From positions 1-41,189 of IMG/VR virus record IMGVR_UViG_3300021478_000065: a DNA stretch of 41,189 nt. One strand, written 5' to 3'. Made by a program: the position numbers and the translations under genes. Of the stretch, positions 1 to 41,189 are shown piece after piece. The notes below the pieces were generated by a model. It was not told the DNA's origin. It saw only the letters and a list, made by a program, of their open reading frames with translations, and searched no databases. This DNA comes from a virus. The stretch's first letter is position 1, and each line of letters opens with the position of its first letter.

Positions 1-397
1 ATTGCGCGGCCCCTCCTTCGAGATTTTGGGCCCTCCCCCCCGGTATGTTCCACGGATGGCCGGCGTAGAGCGGCAATCCCGTCGCGTCGTGACCATGAAC
101 AATCTTATCGATGCGATATGGGAGTCGCCTTGCCTTCTCGGTATGGCTGCGGTTGTCGCACGTCGCACATAGGGTGCGCAGGTTGTTGATATCAAGGGCA
201 CGGTGCGGAGCTACCTTGACGGGCTCTATGTGGTCGACGCGTGCTTGGCCCTTACCACCCACATAGGCTTGGCAACGAACGCAGCGGTAATGGTCGCGGC
301 GTAGGACCATCAAGCGTAAGTCACGCCACGCCTGCTTGTCATAGAACCTTCCCGGACGGGGCATCAAGGAACTACCGCCGAACACGGGATTGCTCAC
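1..397 (-). CDS. HNH endonuclease (runs off the left edge)
   Basis: Likely HNH nicking or cutting endonuclease that assists the terminase in packaging, as HNH genes beside HK97-type terminases do. Reading leftward from a GTG at 397, the protein shows RFYDKQAWRDLR, a CVRC zinc knuckle, the HNH core VDHIEPV followed by DINNLRTLCATCDN, and a second CATC knuckle: the usual C2-H-N-C2 arrangement, although the last core residue is N rather than H. The GTG overlaps the upstream stop as GTGA; an ATG at 364 is an alternative start. The frame is open at position 1. Joined to position 41189 it continues 15 more codons and stops at 41143, overlapping the ParB-like start as ATGA, which gives a 147-residue protein. 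Family call is from visible motifs; the packaging role is inferred from context. Confidence 0.85.
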   Translation of the reverse strand, partial: MSNPVFGGSSLMPRPGRFYDKQAWRDLRLMVLRRDHYRCVRCQAYVGGKGQARVDHIEPVKVAPHRALDINNLRTLCATCDNRSHTEKARRLPYRIDKIVHGHDATGLPLYAGHPWNIPGGRAQNLEGGAAQ

Positions 398-771
398 TTC
401 CGCGTTGAGCTTGCTGCGGCCACGTTCGGATCGATGGCGACAGCGAATTCACATAGTTCCGATTGGATGACCGGATGGTTGCGCGAACCCGATCTGATCT
501 TGAGGTGAGCGACAGCTTTCAAAGCCTCGCCGAGTTGAGCGACGACAACGGCCGTTCCGGGCACGCACGGGATCATGACTTCGGTCCCGTCGATGTTCAT
601 GAGGTCATTGAAAAGCGCGCCATCGGTCGAAATCTGGAAGGTTATATTCGCCGGCACCCATTGTTGACCGGGCATGGTGAGCCGGACGATGCCGCCGGCC
701 GTGCAATCGAGCCCGTCTGACAGGCTTTCGCCTGGTTGGATAAACGGGCCGTTGAGGACTTGGAGGGCCAT
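394..771 (-). CDS. Unknown late-operon protein, probable virion component
   Basis: 125 residues with alternating short hydrophobic strands and few charged helices, suggesting a compact beta-rich protein. Motifs such as QPGESLSDGLDC and ITFQISTDG resemble small structural proteins of tailed phages but I do not recognise a family. The start ATG at 771 has a GGAG-type ribosome site a few bases upstream. Its stop overlaps the HNH start as GTGA, so it is translationally coupled to the packaging genes. It lies second or third in the late operon. A decoration or virion-associated role is an inference from composition and position only. Confidence 0.75.
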   Translation of the reverse strand: MALQVLNGPFIQPGESLSDGLDCTAGGIVRLTMPGQQWVPANITFQISTDGALFNDLMNIDGTEVMIPCVPGTAVVVAQLGEALKAVAHLKIRSGSRNHPVIQSELCEFAVAIDPNVAAASSTRK

Positions 772-791
772 TGCGTCTCCGCTCCTTTCGC

Positions 792-1175
792 TCAGTTAGC
801 CAGCATGCGGATTTTCAAGTGCCCTTCGACGGGGCCATTATTCGTGACGAAAATCTTGTTTACGGTTCCACCGTGCAACGGTAGCGGCCAGAAGGAATTG
901 AGCGTCCACGTGATCGGGATATTTCCCTTGAGCGTGATCGTGCTGCTCGGCGCAGCCGGGTCATTGGTCAAAACCTCGGCGGGTTGGTCGCAGAACAGCA
1001 TCAAGGACTGAACCCGGTCGACAACGACCATAACGTCGAATTCGACTTGAGCACCTGGGGCGAGAGTCGTGTCGATATCCACGCCTTGCTGCGTCCCGGT
1101 AACTGTTTCGACGTTATCGATGACGACTCCAGCGTTGGTCGAGTAGACGCGCCGGATGGTGTGCGTGAACGGCAT
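792..1175 (-). CDS. Unknown late-operon protein, probable virion component
   Basis: 127 residues, predicted to be mostly beta strand. The sequence has an Ig-like or jelly-roll feel: paired strands around VIDNVETVTGT, VEFDVMVVVDRVQSLMLFCDQ and a C-terminal VNKIFVTNNGPVEGHLKIRM. No catalytic motif is visible and no family is recognised. It sits 20 bases upstream of the next gene of similar size and character, so the two may form a pair of small virion proteins. The start ATG at 1175 lies 12 bases after the stop of the small acidic gene. Confidence 0.72.
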   Translation of the reverse strand: MPFTHTIRRVYSTNAGVVIDNVETVTGTQQGVDIDTTLAPGAQVEFDVMVVVDRVQSLMLFCDQPAEVLTNDPAAPSSTITLKGNIPITWTLNSFWPLPLHGGTVNKIFVTNNGPVEGHLKIRMLAN

Positions 1176-1187
1176 CAGCGTATCCCC

Positions 1188-1310
1188 TTAAGCGGCGTCG
1201 CCGTCTTGATGCTCGTCGTCTTCGTGCTCGGTGCTGTCGTGGTCCGGTTCTTCGGCCGGTGGCGAGGGTTCGTGTCCGGGATCGGCGGGAGCCGGATCGG
1301 GTGTTTGCAT
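1188..1310 (-). CDS. Small acidic, proline-rich peptide, first gene of the late operon
   Basis: A 40-residue reading frame. It starts MQTPDPAPADPG and ends in a run rich in E, D and H (STEHEDDEHQDGDAA). A GGAG sequence lies seven bases before the ATG at 1310; an in-frame ATG at 1316 is too close to that ribosome site to be the likely start. The composition suggests a disordered polyanionic tail-like peptide. Function is unknown. Position directly behind the late leader and immediately before coupled virion genes supports its being real, but its size and low complexity keep confidence modest. Confidence 0.5.
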   Translation of the reverse strand: MQTPDPAPADPGHEPSPPAEEPDHDSTEHEDDEHQDGDAA

Positions 1311-1332
1311 TGGCATTCTCCACGTCAGAACG

Positions 1333-1347
1333 CCCGCTAAAAGCGGG
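1333..1347 (-). promoter_or_regulatory. Leader hairpin before the late operon
   Basis: CCCGCT and AGCGGG form a perfect 6-base stem around a 3-base loop, in the untranslated leader between the candidate late promoter and the first late gene. There is no following U-run, so it is a weak terminator at best. It may be a target for antitermination or a stabilising 5' structure. Confidence 0.35.
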
Positions 1348-1415
1348 TTGCGATGGCCGGATTGACCGTGTCGGAAAGGCGATGCGGACGTAATTGCCGC
1401 AATGGTACTTCCGCC

Positions 1416-1443
1416 TTTATTCCCACTGCGCTTTTGCTGTCAA
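1416..1443 (-). promoter_or_regulatory. Candidate late promoter, leftward
   Basis: Read leftward, a perfect -35 box TTGACA (1443 to 1438) is followed after 16 bases by AATAAA (1421 to 1416), four of six matches to TATAAT. The region has no gene and sits about 100 bases before the first gene of the late block, where the main late promoter is expected. The HTH protein at 1872-2369 ends about 430 bases upstream and is a plausible regulator. Confidence 0.5.
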
Positions 1444-1481
1444 GGTTCTTGTGATAGCTTGCTGTCGTCTAAACCTCACTT

Positions 1482-1517
1482 GACCCGAGCGCGTGCGCCG
1501 CGTCGGGTCTTTTTTTT
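1482..1517 (+). terminator. Rho-independent terminator, rightward
   Basis: GACCCGA (1482-1488) pairs with TCGGGTC (1503-1509), a perfect 7-base stem with a GC-rich loop, followed directly by eight T residues (1510-1517). This is a textbook intrinsic terminator for rightward transcription. No rightward gene lies before it; on the joined map everything upstream back to 17168 is leftward. It may stop antisense read-through or end a small RNA. Confidence 0.8.
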
Positions 1518-1585
1518 GCAATAGCATTCGAGTAGATTGCGGCTTCCCCCAAGGCGGGCATATCCCCCGGCTTTGTCGGAAGCAG

Positions 1586-1623
1586 CGCCGCGCTAAACCT
1601 CCCCCGAGGCCCCTAGCGCGGCG
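1586..1623 (-). terminator. Strong hairpin after the leftward early operon
   Basis: CGCCGCGCTA (1586-1595) and TAGCGCGGCG (1614-1623) form a perfect 10-base stem. The 18-base loop contains a second CCTC/GAGG pairing. It begins 12 bases past the stop of the gene at 1636-1833, so it may end the leftward early transcript. On the leftward strand no U-tract follows; on the rightward strand TTTGCGGTTT follows. The direction of action is therefore uncertain. Confidence 0.5.
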
Positions 1624-1635
1624 TTTGCGGTTTCT

Positions 1636-1833
1636 TCACGATGCTACTTTGAGCATGGCGGCCTTAGCTCGGTAGGCGGCGGCCTTGCTTTCCCGGGGCT
1701 CCGTCACGCGCACGCCCCAATGGCAAGGACAGGTTCGCACCACGTACCATCCGGGCGGGAAGGGACCGTGTTGCGTCGGCAAATACCGCACGGCGAGGAA
1801 GTGCGGGGCGTTGTGGTCTGGCACTCGATTCAT
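1636..1833 (-). CDS. Small conserved-looking protein, unknown function
   Basis: 65 residues: MNRVPDHNAPHFLAVRYLP at the start, a CPCHWGVRV segment in the middle, and a basic helical end (SKAAAYRAKAAMLKVAS). The CPCH motif plus upstream histidines could bind a metal, but this is not certain. The start ATG at 1833 has GAGG close upstream. The gene is the last of the leftward early group, 38 bases after the HTH gene, and is followed by a strong hairpin. No family recognised. Confidence 0.6.
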   Translation of the reverse strand: MNRVPDHNAPHFLAVRYLPTQHGPFPPGWYVVRTCPCHWGVRVTEPRESKAAAYRAKAAMLKVAS

Positions 1834-1871
1834 CGCCTCGGTTCCCGTTGCGATTTATCACTTAATTTTTG

Positions 1872-2369
1872 CTAAGCAACAATTGGCAGCGCGCGTCCCG
1901 CCATGACCGGCCAAACGACGAAGGCAAGCCCATCGAGACATTCGATCGTCCATCTTTTGACGGTCTTCCGATGCACGCCGTAGAGCTTGCCGAGGGTTTC
2001 CCACGGCAAATCGCCGACGAGGTGCAGTTCGAGTAAATTGATAGCGAAGCCGCCGAGGTGTTTGCGGATTTCCGCCTTGTGGTTGCCGGCATCGATGCGG
2101 CCTCGCGACGGATCGAAGTCCGTACCTCGGCTATTGTGCCCCATGCCGCCATACTCGAAGTTCGGCGGGTGGAATTCGTCGGAAAGCACAAGTTCGGCGA
2201 TCCGCCGATATTCGCAACCGCAGAGCCAAACGTAAGGACTGATCGCGCGGTCGGCCTTCAGTTGGTCAAGCCGGGTCCAGACGCGGTAGTAGGTTCGGAA
2301 ATGCCACTGATCGATCGCCGGCGCCTCGACGGCGTGGTGTTGGCGGAAGAACGGCGACGGCTCGGCCAT
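1872..2369 (-). CDS. HTH protein, candidate late-gene regulator or antiterminator
   Basis: 165 residues. The C-terminal third carries a clear helix-turn-helix of the sigma region 4 type: LPWETLGKLYGVHRKTVKRWTIECLDGL, roughly residues 124-151. The N-terminal half is unassigned, with a CGCEYRRIAELVL segment. Proteins of this size and design (ArpU/RinA-like or Q-like in other phages) control late transcription. The position supports this: it is near the end of the leftward early genes, immediately upstream of the candidate late promoter. The regulatory role is inferred; the HTH is seen directly. The start ATG at 2369 overlaps a 12-codon mini-frame as TAATG. Confidence 0.65.
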   Translation of the reverse strand: MAEPSPFFRQHHAVEAPAIDQWHFRTYYRVWTRLDQLKADRAISPYVWLCGCEYRRIAELVLSDEFHPPNFEYGGMGHNSRGTDFDPSRGRIDAGNHKAEIRKHLGGFAINLLELHLVGDLPWETLGKLYGVHRKTVKRWTIECLDGLAFVVWPVMAGRALPIVA

Positions 2370-2408
2370 TACGCCGCGGCTGGCCAGGAGACCGGGGGGC
2401 TACTCATG

Positions 2409-2652
2409 GTCAGGCTCCGCACTCGCGAACGAGTTGGATGATCCCATCGCAAAGACGCTTCAGCGCGGGTTCTTGGTCAGGCGGGAATAGTGCGCGCTCT
2501 AGCGGCGGTCGCAGTCCAGTGAGGGAGCCTACGAACTCAGCCACAAGCGCGACGACTGCTGCTTCAAATCTAACCCTGTTCGCGCCCGCTACATCCTCTC
2601 CCGGGCCTGTCTCGCCTGCGTGCCATTCACCAGCCGCGTCATGCCACCCGAG
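2409..2652 (-). repeat. Inverted dispersed duplication, copy 1
   Basis: 244 bases matching 11786-12029 in opposite orientation. By hand alignment there are 21 mismatches and no gaps, about 91% identity. Both copies end a few bases past the stop codon of their gene. Many differences are silent, which suggests selection on the encoded domain. Confidence 0.9.
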
Positions 2653-2694
2653 CTTCGGCGGCCGCTCAATTTTGACAGGAATAGTGCTTTTCAT
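2410..2694 (-). CDS. Unknown protein carrying the duplicated 80-residue domain (copy 1)
   Basis: 94 residues. After 15 leading residues (MKSTIPVKIERPPKL) the rest, from GWHDAAGEWHAGETGPGEDV to the end, is nearly the same as the C-terminal part of the protein at 11597-12028 on the other strand. The shared part has a helical core (FEAAVVALVAEFVGSL, ALKRLCDGIIQLVRECG) and looks like a small folded domain. The ATG at 2694 overlaps the VRR-NUC stop as ATGA. Function is unknown. The duplication at 91% base identity shows that the module was copied recently between the early operons. Confidence 0.75.
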   Translation of the reverse strand: MKSTIPVKIERPPKLGWHDAAGEWHAGETGPGEDVAGANRVRFEAAVVALVAEFVGSLTGLRPPLERALFPPDQEPALKRLCDGIIQLVRECGA

Positions 2695-3314
2695 GCCGCG
2701 ACTCGCTCGGCCTCGGCCTCGATGATTTCGTCCACCGGGCGGCGCAGGATCGGGCACCAATCCTGACAATCGCCGGTGCCGGTGACTGTCACCATGTCCT
2801 CGGCGTAAGTGACGACGCACGGCCGATTATGGTTCCGGCTCTTACACTCATCGCGCACCGTCACCGTGGCGGATTTTGTCACCAGCGAATTGCCCTTCAT
2901 CGGCAATCCCCACTGCGCGCATTTGTTCAACACGCCCTCGACGCTGTAGCAAATCGCGCCGTCAACGACCGCTCCGGTTTCGCGCAGTTGCTTGAAGCGC
3001 TCGACTTGGCCGACGACCTCGCGCAGCGCTCCGGTCTTTGAGCTTTTCACGATGCGCGTTCGTGACAGTTGCCCGCCGGGTTTCTTCAGTTCGATGAGAT
3101 AAATCCCCCGATACCAAATCTGAATATCGGGCATCCCGGACTTGAGGCCGAAGCGGGCGTGCGCCGCGGCTTGCTGTGGCGACAATTGCGTGACGCCGGC
3201 CGGGTACGCGCACCAGAACGCCGGCGGCAGCAAGAGCGCTTCGAGCGCGTCGGCGACGGCTTCGTGAATGTCGCGCTCGCTCGGGTCCGGGTATGTGAGC
3301 TTAAACCGCTTCAT
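2691..3314 (-). CDS. VRR-NUC type nuclease, possible Holliday junction resolvase
   Basis: 207 residues from the ATG at 3314. The PD-(D/E)XK signature of the VRR-NUC family is plain: SGMPDIQIWYRGIYLIELKKPGG gives D63, E75 and K77, preceded by an N-terminal helix with E13 and E18. A basic stretch (RTRIVKSSKTG) and a helix VVGQVERFKQLRETGAVV follow as in phage members. The C-terminal third (about residues 145-207) adds several cysteines (DECKSRN, DCQDWCPILR) and may bind zinc. Known family members cut branched or structured DNA. It overlaps the upstream zinc-finger gene by 14 bases and the downstream gene as ATGA. Confidence 0.85.
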   Translation of the reverse strand: MKRFKLTYPDPSERDIHEAVADALEALLLPPAFWCAYPAGVTQLSPQQAAAHARFGLKSGMPDIQIWYRGIYLIELKKPGGQLSRTRIVKSSKTGALREVVGQVERFKQLRETGAVVDGAICYSVEGVLNKCAQWGLPMKGNSLVTKSATVTVRDECKSRNHNRPCVVTYAEDMVTVTGTGDCQDWCPILRRPVDEIIEAEAERVAA

Positions 3315-3480
3315 CGGGTCGCTCGCCCTCGCAGCAATGCTCGCCCTCGCAGCAATAGGCGAAGCCGCTCCCGCCACAGTCGTCGCATGGGAGTTTGAGC
3401 CAAACCCGACGGCTCGGATCGTCAAGCCTGACACCGGGCGCCAGCACGTAGCCGCAGCCGTCGCATGTTTCACAAATCAT
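3301..3480 (-). CDS. Cysteine-rich zinc-finger protein
   Basis: 59 residues with a DnaJ-like double zinc knuckle: MICETCDGCGY near the start and CDDCGGSGFAYCCEGEHCCEGE towards the end. The repeated CCEGE(H/R) segment is encoded by a perfect tandem 18-base repeat (3321-3356). The start overlaps the upstream GapR-like stop as ATGA and the end overlaps the VRR-NUC start by 14 bases, so it is translated as part of the chain. The N-terminus (MICE.C.G.GY) matches that of the excisionase-like protein at 13767. A role as a small nucleic-acid-binding or adaptor protein is inferred. Confidence 0.72.
   Translation of the reverse strand: MICETCDGCGYVLAPGVRLDDPSRRVWLKLPCDDCGGSGFAYCCEGEHCCEGERPDEAV
3321..3356. 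repeat. Tandem 18-base direct repeat, two perfect copies
   Basis: The unit GCTCGCCCTCGCAGCAAT occurs twice in a row. It is in frame and duplicates six residues (CCEGEH/R) of the zinc-finger protein. Likely a slippage product. Confidence 0.9.
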
Positions 3481-3899
3481 GCGTCGAACATCGGCCGGGA
3501 GCCGTTCGAGGGCGCGGCGTCCTTCCGCGGCCGACCGCGAGGCCGCTTGTGCACCGGCTGCTCGGCGAAGGGCGTCGGTTTTCTCATCGTCTCGCCGAGT
3601 TCGATTGCCTCGGCTTCGAGCGCGGCGTCGCCGAGCGGCGTACCCTCCAAATGCGACAGCCCGAGCGCCACCCGATATTCGTTCTGGTGCTGGTACAGTG
3701 CCGCTCGGGCTTCGGCGTCCATCCGGTACTCGCGGACCATGCCGCGGACGACACTGACGACGAAGCCGGCTTCCTTCACTTCGCCGTAAATCTCGCGAAT
3801 GTCACCGTTGATGTCATCGCGGGCCTTGTACTGTTCCACGATGCGATCGACAAAGCCGCGCAGTGCGGTGTCAATGTGGTAGCTACCGTCCATGTTCAC
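3477..3899 (-). CDS. GapR-like (DUF2312) DNA-binding protein with an AT-hook tail
   Basis: 140 residues. Residues 7-80 match the GapR/DUF2312 family: LRGFVDRIVEQYKARDDINGD, then EIYGEVKEAGFVVSVVR and REYRMDAEARAALYQHQNEYRVALG, the long coiled helices that let GapR clamp around overtwisted DNA. Unlike the chromosomal protein (about 90 residues), this one has a 60-residue extension ending in an AT-hook, HKRPRGRPRK (residues 117-126), which contacts the minor groove of AT-rich DNA. Known GapR supports topoisomerase action ahead of forks and transcription. Here it sits among leftward early genes beside the replication-type gene, so a role at the phage origin or in host takeover is inferred. Coupled to both neighbours by ATGA overlaps. 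Confidence 0.85.
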   Translation of the reverse strand: MNMDGSYHIDTALRGFVDRIVEQYKARDDINGDIREIYGEVKEAGFVVSVVRGMVREYRMDAEARAALYQHQNEYRVALGLSHLEGTPLGDAALEAEAIELGETMRKPTPFAEQPVHKRPRGRPRKDAAPSNGSRPMFDA

Positions 3900-4576
3900 T
3901 CCTTCCTCGGTTCAACAAGTCTCGGCAATCCGGAAGCGGTCGGCCAGTTCGGGTCAATTGGTGCCGACGGTTTCGGATATTTCAGCGGCGGAGATTGAAC
4001 GAGCTTCAACGCATGTTTTGCGTCGGACCATGCTTCCGTTGCGGTTCGCTTAGTATCGCTCACGTCCGCTTCGAGGCGTTCGACGCGCTCGGCCAGTTTG
4101 CCGAGTTGAGTGGAACCGGGCTTTTGTCGTTCGGCGGCTTCGACAGCGTCCTGTAGCTCGATCGTGGTTTCGGCGTTCGTGGAGGCAAGGTTCTTGTTTT
4201 GCCATTCAGTGAAAACCTTTGTCACCAGCACGCGCGTTTCGCTTAGATCGGGTAAACCGCAAAAAATGATAAGATGATTCACTTGTGCTTGGTTCAGGTA
4301 GTAAGCGAATGTTGGACGCCCACCTTTTGAGCCGGGGTTTACCCCGCGCTGGGGTAAACTTCCTAACGCGACAAGCTCTCGCCAATGGCGACGTATAAGT
4401 TCTCTGATCTTTTCGACGCGACGGTATCCGAGCCATGCGCCAAGGTTCGCGTCGAGAATACGGCCTTCACCATCGATCAAAACGATCATCTTTTTTAGTT
4501 GTTCAATATCGTGCGTAGGCATCGGCAGTGCCGTTTCGGGCAGGGTGTCATTATCGAATAGTGACGGCTGGCTCAT
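3896..4576 (-). CDS. Rha/KilA-like phage regulatory protein (putative antirepressor)
   Basis: 226 residues. The N-terminal half resembles phage antirepressor or Rha-type DNA-binding domains: DANLGAWLGYRRVEKIRELIRRH, then FAYYLNQAQVNHLIIFCGLPD and TRVLVTKVFTEWQ, the usual order of strands and helices of that fold. A coiled-coil follows (LGKLAERVERLEADVSDTKR, about residues 157-176) and a proline-rich end. Such proteins interfere with repressors or modulate host genes. The gene overlaps both neighbours as ATGA and is second in the leftward early operon, close to the repressor, which fits a regulatory role. The exact family is uncertain. Confidence 0.65.
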   Translation of the reverse strand: MSQPSLFDNDTLPETALPMPTHDIEQLKKMIVLIDGEGRILDANLGAWLGYRRVEKIRELIRRHWRELVALGSLPQRGVNPGSKGGRPTFAYYLNQAQVNHLIIFCGLPDLSETRVLVTKVFTEWQNKNLASTNAETTIELQDAVEAAERQKPGSTQLGKLAERVERLEADVSDTKRTATEAWSDAKHALKLVQSPPLKYPKPSAPIDPNWPTASGLPRLVEPRKE

Positions 4577-5193
4577 CCTGCGCTCCGGTGTTGCTCGACC
4601 CAGCGCCTACAGTTCGAGCAATCGCACGGCAGGCTGTGGCCGATGATTTTTGGTTCCACGGCTGGGACGTTGCCGGAGGGTAGCCCCTCATCATTTATTG
4701 AAAAAAAGTCCCTCCCGCCTTCGCGGGGGGGATTTAGGGGAGGTTTGTCTAGATCATGGTTAAGGTTAGAAACGACACGTAACCCGTGACGTTGAACGTT
4801 ACGTTGCACGTTACGTGCTTCGGTCGCGGCTGCGGTACGATGGCGGTTCTTCGTAAGCCTCTGGTAGGCCTCAATAACTAGCTGGGCGACGACCGGATGG
4901 TACAGCCGGCCATCGTCGCACTCGATCCAGTGGCGCAACGCGATCCGTTTGACTTTTCCCCATTTCGCCAAATTTCCGTTGAGTTCGGCCAGCCGGCAAA
5001 GGACGCGATCGTCATTCGGCAATGACCCCGGCGGCGTCTGTGTCCATGATTTTAGCCAGAGGCAGAAGGCGGCCTTGAACTCGGCATCGGTGGCGACGGC
5101 GAAGAAATTACTTTCCCACAGCCGATCGGCGTAGATCGGCACCCACGGCAAACGGGGAATGACGATATCCGGCGGCACGAGCGGCGCGGTCAT
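4573..5193 (-). CDS. DUF1376-type replication-associated protein
   Basis: 206 residues from the ATG at 5193 (a TTG at 5208 is an alternative). The start matches DUF1376 proteins of phage replication modules: IPRLPWVPIYADRLWES, then VATDAEFKAAFCLWLKSWTQTPPGSLPNDDRVLCRLAEL and WGKVKRIALRHWIECDDGRLYHPVVAQ, a winged-helix-like domain. The C-terminal half is less ordered, carries the repeat-derived peptide NPPREGG and ends with CDCSNCRRWVEQHR, a possible zinc site. Replication initiators often hold the origin inside their own gene, and tandem 12-mers lie at 4789-4812. No separate helicase or primase is visible. Role as initiator is inferred. Confidence 0.7.
   Translation of the reverse strand: MTAPLVPPDIVIPRLPWVPIYADRLWESNFFAVATDAEFKAAFCLWLKSWTQTPPGSLPNDDRVLCRLAELNGNLAKWGKVKRIALRHWIECDDGRLYHPVVAQLVIEAYQRLTKNRHRTAAATEARNVQRNVQRHGLRVVSNLNHDLDKPPLNPPREGGRDFFSINDEGLPSGNVPAVEPKIIGHSLPCDCSNCRRWVEQHRSAG
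4701..4752. repeat. Small palindromic interspersed repeat inside a gene
   Basis: The segment has A7, a CCCGC/GCGGG hairpin (4714-4727) and the run GATTTAGGGGAGG. It encodes PPLNPPREGGRDFF in the DUF1376 protein. The PPLNPP..GG peptide is widely seen where such short repeats have inserted into genes. The insertion keeps the frame and lies in the poorly ordered linker. Confidence 0.5.
4789..4812. repeat. Tandem 12-mers inside the DUF1376 gene, possible origin iterons
   Basis: ACGTTGAACGTT is followed directly by ACGTTGCACGTT and then ACGTGC. Each unit is close to palindromic. The repeats encode NVQRNVQR in the linker of the protein. An AT-rich stretch lies about 85 bases away (4689-4708). This layout resembles an origin embedded in an initiator gene. 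Confidence 0.45.
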
Positions 5194-5208
5194 GCCACCA
5201 GCACACAA

Positions 5209-5619
5209 GCGTAAAATGCGCGCGTTTTTTGAAGCGTAGAATTGTCAACCTTCCGTGAAGCTATTGCGACAATGCGCCGCTGTGGGTAAGTTTTTCGTAG
5301 GCGAGCCACCCGACTTCCCCCGCTCGCACCCCCAGGAAAGCGCGAAGCATTCGCCCGCTGACGGCTGCGGTCAACCTCTTTTTGGCCAGTTGTCGGACAA
5401 TCCCGAGGCTAAAAACCGCGTATCGGCGCAGTAGTTTTAACAATAGGGCGCCAGCGCAATTTAACATTAGTCGGTTTCAAAGTTGCCAATCAGGGACTTA
5501 GACATTTTCCGTTCTAGCCGTCTGTTTAACAATAAGAAAAACCCCATTGACGCCGGTCAAACGGTGATTACGATGTATTTTACAGCGATCGGGTAGAAGG
5601 CGAGGCTCGATGCGAAGCG
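5209..5619. promoter_or_regulatory. Intergenic control region left of the repressor
   Basis: About 410 bases with no well-supported gene; a leftward frame of 68 codons (5261-5467) lacks a ribosome site and is doubtful. Visible signals are a perfect leftward -35 box TTGACA at 5248-5243, about 50 bases before the DUF1376 start, with no convincing -10; and a palindrome TTGAC-N4-GTCAA at 5547-5560 that also forms a rightward -35-like sequence. These are candidate promoter and operator sites of the leftward early operon. Confidence 0.45.
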
Positions 5620-5901
5620 TCAATCCGAACGGCCGAAGCGAACCCCGGCGCCACCCTGCCGTTGCTCGCCAGGATCGAGAAAGATGACGCCGGCCCGCTC
5701 GAATGCGCGCTGCACCCGGAAGAGAGCGTCCGCGCGTGTCGAGCCCACGCCGTCGACGGCCTCAATCCGCTGGATCGACGACAAGCTGATGCGCGCGCGA
5801 TCCGCGAGTTCTGCCCGCGACCAACCGAGAAGCGCACGCGCAGCGCGGGTTTGCGCACCTGTAAGCATCTGATCGGCATCTAAACGCAGGGGTGAGCGCA
5901 T
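5620..5901 (-). CDS. XRE-family repressor-like protein
   Basis: 93 residues, a single small helix-turn-helix protein. The motif order TGAQTRAARALLGWSRAELADRARISLSSIQRIEAVDG is that of XRE regulators common in alphaproteobacterial prophages, and the tail ALFRVQRAFERAGVIFLDP continues the family pattern. There is no peptidase or dimerisation domain like that of CI/LexA, so it is not self-cleaving. It faces the rightward operon across a 110-base control region, the normal place for a lysogeny repressor. Start ATG at 5901; an internal ATG at 5868 is possible. Confidence 0.8.
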   Translation of the reverse strand: MRSPLRLDADQMLTGAQTRAARALLGWSRAELADRARISLSSIQRIEAVDGVGSTRADALFRVQRAFERAGVIFLDPGEQRQGGAGVRFGRSD

Positions 5902-6011
5902 TCACAAACCCATGAAAGGGCTTGGCGCTTAATTGAATAAATCTGTGTCAGAAACGAAACGAAACGCGGCCCGACTATAGCGCCGTGAGCCAAAGAACAG
6001 GAGGGCAGACG
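5902..6011. promoter_or_regulatory. Divergent control region of the lysogeny switch
   Basis: 110 bases between the repressor and the first rightward gene. It holds an AT-rich patch (TTAATTGAATAAATC, 5928 onward), three direct GAAAC repeats (5951-5965) and a TATAGC box (5976-5981) that could be the rightward -10. AGGAGGG at 5999-6005 is a strong ribosome site for the gene at 6012. Operator identity is inferred. Confidence 0.5.
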
Positions 6012-6419
6012 ATGGCAACTGTTGAGCGCCGCAGCGCGAGCCACTACGAAGAGAGCGACGTTGTTCTCGCGACGCGCGATGCCAGCGGCGGCGATCGGGC
6101 CTCGTTTACGGTTACTGTCGGTCCTGCCGATGCGATGCGCGAGATGAAGATGGGGCCCGCTGACGACCGCCGACAGCCAAAACGTCGGCGCCGTCGCCGG
6201 CCGAGCAAAGCCAATCCAATTCATCCGGACATTCGCGAGCTTTATCGATACTACCTGGAAGGCGGCTGGTCAGCGGATGACTTCGCCGCCCATCTTGGTT
6301 TTACCAGGGTATCGATCTGGGGTTGGTTTAATAACCTTCACTATCCGGACGCAGTGACCCGCGCGCAGATCAAGGATCGGACCGGGATCATAATTCACCG
6401 CCTGAGTGGACAGCGATGA
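6012..6419 (+). CDS. HTH protein, Cro/CII-like first gene of the rightward operon
   Basis: 135 residues from ATG 6012, chosen for the AGGAGGG ribosome site six bases before it (a GTG at 5985 is in frame but has no such site). The middle is strongly basic (KRRRRRRPSK, about residues 54-63). The C-terminal part holds a helix-turn-helix: GGWSADDFAAHLGFTRVSIWGWFNN, typical of regulators that choose sites by a recognition helix after a short turn. As the first rightward gene opposite the repressor, it is probably the Cro- or CII-like partner of the switch. Overlaps the next gene as ATGA. Confidence 0.68.
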   Translation: MATVERRSASHYEESDVVLATRDASGGDRASFTVTVGPADAMREMKMGPADDRRQPKRRRRRRPSKANPIHPDIRELYRYYLEGGWSADDFAAHLGFTRVSIWGWFNNLHYPDAVTRAQIKDRTGIIIHRLSGQR

Positions 6420-6604
6420 CGCCGGCCTGTGAACGACCCTGGACTGTATCCGGTAGAGAAGTCGTCCGGCTCGGCTTGGCGAATTCTTACCAGCCGAAGC
6501 CGCGTTTCGATCTGGCACGGTGTCCGCGGTTCTGGGCCCTTCTTGCTCTAGGAGCGGCGATGTGGGCGGCCATTTTTCTTGGCGCGACGCTGGCGTTCCG
6601 ATGA
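6416..6604 (+). CDS. Small single-span membrane protein
   Basis: 62 residues. The last third is one clear transmembrane segment, FWALLALGAAMWAAIFLGATLAF, which ends at the C-terminus, so most of the protein would be cytoplasmic. No family recognised. It overlaps both neighbours (ATGA) in the rightward early operon. Early membrane peptides of this kind can act in superinfection exclusion, but nothing here proves it. Confidence 0.6.
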   Translation: MTPACERPWTVSGREVVRLGLANSYQPKPRFDLARCPRFWALLALGAAMWAAIFLGATLAFR

Positions 6605-6870
6605 CGGCCGCCGAGCGGGACCACTTACGAACGATTGTCAGCCGGCAGCGCGAGCGCGCCGAAATCCGCGAGGCGCTTGCGCTAAGCAACGCGCGCGCCA
6701 GCATAGACCGGATGCTCGGTGAAGAATTGATCGCCGCCGGCCGCGAAGTGGTGAGCGCGTGGCGAGAGCGCCGCAACCTAATCAAGACCTTTGGGCCATC
6801 GCTCATCAAGAGCCTCGACCGGCTGAACAGCGCGATTGCTAAGCTCGAAAAACTGGTCGGTAGCGGATGA
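6601..6870 (+). CDS. Small helical (coiled-coil) early protein
   Basis: 89 residues, nearly all helix and highly charged: DHLRTIVSRQRERAEIREALAL at the start and LIKSLDRLNSAIAKLEKLVG at the end, with heptad-like spacing. No catalytic or metal-binding residues. Coupled on both sides by ATGA overlaps. Function unknown. Confidence 0.65.
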   Translation: MTAAERDHLRTIVSRQRERAEIREALALSNARASIDRMLGEELIAAGREVVSAWRERRNLIKTFGPSLIKSLDRLNSAIAKLEKLVGSG

Positions 6871-7283
6871 GGCGCTTCGCTCAAGATACTGACGTTCCGG
6901 TATCGCGCTCGCGAGATCAAATTGTCGAATTGATGAAGCGGGCCGGCGCCGACGCTTTCATGTTCGGCGAGGATAAGGGGCGCGCGACTATCGGCTTCCG
7001 GCTCGGCGGGCATTATCTGCGGTTTACCGTTCCGGTGCCGAGCAGCGCATCCGCGCAACTTCAGCGCACCCGCTGGCGCGCGCTATGGCTGACGGTGAAG
7101 GCTCGGCTAGAAGCCGTCGGCATCGGATTGACGACCATAGAGGAAGCGTTCCTCGCCGAGACGCTGTTGCCCGATAGCCGGACAGTGGCGGAAGTCATGC
7201 GCCCCCAAATCGAGGACGCCTATCGCTCGGGCAGGATGCCGCCGTTGCTGCCGTACTATGGAAAGGACGCGGAGGCCAAATGA
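6867..7283 (+). CDS. Unknown early protein next to the exonuclease
   Basis: 138 residues. It shows an alpha-beta start (RSRDQIVELMKRAGADAFMFGED), a strand pair (ATIGFRLGGHYLRFTVPVP), a basic helix (QRTRWRALWLTVKARLEAV) and an end GRMPPLLPYYGK. The pattern recurs in phage early operons beside recombination genes, but I cannot name a function. Its constant coupling by ATGA to the exonuclease suggests the two work together, for instance as a DNA-binding accessory protein. Confidence 0.7.
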   Translation: MRRFAQDTDVPVSRSRDQIVELMKRAGADAFMFGEDKGRATIGFRLGGHYLRFTVPVPSSASAQLQRTRWRALWLTVKARLEAVGIGLTTIEEAFLAETLLPDSRTVAEVMRPQIEDAYRSGRMPPLLPYYGKDAEAK

Positions 7284-8200
7284 CCTTGCTCGCCACCCCT
7301 ACTCGCAACCCGAGACAACTTTTGGTGAGTTCTCGCACGGGGTGCGAAGCTGAACCAACGGTAATTCGCGTGTCGTCGCTGGCCGGCTACACCGACTGCC
7401 CGAGGCGCGGCGCCGCCCGGTTGTTCTGGCGGGAAATCAAAACCGCCGGGTTCGATCTGCGCTATGTGCCGCGGGCGATCGGCGCGCTCGTTGGCACGGC
7501 GGTACACCACGGCATCGCCTATGTCCTCGGCGAAAAAGCAAAAACCGGAAAGTTGCCGTTCCGCACGGTGGCGATCGAGGCCAGCCGTGAGGCCCTGGCC
7601 GACGGCGTCGACGGCGTTGAGGTGCAATACGACGCGCCCGCTGGCGCGACGCACACGATGGCCGACGCGGTCACCCAAACGATCCGGATGACTGGCGTCT
7701 ACATGGACAACGTGGCGCCGAGCCTTAACCCGGTGCTGATCGAGGAACGGCTAGAGGCCGAGGTCGAGCAAGGCTTGGTGTTGACCGGGCATCCCGACCT
7801 TGTGGCGCGTGAGCCGGGGAGCGTTCGTGACCTAAAGACCGGGACTCGGATGCCGGCGTCATTCGCACCGCAGCTCGGTGGCTACAGTCTGCTCGCGCGT
7901 TCGCACGGTCACAAGATCGAGCGCGCCTCGATTGACTTTGTAAAGCGCGTCAATCCGACGAAACCGCAGCCGCCGCCGGTGGCGAATGAAGCTGTGATTG
8001 CTCACGCCGAAGCGGCAGCGTCGAGCATCCTGCGCCAAATGGCATTTGACCTCGACACGTTCCGCCACGGTGACGAAGCGCGGCGAATTCGGCCGGGTGA
8101 CCCGTGGAGCTTCAGCGCGAATCCTTCATCGATGCTCTGCTCGGCGAAATGGTGTAGCGCGTGGGGAACTGAGTTTTGTCACGAAGGGAAGAAAGGATAG
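7280..8200 (+). CDS. PD-(D/E)XK exonuclease, Cas4/AddB-like, probable iron-sulphur protein
   Basis: 306 residues. The RecB-type nuclease core is clear: H76/H77 in GTAVHHG, D173 in TGHPDLVAR, D184-L-K186 in VRDLKTG, and Q198 in APQLGGYSLL, in the order expected of the Cas4/RecB exonuclease family. One cysteine lies before the core (C40 in YTDCPRRG) and three at the end (C287, C292, C300, in LCSAKWCSAWGTEFC), the layout that holds a 4Fe-4S cluster in Cas4 and AddB, although the C-X4-C-X7-C spacing differs from the usual one. It probably resects DNA ends to give single strands for the annealing protein encoded 1.5 kb downstream. Confidence 0.82.
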   Translation: MTLLATPTRNPRQLLVSSRTGCEAEPTVIRVSSLAGYTDCPRRGAARLFWREIKTAGFDLRYVPRAIGALVGTAVHHGIAYVLGEKAKTGKLPFRTVAIEASREALADGVDGVEVQYDAPAGATHTMADAVTQTIRMTGVYMDNVAPSLNPVLIEERLEAEVEQGLVLTGHPDLVAREPGSVRDLKTGTRMPASFAPQLGGYSLLARSHGHKIERASIDFVKRVNPTKPQPPPVANEAVIAHAEAAASSILRQMAFDLDTFRHGDEARRIRPGDPWSFSANPSSMLCSAKWCSAWGTEFCHEGKKG

Positions 8201-8206
8201 GTTGCG

Positions 8207-8782
8207 ATGCTTGGAACCAACACCACCACGCCATCGCGGAGAGGGCGCCCGCGCATCAATTTGGAGTCGGCCCGCGATTTTGTGAAGCGGTTACAAGCCG
8301 GCTTTCCAACGGAAACGCCGGAGCAAATAGCAGAGCGGTACGTGTCACACGTCCGCGAAGTGAACGTGTTTGACGACGCGCAACAGGAAATTTATTGCCT
8401 TGACCCGTTGCGGGAATGGATTTTAGCCACCATCGGGGCGAAGTCCCCGACATCAAAGCCCAAGCTGTCACCAGAAGCGGCCGAGCGACGCCTAGCGGCG
8501 CGTGCCAAGGTGTTAAAGACGGTGGGCGAGCGCGTAGAAGAACGGATCGAAAAACTCGCCGAAATCCGGCTGCTTGAATACGCGACGACCTACGGAAAGC
8601 CGCTCGGCCGTTGCACCGGGGCCGAGTGTCGGCGCCTCGGGCGGCATTACGGCGCGTTCTTCACCGAAATTGGCAAACGACTAAAGCCGAGCGAGCATGT
8701 CGAGGAACACATGAGCGAACTCGAATTGCAAGCGATTGCACGGGTTCATTACCTTGTCGGCCCCGACGCCGGGAAACGATGA
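8207..8782 (+). CDS. Unknown early protein with a GRP (AT-hook-like) start
   Basis: 191 residues. The N-terminus SRRGRPRIN is an AT-hook core. After that come helical segments (NLESARDFVKRLQAGFP; a long charged coiled region RLAARAKVLKTVGERVEERIEKLAEIRLLEYA) and a CTGAECRRLGRHYGAFFTEIGKRL segment. No enzyme motif is visible. Lying between the exonuclease and the annealing protein, it may belong to the recombination or replication group. Its own start has no overlap but lies six bases after the exonuclease stop. Confidence 0.65.
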   Translation: MLGTNTTTPSRRGRPRINLESARDFVKRLQAGFPTETPEQIAERYVSHVREVNVFDDAQQEIYCLDPLREWILATIGAKSPTSKPKLSPEAAERRLAARAKVLKTVGERVEERIEKLAEIRLLEYATTYGKPLGRCTGAECRRLGRHYGAFFTEIGKRLKPSEHVEEHMSELELQAIARVHYLVGPDAGKR

Positions 8783-9642
8783 GCAGTCTCGCCGAAATTT
8801 GCGCCGAAGCGGGAGCGCGAGCGCTCGCTCGCCAGGGCGCTCGCCTCGCCGCTGAGACACCGGAGCAGCGGGAGGCGCGTCTTGCCTATTCGCGCGAATA
8901 CGCGCGAACCCATTACTCGTATGTAAAAAAAGGGCGGCCCGTACTGACGCGCGAGGAGAAGCTCGCACGAAAGCGGGCTTATTATGCCGCGAACAGTGAG
9001 CGAATTAGCCAGGCCATGAGCCGCGCCGAACGCGACCGGGCTAACGCCCGAAAGCGCGCCCGCCGAGCGGCGAATCCCGAATTGGTGCGCTCAATTGATA
9101 ACGCTTACGTCGCGGCTAACCGCGAGCGGGTTCGTGCCAGAATGCGCGCATGGCGCGACGCACACCCATATCAATATAAAGGGCCTGCTATTGCTCACAT
9201 TTTGGCATGGCACGCCGACCGGAGGGCTTCGGTGGCCGCGCACCGCGAAGCCGTGGAAGCCGAGCGTCGGGCATGGGAAGCCGCCAATTCCGAGCGCGTC
9301 GAGGAATTGCGCCGGACCCGACAACGCGACCTCATTCGGCAATGGGCGTTAGAGCATCCCGAGAAGACAATGGAATATGTCGCAAAAAGGAAGCGGTATC
9401 TCGCCGATCACCCGGAATTAAGGGCAGAACTAAGGCGGCGACAAAAACAGCGTCTTAAAGAACAGCGCCCCGAAACCTACCGGGCGCGACGCCGGGAATA
9501 TAAGGCGCTCCTCCGCGTGCGCCAAAAGGCGGCGAAGGACTTTCTGCAATCGCTCGGCGTCGAGGTACGCAACGGCGCGTTCGCGCTCGCCTATCTTCGC
9601 GAGGCCGGTTTTCTGGCCGGGGAGGCCGGCGGTAATGGCTAG
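8779..9642 (+). CDS. Highly basic, repetitive helical protein
   Basis: 287 residues from the ATG at 8779, which overlaps the previous stop as ATGA. The protein is built from degenerate helical repeats of about 20 residues with a pattern like R.YYAANSERI, R.RARRAANPELV, AYVAANRERVRARMRAWRDAHP, RRAWEAANSERVEELRR, RYLADHPELRAELRRR. Arginine and alanine dominate, so the protein should be a long, positively charged helical rod. The (A)(N/H)(S/P/R)E(R/L) spacing is seen in phage proteins linked with HNH or structural DNA binding, but there is no nuclease core here. A nucleic-acid-binding role is inferred from charge. Confidence 0.65.
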   Translation: MSSLAEICAEAGARALARQGARLAAETPEQREARLAYSREYARTHYSYVKKGRPVLTREEKLARKRAYYAANSERISQAMSRAERDRANARKRARRAANPELVRSIDNAYVAANRERVRARMRAWRDAHPYQYKGPAIAHILAWHADRRASVAAHREAVEAERRAWEAANSERVEELRRTRQRDLIRQWALEHPEKTMEYVAKRKRYLADHPELRAELRRRQKQRLKEQRPETYRARRREYKALLRVRQKAAKDFLQSLGVEVRNGAFALAYLREAGFLAGEAGGNG

Positions 9643-9703
9643 GCTGCGCTATGCCGGCTTTATTTGGACGCCGCAGTATCGCGGCAGGGAGCGAGGAATC
9701 AAA

Positions 9704-10702
9704 ATGGCAGCAACCGCAGAAGTAACCCGGCCGGCACTCGCGGAGCCGCGCAGTGTCGACAATCCTTTTACCGCCGGTGAAATCGTCGCCAACACCGGCG
9801 CCGGCAACGGCGGGCTAGTGTCAGTCGAGAGCCAGCGCGCCATCGCCGAGGTCCAGGCCCGGATGATGATTGCGCGCGCCAATCCGCGCGATGCGATCCG
9901 CGCTATGGAGCGGATTTTGAACGATTGCACGCGCCCGACGCTGGCAACGTCCGCGGTCTATCAGTACGCGCGCGGCGGGACCGACATTCGCGGGCCATCG
10001 ATCCGGCTTGCCGAGGCGATCGCGCAGCGATGGGGCAACCTCGCGTCCGGCATCAAGGAAATCGCGCGGCACGGTGAATATTCCGAGTGCGTCGCTTATG
10101 CGTGGGATCTGGAAACCGGCTATTACGATGAGCGGCAATTCCAAGTTCGGCACTGGCGCGATACCCGGCAGGGCGGATACCGGCTCACCGACGAACGCGA
10201 TATTTACGAACTGATCGCCAACATGGGACAACGCCGCAAGCGCGCCGTCCTACTGACGGTTATTCCGGGCGACGTGACCGAAGCTGCGCTGCAAGCTTGT
10301 GAAAAGACGATGACGGCGAAAGCCGACACAAGCCCGGACGGTGTCAAGCGGCTGCTCGATGCGTTCGCCGAGTTCGGCATTACACAGCCGCAAATCGAGG
10401 CGCGGATTCAGCGCCGGCTCGATGCGGTTCGGCCCGCCCAAATCGTCATGCTCGGCAAAATCTACAACAGCCTCCGGGACGGCATGAGCGATGCCGCCGA
10501 TTGGTTCGATGCGGTTGTCACCAGTACCGAGGGCGAGAGCGAGGAAACGTCCACGCAACCGGAGCCGCCGCGTCGCGGCCGGGGCCGTCCGCCTCGGCAA
10601 CAAAAGGCGAGCGGCGAGCCGCCGCCCGAAGATCCTGAGCCAGGTAACGAAGCCGGTGAGCCGCCAGCGTCGGACCGACCCGCTTTTGTCTTCGAGGCGT
10701 AG
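9704..10702 (+). CDS. Candidate single-strand annealing recombination protein
   Basis: 332 residues from the ATG at 9704, which has GAGGA eight bases upstream; an in-frame ATG at 9635 would add 23 residues and overlap the previous gene. The core (about residues 40-215) has AIRAMERILNDCTRPTLATSAVYQYARGGTDIRGPSIRLAEAIAQRWGN, then strands YSECVAYAWDLETGYYDERQFQVRHWRD and a helix MGQRRKRAVLLTVIPGDVTEAALQACEKTM. The size, the beta-hairpin sheet and the place next to a RecB-type exonuclease fit a RecT/Red-beta-type annealase, but I cannot confirm the family. The acidic, proline-rich tail begins with RRGRGRPPRQQ, an AT-hook-like motif. Confidence 0.6.
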   Translation: MAATAEVTRPALAEPRSVDNPFTAGEIVANTGAGNGGLVSVESQRAIAEVQARMMIARANPRDAIRAMERILNDCTRPTLATSAVYQYARGGTDIRGPSIRLAEAIAQRWGNLASGIKEIARHGEYSECVAYAWDLETGYYDERQFQVRHWRDTRQGGYRLTDERDIYELIANMGQRRKRAVLLTVIPGDVTEAALQACEKTMTAKADTSPDGVKRLLDAFAEFGITQPQIEARIQRRLDAVRPAQIVMLGKIYNSLRDGMSDAADWFDAVVTSTEGESEETSTQPEPPRRGRGRPPRQQKASGEPPPEDPEPGNEAGEPPASDRPAFVFEA

Positions 10703-10714
10703 GGACGCCGAGCG

Positions 10715-10906
10715 ATGAACGATTTATTCCCACCGACGCTTGATGAGCAAATCGCTTGTGTGGACCGCGAAATCAAATTGCGGCAGCGCGTCTATCCGCG
10801 CCGGATCGCCGATCGCCGGATGACGCAAGCGCTCGCCGCTCGGCAGATTGCGCTTATGGAAGCCGTCGCCGACTCGCTTCGGTGGATGAAGGATCATTGC
10901 CGATGA
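10715..10906 (+). CDS. Small helical early protein, unknown function
   Basis: 63 residues: NDLFPPTLDEQIACVDREIKLRQRVYPRRIADRRMTQALAARQIALMEAVADSLRWM. Predicted to be two long helices; the RVYPRRIADRRM linker is basic. Similar short proteins accompany recombination genes in phages of alphaproteobacteria. The ATG follows the previous stop by 12 bases and overlaps the next start as ATGA. Confidence 0.7.
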   Translation: MNDLFPPTLDEQIACVDREIKLRQRVYPRRIADRRMTQALAARQIALMEAVADSLRWMKDHCR

Positions 10907-11181
10907 AAAGCAAAAGCAAGGTGGAAGTCGGACGCCTCGCGTTCCGCGTCGAGGGCGAATTTTGGAACGCCTATGCCACCCCGGGCAGGAACAGCATGGA
11001 AGGCGCGGTGCAACTCGGTTCGATTCGGATGAACCTCGCGCGGGATTCTTTGGTCAAAGAATCCTTCATGGCGACGATGCAAATGGCGGTTTCGGTGGTC
11101 GTCCGCGATGCGACCGGGACCGATCCGACATGGGGAGCGCTGAAAACGGCGCCCGAGCGCGAACGCTCCGGGCGGGCGTGA
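10903..11181 (+). CDS. Small early protein, unknown function
   Basis: 92 residues. A beta-rich start (VEVGRLAFRVEGEFWNAYATPG) is followed by a helix (GAVQLGSIRMNLARDSLVKESFMATMQMAVSVVVRDATG) and a charged end. No motif is recognised. Start overlaps the preceding stop as ATGA. The pattern of a short alpha-beta protein in this operon position is common in phages but without an assigned role. Confidence 0.65.
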   Translation: MKSKSKVEVGRLAFRVEGEFWNAYATPGRNSMEGAVQLGSIRMNLARDSLVKESFMATMQMAVSVVVRDATGTDPTWGALKTAPERERSGRA

Positions 11182-11197
11182 ATGATGAGGAAGCCGG

Positions 11198-11248
11198 ATG
11201 GAAGCGATTACTAACGGATCGGGACACATTCTTGAGGGCGCCGCATGA
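11198..11248 (+). CDS. 16-residue micro-gene coupled to the next gene
   Basis: MEAITNGSGHILEGAA. It starts seven bases after GAGG and its stop overlaps the next start as ATGA, the operon's standard junction. The ribosome-site sequence ATGAGGAAGCCGGA is repeated before the ATPase gene at 12070. It may be a translated leader that couples the next gene. Confidence 0.4.
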   Translation: MEAITNGSGHILEGAA

Positions 11249-11433
11249 CCGGAGAATTCTGCCCGTTCTTTGCCGCAGAAGACAGGCGCGGCACTTACGC
11301 CGTTACCGACGGCTTCTACAACCAGATTGACAACATCCCGACGCTGACGGCCGCCGAGACGATCGCGGGCGCGATGAACAGGGCGTGGGAGCGCGGGCAT
11401 GCGAGCGCTCAAAAGCTGGGATTACGCGAATGA
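11245..11433 (+). CDS. Small early protein, unknown function
   Basis: 62 residues. FCPFFAAEDRRGTYAVTDGFYNQIDNIPTLTAAETIAGAMNRAWERGHASAQ: a strand start and an amphipathic helix at the end. There is no catalytic motif. Coupled to neighbours by ATGA overlaps on both sides. Family not recognised. Confidence 0.6.
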   Translation: MTGEFCPFFAAEDRRGTYAVTDGFYNQIDNIPTLTAAETIAGAMNRAWERGHASAQKLGLRE

Positions 11434-11600
11434 CTGAACGCCCGGATTGGGATGATCAATTCGCCGAGAGCGAGGAGGAGAGAGCCGAGCGGTGGCGTCG
11501 AATTAAAGCGCGCCGGAAGCTGCTGCGCTATTGCGCGTATTGCGATGCCAATACGACCGATCTGCCGACATGTCCGAACTGCGGGCACCAAATGCGATGA
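11430..11600 (+). CDS. Small zinc-ribbon protein
   Basis: 56 residues. An acidic start (DDQFAESEEERAERW) and basic helix (RRIKARRKLLR) lead into a zinc ribbon at the end, CAYCDANTTDLPTCPNCGHQMR, with two C-X2-C pairs. Such a protein probably binds nucleic acid or another protein. Overlaps both neighbours as ATGA. Confidence 0.68.
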   Translation: MTERPDWDDQFAESEEERAERWRRIKARRKLLRYCAYCDANTTDLPTCPNCGHQMR

Positions 11601-12028
11601 CCAACGAATCTTGGCCCGACCCAACGCCCGAGATGCTTGAGACGCCAGAGTTCGAGGCGGTGTGGCAGGCAATCCGGACCTGGGATATCGCCGTGCCAGA
11701 GGCTTATTACGGCTACTGCGGCGCAACCGGCAACCATGTCCGCGCCATTCTCGACGCGCTCGGCCCATCTACGAACCTGGGATTTCTCGGGTGGCACGAC
11801 GCGGCCGGTGAATGGCATAGCGGCGAGACAGGCCCGGGAGAGGATGTAGCGGGCGCGAACAGGGTTAGATTTGAGGCTGCGGTCGTCGCGCTTGTGGCTG
11901 AGTTCATAGGCTCTCTGACTGGACTGCGACCACCGCTAGAGCGCGCGCTATTCCCGCCTGATCAAGAACCCGCGCTGAACCGTCTCTGCGATGGGCTTAT
12001 TCAACTCGTTCGCGAGTGCGGACCCTGA
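11597..12028 (+). CDS. Unknown protein carrying the duplicated domain (copy 2)
   Basis: 143 residues. The first 62 or so (MTNESWPDPTPEMLETPEFEAVWQAIRTWDI to about GPSTNLGF) are unique to this copy and begin with a helix-turn-helix-like stretch. From LGWHDAAGEWHSGE to the end it matches the short protein at 2410-2694, a 244-base inverted duplication. So the same domain is used alone in the leftward operon and fused to a new N-terminus here. Function unknown. Confidence 0.75.
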   Translation: MTNESWPDPTPEMLETPEFEAVWQAIRTWDIAVPEAYYGYCGATGNHVRAILDALGPSTNLGFLGWHDAAGEWHSGETGPGEDVAGANRVRFEAAVVALVAEFIGSLTGLRPPLERALFPPDQEPALNRLCDGLIQLVRECGP

Positions 12029-12029
12029 C
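11786..12029 (+). repeat. Inverted dispersed duplication, copy 2
   Basis: Matches 2409-2652 on the other strand, 223 of 244 bases by hand count, without gaps. It ends just after the stop codon of the host gene and starts abruptly at CTCGGGTGGCA, where similarity to copy 1 begins. Confidence 0.9.
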
Positions 12030-12069
12030 CTATTGGCCTTCGGTAATCAACTGAGATGAGGAAGCCGGA

Positions 12070-13752
12070 ATGATTACCGTCAACGTCACCAATTTCCGCG
12101 GTTGTGCGACGGCTCGGCTTGAGTGCGCGCCCATTGCACTTTTGGGCGGTTTGAACGCCGCGGGCAAAAGCTCGATTGCCCAAGCGGTCGGAGCCGCTTT
12201 GTCCGGCGCGACGCTGCCGATTAGCGGGATGCGCGCCAACGCGGCCGGCGCCCTTGTTCGTTCCGGCGCCGCGGCGGCCAGCGTCGAGGTATCGACCGAG
12301 AACGGGTCCGCTATGGTCGAATGGCCGAGCGCCCGGAAGACGACCGGCGGCAGGGCGCCCGAGGCGAGCGTGTACGCGGTCGGGATCGAATCCGTCGCGT
12401 TGATGCCGGCGAAGGATCGGCTGCGGATTCTTTCCGAATACCTCCACGCCGAACCGACCGCGGACGACCTCGCGCAAGCGATGGCCGACGCCGGCTTGCC
12501 GGCCTCCGGGGAGGCGTTCGATCGGTTATGGGGACTGACAGAGGCGCAGGGATGGGACGGCGCCGTAGCGTTCCGGCGCGAGCGCGGCGCGCAGATGAAA
12601 GGTCAATGGCGGCAAATCACCGGCGCCAATTACGGGAGCCGCATCGCGGCAAGCTGGCGGCCCGACCTCGCGGAACTCCGCGAACCCGAGCTAGTCGAGG
12701 AAGCCGCCACGGCGAAGCGCGAGCGCGACAACGCGCTAACCGCCGAGGCCGTGTCCGACGCCGAGCGGCAACGCCTCGAAAGCGAGGCCGACTTGCTCGA
12801 AGCCCGCCGGGACGCGCTAGGGCGGGCGCAGGAACGGGTGAAGGAATACGAGGCCGCTTATCAGCAAGCGCAGGAAGCGCGCGCTGCGCTGCCGCCGGCT
12901 GACCGGCAAGAGGGCTTTCCCTGTCCGCACTGCGGCGCGCTGATTGTCGCCGTGAAGGTGTCGCTCGCTGAAACCCGCTATGAACAGGCCCCGGTTGTCA
13001 AATCCGATGATGCGGAGCTACGGCGGCGCCGGATGGCAATCGCGGAAGCCGAGGGCAAGCTGAGTCACGCGAGCGCCGAGCTACAGCAAGCCAGGAGGGA
13101 CGTTGCCTCGGCCGAGGCTTCAATCCGGGACTCGCTCGCCGCACAAGCAAAGCTCGACGCTTGGCCGCGGGCGAGGGAGTCGGGCGCCGCCGATCGCGCG
13201 GCGGCCGAGGCCCGCCTTGCCCGCGCCGAAAAGCGCCTCGACGAATACCGCGCCAAGGCCGAGGCCGACCGGCTCCACGCGCTCATCGAGGGCAACGAGA
13301 TCGTCATTGCCCTACTGGCCGGCGATGGCTTGCGCGCGAAGAAACTTGCCAGCCGGCTTGCGGTGTTCAACGCCGCGCTCGCCGAGCATTGCGCCTTGGC
13401 TCGATGGCCGACCGTTCGGCTCGATGACGACGGCGGCATGTCATGCGGCGATCGTCCCTATGCGTTGCTGTCGAGTTCCGAGCAATACCGGGTGCGGGCC
13501 GTTCTTGCGGTCGAAATGGCGCGGCTCGACGGCTCGGCAATGGTCGTCCTCGATGGCGCCGACATTCTCGACGCCCCGAGCCGCGGCGGGCTTCTATCCC
13601 TGCTCGCCAGCGTCGCGCTTCCGGCGTTGGTATGCACCACGGTTGCCCGCCCCGATCAGTTGCCGGACCTCGAAGCCGCCGGCGCCGGCCGTTCGTACTG
13701 GCTCGCCGCTGGCGTGGTGTCGCCGATCCCGAGCAAGCGCGCCGCGGATTAG
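12070..13752 (+). CDS. Rad50/SbcC-like SMC-family ATPase
   Basis: 560 residues. Walker A is at residues 27-35 (GLNAAGKSS). Two alanine- and glutamate-rich coiled-coil arms (about 205-275 and 315-405) flank a zinc-hook-like CPHCGA (C285, C288). The signature motif is SSSEQYRVRAVLAVEMARLDG (468-488) and Walker B is AMVVLDGADILD (490-501). That is the full SMC/Rad50 order in a shortened form. The residue after the Walker B aspartate, D495, is G496 where a catalytic glutamate is usual. It may tether or process DNA ends with the exonuclease and annealase. Start ATG 12070 has GAGG ahead of it. Confidence 0.82.
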   Translation: MITVNVTNFRGCATARLECAPIALLGGLNAAGKSSIAQAVGAALSGATLPISGMRANAAGALVRSGAAAASVEVSTENGSAMVEWPSARKTTGGRAPEASVYAVGIESVALMPAKDRLRILSEYLHAEPTADDLAQAMADAGLPASGEAFDRLWGLTEAQGWDGAVAFRRERGAQMKGQWRQITGANYGSRIAASWRPDLAELREPELVEEAATAKRERDNALTAEAVSDAERQRLESEADLLEARRDALGRAQERVKEYEAAYQQAQEARAALPPADRQEGFPCPHCGALIVAVKVSLAETRYEQAPVVKSDDAELRRRRMAIAEAEGKLSHASAELQQARRDVASAEASIRDSLAAQAKLDAWPRARESGAADRAAAEARLARAEKRLDEYRAKAEADRLHALIEGNEIVIALLAGDGLRAKKLASRLAVFNAALAEHCALARWPTVRLDDDGGMSCGDRPYALLSSSEQYRVRAVLAVEMARLDGSAMVVLDGADILDAPSRGGLLSLLASVALPALVCTTVARPDQLPDLEAAGAGRSYWLAAGVVSPIPSKRAAD

Positions 13753-13766
13753 CGAGAAGAACCGCG

Positions 13767-14048
13767 ATGATATGCGAAGAGTGCCACGGCACGGGTTACT
13801 CGCAGACTGCATCGAGCGGCGCTTTTAATTTGCCGTATGCGGAATGCTCTTGCTGCAAAATCGAGAAGCCAGCGAAACCAGGGCTAGAACGGCAGACGTA
13901 CACAATCGAAGAAGTCGCGGCGTTGCTCGGTTTATCGCGCAACTCAGCATATATGGCCGCGCGAGCTAACCGGCTCCCTGTCCCGGTGGTTAAGATCGGC
14001 AAAAGGATGATGGTCGTCCGCGCCGCCTTGGATCGAGTGCTCGATTGA
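13767..14048 (+). CDS. Excisionase-like HTH protein with an N-terminal zinc knuckle
   Basis: 93 residues. The start MICEECHGTGYSQ and CSCCKIEKP form two C-X2-C pairs. The C-terminal half is a MerR/AlpA/excisionase-type winged HTH: YTIEEVAALLGLSRNSAYMAARANRLPVPVVKIGKRMMVVRAALDRVLD. Together with the integrase 260 bases downstream this makes a likely recombination directionality factor. It could also be a transcription regulator. The N-terminus resembles that of the zinc-finger protein at 3301-3480. The stop and next ATG share one base (TGATG). Confidence 0.72.
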   Translation: MICEECHGTGYSQTASSGAFNLPYAECSCCKIEKPAKPGLERQTYTIEEVAALLGLSRNSAYMAARANRLPVPVVKIGKRMMVVRAALDRVLD

Positions 14049-14239
14049 TGCCCGCGCACGGTCCCCTAACGTATCGGCAGCGCGACCTTGAGGCCGCCAT
14101 GCGCGCGGCGTTGCGCTGCGGGTTCCCGGTGCGGAAGCTCTACATCGACCGCGAAGGAACGATCGTTATCGAGGCGGGCGAGCCGCCCAAAACTGCCGAT
14201 CCCGAGGTCGAACTGGACGAATGGAAAGACGGCGCTTAA
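14048..14239 (+). CDS. Small early protein, unknown function
   Basis: 63 residues: LTYRQRDLEAAMRAALRCGFPVRKLYIDREGTIVIEAGEPP then an acidic tail. The pattern, helix-strand-strand, is common in short alphaproteobacterial phage proteins beside integrases. No catalytic site. ATG overlaps the previous stop by one base. Confidence 0.68.
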   Translation: MPAHGPLTYRQRDLEAAMRAALRCGFPVRKLYIDREGTIVIEAGEPPKTADPEVELDEWKDGA

Positions 14240-14242
14240 ATA

Positions 14243-14310
14243 AGGCGCGGCGCCGCCCGCTTGCAACGGACGACGCCACTTGCCACCCGATCGCACGGAG
14301 CGCGAATCGA
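14243..14310 (+). promoter_or_regulatory. Integrase leader, partly duplicated at 16503
   Basis: The 5' sequence before the integrase start, GCGCCGCCC-N-TTGCAACGGACGACGCCACTTGCCACCCGATCGC in pattern, closely resembles the leader before the exported protein at 16574. A shared GC-rich element of about 50 bases may be a structured leader or a site for a common regulator. A GGAG nine bases before the ATG serves as ribosome site. Confidence 0.4.
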
Positions 14311-15414
14311 ATGACCGCAACTTATTACGGACGCCGCTATAAAGGCGTCAAGCTATGGAAGGACCGGCACGGCAAGCCGCGCTGTACCTACCGCCTAACC
14401 GGCGTCAACCTTCCGATCCCCGGCAGCGTCACTTTCCGAATTTTCGATCAAGCGTATTGGGCAGCGGCCGGCGCGAAGGGCGAGAAGCCGGCGCCGCCGC
14501 CGCGGCCCGCGACCTCGCCCGATGGCACGGTGGAAAAAGGCGTTGCCGCCTATCTGGCATGGCTCACGGCCGAGGCCGAGGCGGGCCGCGTTCCCGACGA
14601 TACGATGCGAAGCCGGCGCAGCTTGCTCGGTGTATGGGCGCGCGCCAACGGCGACAAGCGGCTTTCGACGCTTCGCAAGGAACATATCGAAGCGGGGATG
14701 CAGAAACGGAAAGACACGCCGACGACGGCGAAAAACTGGCTGTATGCTGTCCGCACGTTTTACAACTGGCTGATCGCCGAGAAGCGGTACGGCATCACCG
14801 AGAATCCCACGCTCGGCGTCGCGCTGCTCGAACGCCCGAAAACCGGCGGCTTCAAGCCGTGGGCCGAGCCGGACGTGGCGCGGTTCTGCGAGACGTGGAA
14901 ACCGGGCACGATGGAACACCGCGCGTTGATGGTGTTGCTTTGGTGCGGCCAGCGTCGCACCGACGTGGTGAAGTTCGGATGGCACAAATGCGACGGCGAT
15001 TTTATCGTGTTCGTGCAACAGAAAACCCAACGCCGGTTAAAGCTCCCGATCCCGGTGCACGTTCGGGCGATCCTGCCGCCGCGGCCCGCGGCTAATGTCG
15101 CCGAGTTGCACCCGCTGCCGTTCCTTGTGACTAACCGGGACGGAAAGCCGTTCACCAAGGGTTACTTCACCAATTGGTTCCGGGAGGCTTGCCAAGCCGC
15201 CGGCCTCGAAGGACTCGGCCCGCATGGTTGCCGGAAGCTCGCCGCGCGCCGGGTCTATGGGAACGCGCTTCGGGCAAACCGAGCCGACGCCTTCGCAATC
15301 ACGATGGCATTTACCGGGCATAAAACCGAAACCGAGCTTCGCCGCTATCTCGGCGAGGACTTCGAGCAAGAACATTACGCCGACGAAATGGTAGCGTTCA
15401 TGGGGGCTTCGTGA
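14311..15414 (+). CDS. int: Tyrosine-family site-specific integrase
   Basis: 367 residues from the ATG at 14311, which has a GGAG ribosome site; an upstream in-frame ATG at 14221 lies inside the previous gene. The tyrosine recombinase catalytic set is complete: R215 in WCGQRRTDVV, K238 in VQQKTQRRLKLP, H305-x-x-R308 in GPHGCRKLA, H337 in FTGHKTETE and Y346 in LRRYLGE. A core-binding helical domain occupies about 70-165, and the N-terminus (TATYYGRRYKGVKLWKDRHGK) looks like an arm-binding domain. It would insert the phage at an attB site. An excisionase-like gene lies upstream and a repeat cluster that may be attP downstream. Confidence 0.95.
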   Translation: MTATYYGRRYKGVKLWKDRHGKPRCTYRLTGVNLPIPGSVTFRIFDQAYWAAAGAKGEKPAPPPRPATSPDGTVEKGVAAYLAWLTAEAEAGRVPDDTMRSRRSLLGVWARANGDKRLSTLRKEHIEAGMQKRKDTPTTAKNWLYAVRTFYNWLIAEKRYGITENPTLGVALLERPKTGGFKPWAEPDVARFCETWKPGTMEHRALMVLLWCGQRRTDVVKFGWHKCDGDFIVFVQQKTQRRLKLPIPVHVRAILPPRPAANVAELHPLPFLVTNRDGKPFTKGYFTNWFREACQAAGLEGLGPHGCRKLAARRVYGNALRANRADAFAITMAFTGHKTETELRRYLGEDFEQEHYADEMVAFMGAS

Positions 15415-15806
15415 TGAAGCCGAAGCTGCTCGCCTTTCTCGGCGCCGCCGCGGTCGTAATGGCTACGGCGGCTTCGGCCGCCGATAGCGCGACGGACTTC
15501 GATCGGCTACTTCACCAGCTAGAAACGCGCGCCGGCGACGATGGAAAGCGCGTCGAGGCAATGTCGAAATTGCTCGGCACCTTCAAGCCGGGGGATTTTG
15601 ACAGGTACGAGAAGCTGTGCGCGCAAGCCAAAACGAAGCCGGTTATCGGAATGACGGTCCTACAGGCTCGGGCCACGACGTGGTGTTTCCCGGATCGGAT
15701 CACCACGACGACCACCGCGCAAGGAACCTCGACGCAAGAGTTTTACGCCCGCGGCCGGCGGTATCTCCATTTTGAGAACGGGATGCTCACGGCGATACAG
15801 GAATAG
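15414..15806 (+). CDS. Exported BamE/SmpA-like protein
   Basis: 130 residues. The start KPKLLAFLGAAAVVMATAASAADSA is a good signal peptide with a likely cut after ASA. The C-terminal part resembles the SmpA/OmlA (BamE) fold: KPVIGMTVLQARATTWCFPDRI and EFYARGRRYLHFENGMLTAIQE. In bacteria the family sits in the outer-membrane assembly machinery. Here it follows the integrase directly (stop and start share one base) and may be a lysogenic conversion or envelope-modifying gene. The family match is by visible pattern only. Confidence 0.65.
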   Translation: MKPKLLAFLGAAAVVMATAASAADSATDFDRLLHQLETRAGDDGKRVEAMSKLLGTFKPGDFDRYEKLCAQAKTKPVIGMTVLQARATTWCFPDRITTTTTAQGTSTQEFYARGRRYLHFENGMLTAIQE

Positions 15807-15820
15807 GGGAGGCCCATGCG

Positions 15821-16018
15821 ATGACCGAGGATGCCGCGGTGATCGAATTTGACTGTGAAGGTTGCGGACGGCCGATCTACCTTTATGGGGCACGGGAACG
15901 GCCCGCCAACGTCCTTTGCGGCGCCTGTGGCGAGCTTGACCGCTGCTATCGCGAGAGCAACGGCCGCATGACCCTCGCTCAGTTCCTCGCGATCTACGAT
16001 CGCATCTGCCGCGCCTAG
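15821..16018 (+). CDS. Small zinc-finger protein
   Basis: 65 residues. Two knuckles, CEGCGRP and CGACGEL, flank a short strand segment (IYLYGARERPANVL), making a likely treble-clef or zinc-ribbon fold. The end is helical (MTLAQFLAIYDRICRA). Unknown role; similar in style to the other four zinc proteins of this phage. Confidence 0.65.
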   Translation: MTEDAAVIEFDCEGCGRPIYLYGARERPANVLCGACGELDRCYRESNGRMTLAQFLAIYDRICRA

Positions 16019-16020
16019 TA

Positions 16021-16245
16021 ATGGTAGGCGTTCATGGGATGACAGCGATGACCAAGGCCGATTTCCGCCGGATCGCCGAGAAACTGATCGAGGATATCGT
16101 CAGCGTGCCCGATGACATTTGGGAGGCAACTTTACCGATCTTGCGCGTTCGGGTCGGTGACGAATGGGTTGTCGTCGGCTTGGACGATGAAGGCGGGGTC
16201 GCGGAAGCAAATTGTCTAACCTTTGAACCTCCCCGGCGAGGTTAG
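16021..16245 (+). CDS. Small acidic protein, unknown function
   Basis: 74 residues: MTKADFRRIAEKLIEDIVSVPDDIWEATLPILRVRVGDEWVVVGLDDEGG. Helix then strand pair. Several ATGs (16021, 16039, 16048) are in frame and no strong ribosome site decides among them; the core starts at MTKADFRR. The 3' end runs into the first inverted repeat of the 16.2 kb cluster. Last clear gene of the rightward operon before the noncoding gap. Confidence 0.6.
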   Translation: MVGVHGMTAMTKADFRRIAEKLIEDIVSVPDDIWEATLPILRVRVGDEWVVVGLDDEGGVAEANCLTFEPPRRG

Positions 16246-16395
16246 ACAAAAGAACGCAAAAAGATCGCCGGTATCAATCGCTTAGTTTCGCGTCGATTAG
16301 AACACCATGATCTTCTCGATGCGTATCTTTTCAATAAGGTAGACAATTTTTAGCGTGAACGAACGGCGTATTTCATGGCGGGAATTGTCTAACCT
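16210..16395. repeat. Cluster of AATTGTCTAACCT repeats, candidate attP or operator
   Basis: The 13-mer AATTGTCTAACCT occurs at 16210-16222 and 16383-16395. AGGTTAGACAA at 16239-16249 is a perfect 11-base inverted partner of the first copy (16-base loop). AGGTAGACAATT at 16337-16348 is a second inverted copy lacking one T. The cluster lies about 800 bases after the integrase, in the gap where attP is expected. A related AATTGTCAACCT is at 5240. No terminator U-run follows. Confidence 0.6.
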
Positions 16396-16573
16396 CGTTC
16401 TCAAGGCGTTCTTCAGCGGGCCTCGGAGGCGCTATGAAAGGGGGTCTGCGACAAATTGGGCACTCCGTTAAAAACATTTTTAGCAATTTATCGATTATAT
16501 AAAAGCGCAGCGCCGCCCTGTTTGCAGCAAGGCGGCGCCACTTTCCACCCCGATCGCGTTGGAGGCGACCGAG
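16246..16573. other. Noncoding region between the rightward operon and exported genes
   Basis: About 330 bases with no convincing gene. It contains the repeat cluster, then an AT-rich patch ending in TATATA (16496-16501) that may be a rightward -10 box, and the GC-rich leader 16503-16566. A leftward frame of 255 codons from 17140 passes through it, but it only mirrors the two exported genes on the other strand. Confidence 0.55.
16471..16566 (+). promoter_or_regulatory. Candidate promoter and structured leader of the exported gene pair
   Basis: AT-rich bases with TATATA at 16496-16501 (the -35 box is unclear), followed by GGCGCC-type hairpin arms (GCGCCGCC near 16510 and GGCGGCGC at 16531-16538). 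The leader shares its pattern with that of the integrase at 14243-14300. The independent signal suggests the two exported genes are transcribed separately, as for a lysogenic moron. Confidence 0.45.
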
Positions 16574-16756
16574 ATGAACAGCATCACTATACGCCGGCCA
16601 AGCAACGATAGACGCACCTGGGCAAAATTTCTCGCCATTGCCGCGTTCTGCGTCGTCGCGGCGCTTTCGATCAACTGCAACCCCATCAACGGCGATTGCG
16701 GCCATGCGGTCGGCGTTGGCGCTGCCCGTGCTGCAACCTACGAAGGGAGTAAATGA
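16574..16756 (+). CDS. Small exported or membrane-anchored protein
   Basis: 60 residues. After a basic start (ITIRRPSNDRRTWAK) lies a hydrophobic stretch FLAIAAFCVVAALSI, then a short cysteine-containing tail (NCNPINGDCGHAVG). It would be a membrane anchor or signal peptide followed by a small secreted part. GGAG lies ten bases before the ATG. No family recognised. It overlaps nothing but ends two bases before the next GTG. Confidence 0.5.
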   Translation: MNSITIRRPSNDRRTWAKFLAIAAFCVVAALSINCNPINGDCGHAVGVGAARAATYEGSK

Positions 16757-16757
16757 C

Positions 16758-17168
16758 GTGATCAGAACCTTGTTAGCGGCGGCGGCGATCTGCGCCGTGG
16801 CCGGACCCGCGTTGGCGGACGATTCCACGTACAGCAAGCATTGCAGTTGGCAGTCGCAGAAATATAGCTGGGAGCCAAAGGTGTACGTCTGCAACGAGAG
16901 AACCGATTCGGACAGTTCGTCGTCCACGACGACTTGTAACCTAGGCCCCCGCGGGGCTAACGACACCAATTGCAAAACGCATACGGAATCTAAGGAACCT
17001 CCGGCACCGGCAGAATCATCAAAAGAGGGTAGTACCACCTTTGACGCTGGCGCATGGGAAAGAGCCCATGCCCGAGAGGCAGAAAACAAGAGAAACGGAC
17101 GGACGGGAATCGTGGTCTGCACGACGGACCACTGGGTCAAAGACCACTGGGAACCGTCTTGCCATTAG
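16758..17168 (+). CDS. Secreted cysteine-containing protein, possible lysogenic conversion gene
   Basis: 136 residues from GTG 16758, placed after GGGAG. A signal peptide (IRTLLAAAAICAVAGPALA) is cut before DDSTYSKHC. The mature part has six cysteines (KHC, VCNE, TTCNL, TNCKT, VVCTTD, PSCH), probably three disulphides, around a low-complexity serine/threonine and glutamate stretch. Expressed apart from the structural genes, from its own leader, it looks like a gene active in the lysogen. Its function is unknown. Confidence 0.65.
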   Translation: MIRTLLAAAAICAVAGPALADDSTYSKHCSWQSQKYSWEPKVYVCNERTDSDSSSSTTTCNLGPRGANDTNCKTHTESKEPPAPAESSKEGSTTFDAGAWERAHAREAENKRNGRTGIVVCTTDHWVKDHWEPSCH

Positions 17169-17192
17169 CCGCGACACTCCGTCGCTCGCGGC
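17168..17192. terminator. Hairpin between convergent operons
   Basis: GCCGCGA (17168-17174) pairs with TCGCGGC (17186-17192), a perfect 7-base stem, directly at the end of the rightward exported gene and before the end of the leftward late operon. No U-run follows on either strand, so it is a possible factor-assisted bidirectional terminator. Confidence 0.4.
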
Positions 17193-17226
17193 GCACGCCC
17201 CACGGGACGATCAGCCCCCGTCAGCT

Positions 17227-17391
17227 TTAACCGCGCAGCCCCGGCAGGAAGATAAAGAGGGCGAGCAGGAGGACCGCGATCCATGCCAGCCAGCCACCCG
17301 CGCTCACGAAGAACGGCGGCACCTGTGGGATGGGCAGCAAGGCGAGGAACCACAGGAACAAGGTCACTACCAGCAAAACCTCGATGATCAT
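17227..17391 (-). CDS. Small two-span membrane protein, candidate holin or lysis factor
   Basis: 54 residues: MIIEVLLVVTLFLWFLALLPIPQVPPFFVSAGGWLAWIAVLLLALFIFLPGLRG. Two transmembrane segments (about 3-20 and 32-50) are separated by a proline-rich turn. A strong ribosome site (AAGGAGGTGAG) precedes the ATG at 17391. It is the last gene of the late operon, where lysis genes are usual. Too small for certain assignment; another small membrane role is possible. Confidence 0.6.
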   Translation of the reverse strand: MIIEVLLVVTLFLWFLALLPIPQVPPFFVSAGGWLAWIAVLLLALFIFLPGLRG

Positions 17392-17414
17392 CGCTCACCT
17401 CCTTGCTTCGGGGT

Positions 17415-17705
17415 TCAGTCCGGCGTCTGGGCGCTACCGCCGAGGATGTAGCCCGCGATTGCCGAGAGCGCGGCAAGGGCGGCTTCGCCGCTGATCTTCT
17501 CCTGTAGGCACAGAAGCGCGATCGTCGGCACGATCAGGAAGAGAACGATCGCCCGGGCGATAATCCGGCCCTCGATCATCTGCCGGACCGTGGCGTCGCT
17601 GCCTGGGGCGAAGAAAATGCTGCCAAAAACCAGAAGACCCGTGACCGTGACCAGCACAGCCACCATGCCGAACGCCGCCCATATCAGGCGATCGTGGTTG
17701 TCCAA
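17415..17705 (-). CDS. Membrane protein, candidate holin
   Basis: 96 residues from a TTG at 17705. Three hydrophobic stretches: LIWAAFGMVAVLVTVTGLLVFGSIFF, IIARAIVLFLIVPTIALLCLQ and AALAALSAIAGYILGG. This is holin-like in size and topology. Its place between the last tail genes and another small membrane protein at the end of the late operon fits a lysis cassette. No endolysin is visible next to it, which weakens the assignment. The TTG has only a weak upstream ribosome site; an internal start at MVAVLV would leave two spans. Confidence 0.55.
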   Translation of the reverse strand: MDNHDRLIWAAFGMVAVLVTVTGLLVFGSIFFAPGSDATVRQMIEGRIIARAIVLFLIVPTIALLCLQEKISGEAALAALSAIAGYILGGSAQTPD

Positions 17706-17713
17706 CGTCCCGC

Positions 17714-17896
17714 TTAACGTCGTGGAGCTTTAATGATGATGTTTCGTCGCACGATCGTCTCATTCTTCGCTTTGCCGGGGTCGAATCGAGCGGCGACGAC
17801 CTGAGGGCGTGACGGGACTAGCTTATCGGCCACGCGGGGCCCGAGCAGGACCCGGATCATCGTATGCCGCATTTGCAGACAGCCGCCGCACGCCAT
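17714..17896 (-). CDS. Small phage protein (MACGGC type)
   Basis: 60 residues: MACGGCLQMRHTMIRVLLGPRVADKLVPSRPQVVAARFDPGKAKNETIVRRN. The N-terminal CGGC may bind a metal. GGGG lies upstream of ATG 17896. Conserved-looking but without an assigned role; late position suggests a minor tail or lysis accessory protein. Confidence 0.6.
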   Translation of the reverse strand: MACGGCLQMRHTMIRVLLGPRVADKLVPSRPQVVAARFDPGKAKNETIVRRNIIIKAPRR

Positions 17897-17900
17897 GAGC

Positions 17901-18365
17901 TTACCCCGTGTTGATCGTGACGCCCCACTGGCGCTTGAGGCCGCCGACTTGAAGGTTCACCACAGCACTCGCCTTCGATTGCGCGGTGATCGCGCCAGCG
18001 ACCGCGACTTGGCCGACCCGCAACATAGCGCCGCTCGACATGGTGGCGATTCGGCCGGCGAGCGACGCGCTTTCGAGGAAATAGCCGGCAGCGGTGGCCG
18101 AGGCCTTGATCGTGCCGGCGACGTTGAGCCTGAGTTGCGCCGAAGCGCGGGCCGAGCTCGTCGCCGCGATCTTGCCGAGCAGCACCACGCCCGCGGTCGT
18201 CGTGGTGACCGCGCCTTTGGCCGACGACTGCGCGCTGATCCGGCCGGCGAGCCCGACACCGACGATCAGCGCTTCGCGGACGATGCCCGCGAGCCTCGCC
18301 TGCCCCGTCGACGCGTTGAGCGCTTCGCGGACAACGCTGCTAAAGCGACCTTGGGTTACGGCCAT
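17901..18365 (-). CDS. Repetitive alanine/serine-rich tail-region protein
   Basis: 154 residues, mostly small residues, built from loosely repeated strands of the type LAGRISAQSSAKGAVTT, LLGKIAATSSARASAQLRLNVAGTIKASA, LAGRIATMSSGAMLRVG, VAGAITAQSKASAVVNLQ. Such beta-repeats suggest an elongated fibre or shaft. It starts ATG 18365 after a four-base gap from the fibre gene. No family recognised. Confidence 0.65.
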   Translation of the reverse strand: MAVTQGRFSSVVREALNASTGQARLAGIVREALIVGVGLAGRISAQSSAKGAVTTTTAGVVLLGKIAATSSARASAQLRLNVAGTIKASATAAGYFLESASLAGRIATMSSGAMLRVGQVAVAGAITAQSKASAVVNLQVGGLKRQWGVTINTG

Positions 18366-18368
18366 CGG

Positions 18369-19862
18369 TTAGGCGTCGATCTTGATGCCTGTGGTCGCGG
18401 CGTTCAGATTGACCCCGGTCCACGGGATCGAGCCGTTCGGGTCGGTTTCGAAGTTGCTGCCGATCCACGCGTAGCTCGTTGCCGGCGTCTGGCCCGTCGA
18501 ACTGCCGCCGCCGTCGGTGGTCGAGGACTTCATCCGCAGGGATACCGTGCGCGCGCCGCTGTCCGACCGTTTGCAGAATGCCTTGACGGCGACGGCGTAG
18601 ATGCTGGCCGGGACCGCGGACAGGTTCGCGAAGTTATAAAGGTCTTCGTCACTGACGGTGCCATCCGCCACATAACTCGTGTCGGCAGCGGGCGGGGGCG
18701 ATTGGCTGACCTCGTAGAAATTGGCTGCGCTCGCCAGCGTCACGTTGCCCCAGAGCAGCACAGTCGTTTGGCCCGCTGTCGTCGACGGCGCCGTGCCGGG
18801 TGCACCACTGGAAAATGTGCTCGTCGCTGTGCGACCAACAGCCGAAGCGTCATAAGCCTGAAAGGCGTTGGTTACGGCAATATCAGCCATGTAGCCAAGC
18901 CAATACTGCGTGCCGGCCGTCAGACTTTGCGGCGTCGTCAGCGGCAGCGTTGCTATCGTCGCGGCGGTGATCCCGGTCACCGTCGAGCCGCCGCTGAGCA
19001 GCGAGCCGGGGACACCGGAGCTGTCAGAGTAGACCACGGGCCGTAGGTTCACTGTCGCGCTCGTGGCATTCACGCTGATCGATATGGAATTGATCGTACA
19101 GGCCCGCGAAGGAGTAAAAGGGCGCACGTAGAATTGGTTCGCCGCCGTCGAGAAGTTCGTCGTGGTGCGCGCCACCGTCCCGCCCAGCACGGACGCCCCG
19201 ATGGCAAACTGCACCGCGCTGTCCGAGAGCGGCGCGGTTGTTTCGATGCGCGGGGAGGTTAAGAGCGGCGCGTTGTTGGTCGAGCCCGTGCTGTCGAATA
19301 GATAGAAGTCATCGAATGTCGCGAGGTTGGTCCCAGCAGCGACTTGCAATGAAACGCCGCTGATCGTGTTGTTGGCGGTGGCGGTTGTATCGCCCGTGCC
19401 GGAAATAATCGAAACGCCGTCGAGGTAAACGTTATAGGACGCCGAGTTGCCAAGGGTGATGTCCCATTCCAGATAATGGGTCGTGTTTGCGCTGATCGCG
19501 GACGCCGACGAACCGAGGATCGTCCCGGTAGTGTAGAAGCCGTTTCTCAAATTGATTATGCCGGTCACCGCGATCTGGATGCCGCACTGGCTGCTTGCGC
19601 CGTCGAGAAACTGAACCCCGATATTTTGAGTAAGAACCGAACTAAAGCGGACGCCGCCGATAATCCGACCCACAGCCGTTATCGTCTTCGTCAAAGTCAT
19701 CGCGCCGCCATTCGTTACTGCTTGGCCGGTTGCACTCAATGGCGCGGCAATGTTCACGGCTGTTATTGTCGTCCATTCGCCGACCATTAGCGCGGTAACG
19801 GATGTCGAGTTGCTGTTCGCCGGGCCGTACTTGTCGAAACCCTCGACCATGATTACGGCCAT
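18369..19862 (-). CDS. Large tail-fibre or adhesin-like protein
   Basis: 497 residues, predicted to be nearly all beta. The first 200 look like a concanavalin A/laminin-G-type lectin jelly-roll (strands such as IIGGVRFSS, GVQFLDGASSQCGIQIAV, TTHYLEWDITLGNSASYNVYLDG, LATFDDFYLFDS). A second domain follows (about 235-380; FYVRPFTPSRACTINSISISV, TAGTQYWLGYMADI) with the same feel as carbohydrate-binding domains. This is probably a host-surface binding protein. ATG 19862; 24 bases after the next upstream gene. Confidence 0.7.
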   Translation of the reverse strand: MAVIMVEGFDKYGPANSNSTSVTALMVGEWTTITAVNIAAPLSATGQAVTNGGAMTLTKTITAVGRIIGGVRFSSVLTQNIGVQFLDGASSQCGIQIAVTGIINLRNGFYTTGTILGSSASAISANTTHYLEWDITLGNSASYNVYLDGVSIISGTGDTTATANNTISGVSLQVAAGTNLATFDDFYLFDSTGSTNNAPLLTSPRIETTAPLSDSAVQFAIGASVLGGTVARTTTNFSTAANQFYVRPFTPSRACTINSISISVNATSATVNLRPVVYSDSSGVPGSLLSGGSTVTGITAATIATLPLTTPQSLTAGTQYWLGYMADIAVTNAFQAYDASAVGRTATSTFSSGAPGTAPSTTAGQTTVLLWGNVTLASAANFYEVSQSPPPAADTSYVADGTVSDEDLYNFANLSAVPASIYAVAVKAFCKRSDSGARTVSLRMKSSTTDGGGSSTGQTPATSYAWIGSNFETDPNGSIPWTGVNLNAATTGIKIDA

Positions 19863-19886
19863 GACAAATATCCTTTTCGCCGCGCC

Positions 19887-20546
19887 TCACGCCGATGTGA
19901 TGCTGAGCGACGAGGCCGGGAAAGACGCCTGCACGCCGCTGTTGATCGCTTGGCTCGTCATCTTGCGGACCATGCCGCCGCCGGTCGTGCTGGTGTTGAC
20001 CGCGGTCGCCCCGTTGGTCACGGTGAAGGTGTCGGTCGTCGGACTTGCGACGGTAAGGGGACCCGTGAAATTGCTTTGGCTGAACGTCGGCGTCGTCCCG
20101 CCATACTCCACCGACCACTCGACCAGATCGCCGCCGGTGTATCCATGCGCCTTGACGGTGAGGACTGCGGGTGATGCCGCCGAGACTGTCGCGGGAAGCC
20201 AGTTGAACGAGCCGAAGTAATCCCATGCGAGCAGGTTGCCCGCGGACGCCGCGTCATACAAGCCAAAGGCGATGATGTTGCCCCAGTTCGCCGTCGCTGT
20301 CGGGAACGTGATCGCGTTGGCATTGGTGATGAGGCTTGGCGCCGAGCCGCTCGCGCTGTTCCAATCGCCGGCCGCTGTCGAGACGCGCGCATAAGCGCCG
20401 GTCGACGGCTCGGTGAAGCCGGTCCCGGCATCGGTGCCGACCGCCGTAAAGAGGGCGACATAGGCGGTTGGCAGCGTGAAGATCGTGGTCTTGCCGACCA
20501 CGTGATTTAGGATGCCCTGCGCGACGCGATCGGTGAAACCGGTCAT
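19887..20546 (-). CDS. Tail-fibre associated protein
   Basis: 219 residues. The start ILNHVVGKTTIFTLPTAYVALFTAVGTDAGTGFTEPSTGAYARV matches a phage tail protein pattern found with distal fibre genes. The rest is beta-rich and ends with alternating serine/threonine strands. A role in the distal tail or fibre is inferred from pattern and position. Starts with ATG 20546, three bases after the upstream gene. Confidence 0.7.
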   Translation of the reverse strand: MTGFTDRVAQGILNHVVGKTTIFTLPTAYVALFTAVGTDAGTGFTEPSTGAYARVSTAAGDWNSASGSAPSLITNANAITFPTATANWGNIIAFGLYDAASAGNLLAWDYFGSFNWLPATVSAASPAVLTVKAHGYTGGDLVEWSVEYGGTTPTFSQSNFTGPLTVASPTTDTFTVTNGATAVNTSTTGGGMVRKMTSQAINSGVQASFPASSLSITSA

Positions 20547-20549
20547 GTC

Positions 20550-22727
20550 TTAAGTCTCCCATCCCATGATGGTCAGCATGAAGTCGGCGAATGTGGTGTC
20601 TGGCGTCGCCGGCCCGCGGATGCGGATGATGTCGCCCTGCGCGAAAGTGATTGCCGCCTGGACCGAGAAGCTTCCGAGCACCGCGCCGGCCGCAAAGGTG
20701 ATCGTCGCGATGTTCGTGAACGTCGTCGGCGTGGCCGAGAGCGCTTTTGAAAGCTGAATGACGGTCGAGGCCGTCGCGGCGGTCCCGCCGGCCGCTTCGC
20801 TGACATGGCCGAGGTACGTCCCGAAGTTCGCCGGGATCGTGACGGCTTTCGAGAAGCGGTGAAATAGGAGGTTCTGGCTCGGCGACATCGTGCCGGGTAC
20901 ATAGGAGCCGAGGTGATACCGCGGCCGGACGTTCTCGAAGCGCCCCGAGCTGGTGTTGTAAGCAAGCGTGTCCTGCGCGGCCGGCGAGGTGATGTTGAGG
21001 AGCGCGCCGGCGTTGGTCGTCCACGTCGGGTCGGCGGTGCCGCCTTGGGTCGTGAGCACTTGGCCGGCGGTTCCCGGCGCGAGGGCGACCCAGCCCGAGT
21101 TGGTGCGATAGATCACCGAGCCGCGTGACGAGGACAGGATCGCGTCGAATATGGCCGAGAGCGTGTTGCCGCTCGCGACGGCAGTGTGCCCGGTGATGTT
21201 GGAAATGATTTGCCCGTTGCCGATGCTGCCGCCGCTCGTCGGCGCGTTCTGCCACGACGGGTCAGCCGCGCTGCCACCCGTGGTCAATATCTGGCCGGAT
21301 GTCCCTGGCACCAAAGCCGTCCAGCCCGAGGCGCCACGGTAGAGCACGTCCCCGCGCGCGCTGCCGAAGACGCTATCGAGGAGCAACGATACCGTCGTCG
21401 GGATCGGCGCCGCTGATGACCCGCTGGTGTTCGCCAGGACGTCGCCGTTGGCGATCGCCGCGAGCGCCAGCGTGCCCGTCGAGGTTATCGGCCCGCCGGT
21501 CAGTCCCGTACCACTGGCTACCGATAGCACCGTACCGGCACCGGGCGGCGCGTCCCACATCAGGTCGGCGCCGCTGCCTTGGGTTTTCAGGTAATAGCCG
21601 CTCGTGCCGGGATTGAGCGATACCCAGCCGGCGATGGTGCGCGTCAGGAGCGTGCCGCGCGATGAACTGAGCACGTGGTCGAGGTATGCGCTCAACGTGA
21701 CACCGGCCGGCGGCCCAGCGCTGCCGCTGATATCGGCGAGGAGCTGCCCGTCCGAGACGTTCGCCAGCGACACCGTGCCGGTGGATGTGATCGGGGCGCC
21801 GCCGGTCGAGATGCCGGGGCCTGCGGTGATCGACACCACGCCCGCGCCGGGTGATGTCGTCCATGCCGGATCGACGCCCGCGCCACCGGACTGAAGGATG
21901 GAGCCCGCGACGCCCGGCGGCAGAACCTGCCAACCAGCGCCGCTGCGGTAAATCATGTTGCCGACGACGGTAGAGCCGAGCGCGGCGTCGAGGTAATCGC
22001 TTAGTGTTGCCGGTAGGGCCGGGGCTGAAAACGCATTGATATTGCAGATCATTGTGTACGGCGTCACCGGAGGCGTGCCGCCGGCCAGCGACGAGTCGAC
22101 ATAGCCTTTCGTGGCTACATCGTTCGGCCCGAGCGGCGGACTCATTCCGGTGATTGCGCCGCCGGTTATCGCAACAAGGCTCGCGGGCTGAAAGGCCATA
22201 CTGCCGAGCGGGTTGTTTTCCCACTTCTGGTCGACCGACCGATAAATTAGACCATCGCCGTCTTGCGGATCGATGATCTGAACATCCGGCATCTTCGACA
22301 GCGCGACATCCACGCTACCAAACAATTGGACCAAGGTCGCATTGAAATCGGTATCGACGACCTCTGGGTCAAACTCGCTACCGGAAGTGTAGCCGTATGG
22401 CGACTGCACCATGAAAATGCCGACATCCGTCACCGTGAAAACGTCGAGCTGCGCGTAGGGCGTGGTTTCGGTCCACTCACCGCGCCACCGGAATGTCAGC
22501 ACCGGCAGCGTGAACGGTCCCATCACCTGACCATCGTTCAGGACGATGGTCATCTGTGTGCCGGAAACACTGATGGCACCAATGCCGTTAGCTTCCGGCG
22601 GATCGTTGATGAGGTCGTTGATCGCTAGGGCGAGCGACCAGAAATTATTGTCTACTTCGCTCGCCTGAAGGTTCGCGCCTTTGCCCGGCCCCCACGCCCC
22701 GATAGTGCGATAGGTGATATCGGTCAT
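20550..22727 (-). CDS. Long tail-fibre protein with internal repeats
   Basis: 725 residues from ATG 22727, which overlaps the previous stop as ATGA. An N-terminal attachment part (TYRTIGAWGPGKGANLQASEVDNNFWSLALAIND) and a conserved fibre segment (LTFRWRGEWTETTPYAQLDVFTV) lead to about 1 kb of repeats. Four units begin at about residues 241, 344, 444 and 521. Each has the pattern TLSAYLD.VLSSSRG..LYR...GW..L.PGTSG..L.T.G..ADP.W followed by a variable loop. The C-terminal part returns to a beta-sandwich (SYVPGTMSPSQNLLFHRFSKAVTIPANFG). One repeat unit also occurs in the collagen-like protein at 23862-25064. Confidence 0.8.
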   Translation of the reverse strand: MTDITYRTIGAWGPGKGANLQASEVDNNFWSLALAINDLINDPPEANGIGAISVSGTQMTIVLNDGQVMGPFTLPVLTFRWRGEWTETTPYAQLDVFTVTDVGIFMVQSPYGYTSGSEFDPEVVDTDFNATLVQLFGSVDVALSKMPDVQIIDPQDGDGLIYRSVDQKWENNPLGSMAFQPASLVAITGGAITGMSPPLGPNDVATKGYVDSSLAGGTPPVTPYTMICNINAFSAPALPATLSDYLDAALGSTVVGNMIYRSGAGWQVLPPGVAGSILQSGGAGVDPAWTTSPGAGVVSITAGPGISTGGAPITSTGTVSLANVSDGQLLADISGSAGPPAGVTLSAYLDHVLSSSRGTLLTRTIAGWVSLNPGTSGYYLKTQGSGADLMWDAPPGAGTVLSVASGTGLTGGPITSTGTLALAAIANGDVLANTSGSSAAPIPTTVSLLLDSVFGSARGDVLYRGASGWTALVPGTSGQILTTGGSAADPSWQNAPTSGGSIGNGQIISNITGHTAVASGNTLSAIFDAILSSSRGSVIYRTNSGWVALAPGTAGQVLTTQGGTADPTWTTNAGALLNITSPAAQDTLAYNTSSGRFENVRPRYHLGSYVPGTMSPSQNLLFHRFSKAVTIPANFGTYLGHVSEAAGGTAATASTVIQLSKALSATPTTFTNIATITFAAGAVLGSFSVQAAITFAQGDIIRIRGPATPDTTFADFMLTIMGWET
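20996..22007 (-). repeat. Four diverged repeats in the tail fibre
   Basis: Encoded units of about 80 to 100 residues share YLD.VL.SSRG, GW..L.PGTSG and ADP.W. Base-level similarity is low, so these are old or selected repeats. A fifth unit lies in the neighbouring collagen-like gene near 24270-24430. Confidence 0.8.
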
Positions 22728-23404
22728 GGCAGAAATATGGACCCCGGTTCCGGCGGTCCGATACGCACAATCGCCCATCTAGGGTCTGTTTGTGGAAAGC
22801 CAGCCGGCTGCTCAGGAAGGAAGTCCGTCTGATCTGGGCAAATCGCCTGCACCTGAATGAAAGCGATACCCGATGGTCCCCTGCAGGAATGTGCGCCCGA
22901 TACCATAAAGAGTGCACCGGGCGGAGCTGTAACAGTTATGGTATCGAAGCTCGGGCCGCCGTCTACAACCTGATCTGGCGGCACAGTGCAGGGATCAAAG
23001 CTCAGTACGTCCGGGTTGGTCCATACCCTCAGCTTGAAAGCGAAGTCTATCGAGTCAACAAAGGCTCGATACGGAATCGTCGTGACGGTGATAATGAATT
23101 CTTTAGGTAAATACCAGAGGTACGGCGTCACAAACCATTCGACGCCTCCTGCGGTGCCGACCTGTAATGGCATATGTACCCATATTAGATCGCCTTCCTC
23201 ACTTAGCGTAAGCATCCACATACCCCAAGGCTGAGGGGAATAAAGGCCGGCACTATAAATCACGGTATCGTGCCAAAAATAAGCGCCGCAGGCTCCCCAG
23301 TCCTTCCCTGGTGGAAAGGGGACAGGTAGCGGCGGCGTCGGCTCCTTTTTCGGCAAAACGATCTCGCGAACGAGATCGGTCGGGAATTCGACGTAATCGA
23401 CCAT
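22724..23404 (-). CDS. Tail protein, unknown function
   Basis: 226 residues from ATG 23404, which shares one base with the previous stop. Acidic and beta-rich, with many aromatic residues (YFWHDTVIYSAGLYSPQPWGMWML; VEWFVTPYLWYLPKEFIITVTTIPY). Two cysteine pairs (DPCTVPP, SCRG, ICPDQ) may form bonds in the virion. It lies between two tail genes and overlaps both neighbours, so it is probably part of the tail tip or fibre. No family recognised. Confidence 0.65.
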   Translation of the reverse strand: MVDYVEFPTDLVREIVLPKKEPTPPLPVPFPPGKDWGACGAYFWHDTVIYSAGLYSPQPWGMWMLTLSEEGDLIWVHMPLQVGTAGGVEWFVTPYLWYLPKEFIITVTTIPYRAFVDSIDFAFKLRVWTNPDVLSFDPCTVPPDQVVDGGPSFDTITVTAPPGALFMVSGAHSCRGPSGIAFIQVQAICPDQTDFLPEQPAGFPQTDPRWAIVRIGPPEPGSIFLP

Positions 23405-23862
23405 CACGCGCCCGTCGTGTTGTTGTTCAGCTTCCAACTGACACCGCACTGATCGGCCGCATCGACCGTGCCGACCCAGCCGAGATCAATGCTGGTATCG
23501 CCGGTATCGTCGAGGCCGAATTCGGCGCCAAGGTACTGGTCGAGCGGGCTGTCGCATGGGTGGCTGCTATCGTTTGATTTCTTCTTGAGCTTCAGTTGAT
23601 TGGAGCGGAAGACCTCCATATGACCCACGTCGACTTGCTGTTGCGTGATGGGGATTTGGACGGTTTCGCCTTGCCGCTCCAATTCCTCCAATTGCTCGGA
23701 GCAGCACACGACGTTAAAGCCTTTGTTGGCTTGCGGAATGGCGCTGTTCTTTGCGCCCCAGGTGATTGTCGCGCGCTGAGTCGACGAGCCCGGCGTCGAC
23801 GGGATGATGATCTTCCCTTGGCTGTTCGGCGTCTGGTAGGGCCGGACGGCATATTCGAGCAT
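23404..23862 (-). CDS. Tail protein, unknown function
   Basis: 152 residues: [54 protein letters not shown], then EQLEELERQGETVQIPI and a C-terminal acidic stretch. The start ATG 23862 overlaps the previous TAA by one base. Beta-rich, with a KLKKKSND basic patch; no catalytic site. Probably a minor tail component. Confidence 0.65.
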   Translation of the reverse strand: MLEYAVRPYQTPNSQGKIIIPSTPGSSTQRATITWGAKNSAIPQANKGFNVVCCSEQLEELERQGETVQIPITQQQVDVGHMEVFRSNQLKLKKKSNDSSHPCDSPLDQYLGAEFGLDDTGDTSIDLGWVGTVDAADQCGVSWKLNNNTTGA

Positions 23863-25064
23863 TACGCGACTCCTGCGGCCGAAAGCTGGTTGCCGGTCAG
23901 GGAAAGGACGGCCGCGCCTCCCGGCGCGGTCATCAGGATGTCAATCCAATAGGGCGTGCCTCGTGTTAGCCCGAGGGCGAGCGCACTGAGGTTGTATCCG
24001 GCGCGAGGGCTTCCGGCGGTTGGCATCGATCCGCCGACCAGCGTTGCGCCGGCCGGAAGCGCCGCTCCGTTCGCTGGTGGCGTTCCGGTCCCGATAGCAA
24101 TACGGATCGTCCCGCCCGCCGAGCCGGCGCTCATCCCCGCGATGCCATAGACGTTGATTGCAAGGTTCCCAGACCCGACAAGCGTGATCTGCGCATTGAA
24201 GCCGCACATAACGCCCGTGGTGCTATTCGTGCCGGCCGGGTCGGGCGTGATCGCTTGGCTCAGCGTCGCGCTCGTGATCCATGACGGATCGGCATTCGCC
24301 CCGTTGCTGATGAGCCGTTGCCCAGCCGTCCCGGGTGGCAGCGCGGCCCATCCGGCGGCCCCGCGATAGAGCATCGCGCCGCGCGTGTTGCCAAATACCT
24401 TGTCCAGCAACGCCGTAACCGCCGTCGGCACGGCCGGCGCGGGAGCGCCGCTGACGTTCGCCAGCACGTTGCCATCGGCGGCGTTGGCAAAGAGCAGCGT
24501 CGAGGGCGTGGTGCCGGCGTTGAGCGTAAGACCCGCGCCAACTTGCCAGTTCGGCCCCTGCGGCCCGGTCGCTCCCGTTGCGCCGGTTGGCCCCTGCGCG
24601 CCTGTCGCGCCTTTCGGCCCCGCCGCGCCGATCGGTCCCTGTTGCCCCATCGGACCCATCTGGCCTTGCGGCCCGGTTGCGCCGGTCTGGCCTGCCGCGC
24701 CGGCAGGTCCTTGAATGCCGGGTGCGCCCGATGGACCGGGATTGCCCTGCACGCCCTGCGCACCGGCCGGCCCCTGCACGCCGGCCGGTCCAGCCGGCCC
24801 AATCGGTCCGGTTGCGCCTGCCGGCCCCGGTGCCACCATGCGATCGACGTACTGTTTGCTTGCCGCCTCGCGCGCCGCGCCAGGGTCGTTGTTCAACATT
24901 AGCGAGCCGACCATCTGCCCGCCGGAAAGCGGCATGAACGGCGCGCCTTCGGTATCTGCCTGAAGCGCGGTGATCTCCGACGCGGCCGTCGCGAAGTTGT
25001 CCCGCACGCCCTGCGTCGTCGGCTGGCCTTCGGGCGGCTGCGTAGGGTCGATCTGGCTAGGCAC
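23862..25064 (-). CDS. Collagen-like tail-fibre protein
   Basis: 400 residues from GTG 25064, overlapping the previous gene by eight bases. Residues 80-170 are a pure G-X-Y collagen repeat of about 30 triplets ([18 protein letters not shown] and so on), which forms a triple helix in phage fibres. The start ([28 protein letters not shown]) is a fibre N-terminus, and a unit like those of the long fibre at 20550 follows the collagen part ([44 protein letters not shown]). The C-terminal 110 residues form a beta domain. Likely trimeric fibre. Confidence 0.85.
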
Positions 25065-27945
25065 TTGGCTGATCCCAAACGGTGCCGCCGCCGTCCCACA
25101 TGGAACCGCCGGACCCGCGGTCCCACTCGGCCATCATCTCGTCATCGGCTGCGCCGAGGTCGATGGTCTTCGGCAATGCCAGAGGCGAGACGGCCGGGAA
25201 AAACGACGTATGAAACTCGGCACCCTGCACCGGCTTCAGGTCGAGCGTGACCTGTGTGCTGAGGTTCCGGACGACGCTCGACGGGTCGCCGTATCCGACC
25301 GTCTGCTGATAGGGGCCAAGGTGCTCAAGCTGGGTCAGCAGGCCGTTCAGCACAGTACAGAGGTTAACCGCACTGCGGACGGTGAGGTTCTTCAGTTGCA
25401 GCCCATCATCATCGATCGCGAACTCATCGAGACCTTGATAAGCGAGCTCGTTGTCGAGGAGCATCGTTTGCCCGCCGGCAATGACTTGGTAGCCGTCCAC
25501 GTAGCCGTCATCGACGTAAGCGTTGACGCCCTCGACGGCGGTCGAGGGGTTGCCGGCGCCGATCGAGCAACCGATGGTGAACTCCCCGAGCATCCGGCCC
25601 GCGGCGACGGTGAGGCGGTAGGACTTAACCTTGCCGGTTGCGCTACCGCCGGGAAGCCGGCGATCGAAAAGCGTCACCGAGTTGCGAAGGCCGATCCCAA
25701 GCGCGGCGCGCCACGGCACTGCGAAGGTGATGTCGACCGCTCGCGCCCGTGCGCGGAGCTTGGCCCGCGCGGCGAGAAGCAAATATTCGAATGAGCGAGC
25801 GCCCCGATCGGTCTGGAAATATGACCTATAGGATAGGTCGCCGATCGGCAGCTCGCCGCCGGGGTCAACGCCTTGCCCGACATATTCGGAGGTCATTTCT
25901 ACCGACTCGCGATCGTTCTCAGCGCTATCGGAAAGCAAGCGCTGCACGTCGGCCATCAATACGCCGGTTATGGTTTCGGTGCGCTTCCGGTCGGCCTCGT
26001 ATCTCAGCACCATCCTGACTTTGTAGATGTTGAGCGGGAAGCCGTAGACATACGTGCTGTACTGTCCCGTCAGCATCGCCGCATCGTTTGCGGAGCCATC
26101 CGGATTCGTCTGCACCGTTGGGCTTTGGGCGGAAACGGTGACGTTATAAGTCTTCGACTTGAGCCACCCGATCGGCCAAACCGCATTCCAAATATAACAG
26201 AGCGGATAGCCTGAGCCGTCATTGTAGCTCGACAAGCTCCACCCGCCGCCGATGCTGGTGCCCGGCTTCGGCCAATCCTGCAACAACCCGTCGCCGCACA
26301 GGACGGAAATGAGGCCGCCGCCACCGGGGCCGCTCGGGCCGCTCGGAGACGGAAAGGCATCTTTCCACGGTGAATTTTGATCGTGAAACGCTTGCACAAT
26401 TTTCTGGGTGACGTCGAGCAGCCCATCCGCTTGTTGCTGCCACGTCACGGTCGCGGAGAACGTCACGGCGACGAGCGGCGGTTGCCCGTAGGTGACGGTG
26501 AAATTGTCGTAGAGCGCTGTTTCCTCGTCGACGCTGACCGTCCCGTCCTCGCCTTGCAACAAGTCGCTGACGGTGACGCCGAGCGAGGTCCGTTCGATGT
26601 GCCAAAGCGAGGAATATGTTTCCAATACTGTGTCGACATTGACATTCGCGGCCAGCCAGACCGGATCGTAATAGGGCAGGACCGACAGCGAATTAGCCAG
26701 CGCGAGCTTTTGCGCCCCGAAATCATCCGGCCTTGCGAGGAATTCCAACTGCACGATCTCGTCGGCTTGGAGCTTTGGCACGCCAACCAGCCGGCCGTTA
26801 AAGAGCGGCACGAGATCGGGCGTCGCCGTTCCGTCAGGTGTCCAGGCTTGGTCCCACGATAGCCAGCACCAGAGATTGCGACCGATGGCCAGCAGACCGA
26901 GCGCAGCATTGGTCGGCTTCAGCCTGACGCTCAGCGTCGCGAACGATCCCTCTTCGTGGCTGATCTCGATATCGAGCACGTCGGCATCGAAGCGGTCATG
27001 AACGCTCGGATCGAAGGCCGAATCGGGCGTGCGCGGCCCGGTGATCGTCAGGATGGCATTGAGTTGATAGTTCGTCGCAGGTTGATCGATCTCGATTTCG
27101 TTGCCGCCGCTCGGCGCAACAAACGTGGTCCCGAGTTGAATACCGTTGCCGGTGATGTTGTACCTAAGGCCGGTTTGCAGGCCCGCGAGCACGCCTGTCG
27201 GGATGCTGGTAATGCTGTACCAGTCGCCATCCGGCATTCCGGTGATGACGACGGGGAACTGGCCGGTTGCCGTGGCGAACGCCTGCTTTTCTATAACGTG
27301 ATACTGGGTTGCCGTGATCGTGCCGCCGAGCGGATCGGTTGTGATGGTGACATCATTATCGGCGACCATGTATCGCATATGCGCCGAGCCGCTCGTGCCG
27401 TCGTATGCGAAGAAAGCGGACCCCGTCAGCAGGAGATTTGTGACGCTGCTGGTTATGCCGCTACCGCCGCCGCCGCTCTCAAAGCTCGTTTGGGTGATGG
27501 TCTGAAAGACTTGGGCGATGCCGGTTCCGCGGATGCCGTACACTCCGGGCGGGAGATCGACATCGCTGAACACCGCAACATCGCTGCCGGCCAGTAGCGT
27601 CGCCGGGACTTCCCCAATGGGAATAGAATTAGTGGTGTTGAATTGAACGCTTCGCGCAACGCCGGTCGGCGGTTGGGTCAGGTTCAGTGATCCCGGCGCC
27701 CCGCTCAGGACGCTCGTGTCATAGATAAAATATGTGTTGCCGAGGATGCCCGCCCCTTCGAGCTGATAAAGCGCGCCCTCTTCAAGCCCAGTCACGCTAG
27801 AGAGGTTGACGACCTGACGCCCGTCCGTGTCGCCGACGAAGGCAAAGCTGCCGATATTGCCGCCGTGGGTGTTGCCATTGGTGACGACGACGACCTGTTC
27901 CTGTATCGCGCCGCCGGTCCACGCGAAATAAAACGGCCCGGCCAC
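25057..27945 (-). CDS. Large tail-tip (central hub) protein
   Basis: 962 residues from a GTG at 27945, directly after the preceding TAG. Size, place after the tape measure and the order of domains fit a siphovirus tail-tip protein. Residues 320-430 (FDPSVHDRFDADVLDIEISHEEGSFATLSVRLKPTNAALGLLAIGRNLWCWL) resemble the hub domain of baseplate proteins. The C-terminal half carries the likely receptor-side domain (SYRSYFQTDRGARSFEYLLLAARAKLRARAR; LGEFTIGCSIGAG). The N-terminal 300 are beta repeats. The exact homologue cannot be named. Confidence 0.75.
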   Translation of the reverse strand: MAGPFYFAWTGGAIQEQVVVVTNGNTHGGNIGSFAFVGDTDGRQVVNLSSVTGLEEGALYQLEGAGILGNTYFIYDTSVLSGAPGSLNLTQPPTGVARSVQFNTTNSIPIGEVPATLLAGSDVAVFSDVDLPPGVYGIRGTGIAQVFQTITQTSFESGGGGSGITSSVTNLLLTGSAFFAYDGTSGSAHMRYMVADNDVTITTDPLGGTITATQYHVIEKQAFATATGQFPVVITGMPDGDWYSITSIPTGVLAGLQTGLRYNITGNGIQLGTTFVAPSGGNEIEIDQPATNYQLNAILTITGPRTPDSAFDPSVHDRFDADVLDIEISHEEGSFATLSVRLKPTNAALGLLAIGRNLWCWLSWDQAWTPDGTATPDLVPLFNGRLVGVPKLQADEIVQLEFLARPDDFGAQKLALANSLSVLPYYDPVWLAANVNVDTVLETYSSLWHIERTSLGVTVSDLLQGEDGTVSVDEETALYDNFTVTYGQPPLVAVTFSATVTWQQQADGLLDVTQKIVQAFHDQNSPWKDAFPSPSGPSGPGGGGLISVLCGDGLLQDWPKPGTSIGGGWSLSSYNDGSGYPLCYIWNAVWPIGWLKSKTYNVTVSAQSPTVQTNPDGSANDAAMLTGQYSTYVYGFPLNIYKVRMVLRYEADRKRTETITGVLMADVQRLLSDSAENDRESVEMTSEYVGQGVDPGGELPIGDLSYRSYFQTDRGARSFEYLLLAARAKLRARARAVDITFAVPWRAALGIGLRNSVTLFDRRLPGGSATGKVKSYRLTVAAGRMLGEFTIGCSIGAGNPSTAVEGVNAYVDDGYVDGYQVIAGGQTMLLDNELAYQGLDEFAIDDDGLQLKNLTVRSAVNLCTVLNGLLTQLEHLGPYQQTVGYGDPSSVVRNLSTQVTLDLKPVQGAEFHTSFFPAVSPLALPKTIDLGAADDEMMAEWDRGSGGSMWDGGGTVWDQPSA

Positions 27946-28416
27946 CTAGATTTCCTCCAGCACCAGCGACCACGTTACGTCAGCCGCCCATTCCTGCCGG
28001 TCGATTTGCATGCTGACAATGAGCATCTGAAACTGCGGGCAATAATAGGTGTAGTTGCCTTCGATATGCTGGCTGCCGGAGACCGGGGTCCTTCCGGGCA
28101 CCCCGCTCGCGGTGAGATAGGCTAGCTCGACGTGGCAGTTCACCGTGACCTGCATCCCGACCCACAGGCCGTCGAGTGCGGGCGGCGCCACGTCCTCGCC
28201 GCTGATTTCCAGTTTGTATTTGCGCATCTGGGGCGCCGAGATATCGACGAGCGTCCCGTTGACCGTGCGCGCCAGCTTGTCGTTGCCCTGCGCGAGATCG
28301 ATCGGGCTCAGCGTTCCCCGCAGAGCGCGCGCCGAATATGGATTGACGCCGGGATGTCCCGTCGCCCCGTCGTCGACGATATCCAGCACGGTCGAGAAGG
28401 TCGCCGGCAGCGGCAT
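27946..28416 (-). CDS. Tail protein after the tape measure, unknown function
   Basis: 156 residues from ATG 28416, which is four bases after the tape-measure stop. Beta-rich (TVNGTLVDISAPQMRKYKLEISGEDVAPPALDGLWVGMQVTVNCHVELAYL). A role as distal tail or small tail-tip protein is likely by position. No family recognised. Confidence 0.7.
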   Translation of the reverse strand: MPLPATFSTVLDIVDDGATGHPGVNPYSARALRGTLSPIDLAQGNDKLARTVNGTLVDISAPQMRKYKLEISGEDVAPPALDGLWVGMQVTVNCHVELAYLTASGVPGRTPVSGSQHIEGNYTYYCPQFQMLIVSMQIDRQEWAADVTWSLVLEEI

Positions 28417-28420
28417 CGAC

Positions 28421-30217
28421 TTATGCGCCCGGCCTGCCGCCGTACCAGCTTGGTTTGACACCGGCCGAGCGCATCTGTTGGCGCCGCGCCGCGACCACGA
28501 GAGCGCTTGCAACGCCCTCTGTCGCGCTCGTCGCGAACGACTGCCCGTCGAGGTGAAGGTGGACGGGCGTCCCGCCAGCGGCGGACGGCACGAGGCCGCC
28601 CGCGGCAAAGCGCAGCGGCTGCGGGCTGACAAAACCGCCGTCGGCATACCCGTTGAGGCCCGAGAGGAAGCTGGCCCCGAGGCGGCGCACGGCCCGGGAA
28701 TTGATCACAAACTCGCCGGCCGAAAGCCGCGCCAGGATGCTGTCGCTGGTGCCAGTGCCGGGACCGCGCACATAGCCGCCAGTGGCGAGCCCTGGAACCG
28801 CTCCTTGCTGAGCGCCGGCGGCAATCGCAGCCCCAGCACCAGCGGCGGCACCTTTTATTCCTTGCCAAATCGATCCAATTGCGGCCGCGGCGGCGCTTGC
28901 TGCGCTGACAATGCCATCACAGAACGAAGTCCAGGCACCCGTCAGGCCAGAAACAAAGTTGTTCCAGTCCTGCATCACCGGGTCGATGAAATTTTTGTGA
29001 ATGTTCGCAGGTATCTTGCCGGCTTCGTCACTGATGCTCGTCCACAGCTCGGTGAATTTTTCCTTCCACGGCGCCTCGAAGAAATGCGTAAGCGCGGTCG
29101 TGATGGCGATATCCGCCTCATTAAACGCTTGGACAAATGGCGCCGTCGTCTCCTCGCGGATGGTCTTAAGCTTGCCCTGAGCCGCCGCCAATCTTTCCAA
29201 CTGTGCGGAGGCCGCGTTCAAGGGCCCCTGGATCCTCTTAATTATTTTTTCCATCTCCTCCATATCGTTGACAATTTCGCCCAGCTCCTTACCCGAGACA
29301 CCGAACTTAGCTTTTGCAAAAATGTTAAAATCCAGCGAGTTCATGGTCTTCTGTAATTCCAAGACACGCGTTTGCAGCGCTCGCGCCGCTTTCTCAATCC
29401 CCTCCGCGGTCTTTGGAAATTTGCTTAGATCGAGATCTTCGAGCGCCTTGGTCGGATCGGTGAGCCCCGGCACGCCGCCGCGTCCGACTTGCACCATGCG
29501 TCCGCCCGCGCCCTGAGCGCCGGGGAAAACCACTCTGCCGGGTGTCGGCGTCTCTAAGGTTCCGCCGCGGAGCACAGTGGGAAGGCCGACGCCGCCGACA
29601 ACCGGCGCCGCGAATTTGTTGCGGTTTTCTTCGATGGCTTTGCCAAAGCCCTGCATCACTTTGGTTGCCGCGTCGACGTCGTGACCAGCTTCCTGTGCGG
29701 CTTCTTGCACCGCTTTCAAGGCAACCGGCCGCACGCCGATCTCGCCGGCTGCTTTCTTCAGCTCGGCCAGCGCTTTATTCGCCTCAACGACCGTGTCTTT
29801 CAGGATTTCAAAACCCTTGAAGGCGGCGATGGCGGCCACGCCACCACCAAAGCCGCCCAGGACGCGCCCGAATATTGCAGCGGAGTTTTCCACCGATGCG
29901 TTGAGGCTGCCGAATTCTCGAATCAGCCGAGCTATCGGGCGGTTCCCATGCGCCAGATGCAGGAGGCTTTCGCCGAGGCCCTCGACCTCCTCTCGGGTCC
30001 GGCGCGTTTCTTTGCGCAGATCGCCCGTTTCCTTCTCAAGCCGCTGGACCTCGGCGACAGCTTTGGTCAGCTTGGTTGTATCCCCGGTCTTCGCTGCCTC
30101 CTCGCGAAATAACCTGACCTCCTTTCTGGCCGCGGTTAGTTTCCCGCTCAGCAATTCGATTTCGACGCGCGCCTTTGTGCTGTCGGCGGTGATGCTGACA
30201 TTGAGATTATCGGGCAC
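28421..30217 (-). CDS. Tail tape measure protein
   Basis: 598 residues, GTG start at 30217 placed after GGGAA and right behind the tail chaperone stop. The N-terminal 100 residues are coiled (LLSGKLTAARKEVRLFREEAAK, KLTKAVAEVQRLEKETGDLRKETRR). A transmembrane-like patch (about 128-145: GGFGGGVAAIAAFKGFEIL), a second coil, and a C-terminal alanine/glycine domain follow (ASAAAAAIGSIWQGIKGAAAGAGAAIAAGA; GYVRGPGTGTSDSILARLSAGEFVINSRAV, a usual tape-measure C-terminal motif). It sets tail length. At about 0.6 kb-residue size the tail would be short for a siphovirus. Confidence 0.9.
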   Translation of the reverse strand: MPDNLNVSITADSTKARVEIELLSGKLTAARKEVRLFREEAAKTGDTTKLTKAVAEVQRLEKETGDLRKETRRTREEVEGLGESLLHLAHGNRPIARLIREFGSLNASVENSAAIFGRVLGGFGGGVAAIAAFKGFEILKDTVVEANKALAELKKAAGEIGVRPVALKAVQEAAQEAGHDVDAATKVMQGFGKAIEENRNKFAAPVVGGVGLPTVLRGGTLETPTPGRVVFPGAQGAGGRMVQVGRGGVPGLTDPTKALEDLDLSKFPKTAEGIEKAARALQTRVLELQKTMNSLDFNIFAKAKFGVSGKELGEIVNDMEEMEKIIKRIQGPLNAASAQLERLAAAQGKLKTIREETTAPFVQAFNEADIAITTALTHFFEAPWKEKFTELWTSISDEAGKIPANIHKNFIDPVMQDWNNFVSGLTGAWTSFCDGIVSAASAAAAAIGSIWQGIKGAAAGAGAAIAAGAQQGAVPGLATGGYVRGPGTGTSDSILARLSAGEFVINSRAVRRLGASFLSGLNGYADGGFVSPQPLRFAAGGLVPSAAGGTPVHLHLDGQSFATSATEGVASALVVAARRQQMRSAGVKPSWYGGRPGA

Positions 30218-30370
30218 TTACTTTTCCCATTCCCGGAGCTGGGTGCGGATTGCTTTCTCGTCGCCCCTGGCGGCTAGCAAATTGGCTTGCAGTTCCTCGC
30301 CGAGTTCGCGGGCGCGGCGCTTTTGCGCGATAAAGACAAACGCCTGAAGCTGGATCGGCGTGTACTCCAT
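30218..30370 (-). CDS. Second tail assembly chaperone subunit (GpT-like)
   Basis: 50 residues: MEYTPIQLQAFVFIAQKRRARELGEELQANLLAARGDEKAIRTQLREWEK. It lies between the tail chaperone gene (shared TGATG) and the tape measure, where GpT-type subunits are found. No slippery heptamer is visible, so it is probably made by re-initiation rather than frameshifting. Confidence 0.7.
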   Translation of the reverse strand: MEYTPIQLQAFVFIAQKRRARELGEELQANLLAARGDEKAIRTQLREWEK

Positions 30371-30828
30371 CACTCGGCGGCCATCATGTCCGGCGGCGAT
30401 GAGTTGTTCGGCGGCGGCGGCGTACTCGTAGCCTGATCCTTGCCAACCGGGGCGGGCGCGTTGTCGTCGGGGACGACCAGCCCCAGGCGTTGCAATAAAG
30501 GGCGCATACCGCGCGGAAAGGTGAGTTCGTGGATCACCGTCAGACAGTCGAGGATTTCATCAGAGTTCAGTCCGCCATCGACGAGGGCCTCCACCGCATC
30601 GGGTTGACCCGCGGCCTCGGCGATGATGGTGGCGATGGCGTCGGGTGCCAACGCAAGCAGTTCGGCAAAGTCGACGGCGGGTGCGCCCTCGGTGATCAGA
30701 TTGCGCAGGCTGGGGAATTGCAAAAGGAGACCGGCGATCTGCCGCAGGCCCAGCCCGCGCAATTCGAGGTCGCCCGCGGCGATCTGGACCGTGCGCTTTT
30801 GCGGGACGATATCGACCAGGGAAACCAA
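30370..30828 (-). CDS. Tail assembly chaperone (GpG-like)
   Basis: 152 residues from a TTG at 30828, chosen for GGTGGGG a few bases upstream within the tube gene; no ATG fits. Residues 1-110 are helical (LELRGLGLRQIAGLLLQFPSLRNLI; VDFAELLALAPDAIATIIAEAAG; SDEILDCLTVIHELTFP), typical of tail assembly chaperones, and the end is a disordered proline-rich tail (NAPAPVGKDQATSTPPPPNN). It would coat the tape measure during tail assembly. Its stop overlaps the next ATG (TGATG). Confidence 0.75.
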   Translation of the reverse strand: MVSLVDIVPQKRTVQIAAGDLELRGLGLRQIAGLLLQFPSLRNLITEGAPAVDFAELLALAPDAIATIIAEAAGQPDAVEALVDGGLNSDEILDCLTVIHELTFPRGMRPLLQRLGLVVPDDNAPAPVGKDQATSTPPPPNNSSPPDMMAAE

Positions 30829-30829
30829 C

Positions 30830-31366
30830 TTATGGCCCCACCGTGCCGAGGAACACCAGCATGAGGTTGTCGTAGGTGAACTCGTCGAGAACCAAGTTCA
30901 ACGACGCCGCTTTCTCATGAATTATTTCTAAATCCTTGATTCTCACCCCATGCCGCGACGAGTAGTGCGGCAAGGTGGTGACGTTCGGGACGAATTCGAA
31001 AGTCGGGGCATTGCCCAGATCGCGGTAGGTGCCGCCGGTATCCGACGCAAGCTGGATCGAGACGATACCCTTGCCGAGGTAATACATATCGACCAGCGGA
31101 GACACGAGGGTCGTGTCGGGATGGGTGATGGTGCCGAAAATGCCGGTTTCGTCGGCCAGCACTTCACCCGTCAGATGAAGCTGCCCCCATTCGTCCTGAA
31201 TAAGACCGATGGGGTTGCCTGGACGAAACATGACGTTGGTCAGTTCCATCTCGATCTGCGGCCCGATGGCGTTTCCGCCGGCGAACTTCACCTTGGCGAG
31301 AATTTGGTCGGCACCAAAAACATTGATGGTCCCGGGCGTTGGGGCGCGCGGTGCGGCTCCTTGCAT
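30830..31366 (-). CDS. Major tail tube protein
   Basis: 178 residues. The order of strands with IGPQIEMELTNVMFRPGNPIGLIQ, TGIFGTITHPDTTLVSPLVDMYYLGKG and TYRDLGNAPTFEFVPN fits the beta-sandwich tail tube fold. The position after the tail terminator and before the chaperones supports it. ATG 31366. Confidence 0.75.
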   Translation of the reverse strand: MQGAAPRAPTPGTINVFGADQILAKVKFAGGNAIGPQIEMELTNVMFRPGNPIGLIQDEWGQLHLTGEVLADETGIFGTITHPDTTLVSPLVDMYYLGKGIVSIQLASDTGGTYRDLGNAPTFEFVPNVTTLPHYSSRHGVRIKDLEIIHEKAASLNLVLDEFTYDNLMLVFLGTVGP

Positions 31367-31378
31367 GACTGGTCTCCT

Positions 31379-31861
31379 TTAGGTCGGCTTGTTGGCTTCT
31401 GCGATCGTATCGGCGATGGCTTTGCGTAATTCGGCCAGGACTTTGGCGCGCATACCCTCGGCCGGCCCGCGCAAGAACCGCCGTTCCGCGATGTTGGCGC
31501 GCCGCCGATATCCGGCGACCGCAACCCCTTCACGGCGATAAGCCTTCACCGGGAAACTACTGTGCGCGCCATATTCGAGCGCGGCGGCGGCGACGTTGTG
31601 GCCGCGGCCACCGGGGCCGAGCACCCGCACCCGGCCGCGAACAAAGTCCTCCCGCTGATCGAGAAAGCGCTTCGTTTCCAGCCTCAGCGCGCCGGTGCGG
31701 TGTGGTTCGGCGGCGCGCACTTTGCCAAGCAGTTCGGCGGTGAGCGCGTCGATCCTGGCCGCCAAGTTCGCCTGTAGCTGTTTTGGCAGGTTGTCAAACA
31801 TGAACTTGATGCGCGTGTCGTCGACCTTGACGTTGAAATCGATGAGTGAACCCGACGCCAT
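31379..31861 (-). CDS. Tail completion / minor head protein (HK97 gp10-like)
   Basis: 160 residues from ATG 31861. Pattern MASGSLIDFNVKVDDTRIKFMFDNLPKQLQANLAARIDALTAELLGKVR, then EPHRTGALRLETKRFLD and AAAALEYGAHSSFPVKAYRR is that of gp10/neck-type proteins in HK97-like phages (the P-H-x-T-G-x-L motif after the helix is typical). Adapts the connector to the tail. The stop is followed by the tube gene 12 bases later. Confidence 0.8.
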   Translation of the reverse strand: MASGSLIDFNVKVDDTRIKFMFDNLPKQLQANLAARIDALTAELLGKVRAAEPHRTGALRLETKRFLDQREDFVRGRVRVLGPGGRGHNVAAAALEYGAHSSFPVKAYRREGVAVAGYRRRANIAERRFLRGPAEGMRAKVLAELRKAIADTIAEANKPT

Positions 31862-31863
31862 GA

Positions 31864-32529
31864 CTAGCCCCCGATGACCTTGGTTTCGAGATTTGAGGCG
31901 ACTGCGATCCGGAGCGGGACGATTGCCATCGCGAGGCGCCCGTCGTGGCCGGGGTCTTTTTGAACCTCGCCCTCGATCCGGCAATACTGGACGCCCTGTA
32001 AGCCCAGCGGCTGCCGCACACCGCCACCGGGTTGCGAGCCGGTCGGGTTCAACGCCTTTTCGATCGCGTCGAGGAAGTTGTTCAGCGGTGTAGCCGGCAC
32101 AGATTCGGGATCTTCCCCGGCTTTGGAAAAGACCCACAGCTCGCAATAGATCAGCGCGAAATACGGCCGCGTCGATTCACGGGGCGGATGGTCCTCGCCG
32201 ACGTCGACGAGATACATCGCCGGCATGTCGACTTCTTGCGTGGCATGGGCGAGGCGCCTGGACGCGGTTTGAAAGCCCTGCGTCAACGGCGATGCGGTGC
32301 GGTCTGCCGTGCAAGGAAGCGAAAGCGTGACCGATGGTTCCACCGCCGCCAAAATCGCACCATCGGCCACGCCGTCGCCGCTGACCGGCAACCCGACCAG
32401 CATTCCGCTTGTGTCGCTCACATTGGCAAGGGTCATGTCGCCCGTGGTCGTGTCTGCGGTGAACTCGAAGACCATCGGCGGCTGCTGTAATCGCCCGAAC
32501 AGCGTCGAGACGATCAGTTCGCGATTCAC
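31864..32529 (-). CDS. Tail terminator-like protein
   Basis: 221 residues from GTG 32529, which overlaps the previous stop as GTGA. Elements of a gpU/STf-type tail terminator: a first helix ([15 protein letters not shown]), strands (RPYFALIYCELWVFSK) and the C-terminal LAMAIVPLRIAVASNL. There is an extra beta domain inserted near residues 20-70 (VFEFTADTTTGDMTLANVSDTSGMLVGLPVSG). The fold is inferred from position and pattern. Confidence 0.65.
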   Translation of the reverse strand: MNRELIVSTLFGRLQQPPMVFEFTADTTTGDMTLANVSDTSGMLVGLPVSGDGVADGAILAAVEPSVTLSLPCTADRTASPLTQGFQTASRRLAHATQEVDMPAMYLVDVGEDHPPRESTRPYFALIYCELWVFSKAGEDPESVPATPLNNFLDAIEKALNPTGSQPGGGVRQPLGLQGVQYCRIEGEVQKDPGHDGRLAMAIVPLRIAVASNLETKVIGG

Positions 32530-33146
32530 CCGATCAGCCCTCGCCGGTAAGGCATCAGCAGAGTCGCAATATCGCCCGGCAGTTGCGTCCCTGGCAGTCC
32601 TGGCATCGGCCCGACCCAAAACGTTTGTCGGCCGAGTCCAGGCGTCTCTTGCTCCCGCAGCATCGGATCACGTCCTCGGCTACGGAATTCCATCACGCAA
32701 AGCTCGATGACCGCCTGCTGGACGTCGTCCGGCACCGGGTCGAAACCGGCGGTGTATTGCACGGTGAGCGAACTGGTGGCGATCCACTGTCGTGGCTCGA
32801 CAGTGCTGTAGAGCAGACCCGGCAGGCTATCGGCGATGAAATCGGTATCCGCGAGGTCGGTGCCATCGACCGTGACAAGCGTCACCGTGACCGGGGATTG
32901 CCCGAGCATCAGTGGTGTGCCGGTATCGCAGGACATCGCGCCGAACTGATCTTGGTAGTCCTGCTGGGCAAAGATGCGATTGCAGTACTTCTCGGCCTGC
33001 GCCGAGGCGCGCGAGATCACTTTGGCCAACCATGCGTCCTGCGCCGTGTCGTTCGAGCGGATGGACAGCTGCTCGCGGACGTCGGCGAGCGTCGTCAGAT
33101 CGCGGCTGGGCGCCGGCGTGACGACCGTTGTGATGTACGGGGTCAC
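32526..33146 (-). CDS. Head-tail connector protein (HK97 gp6-like)
   Basis: 206 residues from GTG 33146, overlapping the preceding stop as [47 protein letters not shown] is the typical first part of a gp6-type adaptor, and [29 protein letters not shown] is its usual C-terminal helix. An inserted beta hairpin domain lies between ([19 protein letters not shown]). Attaches below the portal to make the head-tail joint. Confidence 0.85.
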
Positions 33147-34030
33147 CGGCTGACCTCTGCGTCGTAGCGCTCGAACATCGGCCGCAGATCGATCGCGGTC
33201 CCGTCGCTCATGACGAGGTGGTAACCCTCGACCGACGTGATGCGCGGCGCGGCGGGCCCACGTTCGCCCGGGTCGCCTTTCGGCCCCGGCTTCCCGACTT
33301 TGCCTTGCACGGCAGAGAGCGCCCATCCCGCCCCCGGTAACGGCCCCGGATCGTCCTTTCGGGCGCGCCACTCGCCGCCGTCGAACGTCACGAGGTCGGT
33401 TTGCTTATAGACGCCGGCCGGGTCGTACTTGCCGAACACGCGCCCGATGGGCGCGTCTTTGCCGTCGGCGCCGGCCGCGGCGATCAACAGCCAATCGTCA
33501 TGCGGCGGCTCGCGTCCGGTATCGCGGACCGCCTGCCAAAGCGAGCCGCGGTGCGTGACCAGATCGCCCTCGTAGTGCACGCGCTCGCTCCAAATGGTGC
33601 ACACCCGGAATTTGGCCGGCGGACCTTGCGGCCCTCGTTCACCGGGCTCGCCGCGGTCGCCCTTTTCGCCACGCTCACCGGGCGCGCCAGAAGCCCCAGG
33701 AGGGCCCATCTCGCCGGGTGGGCCCTCTACCCCTTCCGGACCCGCTTCTCCCACGTCTCCGCGCTCGCCCGGGGCGCCCTGTGGCCCTCGCTCGCCGGCC
33801 GGTCCAGGCTCGCCGTCCTTCACAGCGGCGAGCCGCTCGGCGACGAGGTCCGAAACCTTCAGGCGGAACTCGGCGACCTCGGCGCGAAGTTCAGCAACGG
33901 CGACGTCCCGTTCGCGCTGCCACTCGCGCCGTTCCGCGGCGACGACGCGGCCGAGCTCCTCGGCGAGAGCGTCAAGCGCGGAAGTGGCGGTCTGCGGCGC
34001 GGCGAATGCTAGCGGCGAATCCTGCGGCAT
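33143..34030 (-). CDS. Collagen-like protein with a carbohydrate-binding-type domain
   Basis: 295 residues. A coiled-coil N-terminus ([35 protein letters not shown]) leads to a G-X-Y run of about 24 triplets (residues 73-140; [19 protein letters not shown]). A domain of the chitin-binding type follows ([38 protein letters not shown]) and a second similar one ([30 protein letters not shown]), then a short collagen stretch. Overlaps the portal by 59 bases and the connector as GTGA. Its place between portal and connector suggests a head-surface or neck whisker. Unusual for this position. Confidence 0.82.
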
Positions 34031-35381
34031 TGGCTTCGTCGGTTTTCGGTGGCTGGTTGTCGTTGGGTGCCGGTGCGGGCGGCGCCGCTGGTGGTGGTGG
34101 CGGCTGCGAGGCGAAGGACAACGGCACGACCTGTTGCTGCACGCGCGGCTCGTCGCCGTCTTCGGCCGCCGGGAGGTCTTCCATCGCGCGCGCCTCGTTC
34201 GGCGCGTAGATGCCGCCTTGCACGCCCCTCGCTAATGCCTCGATCCGGTCCTTGAACTGCATCCGCTCAAGCGCGCGGGTGTCAAGTTCCAGGTACTCGT
34301 CGGGCCAACCGAGAAGCCCGAAGAAATTGGTCACGGCTTGCTCGATATGTTCGAGCGCGAAGCCGAGCCCCGTCGCGAGCCAGTGTTGAATGAGTTCGGT
34401 CGTCGAGGCTTGCGGCGCCTGTCCGGCGATCAGCGACAACATGGCGAGCGGCACGCGGTACGCGGTCGCAATGCGCTGATCGGAGATTTGCAGCATCTCG
34501 GCCATCTGCGCGTCGCGCGAGCCGACGCCCTTCACGCCCTCTTGCCACTTAAACCCTTGGCTGAGGATCGGCGTCCCGCCGGCGTTTATGCCCTTGGTGA
34601 ACTGATCCCATAGCGCGTGAATCTGTTTGATCTGTTCGTCGGTCAGGTTTTGGTCCGTGGTGATGATGCCGCTTGGACGACCCTCGTTTGCGGCGTAGGC
34701 AGCGCCGGCCCGGATGATCGTTTCGCCGGCGGCGATGTCGGTGATCACCGAGGTCAAGGGCGACTCGCCGATCAGCGGGTTTTCCGGCCGTGATTCGAGT
34801 TTCACGTGAAGCACATTCCGCGCCGGAACGCGGCTGAGCATCTCCCTTGGGACCATCTGGTCGACGACCCAGTTCCCGCCGAGACTGTAGAAGATCGAGC
34901 CATCGGGAGCGACGACCGGCATCGACATGCGCGGGTTCATCAAGTGCAAGCTGTCGACCTCAAACCGGGCATTTCGCAGCGCGAGCGCATAGGCGTTGCC
35001 ATCGCTGTAAAGCCCGTGGGTGAGGTTCAGGAAAAAATCGCTCGACGACTGATAGCTGTTCGGTTGCCTGAGCACCCGCGAGAGCGCCGAGGTCGTGACG
35101 CGCTTGCGGCCGCTGTTGGCTTGCGTTTGCCAGTGCGTGCCGGGACACATGGCGACGGTCTGGGCATAAGCCGAGACGCACGCCGCGACGACCGCGGATC
35201 GCGAGCCGTAGCTAAAGCCGGCGGCCGGGTAGCCGGTTTGAAAATAATTCCACGGCGAATCCGGCGGCAGATAGCCACCGCTGATCGGTAGCAGGAACCC
35301 GCCGCCGGGAACGCTCGCCTTCTGGCGCAGGGACAGGGCGCGAGAGACTGCGCCCGTCACCAGAGCCACCAGGTTTGGCAC
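33972..35381 (-). CDS. HK97-family portal protein
   Basis: 469 residues, GTG at 35381 overlapping TAG by one base. Family hallmarks are in order: [89 protein letters not shown], and [23 protein letters not shown], the last being the wing/crown region. The C-terminal 60 residues are proline-rich ([17 protein letters not shown]). Forms the dodecameric channel at the capsid vertex. Confidence 0.95.
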
Positions 35382-35641
35382 TATGAGCGCTTCGGCGCTT
35401 CGTGCTGTACGTTCGGCGCCGCGGCTCGGCCCGGCGGCGGCGGCGGCGGCGCGCCACTATACGTCACCGTATGAGAGGTCTTCTCGTCCGGGTGCATCGC
35501 GCCCGTCGCGAGGGCGTCATTTTCGCGTTGGTCCGGTGTCGGAATGTGTTCCGGCACCGTGCTCGTCGCGACCACTTCGGCCCGCGCTTTCGCTTGCGCG
35601 TCGAGTTCTTTCATGCCCGTCGTTCTCATCGTGTCTGCCAT
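35381..35641 (-). CDS. Small proline-rich protein between capsid and portal
   Basis: 86 residues from ATG 35641, with a good ribosome site (GGGAGACGAAA). Sequence MADTMRTTGMKELDAQAKARAEVVATSTVPEHIPT is helical and then polyproline (APPPPPPGRAAAPN). It is likely disordered in part. Unknown function; its position between capsid and portal would suit a head-assembly aid. It overlaps the portal by one base (TAGTG). Confidence 0.65.
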   Translation of the reverse strand: MADTMRTTGMKELDAQAKARAEVVATSTVPEHIPTPDQRENDALATGAMHPDEKTSHTVTYSGAPPPPPPGRAAAPNVQHEAPKRS

Positions 35642-35719
35642 TTTCGTCTCCCTTCGTGACGATCCGGCCGCCAAACCAAGCAGCCGGAATACGCCAGCTA
35701 AAGCGTCGAGGTTTGCGTC

Positions 35720-37705
35720 TTACCACGTGACGCCCGTGATCCATGCGACCAAGCCGGTACGCCGCATCATCCAATTCATGGGCAGAATCATGCGAAGCGC
35801 GATCGAATCCGTCTGGAACATCGACCTAACCGGCGCGGCGACCACGTTCGGCGTCCCGGCCGTGCCGATCGGCTGCGGCGCGGTGTCTTCCATGTGCAGC
35901 GTCGCTTGGTCGGAGAGCTCGAACCGCGGATCGTCACCGGCGAGCGAGGCAAAGTCCGCGGCGTCAAGCAGAATGACCATGCCGACCGGCACTGTTGACG
36001 ACGAGATGATGGGATACGTCATCAACCGCCCTTGCTCGACCTCAGCCTTGAACGGGAACACGCCGACACCCGCGGCCGACTGCGTCAAGGTGATGCTGAG
36101 CACCTGTTGCGGGTTCATGATCCACACCGGCATGCGGAGTGAATTCGCCGCCGTGAGCACGTTCAACATCTGCTTGAGGTCGGCAACCAAGGCGGTAAAG
36201 CCGCCGCCGGTTGTCGGCGTCAACCCCGAAACGCCGGCGCGGAGGCCAGCCGGTCGGATCGTCGTCGCCGCGATGTTGTCGATCAGCACCGTATCGAGCG
36301 CCGCGCTCGTGTGCCGGCCCATCATGTCCCGCAGTTGCGTGTCGATGTTGGGCACCGACGACTCGAAAAGCTCGCGTGAGAACGACGAGATCACGGCCAT
36401 CTTTTTGAGACCCATCGCGATCGTCGAGAACGCAGCCTGACGGACCGGGATTGGCGCGCCTTCCGCGACAAACGAGCCCGCCACGGTCGGCGTCGTACCC
36501 TCGACCGGGATCGAGATCGTGCCGTAACGCCCGAGGGTGTAGCGCACGCCGAGGGCCGCGAGCGGCTGATAGATCGATGCGATCAGCAGCGCGGCGACCA
36601 AGTCGGCGAACTGTGTCCGCACGAGCTCTTGCGCCCATGTCGGAACGTTGGTGAAGGCCGGCGCCGTGGCCGCGCGCTGTACCCAATCAAAGCAAGCGCG
36701 GACCCGAGTGTCTTCGCTCCACCCGTTCTCGGCGAGAAACGCTTCCGCCGGGCGACCGGCCTTTTCGACGAAAAGCTTGGCGATGATGGCGCGCATCAAG
36801 ATTTCGCCCGGCTTTTCTTCCTTTTTTGGCATCGCAAAAGGCCGCGGCGGCGTTGGTGCTGCGGGGAGGAAAGGTGCAGGCACCCGCGCCACCGCGACTC
36901 CCGGCGCCCCCACGCCGGTATCCGTAGCCGCGGCACCCACGGCGGCCTCGGATTTCTGCATGGTGTCGATCCGCCGAAGCTCGGCGTCGATCTGGGCGTT
37001 GAGCTCGTCGGCTTTTGCGATGGCGGGCTCGTCGAGCACGTCGCCGACGTCGGTGTAATGCTGTTTGAGGGCGTCGCGGAGCGCGTTGACGTTCGTCTGC
37101 GCGGCGACAATTCGATCGGAGAGGTTCATTGCCTTGTGCTTTCGGATGGAAGAGTCGTGCTCGGCAATCCCGCCGTTGAACCCGCGCCGCGCCGCCTGAT
37201 CCCACACGGCAACCTCGCCGAAGATCAGACTTTGCGTTTCGCGGGAGATCCCGGCCGCTTTCGCGACCTGAAGTGCGTTCGCATTGGCCGGCACCGCGAC
37301 AAGCGAGCACTCGACCAGTTCGGATTTCACGAAGCGTTGCGGTCCGAACCACGGATCATCCGGGTCCAGGGGTTCGGCTTTGATCGGGTGAAACCCGACC
37401 GACACGGCGCGCAGGACGCCGGCATCAACCGCGGCATGAAGCTCGCGCATCCGCTCGCTTGCCGGCGGGATGAGTTCGAGCCGGCCGGTCAGTTGTCCGT
37501 CGCGGACTTGGACGTCGTGCCACTTCCCGATCGGGAAGCCCGGCGAGTGGCCGAACAGCGCGATCGGGTTGCGCCTGAAGTTCGCAAGCTCCCAGCCGTC
37601 CTGCTCGATCACGTCGCCCATGCGGTCGACCGTGCCGTCGCTCATGACGAACTCGCGGGGATCGCCACCCGGCGGCGGCGCGGCGGTTGACTTAATCTTA
37701 ATCAT
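35720..37705 (-). CDS. Fused prohead protease and HK97-type major capsid protein
   Basis: 661 residues from ATG 37705, overlapping the terminase stop as ATGA. Residues 1-190 are the HK97 prohead protease (FVMSDGTVDRMGDVIEQDGWELANFRRNP, then H53 in FGHSPGFPIG, S102 in AVSVGFHP, and E129 in SELVECSLVAVP). Residues 193-255 form the delta/scaffold coil. From about 300 follows the capsid fold with its N-arm and E-loop (PTVAGSFVAEGAPIPVRQAAFSTIAMGLKKMAVISSFSRELFE, DTVLIDNIA, VWIMNPQQVLSITLTQ). In most phages protease and capsid are two genes. Confidence 0.9.
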   Translation of the reverse strand: MIKIKSTAAPPPGGDPREFVMSDGTVDRMGDVIEQDGWELANFRRNPIALFGHSPGFPIGKWHDVQVRDGQLTGRLELIPPASERMRELHAAVDAGVLRAVSVGFHPIKAEPLDPDDPWFGPQRFVKSELVECSLVAVPANANALQVAKAAGISRETQSLIFGEVAVWDQAARRGFNGGIAEHDSSIRKHKAMNLSDRIVAAQTNVNALRDALKQHYTDVGDVLDEPAIAKADELNAQIDAELRRIDTMQKSEAAVGAAATDTGVGAPGVAVARVPAPFLPAAPTPPRPFAMPKKEEKPGEILMRAIIAKLFVEKAGRPAEAFLAENGWSEDTRVRACFDWVQRAATAPAFTNVPTWAQELVRTQFADLVAALLIASIYQPLAALGVRYTLGRYGTISIPVEGTTPTVAGSFVAEGAPIPVRQAAFSTIAMGLKKMAVISSFSRELFESSVPNIDTQLRDMMGRHTSAALDTVLIDNIAATTIRPAGLRAGVSGLTPTTGGGFTALVADLKQMLNVLTAANSLRMPVWIMNPQQVLSITLTQSAAGVGVFPFKAEVEQGRLMTYPIISSSTVPVGMVILLDAADFASLAGDDPRFELSDQATLHMEDTAPQPIGTAGTPNVVAAPVRSMFQTDSIALRMILPMNWMMRRTGLVAWITGVTW

Positions 37706-39219
37706 CCGATCACCGTGCGTATGTCGAGGCTTCGCTCGGCGGCGCTCGTGCCGATGCTGACGGCCATCGCCAAGGCGACCATGCCGTCGATGCGGCCTGA
37801 GGCCTTCGCTTTCTCGAACTTGCGGTTGCCGGCCGGGTCGGTGGCGATCACCGCGTTCGCGGCGCACATGGTCAGCACCGGATGGCCGCCGTGCGCCAGC
37901 CGCGCATTGAGGATTTCGCCCTCAAGCGCTCGCAGCGCCGGGCTCATGTCTTGGTAGCCCTGGCCGAACTCGGTGAAGTGCGCCTCGATAAACGGCTCGG
38001 TAAAGCCGGCTTTGAGCAGCCACGGGCGCAGATGGCGGAAGCCCCAGCGGTCAAAGGCGATCGTCCGGACGTCGTAGCTATCGAAGACGCCGCGGAGATA
38101 TTCAGCGACGTATTCGTAATCAATCGAGCTTCCCGGCGCGGCTTGCAGATAGCCGTCGCGGTGCCACAGATCGTACGGTACGCGGTCGGCGCGCGCTTTC
38201 TGCGCCAGCCCGTCCGCGGGTAGCCAGAAGGTCGGGTGAACCTGCCAGGCTCCGTCGACTTGGCCGACCAGCACCAGCGCCGTGAGGTCGCCAACCGCCG
38301 AGAGATCGAGCCCGCCATAGACCGGCCCGCGATCGATCGGCAGCGCCGGCGCGTTGCACGTCAGCCACAGCGACCGCGAGACAAACGCCGCAGAGCCCTC
38401 GACGCGCCGGTTGAGGATGAGGTTCTCGAACTCGGCCTGTCGCGCCGGCATCCGCCGCGCGTCCTCGGCCATCGCCAGGACTTCGTCGGCATTGAGGAAA
38501 TCCCCGAAGGCCGGGTTCGCGGCCTTGATCGCCGCTCGACTGAAGGCGTCAACGGTCAGTGGTGCGGTGTAGAGCGCGACGACGACGCGCGGATCGTGCG
38601 CCGCCAGGCCGTCGTCGATGAGGATCGATAACAGGTCGGCGTCGGTCGGCGCCTGGGTGCTGATGATGATCGAGAGCGCGTCTTGTTGCGCGCCGGTGGC
38701 GGTTTCCATCGCCTCGTAGAGCGGGCTGCGCGGGCCGCGGACTTGGCCGAGCTCGTCATGGATCACCAGCGCCGGCGACAAGCCATAAGCGGTCTTCGCT
38801 TCGGCCGAGAGCGCCCGGTAGAGCGTGCCGAGCTCGGGGCAAAACAGTTGCTTCGAGGTGTCGCGGATCAAGACCACGCCGTAGAGGTCCGGCGACATGC
38901 GGACAATCTTCGCTGCCAGCGCAAAGAGAATCGCGGCTTGGTCGCGCGACTGCGCGGTGCTGTAGAGCTGCGAGTTCGGCTTGGCCTCGGGCCCGCACAG
39001 ATGCAACAGCAGCAGGAATGCCGAGAGCGCGGTCTTGCCGTTCTTGCGCCCAAACGAAAGGATCGCTCTGCGCGTGCCGGCCGGGTTGTCGTAGATGCGC
39101 CGGATTTCCTTGCGCTGCCACGCGCGCAGCTTCACCGGCTTCCCCACGAGCGCGCCTTCTGGCACTCGGCAGTAATCTTCAATCCAGTTAATGGCGCGGT
39201 TAGCGCGGCCGCGCCGCAA
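37702..39219 (-). CDS. terL: Terminase large subunit (ATPase-nuclease)
   Basis: 505 residues. The ATPase has a Walker A variant (SFGRKNGKT, residues 56-63) and Walker B ALVIHDELG (D155, E156). The nuclease domain begins with YGGLDLSAVGDLTALVLVG (D305, D311) and ends with DGMVALAMA. This matches the phage Terminase_1 family seen with HK97-type capsids. The start is a TTG at 39219, supported by GGAGG eight bases ahead, inside the last codons of the small subunit gene. Packages DNA into the prohead. Confidence 0.95.
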   Translation of the reverse strand: MRRGRANRAINWIEDYCRVPEGALVGKPVKLRAWQRKEIRRIYDNPAGTRRAILSFGRKNGKTALSAFLLLLHLCGPEAKPNSQLYSTAQSRDQAAILFALAAKIVRMSPDLYGVVLIRDTSKQLFCPELGTLYRALSAEAKTAYGLSPALVIHDELGQVRGPRSPLYEAMETATGAQQDALSIIISTQAPTDADLLSILIDDGLAAHDPRVVVALYTAPLTVDAFSRAAIKAANPAFGDFLNADEVLAMAEDARRMPARQAEFENLILNRRVEGSAAFVSRSLWLTCNAPALPIDRGPVYGGLDLSAVGDLTALVLVGQVDGAWQVHPTFWLPADGLAQKARADRVPYDLWHRDGYLQAAPGSSIDYEYVAEYLRGVFDSYDVRTIAFDRWGFRHLRPWLLKAGFTEPFIEAHFTEFGQGYQDMSPALRALEGEILNARLAHGGHPVLTMCAANAVIATDPAGNRKFEKAKASGRIDGMVALAMAVSIGTSAAERSLDIRTVIG

Positions 39220-39222
39220 GCT

Positions 39223-39654
39223 CTACACCTCCCAAGGCTTCGGGCCTCTAGCTGCGTTTCGGCCGGCCGTCGCGGCAGCCATCGGCGTATAGCGCGATTG
39301 ATTGGTTAGCCGCAGCGCCCGCGCCATCCCCGCTGCGGCGCGGGTTTCGGAGTCGCGAATCCGCAGCAAGGATTCGTATCGCTTCACGGCGTCGCCGTTT
39401 TTCAGCCACTCGGGATTGAACTTGTCGATGATCGCCGAGATGTTCTCGGCCGCTTCGCGGTGGCGGCAATAGTCGACCAGCAAGCTGCGCAGCGCCGCGG
39501 TGTTGAAGAATTCGATGGGCTCGCTCGCCGTCGTCTCGCGCCAGATTTCCGCTTGTCGCTCGGTCAAATCGCTCGGCGGCTCGGGGCGACGGCCGAAGAC
39601 GCCCTCGACGACGACCGCTTTTCCAGCCGCCGAAGGTCTGCCGCGCTGTCTCAT
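39223..39654 (-). CDS. terS: Terminase small subunit (P27-like)
   Basis: 143 residues. MRQRGRPSAAGKAVV is the usual basic start, and PEPPSDLTERQAEIWRETTASEPIEFFNTAALRSLLVDYCRHREAAENI is the P27-type core. The C-terminal part is helical. Overlaps the upstream gene as ATGA and its last codons form the ribosome site for the large subunit. Recognises the packaging start. Confidence 0.9.
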   Translation of the reverse strand: MRQRGRPSAAGKAVVVEGVFGRRPEPPSDLTERQAEIWRETTASEPIEFFNTAALRSLLVDYCRHREAAENISAIIDKFNPEWLKNGDAVKRYESLLRIRDSETRAAAGMARALRLTNQSRYTPMAAATAGRNAARGPKPWEV

Positions 39655-40520
39655 GCTGCCACCTTGACGAGCCGCATTCCGTACTCATCGACGCCCGCGG
39701 CGATCTCGATGCCGTCGCGCTTAAGCAGCTTGTTGCGGCGGAAGGGGCGATAGTCGACGTGGTGATGCCAGCGGCCGAACTTCCAGACGACGCGAGCGAC
39801 GTCCGGATGAAGGTTCGCGAGCATCGTCGCTTTCGGGCCTGTGCCTTCTTCGCGATAGAAAGCGTCGGTATTGCCGCCGCCCATCGTCTGCGTGCGCGCT
39901 TTGCCCTGCAAAAATGCGTTGAATTGAACCGTGCACCAGCCGGCTTTGAGCACGCGCAGCGACAAGTCAACGTCTTCGTTGTAGCGGCAGCGCCAGCGGA
40001 ACGGGATGTCATTGCGGATGAGGATGCACGAGTAAAGGCGGGTGTTGATGATGATCGGGTTGAGATGCTGGCGGCGCTTGGCGAAAAAGTGATAGTTCGG
40101 GCCGACCATCGCGACATTCCGATATCTCTGCGCAAAGTCCTCCATGCAGCGAAAGATCGTCCCGTCGGCAACGCGGATTTTCATGTTTCGATTGAGGCGA
40201 AAGAAAGTCGATATATTGTCGTCGACGATCCAGTGAGACGTCGCGCCTTCGCTGACAGCATGATCCCACGCGAAGTTGCGCGCTGGGCCCGATCCTCGGC
40301 TCTGCTCGGGCGTCAACGCCATGCACGCGTCGAATTTTTCGCGGTAGCGCTGCGGCAGGACGAGCAGCTTAGCGTGATCGATATACTGCGCGTAGGCGTC
40401 GATCTCCTGAGCTTCGACGATCACGCGGTATGGCACGCCGATCTCGTCAAGAAAGCGCATCGTGCGCCGGCTCTCCGCGCGCCCCTTCGACGGGATGTAG
40501 ATCGGGTGTTGCGGGTTCAC
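39651..40520 (-). CDS. TET-associated-type glycosyltransferase (GT-A fold), possible DNA base glycosylation
   Basis: 289 residues from GTG 40520 (GTGA overlap with the ParB-like gene). The start PIYIPSKGRAESRRTMRFL, the DXD-type VDDNI (residues 99-103), the RYNEDVDLSLRVLKAGWCTVQFNAF segment (N181-E182-D183) and K207-ARTQTMGGGN are the pattern I associate with phage TET-associated glycosyltransferases, which place sugars on oxidised pyrimidines in DNA. No TET/JBP dioxygenase or other base modifier is visible in the window. It sits between ParB-like and terminase genes, so modified DNA could be what is packaged. The GT-A fold is reliable; the substrate is inferred. Confidence 0.75.
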   Translation of the reverse strand: MNPQHPIYIPSKGRAESRRTMRFLDEIGVPYRVIVEAQEIDAYAQYIDHAKLLVLPQRYREKFDACMALTPEQSRGSGPARNFAWDHAVSEGATSHWIVDDNISTFFRLNRNMKIRVADGTIFRCMEDFAQRYRNVAMVGPNYHFFAKRRQHLNPIIINTRLYSCILIRNDIPFRWRCRYNEDVDLSLRVLKAGWCTVQFNAFLQGKARTQTMGGGNTDAFYREEGTGPKATMLANLHPDVARVVWKFGRWHHHVDYRPFRRNKLLKRDGIEIAAGVDEYGMRLVKVAA

Positions 40521-41146
40521 TCCGCAGCCTCATAGCGCTTGTCGATCGCGACGACGTTCGGCTGCTGCGGATACCAGACAAAGCGCGTCTTCTCGGTCAG
40601 CGGCTGCTTGATCAGCTTGGCGAATTTCTCGACGGCTGCGGCGTCGGGGAAGTGCACGGCGATCGTCTTGAACGCCATCTTCGAATTCTGCTCGAACTCG
40701 GGCATCCCCTGCCACTCGGCGAGGGGGTCGTTTTCTGGCGCCCACAGCTTTTCGATTTCGTCCCAAGAAAAGCCGGCGAACTCCGCATTGAAATCGTCGC
40801 CGAGCGCGTTGAACTCGTCGGCGAGCGTTTCAAAATCCCAACTCGCAAGCTCAGCGAGCCGATTGTCCGCGATCCGATAGGCGCGCTTTTGATCGTCGGT
40901 CCAACCATCGGCGACCATCACCGGAACGTCGCTAAAGCCGAGCTGTCCGGCCGCCAACACGCGGCCATGCCCCGCGATTATCTCGCCAATCTCGTCGACC
41001 AAAACGGGGTTCGTCCAACCCCATTCTTTCATGCTGGCGGCGATTTGATCGACTTGTTCCGGCGAATGCGTGCGCGCGTTTTTTGCGTAGAGAATTAACG
41101 TTTCAAGCGGGTGCCTTTCCACTTTGTCCGCCGGCCAAGTTGTCAT
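40517..41146 (-). CDS. ParB/Srx-type protein, start of the packaging block
   Basis: 209 residues. Residues 12-110 are a ParB-like N-terminal domain: ETLILYAKNARTHSPEQVDQIAASMKEWGWTNPVLV, then DEIGEIIAGHGRVLAA (the G-E-I-I-A-G-H-G-R motif, residues 54-62), then VPVMVADGWTDDQKRAYRIADNRLAE. There is no methyltransferase domain after it. The C-terminus (160-200: KTIAVHFPDAAAVEKFAKLIKQPLTEKTRFVWYPQQ) is a separate alpha-beta domain. Pairs with the glycosyltransferase in a coupled cassette. It may help target or carry out base modification or act as a packaging regulator. Confidence 0.85.
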   Translation of the reverse strand: MTTWPADKVERHPLETLILYAKNARTHSPEQVDQIAASMKEWGWTNPVLVDEIGEIIAGHGRVLAAGQLGFSDVPVMVADGWTDDQKRAYRIADNRLAELASWDFETLADEFNALGDDFNAEFAGFSWDEIEKLWAPENDPLAEWQGMPEFEQNSKMAFKTIAVHFPDAAAVEKFAKLIKQPLTEKTRFVWYPQQPNVVAIDKRYEAAE

Positions 41147-41189
41147 CGGCCGCGCTGCGAATTGTTACGATTTATCGCGGCAACGGCAA
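41147..41189 (-). other. Right edge: probable end of the HNH gene
   Basis: No gene starts here. Read leftward from position 1, the HNH frame continues across the window ends without a stop (codons T|TT, GCC, GTT, GCC, GCG ...) to TGA at 41145-41143, which overlaps the ParB-like ATG by four bases. These bases therefore belong to the HNH gene if the sequence is circular. Confidence 0.7.

Follow-up and report, generated by a model that had tools for sequence, protein, structure and literature searches.

A ParB-like protein encoded shortly before the terminase genes of a virus ends in a cognate adaptor domain for the glycosyltransferase of the TAGT family specified by the next gene, and hundreds of other viruses share this pair. 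The sequence analysed, hereafter the window, is a linear IMG/VR fragment of 41,189 bases, in which 43 bases separate the right end from the start codon of ParB. A second TAGT clade, common in Escherichia coli prophages, has an unrelated adaptor of its own. We hold it somewhat more probable than its competitors taken together that ParB loads on DNA, that the adaptor docks TAGT, and that TAGT glycosylates DNA near the time of packaging and so protects it from nucleases.

The order ParB-like gene, TAGT, terS and terL, which a preliminary description of this DNA had reported together with overlaps of four bases (GTGA and ATGA), is exact in the sequence (Table 1). The claimed tight coupling to the terminase is borne out both by these overlaps and by the Pfam and PHROG assignments of the two subunits. 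A ParB-like gene, a modification-type gene and the terminase genes thereby form one operon, as in the ParB-Tls locus discussed below. Because the contig ends so close to the ParB start, one more gene may have been lost upstream, and a 27-mer search for contigs spanning the right end found none. An HNH endonuclease gene runs off the left end in matching orientation, as if a circular genome had been cut between HNH and ParB, and may be ParB's true upstream neighbor on a circular map; HNH-like open reading frames (ORFs) lie upstream of ParB in two other loci (L005 and L027).

Table 1. Coordinates of the cassette, its neighbors and selected motifs in the window.
Feature	Coordinates	Strand	Basis
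ParB-like ORF (P0001)	40517-41146	-	Pfam ParB_N
ParB/Srx-like N-terminal domain, P0001 residues 1-136; putative DNA-recruitment module	40739-41146	-	Pfam ParB_N
TAP1 adaptor domain, P0001 residues 138-209; motif EWxGMPEF...FKTIAVHF...WYP	40520-40735	-	Standalone, ParB-fused and TAGT-fused homologues
GTGA overlap, ParB-TAP stop / TAGT start	40517-40520	.	Sequence
TAGT-family GT-A glycosyltransferase (P0002, 289 aa)	39651-40520	-	PF20691, E 7e-44
D100-D101 of TAGT (DDN, DxD-like metal/nucleotide-sugar motif)	40218-40223	-	Also in T6 ggt
N181-E182-D183 of TAGT (catalytic-base-like motif)	39972-39980	-	Conservation in clade I
ATGA overlap, TAGT stop / terS start	39651-39654	.	Sequence
terS, terminase small subunit	39223-39654	-	phrog_12559, E 1.6e-29
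terL, terminase large subunit	37702-39219	-	PF20441, PF03354 (ATPase and nuclease domains); phrog_9
HNH endonuclease gene, off left end	2-397	-	PF01844

The phage looks temperate, to judge from its integrase, RecB-like nuclease and replication protein. An almost identical stretch of ~80 amino acids (GWHDAAGEWH...LIQLVRECG) is shared by an ORF at 2410-2694 (-) and one at 11597-12028 (+), which lie at the two ends of the early region of the window, and represents an internal duplication. Another ORF (8611-9642, +) encodes a repetitive protein of 343 amino acids, rich in Arg, Glu and Ala, that has no Pfam or PHROG match.

Profile searches place the glycosyltransferase P0002 in the TAGT family (PF20691, 150.6 bits against a cut-off of 27.5; also phrog_842). 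The preliminary description had likened this protein to transferases that act on modified DNA bases and had proposed such a search; family membership is confirmed, while closeness to the characterized T6 enzyme is not. The best annotated relatives are proteins of T4-like Aeromonas phages, at 50-51% identity. P0002 and the T6/T2 enzyme (beta-glucosyl-HMC-alpha-glucosyltransferase, ggt) share PF20691, the GT-A fold, and the WxxDD and ED motifs, but they are related at profile level only: identity is 16%, and the best BLASTP score of 15.8 bits amounts to no match, so that close homology was rejected. The T6/T2 enzyme also lacks TAP and ParB, and it lives with the gp42 hydroxymethylase and an alpha-glucosyltransferase, whereas the window has no PF00303 gene. 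The T6 enzyme has been assigned to GT-A near GT2 (PMC13216743).

The catalytic motifs are intact, with D100, D101 and D183 conserved in all 120 clade-I sequences and E182 in 114. In a structural model of a homologue in which ParB, TAP and TAGT are fused (L138), the glycosyltransferase domain adopts a GT-A fold with pLDDT mostly above 90, while the ParB and TAP portions are of low confidence and the ParB N-terminus falls below 50. The PDB and Foldseek neighbors of this domain are COLGALT1, ThuS, LARGE1 and heparosan synthase, which are too generic to fix the acceptor. Sequence searches for solved relatives returned none for TAGT or TAP, and matches of protein G and a ZZ domain to the TAGT profile (E 0.03 or worse) were set aside as chance.

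The ParB-like protein P0001 has two parts. Its ParB_N match, just over threshold (27.0 bits at residues 25-86; cut-off 26.3), is the only Pfam match above cut-off, and the window has no C5-methyltransferase, which is as the preliminary description had it (a ParB without a methyltransferase) and sets the protein apart from ParB-methyltransferase fusions. A true partition ParB was considered and rejected: TIGR00180 scores 31 against a cut-off of 58.45 bits, and ParA is absent among the scanned window proteins. Beyond ParB_N, the last 70 residues have no Pfam match. The extra C-terminal domain that had been suspected here is real and conserved across homologues as a module of ~70 amino acids, which we call TAP1; its presence had been recognized correctly, but its nature as an adaptor specific to TAGT had been missed. 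The homologue alignment gives the consensus EWxGMPEFxQ...FRxIxVHF...IWxP, in which W145, P149, E150 and P193 are invariant and M148, F175 and W191 are nearly so. Searches of TAP1 against PDB, Pfam and Foldseek gave no match, nor did a Foldseek search with a model of a standalone TAP (pLDDT 80, pTM 0.47).

With P0002 as query, 352 relatives were confirmed in IMG/VR. Among the best 80 of these 352 loci, a P0001-like sequence lies directly upstream in nearly all, and in several the match is confined to P0001 residues 140-205. TAP1 is found behind ParB, as a standalone ORF of ~80 amino acids directly before TAGT (as in L034 and L053, where it follows a DnaB-like helicase gene), or fused to the N-terminus of TAGT (L081, Aeh1, 65, PTm1, Kuja and Vibrio 1.076). 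Two loci, L138 and L188, encode ParB, TAP and TAGT in a single ORF. Conversely, a scan that used just TAP1 confirmed at least 511 relatives, and in the best 80 of these TAGT is downstream in 78, mostly directly adjoining; in the remaining two the sequence slice stops right after TAP. As hits had to contain the motif [EH]Wx[GD]MPE[FY] and only the 80 best matches were examined, diverged TAPs with other partners could have been missed.

The association extends to cellular genomes. A survey of bacterial and archaeal genomes from 84,980 species yielded 37 TAGT loci, 33 of them with TAP; the other four are either cut off upstream (L199 and L200) or partial TAGT matches (L201 and L202). The gene-neighborhood survey that had been proposed for this pair thus places a TAP module beside nearly every TAGT relative with upstream sequence, an arrangement far beyond chance. 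One clear viral exception is L029 (1315-2712), in which TAGT lacks TAP and a radical-SAM gene is directly upstream.

Across a tree of 120 TAGT sequences, at least 16 transitions occur between the ParB-TAP, TAP-alone and fused states, a figure derived from a short tree search with many weak forks. The cassette also appears to move between phages, since similarity of TAGT and of terminase do not run in parallel: L002 has the closest TAGT (74% identity) with a distant terminase (29%), and in L021 the terminases are 78-85% identical while TAGT is 64% identical. The TAP-TAGT genes of Aeh1, 65 and PTm1 lie away from the terminase. In Aeromonas phages Aeh1, 65 and phiAS5, TAGT is 49-51% identical to that of the window and TAP1 is likewise present, fused to its N-terminus; these phages differ in having neither ParB nor a terminase beside the gene. 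An Aeh1 glucosyl transferase has been listed with the remark ‘presumably modifies DNA, unknown base’ (PMC8056088).

Pfam assignments of 116 proteins encoded downstream of TAP-TAGT include Terminase_6N (19), Terminase_3 (10), TerL_ATPase (10) and GpA (7), as well as four nucleotide-sugar epimerases or dehydratases. Several loci have individual embellishments. In L113 (2428-4424), Glycos_transf_1 is weakly matched downstream of the cassette and a gene for a GDP-mannose dehydratase/epimerase is also present there, possibly a local supply of nucleotide sugar. Tandem TAGT paralogues, one often much diverged, occur in L026, L032, L080, L084, L130 and L160 and suggest stepwise building of a di-sugar. 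A methyltransferase of the FkbM type is fused to ParB-TAP or sits between ParB-TAP and TAGT in L062 (4547-6004), L057 (746-1450), L059 and L063, where it may methylate the transferred sugar. In L151 (6129-6659), possibly from a cyanophage, a heme-oxygenase-like gene is directly 3′ of the TAP-TAGT pair. Some clade-I genes, such as that of L085, are near portal or head genes.

A search of phage records with the ParB domain led to E. coli phages and prophages that carry a second TAGT clade (TAGT-II). Their gene order is ParB, a TAGT of 310 amino acids (PF20691, E 7.6e-35), a short ORF and terS, and relatives are present in Lactobacillus phi jlb1 (ParB, TAGT, terS, terL), Haloarcula virus HHTV-2 and Nocardia NTR1. 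This E. coli (ynaK-type) cassette resembles that of the window in its ParB domain (55% identical, with the match stopping at residue 136), its homologous glycosyltransferase (hhalign of TAGT-I against TAGT-II, 98.7%, E 3e-16) and its genomic slot. It differs in its distinct TAGT clade and in its adaptor, TAP2, a C-terminal domain of ~115 residues that is conserved even on very divergent ParB parts and is not homologous to TAP1 (hhalign, 0.3%).

Each adaptor keeps to its own enzyme. TAGT-II is next in 79 of 80 loci found with TAP2, and TAP2 is upstream in 76 of the 77 loci from a TAGT-II scan that have room for it. Overall, TAP1 accompanied 190 loci of clade I and none of clade II, and TAP2 accompanied 161 loci of clade II and none of clade I, although these counts are not independent because clade II includes many E. 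coli prophages that are almost the same in sequence. At least 80% of the TAP2/TAGT-II pair is present in 885 of 5,426 complete E. coli genomes, or about one in six. In E. coli K-12 MG1655, ynaK (b1365; L211, 4878-5141) is what remains of a ParB-TAP2 gene, a 5′ piece of 86 residues with 98% identity; TAGT is missing from the K-12 Rac prophage, and the intact gene precedes TAGT-II in other E. coli prophages. We considered ydaY of K-12 as a TAGT remnant and rejected it.

The slot between ParB and the terminase is known to house modification genes. PMC6536676 credits to Iyer 2013 a ParB-Tls locus, in which DNA-modification genes lie between a ParB-like gene and terL, and cites the same work for the proposal that ParB steers modification as DNA is packaged. 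The window shares with this locus its gene order, the kind of ParB and the proposed role in packaging-time modification. PMC6536676 treats methyltransferases, whereas adaptors, fusions and missing precursors are added here. Our literature comparison, from which Iyer 2013 itself was absent, found no paper describing TAP1 or TAP2, and what is new is the existence of cognate TAP1 and TAP2 adaptors on ParB.

Relatives of the window's ParB domain are fused to or followed by methyltransferases (m6A/m4C or m5C), Mom or a TET-like gene, and many further ParB matches are annotated as methyltransferases. For example, residues 2-150 of the window protein share 56% identity with the ParB portion of a ParB-m6A methyltransferase fusion before the terminase in L205; such fusions (PMC6536676; L205) occupy the same slot with a methyltransferase in place of TAP and TAGT. 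The ParB of L208 is 44% identical to that of the window and is followed by a C5-methyltransferase gene (PF00145, E 4e-58). In Psychrobacter phage vB_PmaS_Y8A (L204, 3989-5246), a ParB 43% identical to that of the window is encoded immediately before a gene of the Mom family (PF25680, E 1.8e-55), after which come terS and terL. The C-terminus of this ParB gives a marginal match to the TAP1 profile (6 bits) and might be a distant TAP1 relative.

Mycobacterium phage Nigel (L373, 1-1744) has a ParB-like gp1, a TET/JBP-like gp2, a P-loop gene and then the terminase; gp1 aligns with the NTR1 ParB at 54% identity in the N-terminal 143 residues and nowhere further on, and the TET/JBP match of gp2 (E 4e-8, 28 bits) is below the curated cut-off. 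Behind ParB, Pasteurella phage Pmp13 (L207, 2989-4089) encodes a protein that joins an ABC-ATPase to a GNAT acetyltransferase-like domain, and Pseudomonas phage ZY21 (L203, 4690-6528) encodes an ABC ATPase and, two genes on, an unassigned protein of 293 amino acids. These are possible further DNA-modification effectors. A TAP on the ZY21 ParB was suspected and was rejected by the profile.

The company of m6A/m4C and m5C methyltransferases and Mom behind ParBs in the same slot upholds the earlier suggestion that DNA is the likely target, and from this context we infer that DNA is the TAGT substrate. A protein acceptor (ParB/TAP, the terminase, the portal or a host defense factor) or some other molecule, with ParB merely localizing the enzyme, is distinctly unlikely in our estimate. 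It would suit the lack of a DNA precursor pathway described below, the occasional position of clade I beside portal and head genes (L085), and structural neighbors that include protein and peptide glycosyltransferases (COLGALT1, LARGE1 and ThuS). However, these GT-A neighbors are generic, the other effectors in the slot modify DNA, and the sole characterized member of the family acts on a sugar linked to DNA. Moreover, the downstream terminases come from unrelated families, so that no conserved virion protein target is apparent.

If DNA is indeed the substrate, the usual route to a base that can bear a sugar is not visible, because the known precursor families are absent. The preliminary description had seen no TET dioxygenase or hydroxymethylase in the window, and searches with PF12851 and PF00303 and Pfam scans of 24 window proteins agree with it; as controls, PF00303 found T6 gp42 and PF12851 weakly found Nigel gp2. 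What had escaped notice is that other cassettes share this lack. PF00303 is found in none of 27 clade-I IMG/VR records (the window included) and none of 24 clade-II records, and PF12851 in none of 45 TAGT records (the window and 44 others), so that the association with TET that gave TAGT its name was not encountered. QueC (PF06508) was absent from all 34 records searched for it, by which a deazaguanine route was rejected, and the 2OG-Fe oxygenase family PF13640 was likewise absent from all 34. Aeromonas 65 has a single PF00303 gene, and some T4-like carriers have a PF00303 thymidylate synthase. Cassettes of this kind thus generally lack a visible precursor pathway, and the window is no special case.

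A base might nonetheless be hydroxylated or hydroxymethylated before TAGT acts, by an enzyme that is unrecognized in the phage, encoded by a lost gene or supplied by the host. Characterized DNA glycosyltransferases do take hydroxylated or already glycosylated bases (PMC13216743), and the contig stops 43 bases from ParB. A C5-methyltransferase in five of the 27 clade-I records is likewise compatible with a precursor. We nevertheless regard this route as rather improbable: the known families are absent from clade-I and clade-II records, complete phage genomes included, and the neighbors of the cassette include no constant third gene. In addition, E. coli, the host of many clade-II cassettes, is not known to hydroxymethylate its DNA.

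Methyltransferases and Mom, the other occupants of the slot, act on unmodified bases. This background raises a bolder version of the preferred reading, in which a ParB-adaptor-TAGT complex glycosylates a canonical base directly, with one kind of ParB scaffold common to the TAGT clades and a separate docking domain on it for each. By analogy with those enzymes such chemistry is conceivable, although we consider it fairly unlikely.

T6 offers another precedent, since its TAGT is reported to act on a DNA-linked sugar and not on the base (PMC13216743, PMC13390438). By the same logic, the window enzyme would extend a sugar placed on the base by another glycosyltransferase, and the tandem paralogues of the six loci named above could be seen in that light. 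Yet most loci have a single TAGT, and a second glycosyltransferase was found neither in scans of the window nor as a constant neighbor. Furthermore, a 2026 study reported a solitary TAGT, with neither alpha- nor beta-glucosyltransferase as partner, in 288 of 753 glycosyltransferase-bearing phage genomes and called these cases ‘potentially novel’, with no mention of ParB (PMC13216743). We therefore judge sugar extension very improbable.

According to the preferred reading, in which DNA is glycosylated near packaging, the cassette would be a late-operon system of two genes and three modules. The ParB-like domain would bind or load onto phage DNA, and its C-terminal TAP1 would dock the glycosyltransferase, which could then use a nucleotide-sugar to glycosylate an acceptor on the ParB-bound DNA. 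Position in the late operon fits modification at packaging time, and transfer would coincide roughly with the work of the terminase. It counts against this reading that some TAP-TAGT genes (Aeh1, 65 and PTm1) are remote from the terminase, that the searched records hold no known acceptor-making pathway, and that the T6 enzyme, the characterized member of the family, is very distant and glycosylates a sugar instead of a base. Because the TAP1-TAGT pair persists without ParB and can be one polypeptide, it probably represents the core enzyme, with ParB as an interchangeable recruitment part. The acceptor in most carriers is predicted to be a canonical base, or a base altered by an unrecognized enzyme, rather than a 5-hydroxymethyl base made by the phage. 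The likely purpose would be to shield packaged DNA from nuclease defenses.

The adaptors give orphan TAGTs an anatomy, a route to classification and a minimal complex to purify, and they suggest a plug-and-socket arrangement, with several chemistries relying on a single ParB scaffold. With the sister cassette present in so many E. coli genomes, the target of glycosylation is testable in that organism by standard methods. Should direct glycosylation of a canonical base prove true, sugar-bearing DNA would need neither a hydroxymethylase nor TET, and a version of this system would reside in many E. coli prophages.
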